64,000 nt of DNA from Siphonodentalium dalli (Eukaryota; Mollusca; Scaphopoda; Gadilida; Siphonodentaliidae): contig CP136066.1 in the NCBI GenBank assembly GCA_032622095.1, positions 113,605,319 through 113,669,318 of the forward strand, read 5' to 3'. The translations under genes and the position numbers were made by a program. This document shows positions 1-64,000 of this stretch, one piece after another; the first letter of the stretch is position 1; every line of letters begins with the position of its first letter. Below the pieces are notes generated by a model, which had not been told where the DNA came from, did no database searches, and saw only the letters and a program-made list of their open reading frames with translations.

Positions 1-497
1 GCCAATAATTGTGGACGGTAGGGTGTGTTGTTGGATTAAAATATGAAATCCAATACAAAATGGAAAGTTCCCATCTAGACATAAAACCGAATATCAGGGA
101 TGTGGACTGTCAAATGATTTAATCATTCTAAGAGTAAAATCCATGTTTTTCAGAAAAACTTGATAGCTCTCATCGAGAGATCATCCCGGAGATTCAAATG
201 AAGTTTGGTGATGAGGGATGTGGCCTGTAGGGTGTGCCAAAGGTTTTAGTCATGCAAAGATTAAAATGCAAGATTGCGGCTGGCAGCCATGATTTTCATC
301 GAAACTTGTTCAAATTTAATAGGTCCCATCTAGAGGTGATCCCAAACAAGTCTACAAATTTTCAAAACATTTCGCTCATGATTGTGGCCACCAAGGGTGT
401 GCCGATGGATTCAAATCCATGATGGCCGCTGGTGGCCATGTTTTTTAACAGAATTCAGAACAAATGGTAAGCTCCCATCTAAAGGTCACCCCCGAAT
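1..497. repeat. Dispersed repeat, 'gatgagggatgtggcctgta' family
   Basis: There are two diverged units here, with motifs such as aagtttggtgatgaggg and tgtagggtgtgccaaagg. The same sequence resumes at 5033-5180 beyond composite element A and recurs at 18005-18350. No gene is seen in it. Confidence 0.7.
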
Positions 498-3400
498 ATG
501 ATATTTTTAGGGAGGGCCCTATGATAGTTCAGTGTTCAGGCTTTCTTTAAGGAAATATATATTATATTTTTAAAAATATCATATTTCCGCTAAAGGAAGC
601 CGTTCACACTGAACTATATGGATTAGAATGCAAGCCCAGGAGGAGGCATGAGCAATAAAGTTAATAGCCAAATTTGGAGGGAATGCACTCTTCTAAATAT
701 GAACTCTTTAATGAATCTGTTATGATTAGGTACGTGAAATAACTCATATAATTAGAGTGCTATATTGCCCAAACATGTACCTCCCCCCCCTTGTTTTTGG
801 AAGCAACATCCCAGGTGGTGCCATTCAATTCAGAATTGCGAGCGAACCGAGCAATTCTCTGTTCTTCATCCGTCAGTTCTAAGAATCCAGCCGATTTGAG
901 ATTCGAGGAGACTAACTCCCTCTCCGCCTTAGCGGCATAACGACCTGCACTGGAGGAGGCCCACTCCAAGGATGGCAAGACAACCAACATTAAGAGTTTA
1001 ACTAACTGCTGTTCACCAATGCAAATGGCAGACAACCTGATGCCCAATCTATGGCACAGGTATCAAATGGAGAGCCCATGAGCCCAAATGGGTTATACAA
1101 CTATAAGCGAGTCAAGCCATCGGATCAGAGGGAGCCCCCACCATCGCATGCTGCAGGTGGTCATGCCCAAGCTAATATCCTGGCCAAGCTGGAGGGTGGG
1201 GAGAGGTCACTTTTCTCCGATCCCTTCACGGAGGAGTGGCAGGCAAGGCTGTGTCGTCATTTTTCGTTTATGCGAGCGTGACCAGGGGGACTCGGCGCTT
1301 TACCTCATGGGTACGGCCCCTGCCCTACGCTTAAGCTGCCGAAGGCCATCCAGCCGGTGTCGATACGTACGCACGCGATTTTGGCAGCTTTAGCGCCCAG
1401 AACCGCTAGCGTCTGGTGGGGGCCAAATGGCCTGGAGGTCCCAAGTACCCCGGCAGCTCCACCAGACGTATCCCCACGAATTGGTTGAACCGTCGAGACG
1501 TAACCGGAGGAGCGTGAACTGGTCCTGCCCTTAGAAACAGTTATCACACATTCACATGTCCCTGAGGTACCTATGTATCACAATATACACATTGCGTATA
1601 TATATATATAAAATGATATAATATATATATCCGGGGGATATATATATTAAGTTTTCCTCATGAGACCATGTCAGAAGGCCCTTCCAAAGCTGCGCCCATC
1701 AATCTAATGGGCGGAGCCAGATCACAGCACCCTGTCATGATCCAACGTATCACTAAATATAGATATACAACCCCACAGAGAACATGTCTCATGTCTCTGA
1801 GGTACCTATGTATCACAAGATAGCATTGCAGAAACCCGGTGACACAAATCTTTCGCATATATAGATATATAAAATGATATCATAGATATATCATGGTGAT
1901 ATATAAGTCATCATGAGATCATGTCAGAAGATCCTACTAAAGCTGCGCCCAACAATCCAATGGTCGGAGCCAGAGCAGAGATCCCTGGCACAATCCAATG
2001 TATCATTAAAGATATATATATAGCCCCTCAGAGAACATGGCCGAACACCGCAGGTGACCAGAGCATCCAATGAGAAAGCAAACCGCTACTCTCAGGTGCC
2101 AAAACAATGTCGGTACGAGTATTAATTTTGGAGAAATTTCCCAACGAGCACCATCCTTTGGAATGGAGACAGACAGCAAAATGTGCAATCACAAGTATTA
2201 TGTTCAGCCTAAATCCACACACACTACTATTATTAGGCCATCACGACCACTAGGCACCTGAGAGCAGTCCGCGTTCCCAACGGAATACCCACCGCGATCC
2301 GATTCTGAGAAATGAAGGTGCGCCTTCTACAACCGAAATCAGTTCAAATGATGTACAATGTAGTCAGATGATGAACACAGGTAAATATTCACGGTCACCA
2401 TACGGAATATTCAGGTCTGAGCCTCTGCCTCCCCAAACATGCAGTAGAACGACCTAGGTGTGTGATAGGTCGGTTAGTGTGAAGCATGCAGCAAACTAGG
2501 GGAAGACCCGCTCTAAAAATGGCTCCCCTAGGAAGGAAACGAATGAAATATCATCCTCCTAGTAAAGGATACACATCCCTTTTTAATGTTTTATTTTAAT
2601 TTGAAGAGCCAAGATAGAGAGGAACTCCCCCGACCTAAGTGGTCCCGCTTATGGCATGTTTAAGGAAGAGAGGACAAACCCAGCATAGACCGAAATGCGC
2701 AGTTGGCAGAATGGCTTCAGGCCCTTATGATCGGGCATCTGTGCCATGGGGATGGGATGCCACTCGTACGGGTGGTCCCCTGCCTGCGTCTTAGGAAAGG
2801 ACGGTAATGCTGGTCAATGAGCTTCCTCGAAAGCTTAGCTGGACAGCGCAAACGTCTTTGCCTGTTTTATTGTCTATGTGCCAGATAATCAAATTGATAT
2901 GGGCAATAGAAGTATGAAGAGCCATGCTGATGGCCTCTTGTCGGAAAGGCTATTGGCAGTGGTCGTGGGACACGTGGCAATAGAAATGCTTTCCATGTAA
3001 ATATGCTTCATTCGTGTGTGTGAAGTATATTCGCCATATCAACGGTATGAAAGGTCGGGACACGTATATATTTTAAAATTCATTGAGACTCCAGCTAGTC
3101 CATGAATACCTTCAAAACACCTACCATGCCCTTTATGAACAATGCATGCTGTATTGGATGTACAGCCTGTTCTTGTACCAAGCTCACATTTGATATGGTT
3201 ACTTGCCATAAATAATGTCTCCCCCCCCCCACCTTCCTCGTCTTGGAATACCACTGCTATTATATCGTTATTCATTGGGGAACGTCATCCAGGCCACGGT
3301 CGCCAGTTATTGCCAGTGGGCCAGTTACCTGGAGGGGTCAAGTCACCACGACTCTAAATACCTGTCAGGCTGGAATCATTCACATAATTGAATCAAGAAG

Positions 3401-5032
3401 GGGAAAGGTTGTTCAAACCAAAGTATCTTCAAATATATTTGTAGATAGTGAAACCATGATTAAACACCGTCAGAGTGACGATAAGCTTCTTGCCTTACTC
3501 TAGAGAATGCAAACCGGAGCACCCATGATTTGTAATTTTTGTGTCCCAATTAGAGCCATATCCAGAATCGTAGTAATCCAGACCCCCCCCCCCCCCCCCC
3601 GCTTCTTTTCGGTAAACCTACACAGGAAGGAAAGCAATTATGTTTGTATTCCGGAAGGAGACACCATTTAGTCGAGATACAACCCAGCAATTTTGAAAGG
3701 ATGGGTTAATTTTTGGATACAATTCAGAATAACTAAAATCTGGAATTGAGACAATAGTGAAACTGTCATCATTCAAGCGTCGACCAACACATCTAAATCA
3801 TAAGAGACATGTGTGACAGTATTAAAACAGAAAACACAAAGTATTTTGTGAAAGCATGTTGTTTAGATGAGATCTAGCGACTCCAGTAGTGTTCTGTAAC
3901 ATGCACACACCTAGGTGTGTACATGTGTCAGCCATTAAGTTTTTATTGTCCACACCCGATCGCACAGCGTAGTGCACCCACGACAACATACCTGAACAAG
4001 TGTTGTAATGGGGAAAGTCGGCATTTGCATTCGGATTTTATTCAGTAATCTCGAATGGGACTTGTTAGCCTGACAAACTTGGTATCGGACCGAGTTCTGA
4101 TTTCTGTCAGAATACCCTGACCAGGGTGCGATCCCCGGTCCGCTAGCACATGGCTGAGATTGTTACATTGAAGGTGATGCTCCGTTACGAGAATCAAACC
4201 ATGAACATAATTATAACACTTGTCCAATATCAATCTCTGTCAATTTATTAAAGTAATAATGACACTACTGTTTTTACATTGAATTGATAAACCCAGATGT
4301 AAATTGTAATCAACTTTTAAGTTAAAATGTGACCAACACATCTGGATCAGTTGTATTGAACCATAAAACAACAAAGTATTATGAGATAGAATGTAGTTCA
4401 TAACATTATGATAGATAGCGTCAGTAGCGATGGTAATTATTGCTAAATAAATGTCCACGCGTAAATAAATTCCCACGAAATTAGGAGACTTCGGTAGCGA
4501 AACACGTGGCATTTTTTATATCTGACAAATTATATCATACCTTATAGGTTCTATAATAATTACATAGATGAATTGTTCACAATAGTAAGGCCTTGAAATG
4601 GCGGCTGATTATGGCGAAATGTCGATTTTCAGATTCGAAAAATATTAAGTCCGCCGCCTATTCGAAAACACGGAACAATTGTATGTTTGAAGCGAAACGG
4701 TCCGTGAATTCGAAACAATAATTCTAAAAACTAACGCGTAGGCGACCAGTAATTATTGTATCGATAAATTGAATTTGTTGTCTAGTTATTAAACGACAAA
4801 TTCGGAACAATACTCCCTTTAGACTTCTCTCTTTGGTAGCAGAAAATAAACTGGCGAATTCATTCGGTTATATTGGGACTGCGCATGCGTGACTAATCCG
4901 AGCAGGCCACTGGAGACCGCGAGGTATCGTAGGCGACCACAAAAAAGTTAACCCCTTTTCTACTATGGTTTTACAAACGCAGGACATCTATCCATATAGT
5001 TCAGTGTGAACGGCTTCCTTTAGCGGAAATAT
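498..5032. mobile_element. Composite TIR element A (unclassified)
   Basis: The core runs 581-5032 and is bounded by inverted repeats at 581-623 and 4990-5032 that are identical over 43 bp by eye. They begin atatttccgctaaaggaag and contain CACACTGAACTATATGG. Left of the core, 498-580 is the remnant of the left cassette seen intact in elements B and C. The surrounding dispersed repeat is broken at the outer edges, which supports an insertion. The interior holds a C-run near 781-790, a GC-rich patch at about 1045-1540 and an imperfect internal duplication at about 1553-2045. No intact long ORF is present. It aligns collinearly with B for most of its length. Confidence 0.7.
1051..1281 (+). pseudogene. 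GC-rich coding-like relic in composite A
   Basis: A 76-codon plus-strand frame includes QREPPPSHAAGGHAQANIL and AKLEGGERSLFSDP. The paralogous patch in element B (about 36535-36745) keeps most of this reading, but has a stop where A has CGA. Differences fall at first and second codon positions and at CpG sites. This suggests a dead copy of a former protein and not a living gene. I do not recognise the family. Confidence 0.3.
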
Positions 5033-5180
5033 CCATATGAAGTTTGGTGATGATTGGAGGAAGGTTGTGGCCTGTAGATTGTGCCAAAGGAATTGTTGAC
5101 AGATGCACGAATGGACGGATGTACGATGGATGCCAACTCATGGCATTTTCAGTTGACCTAAAAAATCAAGACTTTAATTA
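5033..5180. repeat. Right flank of the dispersed repeat split by element A
   Basis: It starts catatgaagtttggtgatga and continues with tgtgccaaaggaattgttga and an atggacggatg run. It resumes the repeat found at 1-497, so element A is the younger insertion. Confidence 0.65.
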
Positions 5181-5935
5181 CTCATTGATGTTAACATAGC
5201 GGTTTTAGAGCTCTACCCCATATTTCTGGCATTGTATATATAGGGCAATCAGTTACGAAATAAACACATCACATTTTTCTCGGATAATGAAGCTATGATG
5301 GCAGTTGTGAATTCGCAAACAGCTCAGGACAAGCAATTGTTAGAACTCCTCTGTAAACCAGTGATAATTTGTTTACAAAAGAGAACGTTTCTTTGCCCAA
5401 CATGTCCCGGGAGTTTCTAACACTTATCTCGTTTACCAGTTGTCAAATTCAGACGGCATGCTCCCTTTTACAATCACAATCTAGTTGACAACCCGTCACA
5501 TCTCTACCTACAGAAATTGGTAACACTGTGGCATTGGTACTCGGTCAGGTGTTGGCGCTATGACTCCTCCGCTAATCTCATGGTTCATCGCACACCTATT
5601 CAATCAGAGCTATGCATATCATTCAATATTATCTACAATTGTGGCAGTTGGCTATTACGATAAAATAAATAGCATCGTAGATCACAGTCCCATTTCTTGT
5701 GCGTAACGTAAGGTGTTATGTGGAGCGTAACGTTTATGCCTGAGTGAAGATTAGGTTGCCAATCACACGCTCAATCTGGGAACCTATCTTTTTTTTTAAA
5801 CTCTTTATTGACACTATATTCATGGACATATTCAAACATTTCATATACAGCAAAAAGATTATAATAACAATAATGTCCTGGTATGGGCGGGGAAGGTGGA
5901 CTTTCAATTCAAACACACCTTACACACATTCAAAA
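5181..5935. other. No gene recognised
   Basis: AT-rich sequence with no recognisable coding or repeat structure beyond short low-complexity runs. Confidence 0.4.
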
Positions 5936-6512
5936 TTGAAATGACGCCTCATACATTTTTATTTCCCAGAACTGGAACGTGTCTTATCAGCTCTACCAGT
6001 GCTGCGTCAGTAGCCATGAATTTGGCTTGTTTCGGCAGCATTCTCATTTGCTTTCTATGTATTTGCGAGAGTTGGAGAACTCTGTCTTGCTATTCAGGCT
6101 CACAAGGGCTGAGTAATTCAATTGCTGGACATTTGGGGTCCAGATTTTGAGGGCCATCTTTTAGTAGAGTTCCGTTATTTCAAACCCAATAGCTCAGCTG
6201 CCCTCCATGTTATTACAGTTTGATTTTAACCACAACACACCTTTTGTCCGAGTAGTTTAGTAGTGCAGTTTATGTGTTCATAAGTCGCATTGGCAAGCCC
6301 ACTATATGTGAATTTGAATGGGGCACCATTAGCTAACACTCATTTCCATGACAAATTATATAAGCATTTAGCCAAGTTAGGGTTAGCAACATCGCATTTT
6401 AAAGCACACTCATTACAAATCGGGGCTTGTTCATGGGCAGCCGAGCAAGTATATTCTGATGCTCAAATAAGAGTGATTGGTATGTGAAACGGGACACCTT
6501 TGACGCCCCGAG
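5936..6512 (+). pseudogene. Tyrosine recombinase (integrase-like) relic, broken
   Basis: About 190 codons read in one plus-strand frame as the catalytic part of an eukaryotic tyrosine recombinase, of the kind carried by Crypton, Ngaro and DIRS elements. Motifs in order are ELERVLSALPVLRQ, then AAFSFAFYVFARVGELCLA with the box-I arginine in RVGEL. Next come LLVEFRYFKPNSSAALHVIT and FCPSSLVVQF, then GAPLANTHFHDKLYKHL and HSLQIGACSWAAE. The frame contains about seven stops. A one-base shift follows IRVIG, after which YVKRDTF resumes the pattern. The usual arginine of the HxxR motif is glutamine here (HSLQ) and no nucleophile tyrosine is evident. It is a dead mobile-element gene. The longest uninterrupted piece is 6284-6487. 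Confidence 0.75.
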
Positions 6513-6661
6513 TTGCATCCAGGGGACACAGGGTTTTGTCTTAGTTTCTTTCCAGACTCTAGCTACTGACTGGACTTTTATTTGACTTCTCTTCCAAATT
6601 CCTTCCATCAGTAGGTTCTGCCAAAAGCTGGGTTCTATCTTTTGGTTCCCTATGCAAGCAC

Positions 6662-6783
6662 TTATCTCCTTCGGGTACAGGGCACATCCAAGCTACAATG
6701 GTTAGTTTCAGTGTGTGCGATGTATCTCCTTCGGGCACAGGGCACATCCAAGCTACAATGGTTGGTTTCAGTGGGTGTGACGT
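6662..6783. repeat. 60-bp tandem duplication (2 units)
   Basis: Two near-identical adjacent units of about 60 bp begin atctccttcggg and contain gggcacatccaagctacaat, with a few substitutions between them. They lie just downstream of the recombinase relic. Confidence 0.8.
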
Positions 6784-6799
6784 ATCTCTGAGTTGACAA

Positions 6800-6945
6800 A
6801 TCTGTGGCAGTTTGGTGACCACTCTAAAGTGGTTTTTATATATTTATCTATGAACCTGAACATGGTTTAGATTGATTAAAAATTGCCCATATCAGCATAA
6901 CGGTAGTCTAGTTTTATTGGGGGGGGGGGGGTGGGATAAATTAAG
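6800..6945 (+). repeat. Direct repeat copy 1 with G-run
   Basis: It contains gaccactctaaagtgg, then tgcccatatcagca and tagtctagttttattg, followed by a run of 12 or more G. A diverged copy in the same orientation lies at about 7870-8020. Confidence 0.6.
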
Positions 6946-7869
6946 CAATTATACTTAAAGTTAGACTTCATTTATCAAGTGATATCCACCCATTAATTCT
7001 TTATCAAGGACCTTCATAGCTTTTTAGTTTCCTAGCCCACATGTTATTATTTTGGTCGGATTCAGGAAGAAATATGAAGTGAATTTTTTAGTATGCTGCG
7101 TCTGGATAATTTAGTTAAAGGTGGATAATTCTTGGCCTAATTTTGAATGGTCAATGATGGGGGTGGCAACATGGTTAATCTCATGTTCAATTTACAGTTG
7201 CCAATTCGGGCACATCAATTACAAAAATATCTCACCAGTCATCTCCCCCAACCTCCTCCTTTAATCAACTTGGTTTATCTTTTATTAGCTTAGTTTCAAT
7301 TTATACATACTCTCTGTCAGATGTGCTGTATTGGGCCCCCCTTTAATCCTATGTATTTTCTCATTGACTCCAGTCATGCTGTTTATTATTATACATTAGA
7401 ATAGGTTGGGCAGTTTTTAAGGACTATAGTAGTCATGTCGTCTATATGTGTTACACTTTATTAGTGCTAGCTAAAGGGTCAGGTTTCTATGTTTTCACAT
7501 TTTTGCAGTTTTGGACCAGGAACGAGTCTATTCAACAAGAGACATTGAGTGCATGCAAATAAACAGACATGAGAGTCACAAAAATAATGGCAGACGACAG
7601 CTTAGATAGCAATGTTCATTCACAAAGAATTTGTATCTATTTTTAGGGGAAAATCTATCATTAAAATGTAATTTTACTGCAGTGAAGAATAGACTTAAGA
7701 TCATTGTTTTCAAATTTTGAGCATTATACTGTCCTTGTCCCAATTGAACCAGCCATCTGATTGATAGTAACCTGACCCCTTTTAGCTCTCATAGTTGATC
7801 TGTTTATTATTCATTCATTGAGTTTTTTTATTATTCATCTTGAGTTTCCTTCATTTTTTGGCAACTTGT

Positions 7870-8020
7870 ATATCACAATGGGTGGTTTGATGACCACACC
7901 AAAGTGAATTGTATATTAGTCTATTATCTGAATCTGAACATAGTTAAGATTGTTTAAAAGATGCCCATATCAGTAGTCTAGTTTTATTATTTTTATTGGG
8001 AGGGGGGGGGGGGGGCATGG
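7870..8020 (+). repeat. Direct repeat copy 2 with G-run
   Basis: This is the partner of 6800-6945: gaccacaccaaagtg, tgcccatatcagtag and tctagttttatta, then a G-run. The two are about 1.07 kb apart. Between them at 7524-7570 is a short match to the composite B interior (gtctattcaa ... gagacattgagtg). Confidence 0.6.
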
Positions 8021-8715
8021 ATAAATAACATATATAGTATCCAACACTGGGACATAAACTATAAGAACACTGTTTGGGAGATGGTTGGGGAATTGTACAT
8101 ATATGTTGAGTAGTGGCCTGGAAACAATGTTCCCCAAAATCTACTATATACTTTGGAACTTCTGTCTGTCTGTGTGTGACTGTCTGTGTGTGTTATAGAT
8201 TCGAAAACTGCTTGAACGATCTGATTCAAATTTGGTATGTAGGCCTACTTTGATACAGGGAACATGGGCAGGTCCAATTTCACGGGCGACCGTGGCCTTC
8301 ACCTCGCTCATATAGGCATGTTTCTGGACCTATTCAATATTCAATACTTCCTACGATTTAAAAGAAATTTCAACGTTGCATTAGATTTCCTTCTGGATGG
8401 ACTGCCCTGCCAATAACCGTACTGCTAACCCTAAGTGCATAGGAAACTAGAGAAATCAACAAGGCTAGTGCTAACATATGCAAAGAAATGAAATGGAAAC
8501 TAACAACTGTTCAGACAAAATATATGAGGAGCACGTGAAGCACACTCACAATTGCATGATCACTTGCCACTAGCCAATCAAAAACGATGAATTGATAACG
8601 CCCCTTGATCAATCGATAATGAGCGTGATTTATGGGAATATGTTTTGAGTTTTGAGCTCATTTTACTTCCACTTTCTACTTATGGTGGTTCTCCCGCAAA
8701 ATGACATTTGATTTT
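8021..8715. other. No gene recognised; possible short dispersed repeat
   Basis: The stretch at 8150-8340 (tctgtctgtgtgtg, then attcgaaaactgcttgaacg) has the look of an invertebrate dispersed repeat, but I see no second copy in the window. The rest is unassigned AT-rich DNA. Confidence 0.3.
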
Positions 8716-8873
8716 ATAAGAATAACTCTAGTTTTGATTAAGGTTATTAGTTATAACCGAAAAGTTTGAACACAAATTATCTATAACATCGGTTACATAA
8801 TTTGTCTTCAAAAGTTTTGGTTATAACTGCATAACCTTAATCGAATTAATCAAAACAAGAGTTATTTCTTATA
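8716..8873. mobile_element. Foldback (palindromic) element
   Basis: A left arm beginning ataagaataactctagtttt and containing gattaaggttat is mirrored by a right arm ending aaaacaagagttatttcttat-like sequence. The arms cover nearly the whole 158 bp, forming one long imperfect hairpin typical of foldback MITEs. Confidence 0.7.
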
Positions 8874-9159
8874 TATTGTAGTTTTTTGGACAGGAGAAGT
8901 CATTGGTGCTTGGGATATCGTTCTTCAAAAAAGAATTTACGATGTAACTGTAGTTCAGGAAATACGGCAACTTTAACCTCTTCACTACTAAATGAAGTCA
9001 TGTGCTGGGCAAATTGATGTTCTGCCAATTTTGCAGTGGAAAATATAATGGGAATGTCTTCATGCAAAGGTTACATCATAGCCAATCCTGAAGCACCATA
9101 CATTGATTAAAACATCGCGATACACCGGTTCAGTTGCACTAATTTCTTAGTCCCCCTTC

Positions 9160-9275
9160 AGAATGATGGCCGCCTGCTAGTGTGCGGAAGTAGATCCATA
9201 CTCAGTATGGACGTATAACAAACAGCTTGACATTTTAGGTCCGTACTCAGTACTGACGTATAGCAGCCAAGAGGT
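9160..9275. repeat. Paired short repeat around catactcagtatggacgtat
   Basis: The motif catactcagtatggacgtat near 9198 is repeated as cgtactcagtactgacgtat about 45 bp further on. Each carries a small inverted core. Function unknown; the stretch lies just beyond the last visible ANAPC1 exon. Confidence 0.5.
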
Positions 9276-9323
9276 TAAGAATTGGAACAACTTTCAAGAT
9301 TTTAAGTAATATGAAGTCTATAC

Positions 9324-9463
9324 CTTCCACCACCAAGGAAAAGTAGACCCGTCGCCATAGAAATAGCTAAGTTGAATCCAAACATCATGTAGTTGCATTG
9401 CGGGCGTTGTCTGAACATCCGACAGTATCTGAGGACCTCTAGGTTACCTGTTCCAGACATCAC
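9324..9463 (-). CDS. ANAPC1: ANAPC1 exon 17 in window (last visible)
   Basis: This 140-nt exon reads VMSGTGNLEVLRYCRMF, NYMMFGFNLAISM and ATGLLFLGGG, matching human VMAGSGNLKVLQLCRFL and LGLLFLGGGRYS. The acceptor is attggcag and the donor gtatag, with a split arginine codon at the end. The next exon should begin with a conserved YSLST-like stretch. I did not find it between 1 and 9323, so the following intron is probably longer than 9.3 kb. Confidence 0.95.
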
Positions 9464-9922
9464 CTGCCAATGTAATAGGAGTCAACAATTATGATTGGCT
9501 GACTTGGGTTTAGTGTTCTTTCAGCTGCAAGGCATAATCACAATGTTGTCAATATCATACTGCATCTTATATATCCTTCTCATATTAGTTCATTCATTGA
9601 TTTATCTGGTTGTGTTTTTCAACTTGAAAACTTGACAGAAAAGTTGATGACTAAAATTAATACAATGTACAGAAACATGTGATGTTTAATTTGAGAAACA
9701 TTGAGGTCATGTTAGGTTAAAGTTATAGTATTCCTATTAGTATAGGACAGTATCATGTGTTTGAGATATTAGAGTGCAGTAGCACTTCTATCCAGTCCTA
9801 GTAATCATGATAGATTTGTAAGGTAATGTAGCATAGTTCTAAACAGTAATAATTAGTTGAGACGCTAAACCTTTAGTTTGTTCAAACTATATTGAAGGCC
9901 AAGAGTTGTTGTCAATGCATAC

Positions 9923-10036
9923 CATGGCAAGTGAAAGAATGATAATGGAAAGACAGCTCTCAACAGTGCTCCTTCCAGCCTGCTCACACAGAACTTGGCG
10001 AGAGAGAATATTCACAGCTTTCTTGAGGATCTCCAT
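9923..10036 (-). CDS. ANAPC1: ANAPC1 exon 16 in window
   Basis: This exon is 114 nt (38 codons) and reads MEILKKAVNILSRQV, a short variable piece, and VESCLSIIILSLAM, matching human ETCLSVVLLSLAM. The acceptor is taatttcag and the donor gtatgc. Phase is 0 at both ends. Confidence 0.94.
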
Positions 10037-11264
10037 CTGAAATTAGTTTGAAAGTCTGAGATAGGTCAAAATTAGTATTCTAATTCACTAATTCAACCTC
10101 TCGGCAGGTAAATCAAATTTCAGCAACACTGATTGGTCAGTTGCTGATGTGTAGCTTGATACAATCGCACGAGCTATACGCCTGCTCACTGATTTAAAAA
10201 ATCTGAATTGTTACGGGGTCCCCCGGAACTACCACGTTCCTATGGACAACAATGTTTTAATTGTGCATCATCTTATTTCAATGTCGGGAAAATTATTCAG
10301 GAAACCCGTTTTAATTAAAATATTTTCAAAATGAATCAAAGGACGTTGGATGATGACATAAATGACAGCAGACATGACATTGCAAAAAGCGAACAATATT
10401 CACATGAAGTTTGATGTGCACCCTTGACCACTGCTGCAATGCCAATGGCCTGTCAGTACTTAGTGTAATACATTGGCACAACTTGGCCACAAACTTGGCA
10501 TATCCAATATCAAATGGACAGGATATGGAAAAATTACTCAATGAACATTATGGATTCCTCTGGATGGATTGGTTTATTTCTATTCGAAAAATGGAACTAT
10601 ATCTTTATGTAGCAGAACACAAGTGATATGGATTGTTTCTAAACTGTCAACTATGCCCAGTTAAGCAACTCTTTGGTAGATTCTCATGGCTAATACATGA
10701 TTTTTTGGTCAGTGTGAATTAGAATGGGGGTAACCATGCTGTCAAATGTTGCTTGGTTATTTATCGGTGGGTTTTCTAATGAAAAATTATATCTGTTTTA
10801 CCAGCTCCTCGCACTGCCTGTAAAACTGCGTTTTCCGTCGTAAATCTCATCGATAAATGTTCAAAAAGCACACCAGACAGCATGTTTATCCCCTAAATTT
10901 ATTACATTTTCATCGAAGTCTTATATCAATATATATACTTTATCCCCACTCCCAAAAGTCAATGTGTTACTACCACACTGTCAGGATGTTAATCCACTCT
11001 CAGAACTGCATTATGACATCATTTGTTTACATTGTTTACTTTTTTATAATTTTTCCAAGCATGATAAAAAACCATCATGAGTCATTACATTATAAGTATT
11101 ATTATGGAATTCCATAATAGTTATGGGGCATTTTCCTTGAATATCACTTAAGTTAGCAATAGACATGGCTAGTTGCTTTAAAAGTGCTGAATGATCACAC
11201 TTTGCTATGTTATTTACATCAGGTCCTTTAAAATACTGCCTTGATTTGAATTGATCATACTTAC
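10037..11264. other. ANAPC1 intron, nothing recognised
   Basis: AT-rich intron sequence. Short open frames here have no recognisable domain and no repeat partner elsewhere in the window. Confidence 0.5.
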
Positions 11265-11355
11265 CAGTACTTTGAATGCTGCCTCATTGGCTGTACCAGC
11301 AAATTTCAGACCTACTATCATCGCTACACCAGAGACAACGTTACAATATGCCTGG
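11265..11355 (-). CDS. ANAPC1: ANAPC1 exon 15 in window
   Basis: This 91-nt exon completes a split serine and reads QAYCNVVSGVAM then IVGLKFAGTANEAAFKVL, matching human QAHVYIIAGACLSLGFRFAGSEN. It carries a PC-repeat motif. The acceptor is cattacag and the donor gtaagt. Confidence 0.94.
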
Positions 11356-11747
11356 CTGTAATGAGAAAAGAAAGAATTTCATCATGCCAGAAATAGGAAA
11401 TATTTTTAGTATCTTTTGCTCAATATTTGTTGCATAAATTTCCCAATGGACTCAGAGTGACAACCATGGCATATGAAACATAATGAAAATAATTAGCTAC
11501 CATTAAAATTCGTTAGTCTTCTAAAGATAGATTGATGGAATTTATCTTGTTGGAAAAAGAAATTATGTTCTTGATAAAGATAGGAAAAAATCCATTACAT
11601 TCTCTCTAATGTTTTATTCTAATAAGACAATTTCATACACACTTGAGGATGCTAAACAGTTCGTTTCAGGCAACATCGATATTATATCATATTTTACATT
11701 CAAACTCAAAAGCACACTATTGTTGTGAAAACTAACATTCTTATTAC

Positions 11748-11821
11748 CTCATTGTTTCAAAATCTATGCCGAGGTCTTCATCGTCAAACATGCCCTTCTT
11801 AAATGCATATCTCTTGACTAT
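11748..11821 (-). CDS. ANAPC1: ANAPC1 exon 14 in window
   Basis: This 74-nt exon reads IVKRYAFKKGMF and DDEDLGIDFETM. It is the least conserved exon, but its acidic DDEDL and ETMSQ context fits human CSEDLNLETLSQ. The acceptor is tattgcag and the donor gtaata. Phase agrees with both neighbours. Confidence 0.88.
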
Positions 11822-13105
11822 CTGCAATAGAGATGACTATATAACTGTCATTCTGACCATAAATTCAAAACAATTCCTAGAAAGGTGACCTTAAATTATG
11901 AGGTTTCACTAAACTATGACTGCAAATGAGAATAAAAAAACTTGTGGCTAATCCCCTTTGTAATGAATTTATTATAGCAAAATATGCCTAAACTATTGAT
12001 GGCAGATGAAAAGTGAAACTAAGCGAGGCAAATATTCCAATGAGGGTAATTTTATAAAAACTAAATTATACTATTGGGAAATAATCAATAATCAGATGAA
12101 AATAATTATGATACAAAGTAAGATGAACTATTTTGGATTCCCTATATTCCTTTTTTCACACACAATGCATGTTAAAATTGACCTGAACCGATACAAGGCT
12201 GATAACATCACAATATCAATTTGTTAATTTTTTCTTGTGTGCAACACTTAAGTACACGCCAAGTCACTTGGTCGCGAACAACATGGCTGATTATGGGGAA
12301 TCATCGTCCATTTCCCTAAATTGCACACAACCCATCGGTGATGGTGAACGGTCTGGAGAAGCTTCTGTTTTGTTTACATTATCAGCACAGACAATTTTGT
12401 CAAGAGTTGTATAACATTTCACTCAACTAATATGAGTTATGTTTCCGTAGCCATGTAATTAACAGAATTAAGTGATGAAACTACGGTTGAAATATTTATT
12501 AAACGGCCAGAGACTGTTTTGATTTTTGTCTCCATTTTTCTAGAATTTCTGCACATCCACAGGTAAAGGAGTCGGGGAACATTATTTTTTTATTATTTTA
12601 TTATACTTGTATACCGGCATAATACAATTAAAATTATATTTATAATCCATACAATGTGTGTATTGACAAATTAACTCCGTTTATTATTATTTCAGTAAAG
12701 TTTATTCCACTGCGATTTCCTGGGGCATTGTTTTTGGAAATTCCCCAGCTAGATGCCATATTCTAAAACTAGATGCTACTTCACAACTTTGACCCATGCA
12801 TGACCAATACAGGATCTACCACGATCAAGTGAATTTGAGTACAATATTGACATGATAAATACATTTATCCAATTCACCTGACAAGTTTGTCCAATCAGCT
12901 GTTCAACAGTTCAGGGTGTATAACGGAAATTATTATTGGTCGCATATTGCACATATTCACTGTCAAGTCCTGCAAATCCCAATTACTGGGCATTATAACA
13001 GTATCACATATATATATATCAGCACACATTTTACCACTATGTGTAGTTTGAATAAGTTATAAACTTGCTGTGTGGCATGACTCTACACATGGATATTATG
13101 TAGCC
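11822..13105. other. ANAPC1 intron, left part
   Basis: AT-rich, with no gene recognised. It leads into the minisatellite at 13106. Confidence 0.5.
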
Positions 13106-14419
13106 GATTCCCATCATACGTTTTCACATGATGCAAGATTTCCACCATACGTTTACACATGTTGCATGATTCTCACCATACATTTAACTATACACATAAT
13201 GCATGATTCCCACCACATGTTTTCACATAATATATGCATGATTCCCACCACATGTTTTCACATAATATATGCATGATTCCCACCACATGTTTTCACATAA
13301 TGCATGATTCCCACCACATGTTTTCACATAATGCATGATTCCCACCACATGTTTTCACATAATGCATGATTCCCACCACATGTTTTCACATAATGCATGA
13401 TTCCCACCACATGTTTTCACATAATATATGCATGATTCCCACCACATGTTTTCACATAATATATGCATGATTCCCACCACATGTTTTCACATAATGCATG
13501 ATTCCCACCACATGTTTTCACATAATGCATGATTCCCACCACATGTTTTCACATAATGCATGATTCCCACCACATGTTTTCACATAATGCATGATTCCCA
13601 CCACATGTTTTCACATAATGCATGATTCCCACCACATGTTTTCACATAATGCATGATTCCCACCACATGTTTTCACATAATATATGCATGATTCCCACCA
13701 CATGTTTTCACATAATATATGCATGATTCCCACCACATGTTTTCACATAATGCATGATTCCCACCACATGTTTTCACATAATGCATGATTCCCACCACAT
13801 GTTTTCACATAATGCATGATTCCCACCACATGTTTTCACATAATGCATGATTCCCACCACATGTTTTCACATAATGCATGATTCCCACCATACATTTTCA
13901 CATGATGCATGATTCCTACCATACATTTCACATAATGCCTGATTCCCACCATACATTTCACATAATGCATGATTCCTGCCATACATTTCACATAATGCAT
14001 GATTCCTACCATACGTTTTCACATAATGCATGATTCCCACCATACGTATTCACATAATGCATGATCCCCACCATATGTTGTCACATAATGCATGATTCTC
14101 ACCATATGTTTTCACATAATGCATGATTCCCACCATATATTTCACATAATGCATGATTCCCACTATATATTTTCACATAATGCATGATTCCCACCATATA
14201 TTTCACATAATGCATGATTCCCACCATACATTTCACATAATGCCTGATTCCCACCATACATTTCACATAATGCATGATTCCCACCATATGTTTTCACATA
14301 ATGCATGATTCCCACTATATATTTTCACATAATGCATGATTCCCACCATATATTTTCACATAATGCATGATTCCCACCATATGTTTTCACATAATGCATG
14401 ATTCCCACCATATGTTTTA
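13106..14419. repeat. 31-bp minisatellite, about 42 units, intronic
   Basis: The unit is about 31 bp and contains cataatgcatgattcccacc followed by acatgttttca. Some units are 35 bp because a TATA is inserted (ataatatatgcatg). The central units are nearly identical, while the two edges are diverged (catacg, catata, catttca variants), the usual result of homogenisation at an array's centre. It lies in the intron between exons 14 and 13. Confidence 0.95.
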
Positions 14420-14521
14420 AGGACAGAGTGAACCTCATTGAACTGTCAGAAATATCACAAGAAGATGAAGACTGCGTAATGAAAAAATCATCCTCAGCAA
14501 TCAGGCTGGTTGAGAACTTAC

Positions 14522-14596
14522 CTCGGGGAGATTACTGTTAACCCATGCCATGTTTGGCAAGACAGAGTCCCACAAAATCAAGCTACGGCTTATTGT
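14522..14596 (-). CDS. ANAPC1: ANAPC1 exon 13 in window
   Basis: This exon is 75 nt (25 codons) and reads SRSLILWDSVLPNMAWV then NSNLPE, matching human ARCLILWDDILPNSKWVDSN. The acceptor is gcttttcag and the donor gtaagt. Phase is 0 at both ends. Confidence 0.95.
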
Positions 14597-15536
14597 CTGA
14601 AAAGCAGAAAACAGGCTAACAGTCTTCAAATTAGGGTGTAATTCGGTCACAAATGAATCACAAAAAGGCAATGAAGCTGTCACTTTATCACTAACATCTG
14701 TCACGATGAATTCCTAATTACCAAGCAATGACCAACTCCTCAGTGATCATGACACGAAATAACAGAATTCAATGTGAAGTCTGTCATAATCATTCTAAAT
14801 TTAATCAAATAATTATGTTACTGCTTTCTCATAAGGTCATTAAAAAAAACACGTGTTTTCAGGCAATTTTGCTCCAAAAATCTGACAAGGGAAGGAGGCT
14901 TTTTTTTTCTCCTCGGAATCTTGTATACAAAATTGTAATATCACTAAATTCTTATTCTTGATGCTATGTGCTGAAGGTATCAAATAAGGATTATCCTCAG
15001 ATTCCTCTTGTATGCACTATTTTGTTCCACTATTTAAAACTGACGATTTCTCAAGGCTATTTTATACCCAACTCGGACAAATTGAACCATTAGAAAATAT
15101 TATGAAGTATATAAGGAATGATAATATGGTATTCCAAGTCATTCCCCTTTTTCAGACATCTGTATGTACTAATATAGTGAATTGAGTGCTGCAATGTCTG
15201 AGCTTACCAACTACTTTGAGACACAGTCAATACCAGTTCAAGATTGAACGTTATAGTACTAATAGTATTAGTAGTATTATATTTATTTTGTACTTGGCCT
15301 CCCTGTTTCATACAGGTAACCATCCCAGATGTTGGTTACATATGGGGCACCATATGGCTCCATAGGAAAACCCTGGAATAACTAGAGGTGTGACCGTCCC
15401 AATGGGACTAAGGATACCCCCCGTGTTTTTAAAATACTAAGATGTTTCACATGTCAGTAAACATTTAATCAAATAATAAAATAACAGTTCCCATTGCAGA
15501 TGCACAACCCTAACCCTAATCTTAAACCTATTGACC

Positions 15537-16170
15537 GAAAAATGTAGGAATAAAAGCTCGGACAAAATTATGCATGTTGCGAAAATGTTCTAAGTCGAAA
15601 AAGGGGACTAACTCCACCAAAAAAAAGTCGGACAGACGTCATAATCGCAGGTGCACAGGTTCTCATGGTGCTAAATATATCAGTGCCAAGATTAAAAAAC
15701 ATTGACCTAAAAATGTAGGAATAAAAGCTCGGACAAAATTTTGCATGTTGCAAAAAAATTTCTAAGTCGAAAAAGGGGGATAACTCCACCAAAAAAATGT
15801 CAGACAGATGTCATAATCGCAGGTGCACAGATTCCCATGGTACTAAATATTTGTGCCAAGTTTAAAAAAAATGACCTAAAAATGTAGGAATAAAAGATTG
15901 GACAAATTATACATGTTGCAAAAATTTTCTAAGTCGAAAAAGGGGGATAACTCCACCAAAAAAAGTCTGACAGACGTCATAATCGAAGGTGCACAGGTTC
16001 CCATGGTGGTTGAAGTCTGTGTCAAGTTTCACCGAAAATGATTAAAAAACGACTGAGAAAATCTTCGGACAAATTTGTGTCCACGGACGGATGGACGACA
16101 GACAGATGAGCTGATTCCAGTATACTCCCCCACAACTTTGTGGGGGGGGGGGGGGGGGGGGGGGGTATAA
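15537..16170. repeat. About 165-bp tandem repeat x3, 'ataactccacc' family, with G-run
   Basis: There are three head-to-tail diverged units with aatgtaggaataaaagctcg, aagtcgaaaaaggggg and ataactccaccaaaaaa. They are followed by an acggacggatggacg stretch and a 24-base G-run at 16142-16165. Related sequence occurs at 51050-51420 and 53340-54300. This style is common in bivalve genomes. Confidence 0.8.
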
Positions 16171-16538
16171 TGATGATAGTCTAGTTGTGTGAACCAAAAC
16201 TTTATTTTAAAACAAAACAAAATTCAGTTCTAGAAACGTCTCCCATTGTATCAATAGCAATCGGCAAAAGTGGTCATATTGACCTAAATTTTCACTGTCA
16301 GGAATAGCGCTGTCACTTTCAGTCTGTAGCTTACTATTTCATACAAATCTTTCATGTTGCATGAGTTTTGAACACATGTCACAATAATTAGGTAGCCTCT
16401 TTTTATCAGAGCAGACACAATCATTTTTCAGGTTTATATTATTAATTTATCGGCATTTGTAAGTGCATGTGCTTAAACAGGAACTGTTGATAGAACGAAA
16501 ACATTGTTCGTAATTCCTGATGAATTAAATATTAGTAA

Positions 16539-17225
16539 GGCCAAAAAAAAAAGAAAAGGGTTTTGATTCTCAGGCATAGCCGCGTCAAAAAAAAGGCCTG
16601 CATTGTACCCCCAAGTTTATTGGTAATTTGTGTTGAATATTTCGATCTGCGGTCAGCACATACGGTATTTGGGAACGCAAACCGAAATGAAATAAAAACT
16701 CAGTTTGACAATCGGTGTATATTCGTCATGTTTTTGAAGTTTTAGTAACAATAAATTAGCAATATTGTCCATCATCCATTGTATGTACATATACAGTCTC
16801 TAATTAGTCAGTGGAATAGGTGAACCACGACTTTCTATGATAGTTTGGAAGATCACTTTATCTTTTCGTTTCAACTGTATTTATGCTCCATATTTTTATA
16901 TGAATCCAATATGTAGTTCTGGTGTTGCTAAAATGATTGTGCCGATATTAAAATCATATCAATATATATATCATTCTAGGTAATCCCTATATGAGATATA
17001 GGTAGTACAATGTCATAATTTGTCATTCTTTATATCAGATTAGACTAGTTTATATCCATTACAAAGTTCTCCCTACATTTTCTGAACCTGGGAAGGTATA
17101 ATAACCCATGTTTACTATGCCAGTCTACAGGCAGAAAACAAATAAAAAATAAAAATAAAACCCTCGCGCCCTCATTGATTTAAAAAATAAATTGCCTGAG
17201 AATCAAATATCTTTTTTTTTTGGCC
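16539..17225. mobile_element. PIF/Harbinger-type non-autonomous element 1
   Basis: Ends GGCCAAAAAAAA ... TTTTTTTTGGCC are inverted repeats, with a longer subterminal match around TTTTGATTCTCAGGCA on the left and TGCCTGAGAATCAAA on the right. It is flanked by the 3-bp direct repeat TAA (16536-16538 and 17226-17228), as expected of the TWA target of PIF/Harbinger. No transposase is present. It is homologous to 47601-49411. Confidence 0.85.
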
Positions 17226-17332
17226 TAACAGACCAAATTTTGTTTAGTGACATGGGTTTTTAGTGACGTGGGCTGTGTGTGAGAACATGGATTTTTTATT
17301 TAATGGCCTTACATAAATTCATTGGAAGATTC

Positions 17333-17490
17333 TCGATCCTAGGTCTCCCATAGCAGTTGATGCCTAAGCAGAATGAGGTTCCCAGATGGTGAATTTGGTG
17401 ACGCTAGCACACTGTGCAGGTTAGCTTCACTAAATTCACACTCTGGGGACCTCATTCTGCAAATGATAGACATACTATTTGCAGGCTTGG
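17333..17490. mobile_element. Foldback MITE, family D, copy 1
   Basis: A palindromic core with agaatgaggttcccag ... ctggggacctcattct arms surrounds a short loop. Outer sequence includes tcctaggtctcccatagcag on one side and tgcaaatgatagacata on the other. Copies occur at 27606-27765 (opposite orientation) and 27905-28050. It ends about 24 bp from the donor of ANAPC1 exon 12. Confidence 0.8.
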
Positions 17491-17513
17491 TTTTGTTTGC
17501 CTTTGTTACATAC

Positions 17514-17592
17514 CCTGAGCATGAGGAAGTCTGGCCGCACATGGTCCAACATAAATTGAGTGTCCGGCGCAGTCATCCACTCAGCGACGGCA
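17514..17592 (-). CDS. ANAPC1: ANAPC1 exon 12 in window
   Basis: This 79-nt exon reads AEWMTAPDTQFMLDHVRP then DFLMLR, matching human ADWLRAPDTMYLLDFVKP. The acceptor is atattttag and the donor gtatgt. A foldback MITE of the same family as the one beside exon 10 lies immediately past the donor. Confidence 0.94.
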
Positions 17593-17654
17593 CTAAAATA
17601 TAATAATACTCCATTTATATAAAGCATTTTAAAGGAAAGCTGTTGCGATGAATT

Positions 17655-17725
17655 TTCCATCAATTATTGTATTGATCATGGATCACATGATTAGAAAATG
17701 GATCACATGATTAGAAAATAGTAGT
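17655..17725. repeat. 22-bp tandem duplication
   Basis: The unit atggatcacatgattagaaa occurs twice in tandem at about 17679 and 17699. Confidence 0.7.
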
Positions 17726-17880
17726 TGAGACAAATACAATCAATTTGAACCTGATTGAACTCCATGCCCATGCGCTGAGCAGAATTAAATTTACAAGCTG
17801 TCGCAGGAAGGAAGGCATCAAGCTTGGCAATGTATCTAGCATCAAGATAATAAATGCACAATCACATTTTCACCTTGGTA

Positions 17881-18003
17881 CAGTAATGCCCTAAATAATT
17901 GACTCCTTAACCACAGCAGAATTATGGGTAACTTTTCAGGATTTAGTTGGAAATATGGCTTGATGCCATTCATCAGAAAGCTCTCACTTTTAGGGCATTA
18001 CTG
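17881..18003. mobile_element. Short MITE with 15-bp terminal inverted repeats
   Basis: It begins CAGTAATGCCCTAAA and ends TTTAGGGCATTACTG, a perfect 15-bp inverted pair. It contains gaattatgggtaacttttca, which recurs at about 44134-44155. I saw no clear target duplication. Confidence 0.65.
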
Positions 18004-18004
18004 G

Positions 18005-18350
18005 GATGGGATGATCAGATGAGGGATGGGGACTGTAGGGTGTGCCAAAGGAAATTATTGACTAACAGACACATGACTGATGCCAACCAATGGCAATAGC
18101 TCAAACTTAACTAGTCAAGTTGAGCTAATAAATGTGGGTAGCAGGTTATGCGATCAATTCAACTTTGAAATGCTCGGATGAGAGATGTGACCTGTGACTT
18201 TAGGGTGTGCAGAAGGAAATTGTTAACAGATCACGCACGGATGACGGATGCCAACCCATAGCAATATCTCAAACTTGACGAAGCTAAAAACTCAGTTGCA
18301 CATAAAAATTATGCATGCTCAGAAAATTTGACATGGGATCAATTAACCCT
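18005..18350. repeat. Dispersed repeat, same family as 1-497, two units
   Basis: Two tandem diverged units of about 170 bp carry gatgagggatggggactgta, agggtgtgcca and gacggatgccaacccat motifs. Confidence 0.7.
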
Positions 18351-19899
18351 TAAGTATTCAGAATGCCCAGGAACGGCATGTCACATGTTACGTGGTGAGC
18401 TCAAGAAAAGTCTGTCTTATTGAATGTAATAAATAAAATAGATGTCACATTAGTTTTATGGGGTTTTGAGATTAATAAGTAAATTAATTAACTAATTACT
18501 GAGCATTGGCATTTGCATATTTTAAGTGTAAACTCCACAATATAATTAAAATATATGAATGAATGGCCACGTAATACAATCCCCATGCTTTATTTTAAAA
18601 CACCCCCACTAAGAAACACTGACTGACAACGTGCACAAGATATGTAAACACATGTTATGTGCTCAAGTGGGGACCTTCATTATGGCTATAAATATTACCT
18701 ATTAAATAATAAATAATGTTCAATGCACATTCAAACAAAAATATATGTTAGAGTTAGTTAGCTTTAAACAATGTTTTAATTGGCCATTTCTCGATTTGAA
18801 CTTAATTGATCAGCTGATGATGATGAAAATTTCAAGGTAGTTTGACAACGTCAGCACTCAAATGTAAACAAATAGCACAAATGTGCATAAGCCGATTGTG
18901 TTCTCTTGTTTGATTGATCAAGTTATTATTCTCTGTGCATTAACATGGTGATATACTCCAATAAATTGGACACATCGTGATATGCAAAATGGAAATAATG
19001 ATCTAGTGAAAAACGATTTATGTGACCTAGTAAAATATGATTTATGAGACCTAGTAAAACATGATATATGTTTTATTTGAATACTCACGAGCAGCAAGGT
19101 GATAAGTGCCTGCGGCTGGCATGCCATTTTCAAAATAAATGATTTCATCGCATTTACTTATCTGCATTTTAAGAAATGTCTTGCCATTTTATATTGAATG
19201 ATTGCTCAAACTTTCACTAAGAGAAAGTACTTTTTAGGATGTTTTAAATTATTTTACATGATATGTTGAAGGTATTCACACCAGATTGTAGAAATGTTAA
19301 GGTGAAATAAATTGGTGCCATTTCAAGTCACTTCAGAGGGAGGTAAGCAAAAACGTGCGATGTCATCAATGATAAAATATGAACTATTTTGACTGATAAT
19401 GCAGACGTTTTTAACTGCTTTCACATGTAAATATCCTAGAATTAATATGCCACTCAATGATGTATTTTATGTATAATTTCACTGTCTTAAAAACATTGAT
19501 AAACTTACCCCAATTTCGTTGTTTTCCATTGATGGAGAATTGTTGATCAGAACATGCAGAAACAAATTTACCTTTTGATTCTTTATATTATTAACTTTTA
19601 TAAAAGATGAAATATATACATTTAACATAATAAATATTCACAGTAATATACTGTGGTGGTGGATTTGACATTCATAACTCTGGAAATAAGATTGCTATAT
19701 CTACCTAATATAATGAAATTATATGAAGATGATGTGAAATAAATACTACATTTTTCCAATTAAATTGACACCGGACGTGAGTTGACTGGGATGATGACGT
19801 TGTCACCTTTCAGTGTTGGCTGTGGCAATGAAATTGGTAGTATGCATATTGTGTAAAGGATTAACACACCTGTTGTGCATCTCACCACCCTGACTTTAC
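18351..19899. other. ANAPC1 intron, nothing recognised
   Basis: AT-rich. A short triple repeat around 19005-19070 (gacctagtaaaa.atgattta) is the only structure seen. Confidence 0.45.
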
Positions 19900-20030
19900 C
19901 TGTTGTTAGTATCGAAGTAGAGCATTCCAAGAGCAAGTGTGGCGCCAGGCGAGGTGACATCAATATTCACACTGTCACCTTCCTTAATCTGATAACTCGG
20001 AGACCTAAAACGATCTCTCTGTGGACCAGT
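19900..20030 (-). CDS. ANAPC1: ANAPC1 exon 11 in window
   Basis: This 131-nt exon reads RSPSYQIKEGDSVNIDV and PGATLALGMLYFDTNN, matching human SPSYQIKEGDTINVDV and GATLALAMIYLKTNN. The acceptor is gatttcag and the donor gtaaag. The 8-kb intron upstream holds the 6.7-kb hAT and composite C. Confidence 0.96.
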
Positions 20031-20275
20031 CTGAAATCAATATATAATAAAGCTCAGTCTGTGTAAACATACACTCAAAGTCGTACTGAGTCTATTGTAG
20101 TTTTGTCAATATGTTATTTCTTGAAAGTGTGCAGGCTTCAATGAGATCATGTCACACTGTTATGTTAATCCTTTTGATTGGACGCTTTCATCTAAGGAGT
20201 GATTTCTGTAATGCTGAATCAGAATCCTGCAGTATGGAAATATAAACTCTGCGACAGGTAATCAGACCCACCATT

Positions 20276-23200
20276 TAGAGATGGGCGGTACTCGGTAATT
20301 ACCGTGCGGTATCTGTATCAGCGTAATACCGATTTACCGTACCGAATCAAAACTAAAAATACCGAATTTTTGGTACTGAAATTATTCATGTGTTGCCACC
20401 CTGTGTGTCTTCGTAGTGAGTAAAGTTTCTCAGTAAACACTCCTTAATTGTGTAGGATATATTTTTAGCATGCTATGTCGGTACCTTTCTATTAATGGGT
20501 CACCATCGGCACCATGCAACATGATCATGATGCCAATATCCCGCATGCAATGCAGTCACAACAAGTTTCCAAGCTGCAAAACAAAGTTCAGTCCCCTCGC
20601 AACGCGAAGCTGCAAAACAGAGTTCTGTCCCCTCGCTGATCTATGTCTGAACGCAGCCGGCATGAGCATTTTCTTAATTAAATCTAATATTTTTTTATTT
20701 AAGTGTTTTGTCAGTTACAATTCATTCTGGCTTGATCGAGACAGTTTTCAAATGAATATGGACAGTTCATTTATACAGTGAATCAAAATCTTACTTTCAC
20801 TTTCTAAAAAAAGAACAGATCCATCAATTGATTAAATTCTAAGAATTCGATCTTTACAATGTGTTTTGCTCAAATTCTCAATGCTGTATTTGCACAGCGG
20901 ATTTATTTCGGTGTTGCGACTATTTGGGATTTCTGAATTGTGATCACTGATTACTACTCACAATTCTATTCACTCACGAAAATGTGACGAAATTGACACA
21001 TATAGATAATGATGCAATCTTATTCTTTTCAAACGGAACTAAAAACCAATAAGAAGTCGTATCAGATAAATGATCTAAAAATAACATTTTCAATAGAAAA
21101 TACATATTCCCTATAAGATACTTACACACTGAACTACATGGTATATTCATCTTTATTCACAAGAAAGGATTCTATGAGATCCGTTTAAAATTTATTATTT
21201 TGGTACGAAATAGCTTAAGTACCTTTTTGAATCTGACATTATTTATATGATGTAGCAGGTCAAGGTCATTTGTTCACTTGTTATGTATATAAGCAAGTGT
21301 GGACCCAGTCAAGATCTCTTTTTCATCCTCTTACAAGACTCGAGGGGTGTGACCGAGCAGCGGGGAGGGAAAATCCCAATTTGGGAGCGACCTGTGAGTT
21401 CAGTGTGTAAGTATCTTATAGGGAATATGTATTTTCTATTGAAAATGTTATATTCCCTTCAAAGATACGTTACACACTGAACTACATGGTAGAATCAACT
21501 CATAGGAGGAGGCTGCGAGGAATGAGAAACTATTGTATTGTAGTGAAGAGTAATTAATTTGAACTTGCTGAGTAGCAACAAATGGATCCAAAAGGTACCG
21601 ATTTGCAAATTTTATTGATGGTACAAGGTAGAGTGGAGAAAGTGGAAGAATGAGCCCATTGGCTGAATCTCTGCACCTCCCCCCCCCCCCCCCTTTTGGT
21701 TCTGAAGTCAGACAAACCTGTAATTGTGAAATCTCCCCAAGGTCATATGCAGGTACATGCATGTGCCACCTCCTCCCTGGAGTAAGCTGGTCATATGCAG
21801 AAAGCATAGACCACCCTGCTCCATGGCATGTGACTGAACGAACCAAGATATCCCAACGTTTCGACACCAGAGGAAGGAAATCTATTGTTACCGGAATGGT
21901 CAATATGGATGCAAAACGAGGAAGTGGCAACTGTAAATACGATTAGAAACATACCACCAAGTCATGTATGGTGAAGAAAACCCAGAATTAAATAGCCACC
22001 GCATCAAGATTGTAAGGTTTGCGACCTACTGGCAGTAACGGTGTCTAACTCGACCAACTGATAAAGGCGCAAAAGAAGTATTTTCGGACTGACCATCAAA
22101 ATGACAGTATGTTACTTCAGTGAATTAATACACCGGACAGAGGCCATATTCCGTCCGACAATGCCCATGATTGGTAGTTACTTTAAGGCTGGAAACTGGT
22201 AACAAAAACCCCAGGTAACGAAGTCCATGAAGAGCGTTATAGGACTTGGAAATTCCCAAAATGTTTTCTGGTATCGAAACAATCGAGAAGAAAAAGTTCG
22301 GAGAGTCCAGAGTTGTAACTACCTCCACAGCCTGTCAATCCAATAGTGTATGCAGTTACACGTACACGTGATTCAAAGGAATACTTTGCAGTCTGCATGT
22401 AACATGTTAGAAAATGTGTAGAAGGAGGAGACCCATCGTGTTGGAACTACTTCAAACAGTCTGAAAGAAGGAACAGGCCATGGATGATTAAGGTCCCAAA
22501 AACAACCAGACTGTGGATAACAAGAAGATTGTGTCTGCTTGTTAATCACTGATTGTTCTTAACAGCCGAAGGACCCGGGTCCATGAGCAGTTATTGGTTT
22601 TTAGCCCACCGCAACGACCAAGGAGAAAGCATATACTCGGTCGACATGAGGTCGAGGAGGTATGCCAGAGGTGTGAACAGAAGGCAAAATTTACCGAAGA
22701 CCAGTCACATGTGTGTATGGTCGGACGGTTGTCTGTCGCTCATACAGCGAGGACCCGGACCCTAGGTCCTCCCCGCGGGCAGAGACTCTCTGTCGCCAAC
22801 AATGATTGTCTCATGTGCGCCGTTAGACGAATTGCCCGTCTGTTTGAGTAATGCAAGACAGCATGTCAAAAAAGGAGCACTGAGTACAATAAAGCCCGAT
22901 TCCAGAGGTGCCACGACTATTTATATTGATAATCGACAATCGGTCGGCCACAACAGACGATAATCGATTAATCGTACCTAACACCAGCAGTGGAAGTATT
23001 CTGTAATATGGCCTATTGGCTTGGTGCTGGGTAACTACAATTTGCTGTTGTTTGAGGAATCGGCTCAGGACATGTTTACATTAATGAAGTGCATCACAAA
23101 CCACTTTTATTGACCAATGAACAGAATGTATTCTATACCTGCACAATTATCGGCCATGTTATGGTGATAATAGAATTTGTGAGGTCATTAGAACGAACGT

Positions 23201-26200
23201 AAATATGAATTTCAGTGTCTGAATAGCCAAACATGCAAACCATATAAAGTAGGAATGCATAATGAATGGCCGACGGTTTGTATTTGATAATATCGAGGTT
23301 CATTCAGCATTCACTGCATGATACGCAATAGCCTATACAATTAACCTCTAAGGATACTTATTCAAGCACAGTATACTCAAATGACATCATGGAGAACATT
23401 GCTGATTAAAATGCCATAGGTTCCCTAGTTTCCAGAGAATTTCAATCAACTCCCATTGGTTCAATCAGATTCAAGGGCAAGTGCATTCAGCTCATTGAAG
23501 ACAGTGACAGTCGGCATATATCAAAGATGTAGTTCCGCCTTACAAGTAGAAATATACAATGACATCGCCATAATTTCAAAGCGGCAGGGCCGCCAATTTG
23601 TAGAATTAACAACAACATGAAGAGTAACCATGGCGCATCATCAAATGAACTGCAGACTGTTTGCAACATAGGTTAGTAGTACCCCTGTTGACGGAATCGC
23701 GTTGATATGCAATCACAGGTTGTTAACCCATCGGTTGTAGATTAAACTGTGTAAAACAAACACGGTATTCAATAATACTGGACATGTCCCGATGTCAAAT
23801 TACATAATGCATATTAATCGACGATGTAAATGGTAATCGATGATCGGCTTTATCAACGGTTCATCGATTATACGACTAATCGCGGCACCCCTACAAAGGA
23901 CTCCATCAAGCAGGGCATCAACGTGTGTTGTTGGCATGATGCAAGGCTCAAAGTTCTGAAATGCACCTGTTCACATGGAACAGGTTATTACCCACCGTAC
24001 CGCCACCCTAGAAGATTGCGTGAGTTCAATTGTCTATATCGTAACCTGATAAGCTAACCCAAACTGTAAAGCCATGATATTGAGCGAGAATAGATCTAAT
24101 CCTGGTACTACAGGTAAAAAAACCCATTGGGATTGTCCTAAGACTGTAGAGTCAAAAGCTGATGAATGTTCTACGCACAGAGAAACGGGAGTCACAACTT
24201 GGTTCGCAGAAAAAACAGCCTATAACTGCAGAAAGCCAGATTGACACTCGCAAGGAATCCAAGGCTTGGTGTTTCGCCCCATGGAACCGTAGTAAGGGCG
24301 AAAGATGATCGGTGTAAATTTATCACCAGAAAAATCGAACGGTCACCCATAAACAAAGGACAACGCTAATCAGTGACAAGTGGAAAGGTAATAAGTTTGA
24401 GCCCTGGTAAAACCTCATGGTTGTAGAACAAATCGAGTGTGTGTTAAAAGTCTCTGCCCCGGCCGATGACTGTGCTATGTACACTGTTATGGACAGCACC
24501 CGAGATTATCCGGCATCAGCCGGCGCGCTGTCTGGTGGCCCAATGCTCGGTCTCCCCTCGAACCTCCCAGGACCCAAATCGGAGGCGAGAAACTGCGTCT
24601 GCCACACCTCGATGCCTTGCAATTAACTCTAGCTCTTTTTTAGAGCCACAAGAAAAAACAGCAAGATCTCTCCGAAAACCAAAGTGAGAATCAGGATTCA
24701 CATTGGATGGCAAGTAGCCCTGATAATTAGAATTGTAATCTAAATGTGGGATCGGCAGATCCAAACCATGGATTTTGTTATCTTTAAAGTTAAAAAACTG
24801 AATAAACAGGGCTGCGTAAAGCCTGGGAAGAGACATCGAGGTATGATTAATGTTCAGACTGTTTCCCCCCCTAACTGGAGCCAGCTTAAACCTTGACGTG
24901 AAGCTGAATCATACTGTGCAGCCAGTAGGGCGGTGGCAACATACTTGGTCACAACACAAATCCAGATACCGCACCAACATGATGACACCACACTTAATGT
25001 TTCTAAAGGAACACAATCCGCATTGAACTACATGTTGAATGGGCAGATCAGTCAAATCTACATAGAATGAATTGCCACAGCCCCAGTGGTTACACTGGCT
25101 ACAACTCACCTCCCGTCAAAGAGCAAGCATTTTACGGCCATGCAGAGTCCCGGGAAATGGTCTTAACAGCAATTCCACCCGAGGGTAGACGCCAGGGAGC
25201 AACTTACTTTGGAAATTTGATTATCCAATAAAGAGCCTCACATTGACATGATGAAAGTATTTTGTTCTCATATCTCAAAGTCACATAAAATTCATACTAA
25301 AATGCATGGCTATTATCCAAGTTTGGATGGCAAATTGTGACCTGATGCGATACCAGTTAAGTTGCTCCCTAGGGGGCTGACAGATCTTTGTACGTCCCAC
25401 CTGCTTGTGAAAGGGAGATGGGAGGACGAAAATCTGAGGTAGGATCCAGCAGCAGCGGGCGAGCATGGTCGGATCCGTGCATAGTGGAACCCACCCTCGG
25501 AACAGTATGGCGCCTTGCCACAGTGACATTGGTGAAGTATGCGGCGGGGCCCCTCAAGGTCTGCATGGAACGAGGAATTTGATTAGCCTGAACCTGCTTG
25601 ACAATGGGGTGACTGAAACCGAGGCCATACGAGGAAGAAAATTGCTTGTTTTATGACCAGTTATAAGGATCAGGAAAGTGACCTAAAAATATTCCAGGAA
25701 ATTAGGTGACTGATGTGTCACATTATTACGTGTGAAATTGTGTCAGTCACTCAGAGATCTGACAAAAAAGTTATTTTGTTGGCAAACAATCTCAATGTGT
25801 ATTGTATTGTAAACGAATTCATAGTGAACTATGAGCCAAGAAAAACCACACAAGTGAGTTAATTCCTAGATAAACGAAAAAAGGACCCAAACCTGATCCC
25901 TATTTTGCTACATATGTCAACATGAAACAGATGTGTGAGTGACAATTTCAGAATTTCGACGTAAACAAAACGTGGCAATTTTCTATAACCGCAATGTTGT
26001 CTCACTGGTTGAATGATCTTTTAATACTTACATTCTAAAACCACAAGAACAGAGATAACATAGCAACTGTGCTGTATAGGCATTCCCAAAGAGAGTTCAA
26101 CACGTGAACGGCTGCATATATACAGACGAATTCAATTTCGAATTCAATTCGGAATACTAAAACACGTGCTCCAAAACCGGAAGTTGGGGAATTACCCACA

Positions 26201-26957
26201 ATTTTCAACATAATAAACTAGTTTTAATTTTATTTTTTGCGTAAAATAAAACAAGTGAAATTGAATGAAATTGTCACTCTGATATTATTTAATAATTATT
26301 GTGTCATTTCCCAAAAATGAAACGATGTCACAACAAATTAAACAAATTGGAACGGAATTGTTAAATGAAGCCGACAATAATATGTGGGTTTCAATTTTCT
26401 CATAGCGTGTACTTCCCTTCGAGTCACAAGAAAAAAAGCGATCTTGACTGGGTCCACACTTGCTTATATACATAACAAGTGAACAAATGACCTTGACCTG
26501 CTACGTCATATAAATAATGTCAGATTCAAAAAGGTACTTAAGCTATTTCGTACCAAAATAATAAATTTTAAACGGATCTCATAGAATCCTTTCTTGTGAA
26601 TAAAGATGAATATACCATGTAGTTCAGTGTGTAACGTATCTTTGAAGGGAATATAACTATTGTGACGTTTCTGATTACGATTGGTCCAAATTTAACAACG
26701 AATGAAATTTACTATATTTCTTCGGACGGGGAATTCCTAGTCTTCCCCACGTGCCAAGGAAAATTAACCATTTAAAAAACGTGTTTTCCAAAATGTTTCA
26801 TTGTTCAGGTAAAAACTTGAATTACCGCAATTTACCGGGAATCTCTGTTCTGGTCCTATAAAATTTAATAGCAATACCGATTACCATACAGTTACCGAGG
26901 TAAATAAATAAAAATTTACCGATACCGAGATTGAAATTTCAATACCGGCCATCTCTA
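20276..26957. mobile_element. hAT-type element, 6.7 kb including nested insert
   Basis: It begins TAGAGATGGGCGGTA and ends TACCGGCCATCTCTA, imperfect terminal inverted repeats. It is flanked by a perfect 8-bp target duplication CCACCATT (20268-20275 and 26958-26965), the hAT hallmark. Subterminal taccg motifs recur near both ends. About 1.1 kb is the element itself; the rest is composite C nested inside. No transposase was recognised. Confidence 0.88.
21081..26657. mobile_element. Composite TIR element C (unclassified), nested in hAT
   Basis: The core is 21447-26657, with inverted repeats identical over 45 bp by eye (21447-21491 and 26613-26657). They begin gttatattcccttcaaagat and contain CACACTGAACTACATGG. 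Left of it sits a cassette at 21081-21451 with a different inverted pair (about 55 bp, starting ataacattttcaatagaaaa). The cassette interior, 21136-21325, is an inverted near-identical copy of the core's right end (about 26437-26612). The core interior has a C-run at about 21679. A degraded internal echo of the end motif lies near 25010-25045 (attgaactacatg). No known protein domain was recognised. Confidence 0.75.
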
Positions 26958-27335
26958 CCACCATTACATATATGTGTACTGAGACTGGATAAAGCTGTGA
27001 GACGTAATTACAATTTAATGTATTTGCTGAAACAACTGCCATTATGGAATATGTTTAATTGTAATTCAACATATGTCGCTAAAACATGTATTCTGATTGG
27101 TCGAGAAGTTCAAACTTGAGTTTTTTATTAACTAGCATCGTCTGCTGAAGCGTGCACAAATTTGGAATATTAACAATGCGCAGCCATGATTCGAGTAAAC
27201 GAGTTCATCTGAATAGTTGTTTACTATAGATATGATTAACAGAAAGTTTGATCTCACTTCATAGCATGTAATGCCCATTAAACATGGTCTTCAAACAGTT
27301 TCTTTTAAAACTTTTTGGATTGAATAACAATGGAG

Positions 27336-27472
27336 ATAAACATACCCTATCATTGGATATTTGGGGATTCAAGCATGAAAACAGTTTGTGAACTTGCCGG
27401 CAAGCAAGTTCGTTCACAAACTGTTTTCATTGCTCAATTCCCTGAATATCCAACTCAACATAGTATGTTTAT
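27336..27472. mobile_element. Palindromic foldback element
   Basis: It runs from ataaacatac to gtatgtttat, with long inner arms ttggatatttggggattcaa / cctgaatatccaa and aacagtttgtgaacttgc / gcaagttcgttcacaaactg. Almost the whole 137 bp pairs with itself around ccggcaa. Confidence 0.85.
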
Positions 27473-27605
27473 TTCTTAATTAGATCTCCAGGTTCATCGC
27501 TCACATGTAAGATGTTTACACCTACGGCTGTTTAACTCTTCATTTGAACATTCCCCTAGTGAACTACTCAGCAATAAGTATTTAGTCATCAAACTGTTAA
27601 CAGAT

Positions 27606-27765
27606 ACAAGGTTGCAAATAGTGTGTCTGTCAATTACAGAATGAGGTCCCCAGAGGGTGAATTTAGTGATGCTATCGAGCAAGGTGGGCTAGCATCACCA
27701 AATTCACTCTCTGGGGACCTCATTCTGCTTAGGAATCAACTGCTATGGGAGACCTAGGATCAGAG
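27606..27765. mobile_element. Foldback MITE, family D, copy 2
   Basis: The arms agaatgaggtccccagaggg and ctctggggacctcattct flank a loop with ctagcatcacc. The tail tgctatgggagacctaggat is the reverse complement of the head of copy 1, so its orientation is opposite. Confidence 0.85.
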
Positions 27766-27904
27766 TGAAGTTCCCCAGTTGAAATTGATGATTTTCACCC
27801 ATTAGTCACCTCGATTATGCATTTTATCTTCTGCAAATTAGGTGATATAGAAACTCCCAGAAGGTAAAAAGTAACTAAAAACAATGTTAACTTGAAACAA
27901 TAGA

Positions 27905-28050
27905 TACTTCCCAGAAGATGAGGACTAAGCAGAATTAGATCCCCAGGGGGTGAATTTGGTGATGCAAGCCCACTGTGCAGGATAGCATCACTAAATTCAC
28001 TCCTGGGGACCTCATTCTGCAAATGACAGACAGGCTATTTACAAGCTTGA
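27905..28050. mobile_element. Foldback MITE, family D, copy 3
   Basis: It carries gcagaattagatccccaggg ... cctggggacctcattctgca and the tail aatgacagacaggctattta, as in copy 1. It lies about 14 bp from the donor of ANAPC1 exon 10 and is inverted relative to copy 2, 140 bp away. Confidence 0.82.
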
Positions 28051-28063
28051 ACAGATATCATAC

Positions 28064-28150
28064 CAGCGTTCTTTTGTGTCCTCCAACCATGAAATGATAC
28101 AAATTGTCTGCCATACTCAGTTCTGATGTGTTCACAGCCTCATTTCCTTT
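28064..28150 (-). CDS. ANAPC1: ANAPC1 exon 10 in window
   Basis: This 87-nt exon reads KGNEAVNTSELSM and ADNLYHFMVGGHKRTL, matching human SDLNVPEQLYQYMVGGHRR. The acceptor is tctttcag and the donor gtatga. Phase is 0 at both ends. A foldback MITE lies directly beyond its donor. Confidence 0.93.
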
Positions 28151-28371
28151 CTGAAAGAAATAGCAAAGTCAATATTATCCCCTTGGTCTGTATACAGTAT
28201 GCTCAAAATAACTTGGGGCGAGATGTATAAGACATGGGTTTTTTATACCCAGTTTGTTCTCTAGCTATACCCAGAAAATAAATGTGTTGCATTGTGTCAT
28301 TTATTCTGTATGGTTTTTGGTGATGGACTGTAATCTAATTATGAAGCAATGACTTTGTAAAGTAACCTAAT

Positions 28372-28740
28372 TAGGCCAAAAAAAAAACGTCTCTGTTTCC
28401 GGTACCCGGCCTGGCTGATATTTTCTTGCCGGCCTCAATTTTTTTTTTAATTTTCACGAAGTCCATAGTAACCTGTCTGTCTGAGTTAATGGCTATGGTT
28501 TCCCCCAATACCAACAGCAGAACTAACCACCAATCGCATACACACCTGACGCATGTGTAGGCCATGTGCGCGATCGCGCATTCTTGATAAAAAATAAGAC
28601 AACTATAGGTCGGCCATGCTACGCAGTGAATACCGTCGCGTAAATCAAACTCTACCCTGACAGTCACTACGGAAATCCCCCGTCTTTTATGGGCTGTGTA
28701 CACTGCTGTGTATTTTAAAAAGTACATTGTATTAATTATA
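28372..28740. mobile_element. Possible Harbinger-like end fragment
   Basis: TTA|GGCCAAAAAAAAAACGTC resembles the ends of the two Harbinger-type elements here, and gtacccggcctggctgat follows. I did not find a matching right end, so this may be a truncated copy. A 118-codon minus-strand open frame inside has no recognised domain. Confidence 0.35.
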
Positions 28741-30144
28741 CCGGTAGCTCCCTTAACTTCCTTCGCCTAATTGGGGGCAAAACTTGCCTGAAAGACCATC
28801 TGTTCGCGACAAAATTAAACAGTGAAAAGCATGTGCGTTTTTGGCGGGAAAATGACAGTCCGTATTACGTTATCAATCCTGGAAATTAGCGTCATCAAAA
28901 GCCGAAATCACCATCACCATTGACAAGACGAAATCGTCATCAAAGATTAAAATGCATAGGCATCCTTGAATATTCACATAAACCCGATTTTAACCCACTT
29001 TAAATAAACAACTGTCTGTTATGAATGACACAACAACTGGGTCACTGTGTCACCAACCAAACGCATCAGTGGGTCACGAGAATAAACTCTGTGTAACTAT
29101 TTATGACAGACTCTCTTTGATGTTTTCCGACCAAGCAGCAGATACCACTGAAGAAACAACTCGCACTGTATGAAAGTATTAAACACACATTTCTGATCAT
29201 CTGATGTGCATACATGTACTGCATGTAAGGATTATTTGATAACTTGCTGTTAATTACACTGAAAGTTGGCAGGTAATCAATTCTGCTATTTAAAACTTTC
29301 CGGGATTGAAACAAAATAAGTCGGAAATAGGTGACTATAAACCACAATACTAGTTAGTGATTTGGTAATATGGACAAGTTGTCACTGAAAAATAATGATC
29401 ATCTATGAAGAGAAATAAGAGGGGATGAAAATACAATAGGTTTTATTGAAATGGCAAGTATTTATTCCATAAAACGATCTCTGTCAACACCAACACCTGT
29501 AAAATTGTGTCGGCAGTGATGAATAGAATGGCATAAAATGTGTAACCTCAGGCCCAAACTACACCAGAGATATTCAGGGGAAGATTGGAACAAAACATGT
29601 TTATTCCTGCATATCCAAGAACAGTCAGTAACATTGTTCTGGTCACATGTAATTTGTAAATAAAGGTATCAGATGCTACTGTTGCATTGTGGGCTGGTAG
29701 ATGCATGGACTACATGTATGTAAGAGGAATAACTCTAAACCCATGGCCATAGCCTAATACATTGAATTTTCACACTGGAGCACATACTAGAGCTAGAAAA
29801 TATCTTTAACACCTAATACATGACATAATAGTCCAGCAAGCTGCATAATATATTACCAGTTAGCATGTATAAAAGCATGCCAATTTTATAATACATGTTA
29901 AAAGGGTGTACTACACTATTTTATCACTTTCAAATGGCCGGTTAAAAAAAAAAAATAGTGTAAAAAATTGGATGTAAATAGACTTGATAAACTGCGAGTT
30001 AACTAAAACATGTATATTCTGTTGAAAACAAAGTATGCATTGACATAACATAACACGAACGATTAGTTATAACTCAATTCCGCAGTGGAAATCTCCCGCT
30101 GAGGGTAGAGACTGGTATTTGGTGAAGAAAGGACCTTGGTGATA

Positions 30145-30228
30145 GAATATGTGTTCTGTGCATCTAACTCTGTTGAAGATGAGCTTCATTTTCTGCTCCA
30201 GTGTGATGCCTATGCCAATGTGATGTAA
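30145..30228 (+). pseudogene. LINE reverse-transcriptase tail fragment
   Basis: The frame reads EYVFCASNSVEDELHFLLQC then DAYANVM and a stop. The pattern of a cysteine, then VEDELHFLLQC and a further aromatic, is the zinc-binding tail that follows the reverse transcriptase in many LINEs (usually VEDExHFLLxCPxY). Upstream frames are broken. It is a short dead fragment inside an ANAPC1 intron. Confidence 0.55.
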
Positions 30229-30239
30229 TGATGACACAT

Positions 30240-32580
30240 AAATATGGATACCAATCTTTGATGTATAAGTAGAACATAATACACAATCAATGTATACAAC
30301 TGAGTCGTGGAATGAAGGACCCGAATGATAGGTGATGTTCGGACAGGTATAAGAACCTCAAGATGAAATGAGTAAAGTAAAGCATGATGTATAAGGGTGT
30401 TGTTGTTATATGCTATTTGGTGTGAATATTAGATGAGGTATTTGGCAATACACATCGATATTGGCTCTGCCGTTATGGTCATTCCCTATGACCATATTTG
30501 GGGATCGACTTCATTGTGTGCAGGATTAAAGTTTAGCAAGGGAAGCCTAACCGTCTTAATATGGCGTTTGTCGAGTTGAGTTCTCATAAGTTGCTTGTTA
30601 CCTATGATAACTTAGGTAATAAGTATTTGGTATACTAGTACTATGTTTATAGTTTAGTGGGTTTACTGATTTCGCTTGGGTTAAGCTCTTCGAGTGTTTG
30701 TCACGTTCAGCAATCGGATGTTTTGTCCGAGTAACTGGGATGAGGTCTTGTACTGTTTCATTTATTATATAGAGAAATTCTGGGTGCCCAGGTGGTGACC
30801 TTTAGGTTGACCTTGACCTAGTTTTATTTGGTAAAGGTTACGTGTACTTTTATTTTTAAGTAAAGGTTATATGTACTTTTATGCAAGTGCATGAGTTCAC
30901 AACAACTAGAGTTCATGGAGAATTCACATTTAAATGTTTGTTTATGACGTCACAGGTTAGGATATATAAGAGTTGAGTTTTTTGTATAACTTTGTTGGCA
31001 TTCAGTTTCGGAAGTCAATGGGACTTACAAGGGGATACCCGTCTATGACGTCATAGTATGTTTCGAGACCGTGCTGTTTTTGGTTTAAGTTGTATACATT
31101 TGTGATAGTTTGTGTTTTAGAATTCGGGGATTGTTCCGCCATGTAAAGGTTTTGTTTATGTTCATTTCTTGCTGATTTGTTTTCCAAGTTTTGTTTCTGG
31201 AATAGTTCATCCTTTGTGGGCATTAACGGGTGTATACTTAGCTTAATTTTCCGTTTTTTATGATGTATTGTGCATGGGATAATCCCGTATAGCGAAGTTC
31301 TTGTATGTGTATTGGGTCTATTCTCTGTTAGGAAACGGTTCGTTTGAGTACAGATGTAAGTATTTTACATTGATTGGAGAGACGATGGGTGTGCTTGGGT
31401 GCACAAGTATTTAAGTTTGGAAGAGTTATATTGTAGAATGTGGAGGGGCATTGTTTGTCCGATTTTGTCCAAATTCTATAATTATGTCTTCATGTGCTTG
31501 GGGGCTTGGGTAAGGTGTGTTCTCCGATTTGTTCCGCTTCCAATGGCTATATGTCAACCATCTACCCTTGATTTTGATGTATGTTGACTGGCCTGTCATC
31601 AGACCCTCATTTTTTTGGGAGGTCGTTGTCTCTTCGAGTAACGCAGTTGACAATGTGGAGCAGGAGAATTATGAAAAAGAGATTAATATTATTCACCCTA
31701 AGGTGTCTGACCTGTTCATGCCCTCTGGATATTTCGTCCTTAGTTGGAACATCCAGTTTTATATTATGTTTCGCCGACGTCAAGTGTTGTTCTCGATATC
31801 TGAGTCAGTATATGAGACATGTGACATGATATAAGTGGTAGTTGTGTTTCCTGACTAGCTTTTTTGTTTTGTTTTCAAATTTTGTGTTTTCTGACTAGCT
31901 TTATTTTTTTATAAATTATTTTTCGAGTGCTTTTGAGGTATATGTCCTGTCGGGTTTTGGAGGGGTGTACCATAGGTTATTGTCCATTATTTGGGAGTTG
32001 TATACTGGCCAGGGCTTTGGCAATGTTGAGTGTATTAGTTAAATTGTTTGTGCGTGTGCTTGGTGCATCAGTACTGTGATGTGTTATATGTCTTTTGGTC
32101 TGGGCTGTGATTAAGATCTGTGAGGTTTCTGTAAGGAACCGAGCACTGATATTCGTAGCACGTGTATAATATATAATTAGTGCTATATGCCCTTGAGTCA
32201 GGTTGTGGGAATATAATGGGGCATGGGTAGTTATGTCATGGGGAATGGGTAGTTATGTCACAGCCAATTTAACAACAAAATATTTTGAAAAGACTGACTT
32301 CCATATCAGTAATGTGCACTCACTCACTTACTTCTATGACTGAATTATTGGTTAATAATTTCCCTTGACGCCAAAATTCCTTCACCAAGTGTATAGCGGA
32401 CAAACTATTTTATCAATGCTGCACAACTAGGATATGTAGATGAACTTATACTGTGTATATAGAGTGACTTATATGGTATATGGGGCGGGCGTGATTGAAT
32501 TGTTGTATAATATTGTTAATTATTTATAAGCCCATGCATGTCACTATAATAAATAAATAATTCATTCTTTAAACCTCACA
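30240..32580. other. T/G-rich intronic tract, unclassified
   Basis: The plus strand here is unusually rich in T and G and poor in C compared with its surroundings, from about 30380 to 32560. Several 60-105 codon open frames occur on both strands but none has a known domain. It could be the rest of a LINE-like or other retroelement that ends near the fragment at 30145. I cannot classify it. Confidence 0.35.
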
Positions 32581-33010
32581 TGCATCTGCCATTTCAAATT
32601 ACTGCGGACTTCTCTTTTGATCTTTTGATTTGCAGCTCACATTAGTGTGGTTTTAATTGCTTTTTTCGATGGTAGCAATTATTGCTATTTTCTTCATTTT
32701 ATTTTATTGGCCGCATATGTGTGTTATCATCTGTTTTAGCCACCAGACTGTTAAACCGATTTTCAACACCCACATCCATATGATCTAACATTTCCCGATG
32801 TTTTCTCATTCCTTAGTGGCACATCCTGGCAGTTGATCAAAATGTTAAATTTCAGCAAATCTTTTGTTATTCTTTAAATGCACACAGTCTTTCTTCATTG
32901 ATTAGTTTTATTTGATTTTAGTGCTCATATCTTTATAGTCTTGGCTGTCTCTCAGCGCTTTAATAAAATAAATAATTATTATTATAAACGAATATACAGA
33001 GAAGACTGAC

Positions 33011-33102
33011 CCCAAACATAACAAGTCCCAAAGCCATACCAGCAGCAAGTGAGTACGATTCTCTATCGGTGCAGTTCTCCATTCCCGGTCCTGGTGGTCG
33101 TC
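33011..33102 (-). CDS. ANAPC1: ANAPC1 exon 9 in window
   Basis: This 92-nt exon completes the glycine and reads RPPGPGMENCTDRES then YSLAAGMALGLVMFG, matching human CTDRESYSLAAGLALGMVCLG. The acceptor is cttcacag and the donor gtcagt. Confidence 0.96.
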
Positions 33103-33988
33103 CTGTGAAGAAATAATCCAGGACTGGTGAATATAGTGATAATTATACATTTGCAAAAATCACTGCTACATAAAGGCTCGTCTTCTCTTGGTTCCAAAAA
33201 CATTTTCGGCAAAATTGTCGTGTCATGAACTCTTTCCGAAATTATGTTTGCAGAATTCTTTTGGAAAAAAGGAGGGTTCGCACGAAGTTTGTGGTAAATT
33301 TCGGAACTTGTCTTCAATATTTCCAGCATTTTGCTTTCTCTTTCTGGAATTTCTTATTTAGACATTTATAGTAATTATGCCATGGGATCGCATGTTAAAA
33401 GTTTGGTGTCATTTTACGAAAAACATGTTGTAAACCAGGTACAAAGTGTTCATAATGTGAACATTTTGTTTTATCCCGTAAAAGTGTGATATCTGTTTAG
33501 AGCAGCTCACAGATAAGTTTTTACAAGAACTGTCATAATAAGAATCTAATGAAATAGAATTATTCGAGCTAATTTCACTGAGGATATAATTCAAAATAAG
33601 TTGTGATTCTCTTGTTGTTAGATCCTCTTCAGCCTTATCTTTTCTAAAATCATGTCATATCAAAATTTATCTTACGTTCATTGAGTGTATAAATTAAAAT
33701 TGTTTAACCCCTTCTTTACTAAATGGATTCAATTATAAAAGTAGATATTGGAAAAGTCTATTATTAATTTGGAGCGGTGTTCAAAAAATGTGCAGATGAC
33801 ATACAGATGAAAAGATAATTGAAGAGCAAAAGAATTCCTATTCATTGACTGGGAATATCAAGAAAATAATTTCAACAAATAACCTATGGCCGTTTGTTGA
33901 TCTTATTGTGAATTTATTATTTAACATTTCCTAAGGGAACTACTCATCAATGAGTGTTTACTAAAGAAAGGGATAAAGGGTGAATTAC

Positions 33989-34173
33989 CTATCTCTGACA
34001 GGAGCACCTCAGCTATGTGTCTGTGTCCGGTGCCCTGGTACACCAAGCCGATGCCCATCACCGACGCCACCTGGACATTGTGTGGCACATTCAGCTCAGT
34101 AGATGTGGTGGGCAGCAGAGCAGATATATGTATACTTAGCACTCTCGTGATGCCCAGGTCCATTGTTCCCTTA
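33989..34173 (-). CDS. ANAPC1: ANAPC1 exon 8 in window (PC repeats)
   Basis: At 185 nt this is the longest exon seen. It reads KGTMDLGITRVLSIHI, SALLPTTSTELNVPHNVQ, MGIGLVYQGTGHRH and AEVLLSEI. These are the hallmark APC1 PC repeats and nearly match human. The acceptor is ctgtttcag and the donor gtaatt. It ends one base into a glycine codon. Confidence 0.97.
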
Positions 34174-34639
34174 CTGAAACAGAAGATATCAATGGCAATA
34201 GAGATCTTTCGCAACTCACATATAGAGTAACGACTATGTTTAAAGTGATGTAGGGTTATCACATAGAAATTTAGAATAATCTTTCTCAAAGTAGTTATTT
34301 GTTACGAATATAAATCCAAATTGACGATATACACCCTCATTCTTATATATTAATTAAATGCAATGACTCTCGATGGCGAAATCATTTGTGTTAGATTATC
34401 GCCGATAGTTGCTCCCCGAATCGAGATGTAAATATTTCCAATTGGGTGTGGTTCAGACGATGTTTTCTATGGAGTGGTATGGTCGATTGCTTTGAAATTT
34501 TTGGCGATGTTAGTAGAATGCTACATTCCCGAAGTTGGCATAGCATCTGAGTACTAACTTATCAATTTCACACACCCGAACAAGTTCATAACATGTCTTT
34601 AATGTAGCCATGAAAATCATGTAAGGCCAAAAACTTTTT

Positions 34640-34690
34640 GACAATTAAGACCACTGATATATATATATATAATCGTGCGCAGTGATATTT
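34640..34690. repeat. Short AT dinucleotide run
   Basis: A tatatatatata run near 34659-34670, in the intron between exons 8 and 7. Confidence 0.6.
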
Positions 34691-34949
34691 TTGCTCCGCA
34701 CAATTTACCAGATTAAACACAATGCATACAATAATCTTCTATTCAATCGGCTAATTGAGGAGTTGTGTGAGGCTTAATAAGTGATGGCTGTTTATACCAC
34801 AAGACTATAATTAAATTATACAGCCTGCAAAAGTATTTGTGATACCTGTACCATGGACATAATTTCAGAGTTCCATAATTGAGCAGATATGACGAATTGG
34901 GAGAAATTTAGATTAAAGGGGATCATCTAGCAGACTCCAAAGGGTCTAA

Positions 34950-35687
34950 CAAGGCTAACATTTTATGAGGAAGAAAATGGTGCAGTCTAAAAGTTTCTGA
35001 AGTGATGCTGTTGGAATCAGGGATGGCAAAAGATGAGGAGTCAGCAATTTCAACCAAACATATATGTTGTAAACCCCATGATATATGGAATTTAATGTTG
35101 TGGCTTAAAGATACATAAGTTCACCGACAAAGTCATGGATGGGGGTTAGAGAAGGGGTGCCATAATTAGTAAAAACTCTTTTGTTGCTGATTTACACCAA
35201 TTTGTAATCATCTCCATGATAAAGGGAATCTAATAATGAGGTTGAAAGATATCAGAATGGTGCCAAGCAAGTCAGAGATGGGGGTGGGAAGAGGGGGGGA
35301 CAAAATTGATAAAAAAAAAAATTCTCGCTGATTTTCACCAAACTTATATTTAGTTATCTCCCTTATATATGAAATATATGTATGACCCAATGTTGCCAAA
35401 GTGGCAACGCCAGATTCCGGGATTGTGCTGAGGGATGAGCACCAAAATTTATAAAACAATTTTAAGGCAGATTTCCTCCAAACTTATATACATGTATAGC
35501 CATGTCCGTGATATAGGAAACATAATGGTCAGTTTAAATTTTCTGAACTGGCACCATTCGTTTGAGGAATGGGGATCACCGGAGCAGAGCCCCAAAATTG
35601 ATAAAACATAACTTTTGATGATTTTCCTACAAACTTATATATAGGTGTATCCATGATATGATGAATAAAATGGTACGGTTTAAAGAG
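34950..35687. repeat. About 125-bp tandem array, left half
   Basis: Diverged units contain gattttcaccaaacttatat and then catgatataggaaa-like and agagatgggggtggg motifs. The array resumes at 43425-43560 on the other side of composite B, so B was inserted into it. Confidence 0.7.
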
Positions 35688-36534
35688 CCCAAAAATATTA
35701 TTTTTAAATGGATAATACATTTTTCCTTAAAGAAAGCCTGAACACTGAACTATATGGATATATGTCCTCTTTGTAAACCACAGTAGGAAAGGGGTTAACT
35801 TTTTTGGTCGCCTCCCGACGCTTAATGTGCTTGCCCAGATTAGTCACGCATGAACGGTCCCAATATAACCAGCTGTACTCGATGGGATTCGTCAGTGTTA
35901 TTTTCGACTCAATCAGGAGATTGGCAAGTTGCGGGGTTGGGAATGGCGCCGCCATGGGAGGGATCTATGATAGTTCAGTGTTCAGGCTTTCTTTAATGAA
36001 AAATGTATTATACTTTTAAAAATAATATTTTTCCGCTAAAGGAAGCTTTTCACACTGAACTATATGGATTAGAATGCAAGCCCAGGAGGCACGAGCAATA
36101 AAGTTAATATTCAAATTTAGAGGGGAATGTACTCTTCTGAAACAGATTGCACATAAATATGAACTCTTAATGAATCTGCTATGATTTGTTACGTGAAAAT
36201 AACTCACATATTCAGAGTTCTACATTGCTCAAACGTGTACCTCCCCCCACCCTTGTTTTGGAAAAAAACATCCCAGGTGGTGCCAACCAATTCATAGTTT
36301 CGAGCAAACTGAGCAAGTATAACCGAAGAAGATGCACTTCTTTCTTCTCTTCGTCTTTCAGTTCTAAGGTCCCAGCCGCCATGGGATGCAAGGAGACTAA
36401 CTCACTCTCCGCCTTAGCGACAGAACGACCTGTACTGGAGGAGGCCCACTCCTAAGATGGCGAGACAACCAACAGTAAGAGTTACCGAACTGCTGTTCGC
36501 CAAAGCAAATGGTAGCTAACCTGATGCCAAATTT

Positions 36535-36745
36535 GTGGCGCAGGGATCAAATTGAGAACCCAATAGCCCAAATGGGTTGGACAACTATAAGTGAGTCAAG
36601 CCATCGGATCAGAGGGAGCCCCCACCACCGCATGTTGCAGGTGGTCGTGCCCAAGCTAATATCCTGGCCAAGCTGGAGGGTGGGGAGAGGTCATTGTTCT
36701 CCGACCCCAAGACGGTTGAGTGGCAGGCAAGGCCTTGTCTGAAAT
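36535..36745 (+). pseudogene. GC-rich coding-like relic in composite B
   Basis: This is the paralogue of 1051-1281. In the frame homologous to A it reads QREPPPPHVAGGRAQANIL and AKLEGGERSLFSDP, but a TGA replaces CGA upstream of QREP. An alternative frame is open for 78 codons at 36509-36742. It is a decayed copy of an unrecognised gene. Confidence 0.3.
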
Positions 36746-37132
36746 AAGAGTGTGGACAGGGGATCCCGGCTCGTTACTGCTATGGGTATGGCCCCCGCCC
36801 TGCACTTAAGCTGCCGAAGGCCCTTCGGCTGGTGTCAATTTGTGCGCACGTGATTTGGCAGCTTCAGCGCCCAGAACCGCTGGTGCCGGTGGGGGACAAA
36901 ACGTCCTGGAGGTCCCAAGTACCCCGACAGCTCCACCAGTCGCATCCCCACTAATTGATTGAACCGCCGAGGCGTAACCGGAGGAGCGTGAACTGGTCCT
37001 ATCTTCCTTCTTAGAACAGTTATCACATGTCTCTGAGGTATGTATCACAAGATATCATGCAGAAACCCTGTGATACAGATATATAAAATGATATGATAGA
37101 TATATCAGGGTGATATATAATTCATCATGAGA

Positions 37133-38004
37133 CAGGGACCAGCCGAGAGGGCGAAGTGGGCGAAGAAGTCTCCCTATTCTTGCTCACTTCGCCCTAATTT
37201 TGCGGCCGGGCGAAGTTTAAGTCGCCCTGAAATTTCCGAAGTTTACCTAAGAAAAAGGGCAAATTATTCACCCACTATTTACTGCCAACATTGATTGAAC
37301 CCAGTTATCCACTGACACTGTCGTAGATAACACCATAGTTACTATTAACAGCTGTATTAATCCGATTTGGGAGCACATTCACACCTGAGTGTTGATTGCA
37401 GACAGCTGTGAATACATCGTAAGGTGTCCAGTGACTTGTGAATTTGGGATTATCACACCTGAAGATTACACCTTACATCAGATCATCACCCTTTGTTAAA
37501 TTATGTAAAGGCCAGATTAGTTTTGAAAACAAATTCATTTTTGCAACATAGTAATATCTGTACCCATGTTAGGGACTTTTAATGAGTGAAAATGTTCAAG
37601 ATTTCTACCGTTTTATAGCATTTTTTTCGTATTCATAATCATTGTCTAATTTTTATTTCTTTTTGTATTCATAAGCGGTCGTAATTCTTATTTCTTTTTG
37701 TGTTCATAAGCGGTTGAAAAAATGGCGTTCTTTCAAAACCATTCTCTCATATTTGGACATTATTCATAGTTATTAGTGTAATGATTTGAACATAAAGCTT
37801 CCACATTTGAACCATTGTTTCACCATTTTAATTTAAATATTGCATATCTCCTATTTTCTTTATATAGCCTTTTATAGGCGACTACAATGCGGGCGGATTT
37901 CAATTTTGCCAACGCATTTCGCCCTGGAAACTTCCCACTTCGCCCTATTTTTGTGACAGGGAGAAGTCACTTCGCCCTGAAAATCAGGCCTAGGCTGGTC
38001 CCTG
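37133..38004. mobile_element. hAT-type MITE with cttcgccct subterminal repeats
   Basis: The ends CAGGGACCAGCC and GGCTGGTCCCTG are a perfect 12-bp inverted pair. They are flanked by a perfect 8-bp duplication TCATGAGA (37125-37132 and 38005-38012). Near both ends the motif gggcgaagt/acttcgccct is repeated several times in inverted orientation, like hAT subterminal transposase-binding sites. There is no coding capacity. It is absent from the aligned site in element A, which reads straight through tcatgagatcatgtcag. Confidence 0.93.
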
Positions 38005-38752
38005 TCATGAGATCATGTCAGAAGGCCGCACCAAAGCCTCGTCCATCAATCCAATGGTCGAAGCCAGAGCACAGATCCCTGGCATGATCCAATGTATCAC
38101 TAAATATATATATATAACCCCACGGAGAGCATGACTAACAGCCATAAGCCCATGGAGCTCATGACTGAAGACCATAGGTGACCATAGCAGCCACTGAGAA
38201 AGTAAACTACTCGTCCACGTTCCCAGTGGAATACCAACCGCGAGCTGATGTCAAGAAACGAAGGCGCACAGATCAGATCTATTGAATGTACGTAATTAAA
38301 CGACCGTAGTTAAATATTCAGACAGTTGACAACTGAAATCATTACGAATGATGTACAATGTAGTCAGATGATAAACGCTGTGGGTAAATTGCCACGGTCA
38401 CCATACGTAAGACACAGGCCTCGGCACAGAACATCATGTCACTTTCTCCAAACATGCAGCAGAACGACCTAGGTGTGTTATAGGTAGGTTAGTATGATGC
38501 ATTCAGCAATCTAGGGGAAGACCCGCTCTGAATATGGCTCCTCAAGGAAGGAAACAAATTGATATTTTCATACGAAGTTCAGTAAAGGACACACATCCCA
38601 AATGGTGCAACGTATTGAATGTAATATCCAGGTTGTTGTAAAGGAAAGAGGAACTTCCCCCTACCTAAGTGGTCCTGTTTAAGGAAAAGAGGACAAATAC
38701 AGCATAAACCGAAGCATCCAGAGTTGGTAGCATTGCAGATCCCTGTAATCGG

Positions 38753-40785
38753 GCATCTGGTGCCATGGGGTCTGGATCCACTCACACTGGGTGGTCCTCT
38801 GCCTGCGGGGAAATGTCTGTAAGGCTGGTCAATGAGCTCGAAAGCTAAGCTGGACAGCGCAAACGTCCCGCCTTTTTTATTTTTTATGTGCCAGATAATC
38901 AAATTGATATGGGCAATAGAAGTATGAAGAGCCATGTGATGGACTCTTTTCGGAAAGGCTATTGGCAGTGGTCGTGGGGCACGTGACAATATAAATGCTT
39001 TCCATGTAAATGTGCTTAATCCGTGTATGAAGTCTATTCGCCATATCAACGGTACGAAAGGTATTAATAGAATGCGAAGAGCCAAGGTCTAGACTAGTTT
39101 GTATTTGAAATTCAAGTAGACTCCTGCTAGTCAATGAATACGTTCAAAACTCCTACCATGCCCTTTATGAACAATGCACGCTCCATTGTATGCACAGCAT
39201 GTTCGTGTACCAAGCTCACATTTGATATGGTTACTTGCCATAAATAATGTCTCCCCCCTCCTTCTTGGAATACCACTGCTGTTATTTCTCATTAGGGGGC
39301 CTTCATCCAGGCATCTCAAATTTGGCCACGGTATCAAGTAATGCTGCAAGATATGTCGCGGCCACATGGGGAATCGAACATTCCACAGCAGCATATTTAT
39401 TTACTATGGGCCAGTTAACTGGAGAGGTCAAGTCACCACGATTCTAAATCTTGTCAGTCTGAGATCATGAATAAGTCTATTCAATGAGAGACAATGAGTG
39501 GACCGGTATGCAAATAAACCAAGGACGGCTTGAAAGCGAAATAGAATCATAAGGAAAGTTATTCGCAACAAGTCATTGTGATATATTTCCATCGCAAAGT
39601 ACACTTTCACATTTCCATAATTGAACCAAGATGGGGAAAGGATCAAAAGAACCTTCAAATATTTATGCAGATAGTGAATCCATGATTCAGAAGGTCGACA
39701 AGAGGGAAGAGTGCAAACCTGAGTGCCCATGATTTGTAATTTGTGTCCCAATCATATCCATAGCTAGAATCGTAGTAACCTGACACCCTCTGTCTTCTTT
39801 AAACCTGTACAGGAAGGATGGCAGTTATGTTGATATTCCCGAAGGAGATACCATTTAGTCAATAAACCAACCCAACAATTTGAAATGATGGGTATATATC
39901 GGTATCGGTAGATATATGAGTGGAGGAACCAATCCGGTTATAGACTCACTGCACCAGATGAGACCACGGCCAAGTAACTTGATAACCCTGTGGTGACTCC
40001 AATAGCCGAGGCATGGACACAGGTCAGCCAGGAAGGTGCACGCCCTATCGGAGAGTGTCTGCACCCGCGACAACATACCTGTACAGGTCATAACGAACAT
40101 AGTCGTTACTCTCAGGTGCCAAATAATAATGTCAGCATGAGTTAATTTTGGAGAAAATTCACAATAATAACTATAATTTGGAATTGAGACGGAGTGAAAT
40201 GGTCATCACTATTAATTGCAGCCTGAATCCCCACAGATCACTATTATTAGGCCATCACGATTATCGTGCACCTGAGAGCAATACAAGCCCACTGGTTCAG
40301 ACCGGCTTGCTATTGTTCATTAGAGCATAAACAACTAGATGGATATTAAATCGACCTACATGGCTGAGATTAAGCATTAGCTATGATGTCCGGGGTACAA
40401 TGGCATGTCATGTTTGCAATCATCAAATGATAGCATTTATAAATTCTCCAGTGAAGTTGATGCTCTGTACGAGAATCGAACCATGAACCATAATTCTGAC
40501 ACTTGTCAGATATTAATCCCTGTCGTAAAGTAATAATGTCATTACCGACTATTAGCACTACTACTGTCATATTAAGTAACAAATTAACAATTATTATTAG
40601 ACATGAAACAGTCCCAGTCTGATATTGATAAACTGTAGTCAACTTCAAGCGTCGACTAACACAGCTGGATCATGGATACATGTGTGACAGTATTGAAACA
40701 GAAAACACAAAGTATTATGTGAAAGCATGTTGTTCATAACATTATGATAGTGTCAGTAGCGAGGGAATTATTTAAAGAAAATTCC
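38753..40785. repeat. 2033-bp tandem duplication, unit 1
   Basis: The unit starts gcatctggtgccatgggg and ends gaaaattcc. It is followed directly by unit 2, with every position shifted by exactly 2033; I saw no difference between the units. It is part of the composite B interior. Confidence 0.95.
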
Positions 40786-42818
40786 GCATCTGGTGCCATG
40801 GGGTCTGGATCCACTCACACTGGGTGGTCCTCTGCCTGCGGGGAAATGTCTGTAAGGCTGGTCAATGAGCTCGAAAGCTAAGCTGGACAGCGCAAACGTC
40901 CCGCCTTTTTTATTTTTTATGTGCCAGATAATCAAATTGATATGGGCAATAGAAGTATGAAGAGCCATGTGATGGACTCTTTTCGGAAAGGCTATTGGCA
41001 GTGGTCGTGGGGCACGTGACAATATAAATGCTTTCCATGTAAATGTGCTTAATCCGTGTATGAAGTCTATTCGCCATATCAACGGTACGAAAGGTATTAA
41101 TAGAATGCGAAGAGCCAAGGTCTAGACTAGTTTGTATTTGAAATTCAAGTAGACTCCTGCTAGTCAATGAATACGTTCAAAACTCCTACCATGCCCTTTA
41201 TGAACAATGCACGCTCCATTGTATGCACAGCATGTTCGTGTACCAAGCTCACATTTGATATGGTTACTTGCCATAAATAATGTCTCCCCCCTCCTTCTTG
41301 GAATACCACTGCTGTTATTTCTCATTAGGGGGCCTTCATCCAGGCATCTCAAATTTGGCCACGGTATCAAGTAATGCTGCAAGATATGTCGCGGCCACAT
41401 GGGGAATCGAACATTCCACAGCAGCATATTTATTTACTATGGGCCAGTTAACTGGAGAGGTCAAGTCACCACGATTCTAAATCTTGTCAGTCTGAGATCA
41501 TGAATAAGTCTATTCAATGAGAGACAATGAGTGGACCGGTATGCAAATAAACCAAGGACGGCTTGAAAGCGAAATAGAATCATAAGGAAAGTTATTCGCA
41601 ACAAGTCATTGTGATATATTTCCATCGCAAAGTACACTTTCACATTTCCATAATTGAACCAAGATGGGGAAAGGATCAAAAGAACCTTCAAATATTTATG
41701 CAGATAGTGAATCCATGATTCAGAAGGTCGACAAGAGGGAAGAGTGCAAACCTGAGTGCCCATGATTTGTAATTTGTGTCCCAATCATATCCATAGCTAG
41801 AATCGTAGTAACCTGACACCCTCTGTCTTCTTTAAACCTGTACAGGAAGGATGGCAGTTATGTTGATATTCCCGAAGGAGATACCATTTAGTCAATAAAC
41901 CAACCCAACAATTTGAAATGATGGGTATATATCGGTATCGGTAGATATATGAGTGGAGGAACCAATCCGGTTATAGACTCACTGCACCAGATGAGACCAC
42001 GGCCAAGTAACTTGATAACCCTGTGGTGACTCCAATAGCCGAGGCATGGACACAGGTCAGCCAGGAAGGTGCACGCCCTATCGGAGAGTGTCTGCACCCG
42101 CGACAACATACCTGTACAGGTCATAACGAACATAGTCGTTACTCTCAGGTGCCAAATAATAATGTCAGCATGAGTTAATTTTGGAGAAAATTCACAATAA
42201 TAACTATAATTTGGAATTGAGACGGAGTGAAATGGTCATCACTATTAATTGCAGCCTGAATCCCCACAGATCACTATTATTAGGCCATCACGATTATCGT
42301 GCACCTGAGAGCAATACAAGCCCACTGGTTCAGACCGGCTTGCTATTGTTCATTAGAGCATAAACAACTAGATGGATATTAAATCGACCTACATGGCTGA
42401 GATTAAGCATTAGCTATGATGTCCGGGGTACAATGGCATGTCATGTTTGCAATCATCAAATGATAGCATTTATAAATTCTCCAGTGAAGTTGATGCTCTG
42501 TACGAGAATCGAACCATGAACCATAATTCTGACACTTGTCAGATATTAATCCCTGTCGTAAAGTAATAATGTCATTACCGACTATTAGCACTACTACTGT
42601 CATATTAAGTAACAAATTAACAATTATTATTAGACATGAAACAGTCCCAGTCTGATATTGATAAACTGTAGTCAACTTCAAGCGTCGACTAACACAGCTG
42701 GATCATGGATACATGTGTGACAGTATTGAAACAGAAAACACAAAGTATTATGTGAAAGCATGTTGTTCATAACATTATGATAGTGTCAGTAGCGAGGGAA
42801 TTATTTAAAGAAAATTCC
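40786..42818. repeat. 2033-bp tandem duplication, unit 2
   Basis: This is the second, apparently identical unit. After it the sequence continues gcgagttgaaac, so the junctions share only the two bases gc. Either the duplication is very recent or it is an assembly artefact. Confidence 0.95.
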
Positions 42819-43424
42819 GCGAGTTGAAACACCACGAGTACAATAACATTCGCACGAAATTAGGAGACTTTGGGTAGCGAACCACGTGGCATTTACGGTC
42901 TGACCAATTATATCATACCTTGTAGACTTTATAATAATTCCATAGATGTATTTCTCCCAATAATTTATGTGCGTCGTAAGTCATTGAAACGATGGCCATT
43001 CTATGGTGAATTGGTCTAATTCAAAGACGCAAATAATATATTGGCTTTTACGAAAACACGGAACAATTGTATGTTTGAAGCGAAACGGTCCATGAATTCT
43101 AAACCGATAATTATAAAAAACGAACGAGGAGGTAACCAGAAAGATATATTGTATCGATAAATTGAATTTGTTGAGTTGGGTGAAACTCGAAATTCAGAAA
43201 GATACTCCCTTAGACATCTTATTGGTTACGCAGTAGGAATAAAACTGACGAATCCCATCGTGTACAGCTGGTTATATTGGGACCGTTCATGCGTGACTAA
43301 TCTGGGCAAGCACATTAAGCATCGGGAGGCAACCAAAAAAGTTAACCCCTTTCCTACTGTGGTTTACAAAGCAGGACATATATCCATATAGTTCAGTGTG
43401 AAAGGCTTCCTTTAGCGGAAAAAA

Positions 43425-43560
43425 GGTAATGACCAAGTCAGTAATGGAGGTCGGGGAAGGGGCAGAAACATTTTTGAAAAGTTTCGCTGACTTCATCAAA
43501 CTTATATATAGTCGTCTCAATGATACAATATATTTATAGAATGGGGTGACACCGTCCAAC
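43425..43560. repeat. About 125-bp tandem array, right remnant
   Basis: It carries gaccaagtcagtaatggagg and gacttcatcaaacttatata, matching the units at 34950-35687 and marking the far side of composite B. Confidence 0.65.
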
Positions 43561-43753
43561 TCAGGGATGAGGTGGGGTATGTATATTTGTTAACTGATAT
43601 GAAACATATTAAACATTTAGTTACTTATTTAACCCAAATTATGCTGGGTAACCCTGCTAGTAACTTATAATATTGAATCTGGCAAATTGAACCCTGGTGG
43701 CACATGGTATACTTGATCAAGAATGACCCAATCTCTGTTGATATAAAACTCAC

Positions 43754-43803
43754 TTGACAGCAGCGAGACCAAGCAGCAGACCAATCGTTGTCATCTCATG
43801 ACC
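43754..43803 (-). CDS. ANAPC1: ANAPC1 exon 7 in window (50 nt)
   Basis: This is a short exon of 50 nt reading GHEMTTIGLLLGLAAV, matching human GHEMTSIGLLLGVSAA. The donor is gtgagt; AA from this exon and T from the next form an asparagine codon. The 9.6-kb intron downstream holds composite element B. Confidence 0.92.
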
Positions 43804-44470
43804 CTAAAATAAGAAAACATTACCCATTCTGAAATGAGTGAAATTTGAGGGAAACAATGTTAAACCATTGATCAGTGGATACTTGTTCATGATCAGCTGC
43901 TTGAATAACTTTTTAGCACAACATCTATACAGAGTAATGAATGGTAATCCAGAGTATTTTTTTCGCTGTCATCTACCTATATTATCAGGCTCTCCACCAA
44001 TTCAAATGATGAACAGACCATTCCAATGTATACATAGGTGAGGTGGGCGAGGGTTCGAATTCCCAATATTTGAGGGACATCAAATTGATGCATGGCCATT
44101 TTGATAAGAAATGAGAATGTTTTCATGCAAGAATTATGGGTAACTTTTCAGGATTTAGTCTATAATTCTGATACATGTATATTTTAGAAATGAATTTGAG
44201 ATTCCATTCAATAAATACAGGTGCACTTGAAATAGAATAATGTATGATATATGAGACACACGATGGAACTTCTTCTCGACTGATGGGACTGGCCTGCATG
44301 TACTCCCAATGATAAAAGTAGACTCTGCAACATGTAGCTCAAAACAAACAGAAGACAAATCTATATTCAACGGATCTAAAGATTAGCGTACAAATACAAA
44401 GAACTCATGTAGAATGTATTTTACAAAATTATAATGAGCAATTGACTCTTGGTTTCGTGAGACCTCTCAC

Positions 44471-44611
44471 CTTACTGAGGTAGTCGTGAACATTGAGGAT
44501 GTGGAGTTTCTTCAAGTGACCATGAAGACCAAGTGCCATAAGAAATCCAGCATACTCATTGGTCAATTCGTTAGTTTTCGGTCTGTTGTATATTATCCAC
44601 GCTGAATCCAC
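44471..44611 (-). CDS. ANAPC1: ANAPC1 exon 6 in window
   Basis: This exon is 141 nt, exactly 47 codons. It reads VDSAWIIYNRPKTNEL and NEYAGFLMALGLHGHLKKL, then ILNVHDYLSK. It starts the alpha-helical PC-repeat domain, whose repeats follow a GLxLG-like pattern. The acceptor is aattacag and the donor gtgaga. Phase is 0 at both ends. Confidence 0.96.
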
Positions 44612-44754
44612 CTGTAATTAATATGATAATGATAATCCTACACCAGAATGCATCATACTCATTTGTTAATTCAATGGCTAGCAGTTGCTTTACGATAGCC
44701 ATGATTGGGGTTTATCACCCATTCACTTAGGTATTGTCATCAAGAGCATGATAG

Positions 44755-44890
44755 GGTGTGGCAAAATACGTCCATTGCAATTCTAAGAAAGGGCCATAAC
44801 TTTGGTGAAAATTGCTGGGCGGAACCCAAATTCGAACTTGACCTGTATGTTGGGACAGATATAGAGCAATATGTGCCCTATTATTCTGCA
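44755..44890. repeat. 'gggccataactttggtgaaa' repeat fragment
   Basis: It contains gggccataactttggtgaaa, cggaacccaaattcgaact and tgacctgtatgttgg. It belongs to the same family as the tandem units at 57040-57860. Confidence 0.75.
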
Positions 44891-45781
44891 CAATTGTGGG
44901 CGTACATGTAAATATATTGCAAATTAGTGTCAAATGATCATGCTACAAATCTATCTGCATGTCTGATTTCAACTCAATTCGGGATTAACGATGAACTGCA
45001 AACATCATAATTATTTTACTCAAATTCATTCCCTGAAACATTTTAGTTTCATTACTAAAACTTAACTGGCATATATATAAATTATAAAACAGAGAAGCGT
45101 ACATGTGATCGCACACTAAACTTTCCCAATGACTTATATAAAAACAAAACTCGTGACCGACTTGAGGACCTATGCTGTGCACCGACAGCTAGTCAATTCG
45201 AATCGAGATCTACTTCAATATCGACATCGGCCTTGCAATTAGATATCGGATTTCAAATCTGTGGAGAAATGCTGATACGCAGGCTTGGGTCTAGGTCTGT
45301 AATTTGGATCACAAATAGTAGATAGTGCTTCTCATGATAATTTCTGTAGTATATATCTTATTTTTTCTGGCTTCATTTTGGAGAATTAAAATAAGTTCTA
45401 AATTTCTTGCCTATGGTCATTTCAACCTCATGATTGTACAGTTGGAAATGAAATAAATCAACAAGATCTGTCAGTAGATGCTATGCTCACATTAACTAAA
45501 TCGCAAGGGAGAAGAAACTCTAGTGCACCAAGCTAAATGAGGTTTTTCTACTATATTAGAGCTAAAAAACCAGGCAGTCAAAACTGAGTTAAAATCCTAG
45601 TCTTAGGTTAACAGTGATGTCGTAGATTATATAAAGGTATTTTCTCTGATTTTCTTCTAATATAAGGACCTCTTTCAAAATATGCACATAATCCGTTACT
45701 TTATATTATACACTTTATTTCCACATAATTATGTCAATGGGTCAGAGGGGATATTATTTTGACATGATTCCAGAGACTAAC

Positions 45782-45890
45782 CTGTGATGAATTTGCTATC
45801 TTCAATCCAGCAGCAACTCCATTATGAAACAGAGGCCATGCATTCATGTTAGGAGGCGTGTCTATGTGCGACAGGTCTACTGTTGTATTC
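45782..45890 (-). CDS. ANAPC1: ANAPC1 exon 5 in window
   Basis: This 109-nt exon reads NTTVDLSHIDTPPNM and FHNGVAAGLKIA, strongly conserved with human APC1. The acceptor is tcactcag and the donor gttagt. It ends in phase 0 after SSQ. Confidence 0.95.
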
Positions 45891-46554
45891 CTGAGTGATA
45901 ATGAACAGAGAACATTAATAAGCTGGAATGACATTATCACTAAATTGAGCTTCTGCTAGTCAAAATAAACAGGACTGCTTGAGTAACTCAAAATCTGAAA
46001 GGAGAACATTTTGAACTTTGTAAGCCGTGGCTTCAAGAAATAAAAAGTAGCAACTTCCTTGAACATGAGATATTAATTTCTGCCTGCGAAGCACAATGTC
46101 TTCTTTCCATAAAATTGTCTACAGAAAATAGACAACAGAGCAAATGTTACATATGTATAACTTAACTGTCCAATGTATCTACAATTTATGTTTGGCTGTG
46201 GGACAAATATAAAACTGTTCTACATTCCTGTACCTTATCAACTCTATTTTGAGCCCTCTCCTTAATACAAACATATAAAACTAAAGTATTCCTGTAATAT
46301 ATTTGCTATTATTTTCTTAAGAAATTGGATGAAATTTTATAGGTATTTTCACAAAAAATTAAAGAAATACATTTATTCCTTGCTAAGCACTGTCATGCGG
46401 TATGCATGAGTAAACTGTTGTTATCTGTGAAAAAAATGCTGTTTTTGGTAAATTCTTATGTAATCAATGATTACTCAGACACAATATGTGCAACATGAGA
46501 ATTAGATAAATAACATGACTAATCTACACTCAATATACAGAAAACCAAAAAAAT

Positions 46555-46990
46555 ATAAGCATCACTCATCATCACTGCCGCAACATCGTCTACGCCAATA
46601 TCACCATCACCATTACCATCATCATCGTCCCTATTGGTAGTATCATCATTGTCTACATCATCATAATCATCATCTTTATTATCATCATCATCACCATTAT
46701 CATTATCATCACCGTCATCATCAGCAGCAGACAAATCATCATCATCAGTATCAGTACTCTAAAGGCATATCGTCATAATTGTCTTCATTGTTATAATCAT
46801 TATAATCTTTATATTCATCATCATTAACATCACCATCATCATTATAATCATTATCATCTACATCATTAGCAGCAGCAGGATGATCATCATCAGCATCAGC
46901 ATTCTATAGGCATATTATCATAATTGTCTACATCGTCATCATCTGTAAATAGTATCATATACTAATCATCATTACCGTCATCATCAGCAT
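46555..46990. repeat. Interrupted ATC trinucleotide microsatellite
   Basis: Long runs of atc/atcatt, broken by gtc, agc and acc variants, cover about 430 bp. The minus-strand open frame rich in Asp codons is only a by-product. It lies in the intron between exons 5 and 4. Confidence 0.9.
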
Positions 46991-47193
46991 CATCCTTTGC
47001 ATTACACTCAGCTTCGTATCTGTTGTACACATCAGCTACATTTTTCTTACCAACTGTTATCGGAAATTTCATGATCAAGCCACTTCTTATTAATGGTCAG
47101 CAAGTGAAAGGGCTTCAATATGACATGGTGCCAGTCTTAAATTGTCTTGATCGAAAGAAAAATTAAATATGGATGAAAGCTAATATTATTCAC

Positions 47194-47283
47194 CTGGGAG
47201 GAGCCCGTCCTGTTAGACACAGCTTGGGAATTGTAACTGCCTCTGTAGGTACTGGATGATATGTGCATAATGTGAACATACCC
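47194..47283 (-). CDS. ANAPC1: ANAPC1 exon 4 in window
   Basis: This 90-nt exon reads GMFTLCTYHPVPTEAV and IPKLCLTGRAPP, nearly identical to the human GMFTLFSYHPVPTEPL segment. The acceptor is acctttcag and the donor gtgaat. The split arginine codon continues into the next exon as RNTTVDL. Confidence 0.95.
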
Positions 47284-47600
47284 CTGAAAGGTATGTTTAG
47301 TCAGATTACAAGTGTTCAAACATTTATCATACTAATATAATCCAACAAGCTACTGCTATATGTTAGATGTGAGAACTAAAATATGAGTAATTATGCATGC
47401 TTCAGTAGACAAGAAAGTCTACCAATTGATAGAAATTTCTCAATTCATCAAGGGAAAATGTATTGTTTCTATCATGACTCTCCATCCTACATCCTTTTTT
47501 AAATTGAGTTAATCCAATTGAAGGACTGTTGGTGGTTCGAAACACTGAGCACAGTTGTAACACGCACTATTGTTGACTCCAGATTAAATTTTTCTTCTTA

Positions 47601-49411
47601 GGCCACAAAAAAAGGGTTTTGATTCTCAGGCATAGCCTCATCGAAAAAAATGGCCCTCGTTGGACCATTTTATTTCGATTTTGGATTTTGAATGTACTCA
47701 AACCGGAGCGCAATACAGTTTGACAAGTGGTGTATATTGGCCATGTTTATGATGGTTATTTGAAGTGTTATTGTCCTTTGTCTAATGCGGTACATACACA
47801 GTCTATAATTAGTCATCGGAATAAGTAATCAAGACTTACTATGATAGTTTGGAAGATCACTTTATCTTTTTGTTTCGACTGTATTAACATTCCATATTTT
47901 TATATGAATCGGATATGTTGTTATGCGTGTTGTTAAAAATGATAGTGCCGATGTTAAAATCATATCAATATATATATCATTCTAGGTAAACCTTATATTA
48001 GGGACCTGCGAATATTCGAGATTCGATTCGATGTCAATATCGGGCACCAGATTCAAGATCGACACCGAATCGGTCCGCTGATTCGGATATTTTCGAATCG
48101 GCATTACTTTGGTGTAGTCTCGTTTTTTGGGTCTAAATAACGCATGCCAAATGACCTATACTCACAAAAATTGAAGCACAAGGTTGCCAAGTTAGCCAAC
48201 GTAGATAATTTTGAATGTATGCCATTCAGAATAGACTGCATTTTGCAAATTATGTACTTCGATTGCAACTCGTCACGGTGATCTATCGCAGCATATATTT
48301 GTAATCTGTATCGGCACTATGTAAATTGTCTACACGGTGAGTGATCGCTAGATGCGGAACTCAATTGATTACCATATGTTTAGAATTTCATATATCCAAT
48401 TCAGATTATATGAATAAAATTCATATTATTAGAAACAAAACATAGATTGGAATGAACAGAAATGGTGAGAAACCTTAGAACAATCGGTCTATTACATTCT
48501 TAAATGGATGTCATCATGTGCGACCAGATATCTGCGACACTGCCGGCAGAATTCCTATAAATTTCCTACTTTAGTTTCTGTTTCCTGAGAAATCAAGCGC
48601 GTTACACCAAGTTTCGATCTGTTGAATCTTGTTGATAACATTTAACACTTGTAACTTGTGTTTATTTTCTGGGACCCACTCCGTGAAGACAACTACTGTG
48701 AATATGTGATGTAGGTGTTTGATCTATTGTGGGGTGAACAGTTTAACAGATAACTACCATTGGTATTGGACTACAACAATTATATAGCTGAATGGTGTAC
48801 CCATGTCCACTTTTGTCAAATCTTTATTATCTTTATTAAATAATGTAGACAAGTGACTTCCATTCCATGGGGTTTGTGATACGTTGATTGAACTGTCTTC
48901 AAGTGTCTTACTTCTTGTGTCATGCAACATATCCCAAACCCTCCATGAGACTGAGAGTGGCTTGCCTATGTCATGATTTTCCTAAAAAAAAAAACACAAG
49001 TTCCAACGGATGTTTAAGGAGATTAACATTGTTATATAGTATCTAGTGAATTTCACAGTTTTTTGTTATGAGACACCGAAATACACAATGGTAGACAATG
49101 TCAATCACTAGCCGTTTCGATTCGATTCGATGTCCATATCAGGAAGGAGATTCGATATCGAGATTCGATTCGATGCAAAATCCCCGATTCGCAGATCCCT
49201 ACCTTATATGATGTGTGGGTAGTACAATGTCATTTGTTATATCAGATTAAATTAGTTTATATCCATTAAAAAGTTCTCCCTACATTTGTCTGGGCCTGGG
49301 AAGGTTATTATACTTATTACCTTATACTAACCCATGCTTAATATGCCAGTCTATGGTCAGAAAAAAATAAAAATAAAACCCTCGCTCCCTCAAATATCCT
49401 TTTTTTTGGCC
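47601..49411. mobile_element. PIF/Harbinger-type element 2, interrupted by hAT
   Basis: The ends GGCCACAAAAAAAGGG ... TTTTTTTTGGCC are flanked by TTA (47598-47600 and 49412-49414). Left and right parts align with element 1 at 16539-17225. A 1.2-kb hAT with its own target duplication splits it at 47999. Without the insert it is about 600 bp. Confidence 0.85.
47999..49201. mobile_element. hAT-type element nested in Harbinger element
   Basis: It begins TAGGGACCTGCGAATATTCG and ends with the inverted form CGATTCGCAGATCCCTA. It is flanked by a perfect 8-bp duplication CCTTATAT (47991-47998 and 49202-49209). Subterminal cgattcgatt motifs crowd both ends. No BED or transposase domain was recognised. 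Its ends resemble those of the element at 54862-55928. Confidence 0.93.
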
Positions 49412-50106
49412 TTATTTTAAATATTTTTTGACAGGATAATAATGATACATCTATAATTTTTAACTGGCTAATAATTATCTATCTGTATTATTCAGTGTCC
49501 TCTTTTCATCCAAATGGCATATACATCTAATATCGTGGTTTATCCTTGGCAATAATGTCGAAAAATAACCCATCATTCCCAATTTCAAGCCTGAAGGCAA
49601 TTGATTTCAGAATGAAATTTACTCAAAATTATCTTAAATGAAAGTGTTTGCTATGGTTTTTATTATATTTTAGCAGAAAATTCCCAATTGGAAACTTTTT
49701 TACATTAATGTTTCCCGATGGCTGGGGTCCTGGGCCCTATCTCAATCATGGTGGAATAATCCATGAATACATATAGTTTTAAAGATATTTTCAGAGTTCC
49801 AGGCTGCTTTGCTTTTTATCTGTATGATAGTGAATAATCATCACAATTGGGATAAAAAAAAGACTCTTACATATCTTGTTTGACATGGAATTTGTCATTC
49901 ACTATTTCATAGTTCAGTGGTATAGCAATAATTAAAGCATTGAATCTCCAACAACAAAATGTCATTGTTTTGGTATATAAAGTGTGTATATTAGTATTTT
50001 TGAGTCCCAAAGATTGTGAGTCGCTTTAAGAAGTCTGCACAAAATAAATGTTGAATTGGCTAGTAGTACTAGTCATATTAAAGTTCTCTTAAAAGGAGTT
50101 ACTCAC

Positions 50107-50184
50107 CTGCCTACAGGTAAACCCATTGTTCTTATACAGATAGAGTAAAGATGTCGCTCTTTTTCTTCAATAAAATCGTGATCA
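50107..50184 (-). CDS. ANAPC1: ANAPC1 exon 3 in window
   Basis: This 78-nt exon completes the split serine and reads DHDFIEEKERHLYSIC and RTMGLPVG, matching human DHEFIEEKENRLLQLC and RTMALPVG. The acceptor is taattgcag and the donor gtgagt. It ends two bases into an arginine codon. Confidence 0.95.
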
Positions 50185-51049
50185 CTGCAATTAAAATATT
50201 AGTATTTGAAATCAATTGGATTGGTGGTATCAAGTAATATTAAATGCTTTTATGTTGAGCTGGAAATAGAAATAATATATATTTGAATGTATAAGGCACA
50301 GGCCTACTATGAGTTATTCATTGCCTTTGTCAAAAACTTATTTCACCAACTTTTATTAGCAGCTGAACAAAAGGGGAGTCTGATAAGTTTGGTAACTTGT
50401 GCCCCGAACACTATATCATGTTATCATCCTGTATGTATACTTTCTTATTTAGTGGGTCAAAATAACATTTGTTCAACCAACTGATTTCAGTCCACCAAAC
50501 GAAAAACCCCAGTCCAAAGCAACTGGAAATAATTATCATTATTAGTTATATCAATTATTGATATTCCATTTGAAATTCACAAGTTCTGTTTGCAAGCATT
50601 GTGCTAAAATCCTATCATAATTTTTATGATGAGCTGATATCACAAATATATAATTAAATTTTTTTTTTTTTTAAAAGCACTATCCAATGTATAATCCCGA
50701 CCTATGATAGTCAGCCGATGGTCTGATATCCTTCAATGACTGATGCTGATGACCGCCTCATCACTATTTATGGCCTACATGTTAGGTCTGCAACTCTGCA
50801 TATGCACTAAACAAGTAGTAATAATACTGAATATCATCTAAAGGATATCCAAGTCGCCAACCAATAAATTCATATATCCCTGATAATATTGTATTATTCC
50901 CTGTCATTGCTGAAAATTAATCTGCCACTAAAGCGATCTGCAGTGCTGAACGTAAATTAAGTCGTGAACTAATTGATTGCACCAATATGACACAAAGTGC
51001 ATATTCACTAAATATGTTGCACATCTTCAGTGTGTCGAGAAAGAGTCAA

Positions 51050-51420
51050 TAACTCTAAAATAAAAAACATAAAACATTTCTATGTCGAAAAATGGCAATA
51101 ACTCCTCCAAAATGACTCTGACTGAACTCAAAATTACAGGGGCGCAGTTTCCCATGCAGGTTGCCATCTGTGCCAAGAGTTAAAAAAAACGACTGGAAAA
51201 TGACGGAATACAGGCTCGGACAAAAGATGCGTCCCAGGATGTATGATTCTAATGGCAATAACTCAGCCAAAATGAGTCTGACCGAACTCAATATGTCAGG
51301 TGCGCAGGCTCCCATGCTGGTTGATATATGTGCCAAGTTTTTAAAAAATTGACTCGAAAATGAAAGAATACAGACTCGGACAAAGTTCCGAACAGACGGA
51401 TGCCCCCACGGAATTGGAGT
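51050..51420. repeat. 'ataactc' dispersed repeat, two units
   Basis: Two units carry ggcaataactcctccaaaat / ggcaataactcagccaaaat, then actgaactcaaaatta and tgtgccaag, ending in gaacagacggatgcccccac. Related to 15537-16170 and 53340-54300. Confidence 0.75.
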
Positions 51421-51456
51421 TCATTTATTCTGGGGAACTTTTGTTATGTCACCTAC

Positions 51457-51563
51457 CTGACTTCCGGTCTTTGACTGAGAGAAATACGAGCTGGTTTTGA
51501 TGACTGCAGCATTCTCCTGACTTCCTGGACTCTCAGATCCTCACTAAATCTCAGGCGGAGCAA
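51457..51563 (-). CDS. ANAPC1: ANAPC1 exon 2 in window
   Basis: This exon is 107 nt, enters in phase 0 and ends with two bases of a split serine codon. It contains RFSEDLRVQEVRRMLQSS followed by SQRPEVS. The first motif is one of the most conserved APC1 signatures. The acceptor is tatttttag and the donor gtaggt. It lies between the 29-bp minisatellite intron and an intron holding a dispersed ataactc-type repeat. Confidence 0.95.
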
Positions 51564-51772
51564 CTAAAAATAGAAGCAAAAACAAAAGGTTTTATTATAA
51601 TACATCATTGTGACCATCATACATCACTCTTTCTGATAATTATATCATTACATGCTGATATGAAGGATAATGTTGATTACATTTTATGATAAATCCCATC
51701 ACTGTATCTGGGCATAAAGTCTGCTATAAAAGACTAATGGGAATGGTCTTTGGCGTAAAGTAGCACCTCACT

Positions 51773-52373
51773 GGTTTATGTCAAAGGATACTTATCTCAC
51801 TGGTTTATGTCAAAGGATACTTATCTCACTGGTCTATGTCAAAGGATACTTATCTCACTGGTCTATGTCAAAGGATACTTATCTCACTGGTTTATGTCAA
51901 AGGAAACTTATCTCACTGGTTTATGTCAAAGGATACTTATCTCACTGGTTTATGTCAAAGGATACTTATCTCACTGGTTTATGTCAAAGGATACTTATCT
52001 CACTGGTTTAGGTCAAATGATACTTATCTCACTGGTCTATGTCAAAGGATACTTATCTCACTGGTTTATGTCAAAGGATACTTATCTCACTGGTTTATGT
52101 CAAAGGAAACTTATCTCACTGGTTTATGTCAAAGGATACTTATCTCACTGGTTTATGTCAAAGGATACTTATCTCACTGGTTTATGTCAAAGGATACTTA
52201 TCTCACTGGTTTATGTCAAAGGAAACTTATCTCACTGGTTTATGTCAAAGGATACTTATCTCACTGGTTTATGTCAAAGGATACTTATCTCACTGGTCTA
52301 TGTCAAAGGATACTTATCTCACTGGTCTATGTCAAAGGATACTTATCACACTGGTTTATGTCAAAGGATACTT
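51773..52373. repeat. 29-bp minisatellite, about 21 units, intronic
   Basis: The unit is ggtttatgtcaaaggatact followed by tatctcact, with ggtctatg and ggaaac variants. Since 29 is not a multiple of three and the unit has no stop, all three plus frames stay open and give the same 29-residue periodic peptide. These frames are not genes. It lies in the intron between exons 1 and 2. Confidence 0.96.
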
Positions 52374-52969
52374 GGGCTATATCATAATATGGTTATGTGG
52401 CAAAATCAAAATTATATCAATGGAAAACATGAAAGGCATGAAACAGAACCATTTACAGTAAATGTGCATAAATAAGTGAATCATTCCATAATCTGGACTG
52501 GTCATGCATTGCCGATGAAGTGGTTGTGACAGATGTACTGTTTATTTTTACAATATCAGGATTAATAATCAATGCACTCTATCTCTATTGTTTCATGGTG
52601 GATATGAAATACATTATACAATTTTTTATAATGGACAATGCTTCAGAATAAGGATATGTTTCAATACATAGTTTGCCACCACCACGATTATTCCTTATGA
52701 TATCCAGGAATTGAAATGAAGTTATGATTCCAGGATAACTTTGCCAGGATTATATACATGTAGGCAATCTAGAGTTCACTCAAGAAGTATTCATACTTTG
52801 GTGATTGTATAAATACGCTTTGATGTTCGTCAAAGCAATGTATCAGCTGAGATGACATCTATTATTTAAATTGGCTTTGCTGACCTGTCAAAACATTCCT
52901 TGATGTTCATTATAAAGGGTTTGGGTTCCAATCAGAACTACTCACTTATTGCTTCCTATGAGCGGGGTG

Positions 52970-53040
52970 GGGGAAAATGTCTGGTGGGCAAATGTCCGGG
53001 TGGGCAAATGTCCGGGTGGGGAAATGTCCGCTCGTGAAGG
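52970..53040. repeat. 17-bp tandem repeat, about 4 units
   Basis: Units of gggtgggcaaatgtccg and close variants occur four times before ctcgtgaagg. Confidence 0.85.
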
Positions 53041-53339
53041 TAGTGAAATGTCTAGATACCATTACAAATAAATGCATGTAATTAATTACTTGGATAAATA
53101 GACATGAAATTCAATTACATCCATTTTACTTTCCAAAATGATCATGATTATCATTTAAATAGGACAAAATAAGGTCTTTTATATTTATTGCTGAGGTTTC
53201 ATCATGCAGTTGCGCAAGAAAATATTGGGAAAAGACCCCGTTTTGTGTGTATTTATTTCATTAACATTTTTAATATTTTGTTACATGCATTGATGCTGAA
53301 TTAGTAACTAATGCATAATACTTTAGATGAAGAAAGAAA

Positions 53340-54300
53340 TAATTATAAGTAGCAGGCTCAGACAAAAGAGCCTTAAGTCCGAGGATGTACGATTCTATGT
53401 CATAAAAGGGCAAAAACTCTACCAAAATTACCCCGACTGAACTCAAAATTACAAATATTTGCCATGCTGGTTGACATCTGTGCCAAGTTTAAAAAAAATT
53501 GACTGAATACAGGATTGAACAAAAGATGCGTCCCAGGATGTATGATTCTATGTTGAAAAAGGGAAACAAGAGGTACGCTGTCGCGTGGCATTTGCCCCCG
53601 ACCGTAGCAATTCGGATTAAGCATGGACGAAACTGCGGATATCCGAGGAGGTATATATGACCATTCCAAAAGAAGTTCGTACTAGAAATTCCAGAAACCC
53701 AAAAACAAGCGATCCGGAAACCCAAAAACAAGCGAAAATTCAAATTTTCTAAGTTGAAAAAAGGGCCATAACTCTGGCAAAAATCATCAGATCATACCCA
53801 AATTCGCACTTGACATGTATTTTCAAATAACTGAACCACAAAAATACGGGATTTGCAATCGTACCACCAAAGCTCACGCTATCATCTGGAAACCAAAAAA
53901 ACAAGAGAAAATTGAATTTTCTAAGTAAAAAAAGGGCCATAACTCTGGTGACAATGGGTGGACGAAACCCGCCCTATGCATGTAGCTGTTCCTCTATGCT
54001 GCTCTATCACCATACCAAATAACAGCTAAATCTGCCAAGCGGTTGCTGAACAATAATGCAAAATGTTTGTACGGACGGACGTACGGACAGAGACGTTGAC
54101 TATATACCCGCCGACTTCAAGTCGGGGGCATAATAACTCAGCCAAAATGACCCAGACCGAACTCAAAATCGCAGATGCTCAGGTTCCCATGCTGTTTGAT
54201 ATATGTGCCAAGTTTTAAAAAAATTGACAGCTAGATGGACGGACAAAAGGTCATCACTATAGTCGTCCGTCGGTATGTCGTGGGACAATAAATTACTTTG
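53340..54300. repeat. Nested 'ataactc' repeats
   Basis: An outer repeat (gtcccaggatgtatgattct ... aactcagccaaaatgaccc) is split at about 53568 by an inner repeat. The inner repeat starts acaagaggtacgctgtcgcg and ends gacttcaagtcgggggcata near 54130; it contains two gggccataactctgg units and an acggacggacg stretch. Confidence 0.7.
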
Positions 54301-54362
54301 GGAGAGTAATTGACATCCCTGTAAAGAAAGAGTTAATATTACTTGGATTTTATTGTACACAC

Positions 54363-54499
54363 CTCTTCATCCAGATGATCCATGCCGTCATCATCATCTT
54401 TTGAGCTGCCTATGGCTGGCGCTTTCTTGGTGTACATTCCTGGGGGAGGTAGCGGCTTCTCGCTCTGTACATCTATTAGCTTTGATATGTCCTGCCGAC
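54363..54499 (-). CDS. ANAPC1: ANAPC1 exon 1 in window (acidic linker)
   Basis: This is the first recognisable APC1 exon, 137 nt. It begins with two bases of a split codon, so the upstream exon should end on G (predicted LIG|RQ). It reads RQDISKLIDV, then a variable linker, then DDDDGMDHLDEE, matching the human LIGRQDLSK start and the acidic EEEDDGMNDMN run. The acceptor is acaatacag and the donor gtgtgt. It ends in phase 0. I could not find the exon upstream of it between 54500 and 64000. Confidence 0.88.
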
Positions 54500-54861
54500 C
54501 TGTATTGTGCGAATATTAATTTATAGTATGCAGACTATATCATTTATAGCAATTCACATGACGCGCTCAACCTGAGTGAAATCAGAACCCCATATATACC
54601 CAACAAACAACATACAATTTATTTCATGTGCAATCTGGCGTGTGAAAACAATTCTGACCGACACTATCACAATGCGGTCAGATATAATGTTATAACAGAA
54701 AATTATACTTTCCTGATAATCAATTAGAGTCAAATAATTCCTTTTATCAAATTTTCATCAACTTTTTAAGTCAAAATATAAATTGTATCCCCACTCACAG
54801 AAGACCGATTATGCTTTTCCAGTAAAAATAAATCTCCGCATCTCACACGAGGAGAAAAACC

Positions 54862-55928
54862 TAGGGTCCTGCGAATTGGGAGATTTTGATCGAATCGAAT
54901 ATCGAATCGAATCATATCTGTATGTTGCATTCTCAATTGGGCATGTTTTGTCAATGATTAGACGATTTGTGAAACGTTCCATGAAGTACATGCACGAAGT
55001 TCCATCATAACTCATGTGGCGATGAACCGTCATTTGCAATACTATTAACTTCAATTAATAATTGATTAAAGCGTCCATGCGACCGTCACGACGATTAAAA
55101 TATAACCACTAAACGGATTATTGGAACTAAAATCACGCAAAATTTGCACAGATTGCATGTGCATGCAACATTGCAAATCAACATCGGAATCACCTGTTGT
55201 TATAAACTTGAAGATGCAACAACAGTCGCAGTGTAGCCTGTTTATGTAGTGCTGGATGCTTCTTGGACAGATGATTCCATAGATGGGTCGTTGTCCCAGA
55301 TGCTTGCGATTTATACACCATGTTGCATTCATCACACGTGTAAGCCTGCAGCTTTAACATGTTTAAAATAAACATGAATAACAGATGACGTTTTGTCAAG
55401 TGTCAAAGAACGCTCCGAAATTGAAAGTAAACTTCAAAAGAAAACACCGCCAAAATGCATTTTTCGATGCCGGGAACACGTGTTGTTTAAATTCTGAGCT
55501 ATATTACATAACGCGGAATCTGAGACGGATATACCGTGGATAACGCTAGCGGTTGATCAGTCTCATAGTTATTATAATTCATGCGCGTCGTCAGTCCATC
55601 TGCGATCTCCAAGATTTTGGCTACCATGTTCAAAGATAGAAATCAGACGTATTTAGTTGTCCTATAGTGGCTAATTGCTGTCTATACTTATATTTAATAT
55701 ATATAATCGCGATGTACAATAATAATTATAAGGTGCATATATACATCATTTTCTGTAATTAAATGGCACAAAACAGCTAAGATCGACGTGTGTACCTGCC
55801 CGTAAACCGCCTACTTTTCCATCAGTGTATATTCGAAATTTCGAGTTGGCAATTTCGAATCGAATTCGAATCGAATTTGACTTTCGAATTGAATCTCGAA
55901 TCGAATATCGAATATTCGCAGGACCCTA
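54862..55928. mobile_element. hAT-type element carrying a BED-finger coding piece
   Basis: It begins TAGGGTCCTGCGAAT and ends ATTCGCAGGACCCTA, a perfect 15-bp inverted pair. It is flanked by a perfect 8-bp duplication GAAAAACC (54854-54861 and 55929-55936). Subterminal tcgaatcgaa motifs mark both ends. The inside contains a BED zinc-finger frame on the minus strand, a sign that it was cut down from an autonomous hAT. Confidence 0.95.
55190..55399 (-). CDS. BED-type zinc finger, hAT transposase fragment
   Basis: A 69-codon frame in which Cys22, Cys25, His43 and His48 fall in the pattern CDECNMVYKS ... TTTHLWNHLSKKHPALH. This is a BED zinc finger (C-x2-C, then H-x4-H). BED fingers sit at the N terminus of hAT transposases and bind the element's ends. 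The RNase H-like catalytic part is not present in the element. It may be a relic, a separate exon of the old transposase, or a short DNA-binding peptide. Confidence 0.6.
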   Translation of the reverse strand: MTKRHLLFMFILNMLKLQAYTCDECNMVYKSQASGTTTHLWNHLSKKHPALHKQATLRLLLHLQVYNNR

Positions 55929-55967
55929 GAAAAACCGTACACTACTCAGAAGAGTCAACTATTGTCT

Positions 55968-56110
55968 ATACAGTAAAACCTGTCTTGAGAGACCACCATC
56001 AACGGCGACCACCTGCTATTTCCAACCACATTTCCTGTTCACCGACTGGTTTATTCTATATATCACCTTCAATGTGCGACCACCTGTCAAACGCGACCGC
56101 GACCACCTAA
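55968..56110. mobile_element. pogo/Tigger-like end fragment
   Basis: TA|CAGTAAAACCTGTCTTGAG with agaccacc, gcgaccacctg and tgcgaccacctgtc motifs resembles the terminal region of pogo/Tigger transposons, which start CAGT...AACCT and target TA. The other end was not found. Confidence 0.5.
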
Positions 56111-56960
56111 TATTTGGTTCAAAACACGAATTTCACCTGCATTGAGAGACTACCCCAAATTATTAACGAAGAACGAAACAGAAACATTGGTTAAACTTTG
56201 CAGTATTGCACGTGAAAAGACACCTGATACAACCGGATATGAGTGATCGTCTTCTTCATCAATTTATCTAACCGCTCTGGCAGAGCAACCTCACTATAAA
56301 AATGTGTGTATACAGTTAAACATTAAATGCTAAATAGACACAAAATCCTCTCTGATGGACCCAAATGTCGCATCCACAAATATAAAAATATGAAAATCGT
56401 TGAGTTAAGAGTTTGAAGTTTGAACAAGCCTGTGTCACATAATATTAGTAAGCGAAACCGAATGTAAAAAAAAAAATATGGAATTTCCGATATGACAAAT
56501 GGACTCGTCTTCACGTTTACGTTGCACAGTGCGACTCAATGTTATTATTCAATGTATGCGTGGTATTAGCTGATATTTAATTGGCTTATGTTTTGACAAA
56601 TGATTCAATCAGCTCGTTGGAGAACAATTAATTAATATAATGAGGGATTATGAGGGATGGCCAAACTGTGAAAAATGGTTTTAGTGGATGCGTGTCCCGT
56701 GGCTTACTTAATGTAAATATACTCGTGTTGTCCTATAAAATCATTTGATAGTTTACGGCTGGCAGTTTGTAAGTTCTTAAACTTCAATCATGGATAAAAG
56801 TAAATGCGAGGGTAAACCTCCAGGGAGGGTCTCAGTCAGCGGGATATCCTTATAAAATGGTCTAGCGCTTTCGATATTGGTATATCTTCGTCAGGACCAG
56901 GATGGATGTTTTTCTAAATATGCAACTCCACAGAAAAAATGTTAAATTCTCACTCTTGAG
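56111..56960. other. No gene recognised
   Basis: AT-rich unassigned sequence. It includes a minus-strand stretch at about 56219-56290 with splice-like borders that I rejected as an ANAPC1 exon. Confidence 0.4.
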
Positions 56961-56999
56961 GAGGAATCAACGTGATGGACAAGTCTGAACAAGAGCTAC

Positions 57000-57880
57000 G
57001 CTGGGCGTGCAATATACGCCCTCTCTTGGGTCGGCGGAAACTGATAAAAAAGGGGCATAACTCTGGTAAAAATTGGCGGACGGAACTCAAATTTGAACTT
57101 GACCTGTGTTTTGGTGGGAGAAAGTAATATACCAAATTATCATTGAATCCGATAAGCTCTAGTAAAGTTATCATGCGGACAACAAATTTCAGGGATTTTC
57201 TAAGTCAAATTACGTCAAATAAGGGGCATAACTCCAGTGAAAATTGGCGGACGGAACCCAAATTCGAACCTGAGCTGTCTTTTCTCCTAATAAACCCACA
57301 TACCAAATTTGATTGAAATCGGTTCACTCTAACTAAAGTTATCATCCGGACAACAAATTTCAGGGATTTTCTAAGTCAAATTACGTCAAAAAAGGGGCCA
57401 TAACTCTCGCAAAAATTATCGGATTAAAACGAAATTCGGACTTGAGCTGTATTTCGATATATGTAATCCACAAAATAACGGGTTTTGCGTATAAACATTC
57501 CAAAATCGAGTTATCATCCGGAAACCAAAAAACATAAGAAAAACTGAATTTTCAGAGTCGAAAAAGGGACATAACTCTGCCAAAAATGGTCGGAAAGAAC
57601 CCAAGTTCGAACTTGACCTGTGTTTTGGTGGGAGAAAGTACCAAATTTGGATTCATTCCGAGAAACTATACTAAAGTTATCATCCGGACAAATTTCAAGG
57701 ATTTTCTAAGTCAAAAAACGTTAAATAAGGGGCATAACTCCGGTGAAAATTGGCGGGCGGAACCCAAATTCGAACTTGAACTTACTTTTCGGCTAATAAA
57801 CCCACATACCAAATTTTACTAATTTTGGTTCACTCTAACTAAAGTTATCATCCGGACAACAGGTTAACGGACGGACGGAC
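57000..57880. repeat. About 170-190-bp tandem repeat, about 5 units, 'ggggcataactc'
   Basis: Each unit has aaggggcataactctggt or a variant, then attggcggacggaacccaaa, cgaacttgacctgt and aaagttatcatccggacaac, ending ggattttctaagtcaaa. The array ends in acggacggacggacgcccgg. This architecture is typical of bivalve dispersed repeats. Confidence 0.85.
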
Positions 57881-57884
57881 GGAC

Positions 57885-58335
57885 GCCCGGACGGCTCTAC
57901 AGTTGAGACCTACCTTGTGCAAGTTTTTGTCCGACATCATTGCGGGGTTGCCTTTTTTTGTACAACTATACCATGTGGGGACCACATTGGCCCTACAGTT
58001 GAGGGCGACCTTGTGCAAGTTTTTGTCCAACATCAAAGCGGGGTTTTTGTACAAATATTCTAAGGGGTGGGGTTCACTGCATTTTTTTGGAAAAGTTTTC
58101 CTAGTTTGTACCACGCTGAGAATTCCTTGATTTCATGTGGGGTTATTTGCCCACAGAACTGTGGGGTCGTTTGAGTTGTAATTGTATGCCACGGGACATT
58201 GACCTGTCCCCTATATAATGACATACTCCAGTACCCTACTAGTACAAAGCCAAGGAAACGCGACCCAATAATGACTTGTACAGTAATCAGACGGCAAACC
58301 AATAATGTGCAACATCACAGACAAACTGTACATGA
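57885..58335. repeat. Dispersed repeat with 'ggggtcgttt' motifs, copy 1
   Basis: It includes two units of gcgaccttgtgcaagttttt-type sequence and then actgtggggtcgtttgagtt and cgacccaataatgacttgta. The latter part is repeated at about 63420-63600. Confidence 0.7.
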
Positions 58336-58338
58336 CAT

Positions 58339-58458
58339 GTGGGGTTGTTAGCCCAAAGCATTGTGGGGTTGTTAGTCCAAAGCACTGTGGGGTTGTTAGC
58401 ACAAAGCACTGTGGGGTTGTTAGCCCAAAGCACTGTGGGGTTGTTAGCCCAAAGCACT
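58339..58458. repeat. 24-bp tandem repeat, 5 units
   Basis: The unit tgtggggttgttagcccaaa plus gcac occurs five times with single substitutions. Because 24 is a multiple of three, open frames run through on both strands. Two similar units are at 63598-63650. Confidence 0.95.
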
Positions 58459-58910
58459 GTAAGATACTTAAAGTTAACTTTCGAATCATTCTCTATTTGT
58501 CATGGAGATGAGACAGGAACCCCTCAATGTGTCAGATCATAAGAAATATTTTAGAATTCATGTCGGGTTGTTTGCCTTGTTCTTACATTTGAGTTAAGAT
58601 AAGGAAATTTTCTTTGTGTCATGCAAAATGATAGAGCACCGCACAATTAGTAAGATGGAACTGAAGATGTCATATGGGGTTGTTTGCAAACATTGAGAAA
58701 CAAATTCGGCAAATTAAAAAAAAAATGGCATCAAGTCGAGAATTCATGAGGGATTGTTCGCCTAAAGCCTTGTCGGGTCGTTTTTTGCCTTAAATTATAA
58801 ATTGTTCTACTTTTATATGACCTTGAACTGTCCATTGTAGTTGGATGACATACATGTGTACACACCGTGCCATGAACAAGCGACCCAACAATGACTCACC
58901 TTACATGTAT

Positions 58911-59021
58911 GTCATGATACTGCAACCTTAAACTGCAAGAGCATGGACATATTGTGGATGTCAAGTGGGGTTGTTTGTCCACAGCCTTGTGGGGTCGTTT
59001 TGATTATAATTTGTTCTCCCG
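58911..59021. repeat. 110-bp dispersed repeat, copy 1
   Basis: It contains tggacatattgtggatgtca and ccttgtggggtcgttt. Close copies are at 62266-62374 and 63892-64000. Confidence 0.8.
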
Positions 59022-59024
59022 TAA

Positions 59025-59428
59025 TTCACTAATGAAGCATGGCATGAACTTTGACTGCCTTCTGCGGTTAAACTCACAAGTGATTAACATAGAAATAACC
59101 CCATAACGTACCTTAACGTACTAATGAAGCATGCCATGAACTTTGATTTCTTGGGTTAACCCCACAAGACAAGAAAATAGAAATAACCCCATAAGATATA
59201 CCGGTATAACATAATGAAGAACGGCATGAACTTTGACTGTCTTCTGGGGTTAACCCCACAAGTGATGAACGTATAAATAACCTAATAAGGTACCTTAAGT
59301 TACTAATAAAGCAGGACATGGAGTTTGCTTTCTGGTGTTAACCCCTCAAGTCAATAATATAATAAAGAACGTCATAAGGTATCTTAAGTGGTATGAAGCA
59401 TGACATGAACTTTGACTGCTTCCTGGGG
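59025..59428. repeat. About 90-bp tandem repeat with ggggttaacccc
   Basis: Four to five diverged units carry gaagcatgacatgaactttg, ctggggttaaccccacaag and gaaataaccccataa. They supply the empty site for the element at 59433. Confidence 0.8.
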
Positions 59429-59432
59429 TTAA

Positions 59433-59926
59433 AGGTACTGTTGGCCTTGGCGGTGGGTATCCTGTGAAAATATTTCCATCCGTCAAAAACCGCCACAAAC
59501 AGAAAGAACATCAAAATGTAGACAGACTTTGTACGTATATAAATAAGAAATATCGCATAAACATTATGTTATTCTCATATGTTTAACCATTGTTATGTAA
59601 ACAAAAGCATAAAAAGTTACTTTTCTGGTGTTTGTTTATATTATGATGGTAAACATAAAGAGCGTTCTTTGTTGGTGAATTCCTGATATGGAACTAATAA
59701 AGAGCGTTTATGCCATTTTTGTGTGATTAGCCAGTAGCATTGTGCTGTCCTCTGTAACCCAATCAGGCTCTTGCCTAGGTAAAATATAGTATGTATTTAT
59801 GATAACATGCTGTTTACGCGATGGTCATGGTATATATGAACGAAATTGTATGCGTTTTAATGTTTTTCTGTTTACGGTGTTTGGAACAAATATGAATATT
59901 TTCGACAATTAAGGCCTCACGTGCCT
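59433..59926. mobile_element. TTAA-flanked non-autonomous element, 494 bp
   Basis: It begins AGGTACTGTTGGCCTT and ends AAGGCCTCACGTGCCT, an imperfect inverted pair. TTAA stands on both sides (59429-59432 and 59927-59930). Neighbouring tandem units contain the uninterrupted site ggggttaaccccacaag (for example near 59246), so the insertion and its TTAA target are directly visible. A TTAA target is characteristic of piggyBac-type elements, though other DNA transposons could fit. No coding sequence. Confidence 0.82.
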
Positions 59927-59930
59927 TTAA

Positions 59931-60360
59931 CCCCACAAGTTAAGAACATAGAAATAACCTCATATGGTATTTTGAGTCTCAAAAACTACTGGGATTATAA
60001 AGATGTAACATATATTACATGTGATTTGTTGGAAAGTTGTTGCATAAGTCATATAAAATTATAAATGGCAACATGCCATATTTTGGACAAACAGCTGTAT
60101 GGAGTGTAGGTATTATAATATTATGATATTCGGTCTTATAATCTCATTCATATTTACTCTGACAATTACTGTACGGTACCCAAGTATAATTATATTCAGT
60201 AAATTAGTATTTTGAGAAATGAGAAGTAAAAATGTCAGTCATGGTGTTGGCAGATAAATGCAGAGAATAATAATTGAATTCAGTTAACGGAACTTAGGTG
60301 AGTATATGTACACTTATTTATTTAATGGAATATATTAATATAGCTATAAAATGTCAAGTC
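59931..60360. other. No gene recognised
   Basis: The end of the ccccacaag repeat is followed by AT-rich DNA. Confidence 0.4.
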
Positions 60361-60364
60361 TCAT

Positions 60365-60751
60365 GTGTTTAACTCCCCAAAACTAAGTATTCCAGGTGAG
60401 AACGATGTTAGCAATTCATACTTCAACACAACGATTCAACTATCTCCTTTCCAGGTAATACCTGTATTCCTTGAGGACTATTGTTTTTTCTTCTTCCCTC
60501 ATTTTGTCGTTTCATATCAGATGATGTCTCTTACATATATGCCAGGATTTTCAAGTTCTCGTATTACATCATTCGATTCGTCATCACTTTCACTGAAATT
60601 GTCATCAGAGGATTCAGATCAGTCCGAAAACATTAAATTAACATCCATTGCTGTTAACACTGGAAAGAACCCACTCATACCATCATCGCTTGCACTGTTT
60701 GGAACTGGCGAACGTTCAACTGACGAACACCTAACTGTTAAACACTTTTAG
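60365..60751 (+). CDS. 128-codon open frame, doubtful
   Basis: The longest plus-strand frame not caused by a repeat. It has no recognised domain. Its reverse strand, read with one stop, gives an acidic serine-rich sequence (SESSDDNFSESDDESND) that fits the neighbouring minus-strand gene-like exons. The plus frame is therefore more likely the shadow of a decayed minus-strand coding region. Confidence 0.15.
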   Translation: MFNSPKLSIPGENDVSNSYFNTTIQLSPFQVIPVFLEDYCFFFFPHFVVSYQMMSLTYMPGFSSSRITSFDSSSLSLKLSSEDSDQSENIKLTSIAVNTGKNPLIPSSLALFGTGERSTDEHLTVKHF

Positions 60752-60807
60752 TTTTCATCACTATCACTGTCGGAAATCTTACGTTTTCATAATTTACGAA
60801 CAGGAAC

Positions 60808-61607
60808 TTAAACATAGTCAGAAGAAGAATCAACACTCATTTCGTGCGACAGATATGGCTCAATGTCTTCGATCATCGTCAAAGTCGGAGTAATCAACCC
60901 TGAAAAACAAAGACATAAATATTTATTACATGCTCTTCTATGAATTATCAATGAGGTCAAATAAAACTAATTGTTTTAAGTCTGCAACCGACCCTAAAAT
61001 TGATATTGAATTGAATCCGGGGAATATAAGATTGTTAATGACATGTCGCCGCATGAGTCAATGACTATTCTTGTTTTAGAATAGAATAGAATAATTTTAT
61101 TACTATAGCGGCATGTGTAATTTGCAATTATACAAATTATGTTACATAACATAAAGTTATAACACCTAGCCCATAGGATCTATAAGTCACTTTATATACA
61201 TGTATACATCAAATTAATAGATATAAGCGTATGCGGGGTAATGTTAACAAAGAACGTCTTAATAAAAAAAATGTATGTACATATCTAGCTGTTTGGCGTG
61301 GAAATGTGTTTTATATACCGGTAGTGTACACTGTAAATATGTTAGTTTGTTTTTCAAAAATAAGTTTCAGTGTTAAAACATCATTTATATCTTTAGGCCA
61401 AATTTCCCAAATAAATCCAACCAACCAGCCAGGGAAATGTATTGCAAATTTATAGCAGACCATTACCTTCATTGGATTCCTCGATGTCTTGCAGTGTGTC
61501 ATTATCAGTATCATTGTATGTTGCTGAAGTTTTTTCTTCATTTAATGCATAACGTGTGAGCGTGTCACCAAAGACCTTCGGTACTGCATCAGTCTTTCAG
61601 ACTTCTC
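60808..61607 (-). pseudogene. Acidic two-exon gene-like relic
   Basis: The minus strand shows a piece at 61607-61467 (KVFGDTLTRYALNEEK, then DNDTLQDIEESNE) ending at a GT donor. A second piece at 60899-60808 after a good acceptor (tttttcag) reads LTMIEDIEPYLSHEMS then VDSSSDYV and a stop. The two join in phase. Beyond the stop, KRKISDSDSDEN and DDNFSESDDESND follow in shifted frames. This suggests a longer acidic, low-complexity protein that is now broken. Family unknown; it could also be chance. Confidence 0.25.
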
Positions 61608-61739
61608 CTAGAAACAGAAAACATTAAATGTGAAATACATGTATACATATACATCAGTTTTTAAAGAAATCATAGATTCAGTCAGAGTTGATGTCAATCT
61701 GTGCTAGAGTGATGATTTTCACTGGTAAATATTATGTCA

Positions 61740-61791
61740 TACTCTTGGGCTCCAAATAAACATGCATGCACGTCTATTATTTTCTTGGAAA

Positions 61792-61833
<42 letters not shown>

Positions 61834-62117
61834 TGCACAGTGCTTTAATATTTGGGTCTGCACGTTTATTAATTTTGAGGCTATGAAAATTTAAATCAGC
61901 ACAAACTCAAGATTTATATATCAATATGGTGAGCTTATAGCTTTATACATGTACATATTCATGTATATGGCATACATGTGAATATTTAAATATTGAATAA
62001 TACACCACATAGTATGTTGATTCCTATACTTGACATACTATAAAAATAGTTTGTTTAACCACAGTTATGTTGATGTTTTGCCACAGGGCCTGCACTTTTA
62101 TTTGGAGCTCGAGAGTA
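61740..62117. mobile_element. TIR element 'TACTCTCGGGCTCC', copy 1, with 41-base C-run
   Basis: It begins TACTCTTGGGCTCCAAATAA and ends with the inverted form TTATTTGGAGCTCGAGAGTA. Inside is an uninterrupted run of about 41 C (61793-61833) before tgcacagtgc and tgggtctgcacgtttatt. Confidence 0.75.
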
Positions 62118-62265
62118 CTAAAGTGACAACTACTAGTACTACACGTGGTGGTATCAAGATACGTTTATGTCGCGGTAAGGGCTGGACTGTTGTATGAACA
62201 GAACACTGACAAATCATTAAATGTGCAGAATCTGAGAAAAATAATCAGCTATTTCTCACCTTATG

Positions 62266-62374
62266 TCATGAGACTGCAACCTTAACCTGCAAGATCATGG
62301 ACATATTGTGGATGTCAAGTGGGGTTGTTTGTCCACAGCCCTGTGGGGTCGTTTGGATTATAATTTGTTCTCCC
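62266..62374. repeat. 110-bp dispersed repeat, copy 2
   Basis: It contains tggacatattgtggatgtca and ccctgtggggtcgtttgg. It abuts the left end of the TIR element at 62375. Confidence 0.85.
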
Positions 62375-63412
62375 TACTCTCGGGCTCCAAATAAACGTGC
62401 ATGCACGTTTATTATTTCAGGAGGAAAATTCCCCCCTGTACGCTGCTTATTTGGGTCTGCACGTTTATTTATTTTTCAGTAAAATAATTTGTACCAAAAG
62501 TGAACCGTCAAATTCATCAACAAAGTGAAAGTTATACCACCGTAAAACATATTTTCACTTCAAATTTAGGTAAACAGTTTGACAGTTATTATAGTCAATA
62601 CGTCACTCGCTTGAGAGGAATTCCCAAAAATGAAAATAGCAGGGTGAGCCATGCAGGTGTTTACCTCCCCACATTCATTTGAAAGTGGTCGCATCCGACT
62701 AGTAAGCCGAGTATCCATTACTTTTGCGCAAGTGATTGTTAGGATTATCTCATTATCAGGGGGACGCACCATGTTCTTCCAGAATACACATTTCCCCTCC
62801 CCGCATGCCTTTAAAAGTGGACCCATCGGTTTCCGATTAAGCCATGTATCCTTGACGTTTGCGCACGTTTTCATCAGGATGATCTCATTAGGGGGGACGC
62901 ACCATGTGCTTACCAGAATTTTTACTGTGGCAGTGTGGGGCTCCATTTAGGCACCAGATATTTTCGTTTTAATGATCTCAATAAAACACTCAATACTGCC
63001 ATAATCCAACAATTTTATGAGAGGTTTATAAAATATTTGGATCATTGAAAGTGTATAGTTGGGAAGCTTAGTCTATAATTAAAAATGGATGTAGAATAAA
63101 ATATCGGGGCCTCTTTACGCACTGTCTTTAGGGAATTTCTGTAAAAAAAATTGTTGTTTCCCCGTGAGAATTTAAACATGGCGGACACTTTTTGTCAAAA
63201 AAAAAATAAAATATAATCTTGCGGAGAAGAAAAAGCTTGCCGAGTTATGTATAAAATACAAAAATTTCACGTCCTCACTGTTAACTTTATAAACATTTGC
63301 TGGAAATTCCCCCCTGCACTATTATTTGGGTCTGCACGTTTATTAATTTTCAATGAAAGTTCCCCCCTGCACAATTATTTGGGTCTGCACGTTTATTTGG
63401 AGCCCGAGAGTA
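62375..63412. mobile_element. TIR element 'TACTCTCGGGCTCC', copy 2, 1038 bp
   Basis: The ends TACTCTCGGGCTCCAAATAA (continuing ACGTGC) and the exact inverse ending GGAGCCCGAGAGTA are a perfect 26-bp pair. Inner repeats of ttcccccctgcac and tttgggtctgcacgtttatt occur three times. It sits inside the repeat whose copies are at 57885-59021 and 63413-64000. No clear target duplication was seen. No known protein recognised. Confidence 0.8.
62655..62915. repeat. About 130-bp imperfect tandem duplication
   Basis: Two units share cctccccacattcatttgaa / cctccccgcatgcctttaaa and gggggacgcaccatgt. A 126-codon minus frame and a 99-codon plus frame cross it, but both follow from the duplication and neither shows a domain. 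Confidence 0.7.
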
Positions 63413-64000
63413 TACTCATAGGACCTTGGGGTGACTTGGAATTGTATGCAACAGGACCTTGTCCTGTAGGCTGTACCCTATAGAATGACATACTTTCGTA
63501 CCCTACAAAGCCAAGGAAAAGCGACCCAATAATGACTTGTACAGTAATGAGACAGCAACCCCACAACGTGCAACATCACGGACAAACTGTGCAGTACATG
63601 TGGGGTTGTTAGCCCAAATCACTGTGGGGTTGTTAGCTCAAAGCAATGTGGGATAATTAAAGTTGACTTTCGAATCATTCTATTTGTTATGGAGATGAGA
63701 CAGGAACCCCTCAATGTGTCAAATCGAGAATTCATGAGGGATTGTTAGCCTCAAAGCCTTGTCAGGTCGATTTGCGTTAAATTATAAATTGTTCTTTTTT
63801 TCACATGACCTTGGACTGTCCTTTATAGTTGAATGGCATACACGAGCACACGCCGAGCCATGAACAAGCGACCCAACAATGACCCACCTTATGTCATGAG
63901 ACTGCAACCGAAACCTGGAAGATCATGGACATATTGTGGATGTCAAGTGGGGTTGTTTGCCCACAGCCTTGTGGGGTCGTTTGATTATAGTTTGTTCTCC
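63413..64000. repeat. Dispersed repeat with 'ggggttgttagccc' motifs, copy 2
   Basis: It parallels 58150-59021: gtatgcaacaggaccttg, cgacccaataatgacttgta, two 24-bp tgtggggttgttag units (63598-63650), gaattcatgagggattgtt, and at the end the 110-bp repeat (63892-64000). Confidence 0.8.

Follow-up and report, generated by a model that had tools for sequence, protein, structure and literature searches.

A gene-less repeat family in Siphonodentalium dalli that is very probably a large non-autonomous DIRS1-like retrotransposon

Layout of element C and its relatives

We analyzed a stretch of 64,000 nucleotides of Siphonodentalium dalli DNA (the window; C6:113605319-113669318) together with the genome in which it lies (2.23 Gb searched, in 9 contigs). 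The window holds three elements, A, B and C, with the following features, given in window coordinates.

21082 to 26653, minus strand: whole element C, 5572 bp, bounded by 36 distinct left and about 30 right flanks of genomic copies
21082 to 21104, minus strand: right extension (rE), 23 bp, found only at the right terminus and in the rICR, delimited by comparison with the left terminus
21105 to 21323, minus strand: rITR, divergent for about 20 bp, then conserved for about 200 bp (202-nt inverted pair I1, 99%)
21324 to 21396, minus strand: spacer between rITR and rICR, no Rfam match and no unusual fold
21397 to 21450, minus strand: rICR, 54 bp, matching the right terminus exactly in reverse complement
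21451 to 21491, minus strand: lICR, 41 bp, matching the left terminus exactly in reverse complement
21492 to 26432, no strand assigned: gene-less core, in which the longest ORF, running from the ICR side, reaches 164 aa and no Pfam domain is found
21679 to 21697, minus strand: sense-strand purine run AAAAG(15), named "C-run" in the initial annotation
26433 to 26653, minus strand: lITR of the sense strand, at the right end as seen in the window
499 to 5031, minus strand: element A, of a related family, with its ICR at about 524-623 and a deletion of most of the outer rITR
35698 to 43424, minus strand: element B, of the A family, with the complete ITR/ICR plan and its ICR at about 35970-36069

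We infer that the sense strand of C is the minus strand, from the location of the ICR near its 3' end; the orientation is taken from the ICR because no genes are present. Read on this strand, C begins with the left terminus TATTCCCTTCAAAGATACG... and a lITR of ~220 bp, which are followed by a core of 4.9 kb, the lICR, the rICR, a spacer of ~73 bp, the rITR, and finally the 23-bp right extension, ending in ...GAAAATGTTA (lITR - core - lICR - rICR - rITR - right extension). In reverse complement, the ICR (21397-21491) exactly matches the two outer ends of C when these are joined. Together, lICR and rICR spell this circle junction as GAAGGGAATA|TAACATTTTC, in which the right and left termini, joined in this order, are read as their reverse complement.

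The initial annotation had described this arrangement as a left cassette with ~55-bp inverted arms, filled with an inverted copy of the right end, and followed by a core with perfect 45-bp inverted repeats. We found the arms (21078-21135 and 21397-21454, 58 nt, 98%), and an inverted copy of the right end that is longer than had been claimed (21122-21323 and 26433-26634, 202 nt, 99%). The core repeat is also present (21447-21500 and 26604-26657, 54 nt, 94%), but about 4 of its 45 bases are a chance match, since the right flank begins with TAAC here and the family boundary lies at 26653. All of these repeats far exceed what chance would give. On this evidence, the cassette is best read as the rE, rITR, spacer and rICR taken together, not as an added piece, and the core inverted repeat as the lICR paired against the left terminus.

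The cassette-plus-core plan had been attributed to all three elements; B and C carry it in full, but A retains only a remnant of the cassette, consisting of ~11 bp of the outer end, a fragment of the spacer, and the ICR. A, B and C share a 17-bp motif and the ICR plan and are inserted after AATA. They also have in common the C-run (a G-run on the sense strand), which lies 160-190 nt inside the motif in each. The run near the left end is real and recurs in most of 57 ICR-side sites, including A and B (fetched loci, some of them redundant), at a median of 189 bases inside the motif. C aligns to A and B only around the ICR, at ~72%. The proposal that two diverged families (A/B and C) share one functional design is borne out; the observation stands, but what went unrecognized is that the shared design is the known ITR/ICR arrangement of DIRS1-like elements (PMC3266345).

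Some further features of the window are noted here. Element B contains a perfect 2035-bp tandem duplication (window 38753-42820), which is either very recent or an effect of assembly. Across the genome, we counted 873 occurrences of the A-type end pattern, most of them in +/- pairs separated by 4-5 kb. Within the core of C, positions 22902-23896 have hAT-like ends (CAGAGGTGCC...GGCACCCCTA) and may be an old insertion carried along. At 51759-52475, there is a tandem repeat with two open frames (VYVKGYLSHWFMSKDTYLTGLCQRIL...), which is probably a minisatellite.

Boundaries, insertion sites and copy number

Genomic copies of C have left flanks of the form RAWA|TAACATTTTC and right flanks of the form GAAGGGAATA|N, and the common start and end of the sampled readable copies therefore define element C as 21082-26653. 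By a hand count from the listed flanks, RAWA (background ~3% in the window) ends 35 of the 36 distinct left flanks (GAAA 20, AAAA 10, GATA 4, AATA 1), and the remaining one ends in AACA, giving a preferred insertion site of RAWA|T. A is never the base that follows the right end; T, C and G all occur there. We found no target duplication in 14 copies with both flanks, except for one 2-bp match of a kind that chance can give. Moreover, for three insertions, the joined flanks align to related unoccupied sequence without a gap at the joint (C5_165 with L019; C9_75 with L029, L057 and the window; C6_44.6 with L003 and L040), in a comparison that used insertions whose flanks are diverged repeats. 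Left out of this evidence were C7_116, whose joined flanks align only with nearby gaps, and C1_130, which matches repeats including the element's own core.

We considered an ordinary DDE transposon with terminal inverted repeats, struck at its left end by a smaller related inverted-repeat element, the cassette, which is itself bounded by 55-bp inverted arms as such an element would be. The constant-length target duplication of DDE elements is absent from C, and no duplication surrounds either the cassette or the element. Furthermore, the outer boundary of the cassette is the same in all sampled readable copies (36 distinct left flanks), and the cassette joins the core at the same base in every sampled copy with a readable left side. 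Nor would a strike on the left end account for a cassette-core joint that spells the joined outer ends. The refuting outcome named in the initial annotation, a cassette that is a separate insertion, is thus ruled out by the lack of a duplication around it and its fixed position in every readable copy, and we regard the DDE explanation as a whole as almost certainly wrong.

The family is abundant. We counted 273 C-type ICR joints in the genome (at most 2 mismatches; control 0), and first-look searches gave rough counts of 802 candidates for the left end of the core, 807 for the right end, and 855 for the 371-bp cassette, a repeat that is joined to the core and conserved at 97-99% identity. Copies of C range from ~4.4 to 10.5 kb. 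The 17-bp motif, which had been expected to exceed chance, occurs 9 times in the window at up to 3 mismatches (0.39 expected) and in 2478 exact copies in the genome (reversed control 0); it marks a group of elements inside this genome.

Gene content and the search for a helper

The window copy of C has no ORF longer than 164 aa and no Pfam domain when read in six frames with stops as X, and in ten further copies, read over stretches of 5.1-10 kb, the ORFs do not exceed 162 aa. Thus, the family is non-autonomous, and the autonomous copy with a long ORF that the initial annotation had proposed to look for did not emerge from these eleven. Most of each of the ten further copies aligns to C at ~95-98.6%. 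This common gene-less core indicates that the gene-less form itself multiplied, and argues against simple gene decay copy by copy. If the copies were instead decayed or internally deleted remains of an autonomous DIRS1-like element, differences in length such as those between ~4.4 and 10.5 kb would be expected, but so would coding traces, and the copies share one core free of them at ~95-98.6% identity; we consider such an origin very unlikely. The gag, RT/RNase H/methyltransferase and tyrosine-recombinase genes of DIRS1-like elements are all missing from C, and we have therefore filed it as a non-autonomous derivative rather than a complete DIRS1-like element. The cores of A and B likewise yielded no Pfam domain above the cut-off, and no hidden genes came to light in the A, B or C cores in a six-frame reading with stops as X. 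The core and spacer of C showed no sign of structured RNA, with no Rfam match and folds no better than those of shuffled sequences.

Two candidate sources of coding capacity were set aside. The subfamily of C with G-type ICRs was considered as the autonomous form, and two partial loci of it proved to be the same gene-less family at 80-90% identity. A 153-aa frame in one of these loci (L080:3390-3848) belongs to a separate repeated protein, with frames at other sites that reach 1104 aa, no Pfam match, and four identical copies genome-wide; this protein family is probably another mobile element. L016:2013-3203 resembles the same frame.

Many open tyrosine-recombinase frames are present in the genome, and two of them each lie 2.8 kb downstream of a gag-like frame; such gag/recombinase pairs are located, for example, at C3:117.90 Mb and C7:177.05 Mb. 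The gag-like frames in the genome are presumably of the kind known from DIRS elements, a lead only, on which Pfam is silent. Among the best-scored matches, none of the 191 C-type ICRs listed had a recombinase or gag inside the element, no RT, RNase H or recombinase was linked to C ends, and the search turned up no autonomous partner that shares these ends. Recombinase and gag neighbors at C9:92.92 Mb and C6:91.09 Mb were rejected as partners because they lie in flanking DNA and their number is about that expected by chance. A tyrosine-recombinase match also falls in a 583-aa open frame at C6:113599520-113599723, 5.6 kb before the window.

Comparison with DIRS1-like elements and a proposed mechanism

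DIRS1-like elements have the arrangement lITR-lICR-rICR-rITR-rE, and in AcDIRS1, the divergent part of the ITR is 26 bp, the conserved part 140, the rE 26, and the ICR 40-58 (PMC3266345). The corresponding sizes in C (extension 23, ICR 41 + 54, divergent ITR ~20, conserved ITR ~200) are within or close to the published DIRS1-like range. Like DIRS-1 and the mollusc elements LgDIRS1-3 and AcaDIRS1-2 (PMC3266345), C has ITRs with divergent outermost parts and a right extension. It also resembles DIRS1-like elements in having adjoining lICR and rICR, complementary to both termini, which lie near the 3' end and spell the joined termini, as well as in its lack of target duplication and its short AT-rich insertion core. 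In contrast, C is without the gag, RT/RNase H/methyltransferase and recombinase genes, and its terminal trinucleotides and insertion core are TAT / TTT, compared to the commonest published NTT. Thus, we conclude that element C is very probably a large non-autonomous DIRS1-like retrotransposon, with ITRs of ~220 bp, a one-sided 23-bp extension, and an ICR near the sense 3' end.

Other tyrosine-recombinase elements deserve mention, since duplication-free insertion at a short preferred site and the abundance of recombinase genes in the genome would equally suit a Crypton or a retrotransposon of the Ngaro/PAT type. Ngaro and PAT elements are tyrosine-recombinase retrotransposons without target duplication and carry split direct repeats (A1-B1-A2-B2), whereas the repeats of C are inverted, its ICR is an inverted joint, and the long direct repeat near its ends is part of the ITR/ICR system. 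To our knowledge, Cryptons have not been described with an ITR and ICR, both of which C possesses. We therefore rate an origin from either group as extremely improbable. A different likeness is to LARDs (large retrotransposon derivatives), which have LTRs and depend on the integrase of an LTR element. C shares with them a gene-less core of several kilobases between intact retroelement ends and, presumably, movement in trans, but has no LTRs; its ends are of the ITR/ICR type and its presumed enzyme is a tyrosine recombinase, compared to LTRs and an integrase.

The new finding is a DIRS1-like derivative that is large, uniform and gene-less and exists in hundreds of copies; we found no description of large gene-less DIRS derivatives in the literature searched (Repbase and most subscription papers lay outside it). 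If C follows the DIRS model (PMC3266345), an enzyme supplied in trans would reverse-transcribe the element RNA, the ICR would act as template or splint to join both ends into a circle, and a tyrosine recombinase, again in trans, would integrate the circle at a short AT-rich core; in the model, the 3-bp circle junction recombines with the target and no duplication results. In the predicted circle, the left and right ITRs would meet at GAAGGGAATATAACATTTTC, and flanking ITR sequence would distinguish the circle from the genomic ICR. A known copying mechanism would in this way explain the odd layout of cassette plus core, and the C family looks like a minimal cis-acting substrate of DIRS elements. 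We also entertain a bolder proposal, which we hold to be rather doubtful: that a DIRS-type parasite needs only ITRs, ICR and purine tract in cis (A/B and C are gene-less and amplified to hundreds), and that second-strand synthesis in DIRS replication is primed by the A(n)G(5-19)AGGTRCA run that both families carry on the sense strand, upstream of the ICR. We know of no established primer for this step.

Hundreds of near-identical gene-less copies with matched ICR and terminus variants make the circle-joining model testable by comparison alone. One subfamily has TATTCCCGTC where C shows TATTCCCTTC (G form and T form, respectively). The G-form left terminus was found for 24 of 47 elements with a G-type lICR (those among the matches listed), compared to 0 of 28 with a T-type lICR (Fisher 1e-6), where termini were scored 3.6-9.0 kb away in the right orientation; the distance from ICR to terminus in G-form elements is mostly ~4.4 kb. 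This match speaks for copying of the ICR into the terminus but is no proof of it, because subfamily descent alone would give the same match. The right terminus and rICR showed no excess match within copies (permutation p 0.5), a comparison of little weight, since copies hardly vary there and a few rows are spurious.

Tandem arrangements were seen at several loci outside the window. At C1:64259924-64287936, six minus-strand copies of the 17-bp motif follow one another at intervals of 5577-5613 bp, suggesting that C-length units are arrayed in tandem. At C6:91.084-91.086 Mb (L005, L006), the left end is tandemly duplicated with a spacing of 961 bp. At C9:65.18-65.19 Mb (L059), two C elements lie head to tail with only the 23-bp extension at their joint, an arrangement that either recombination or template switching at the shared TATTCCC could explain.
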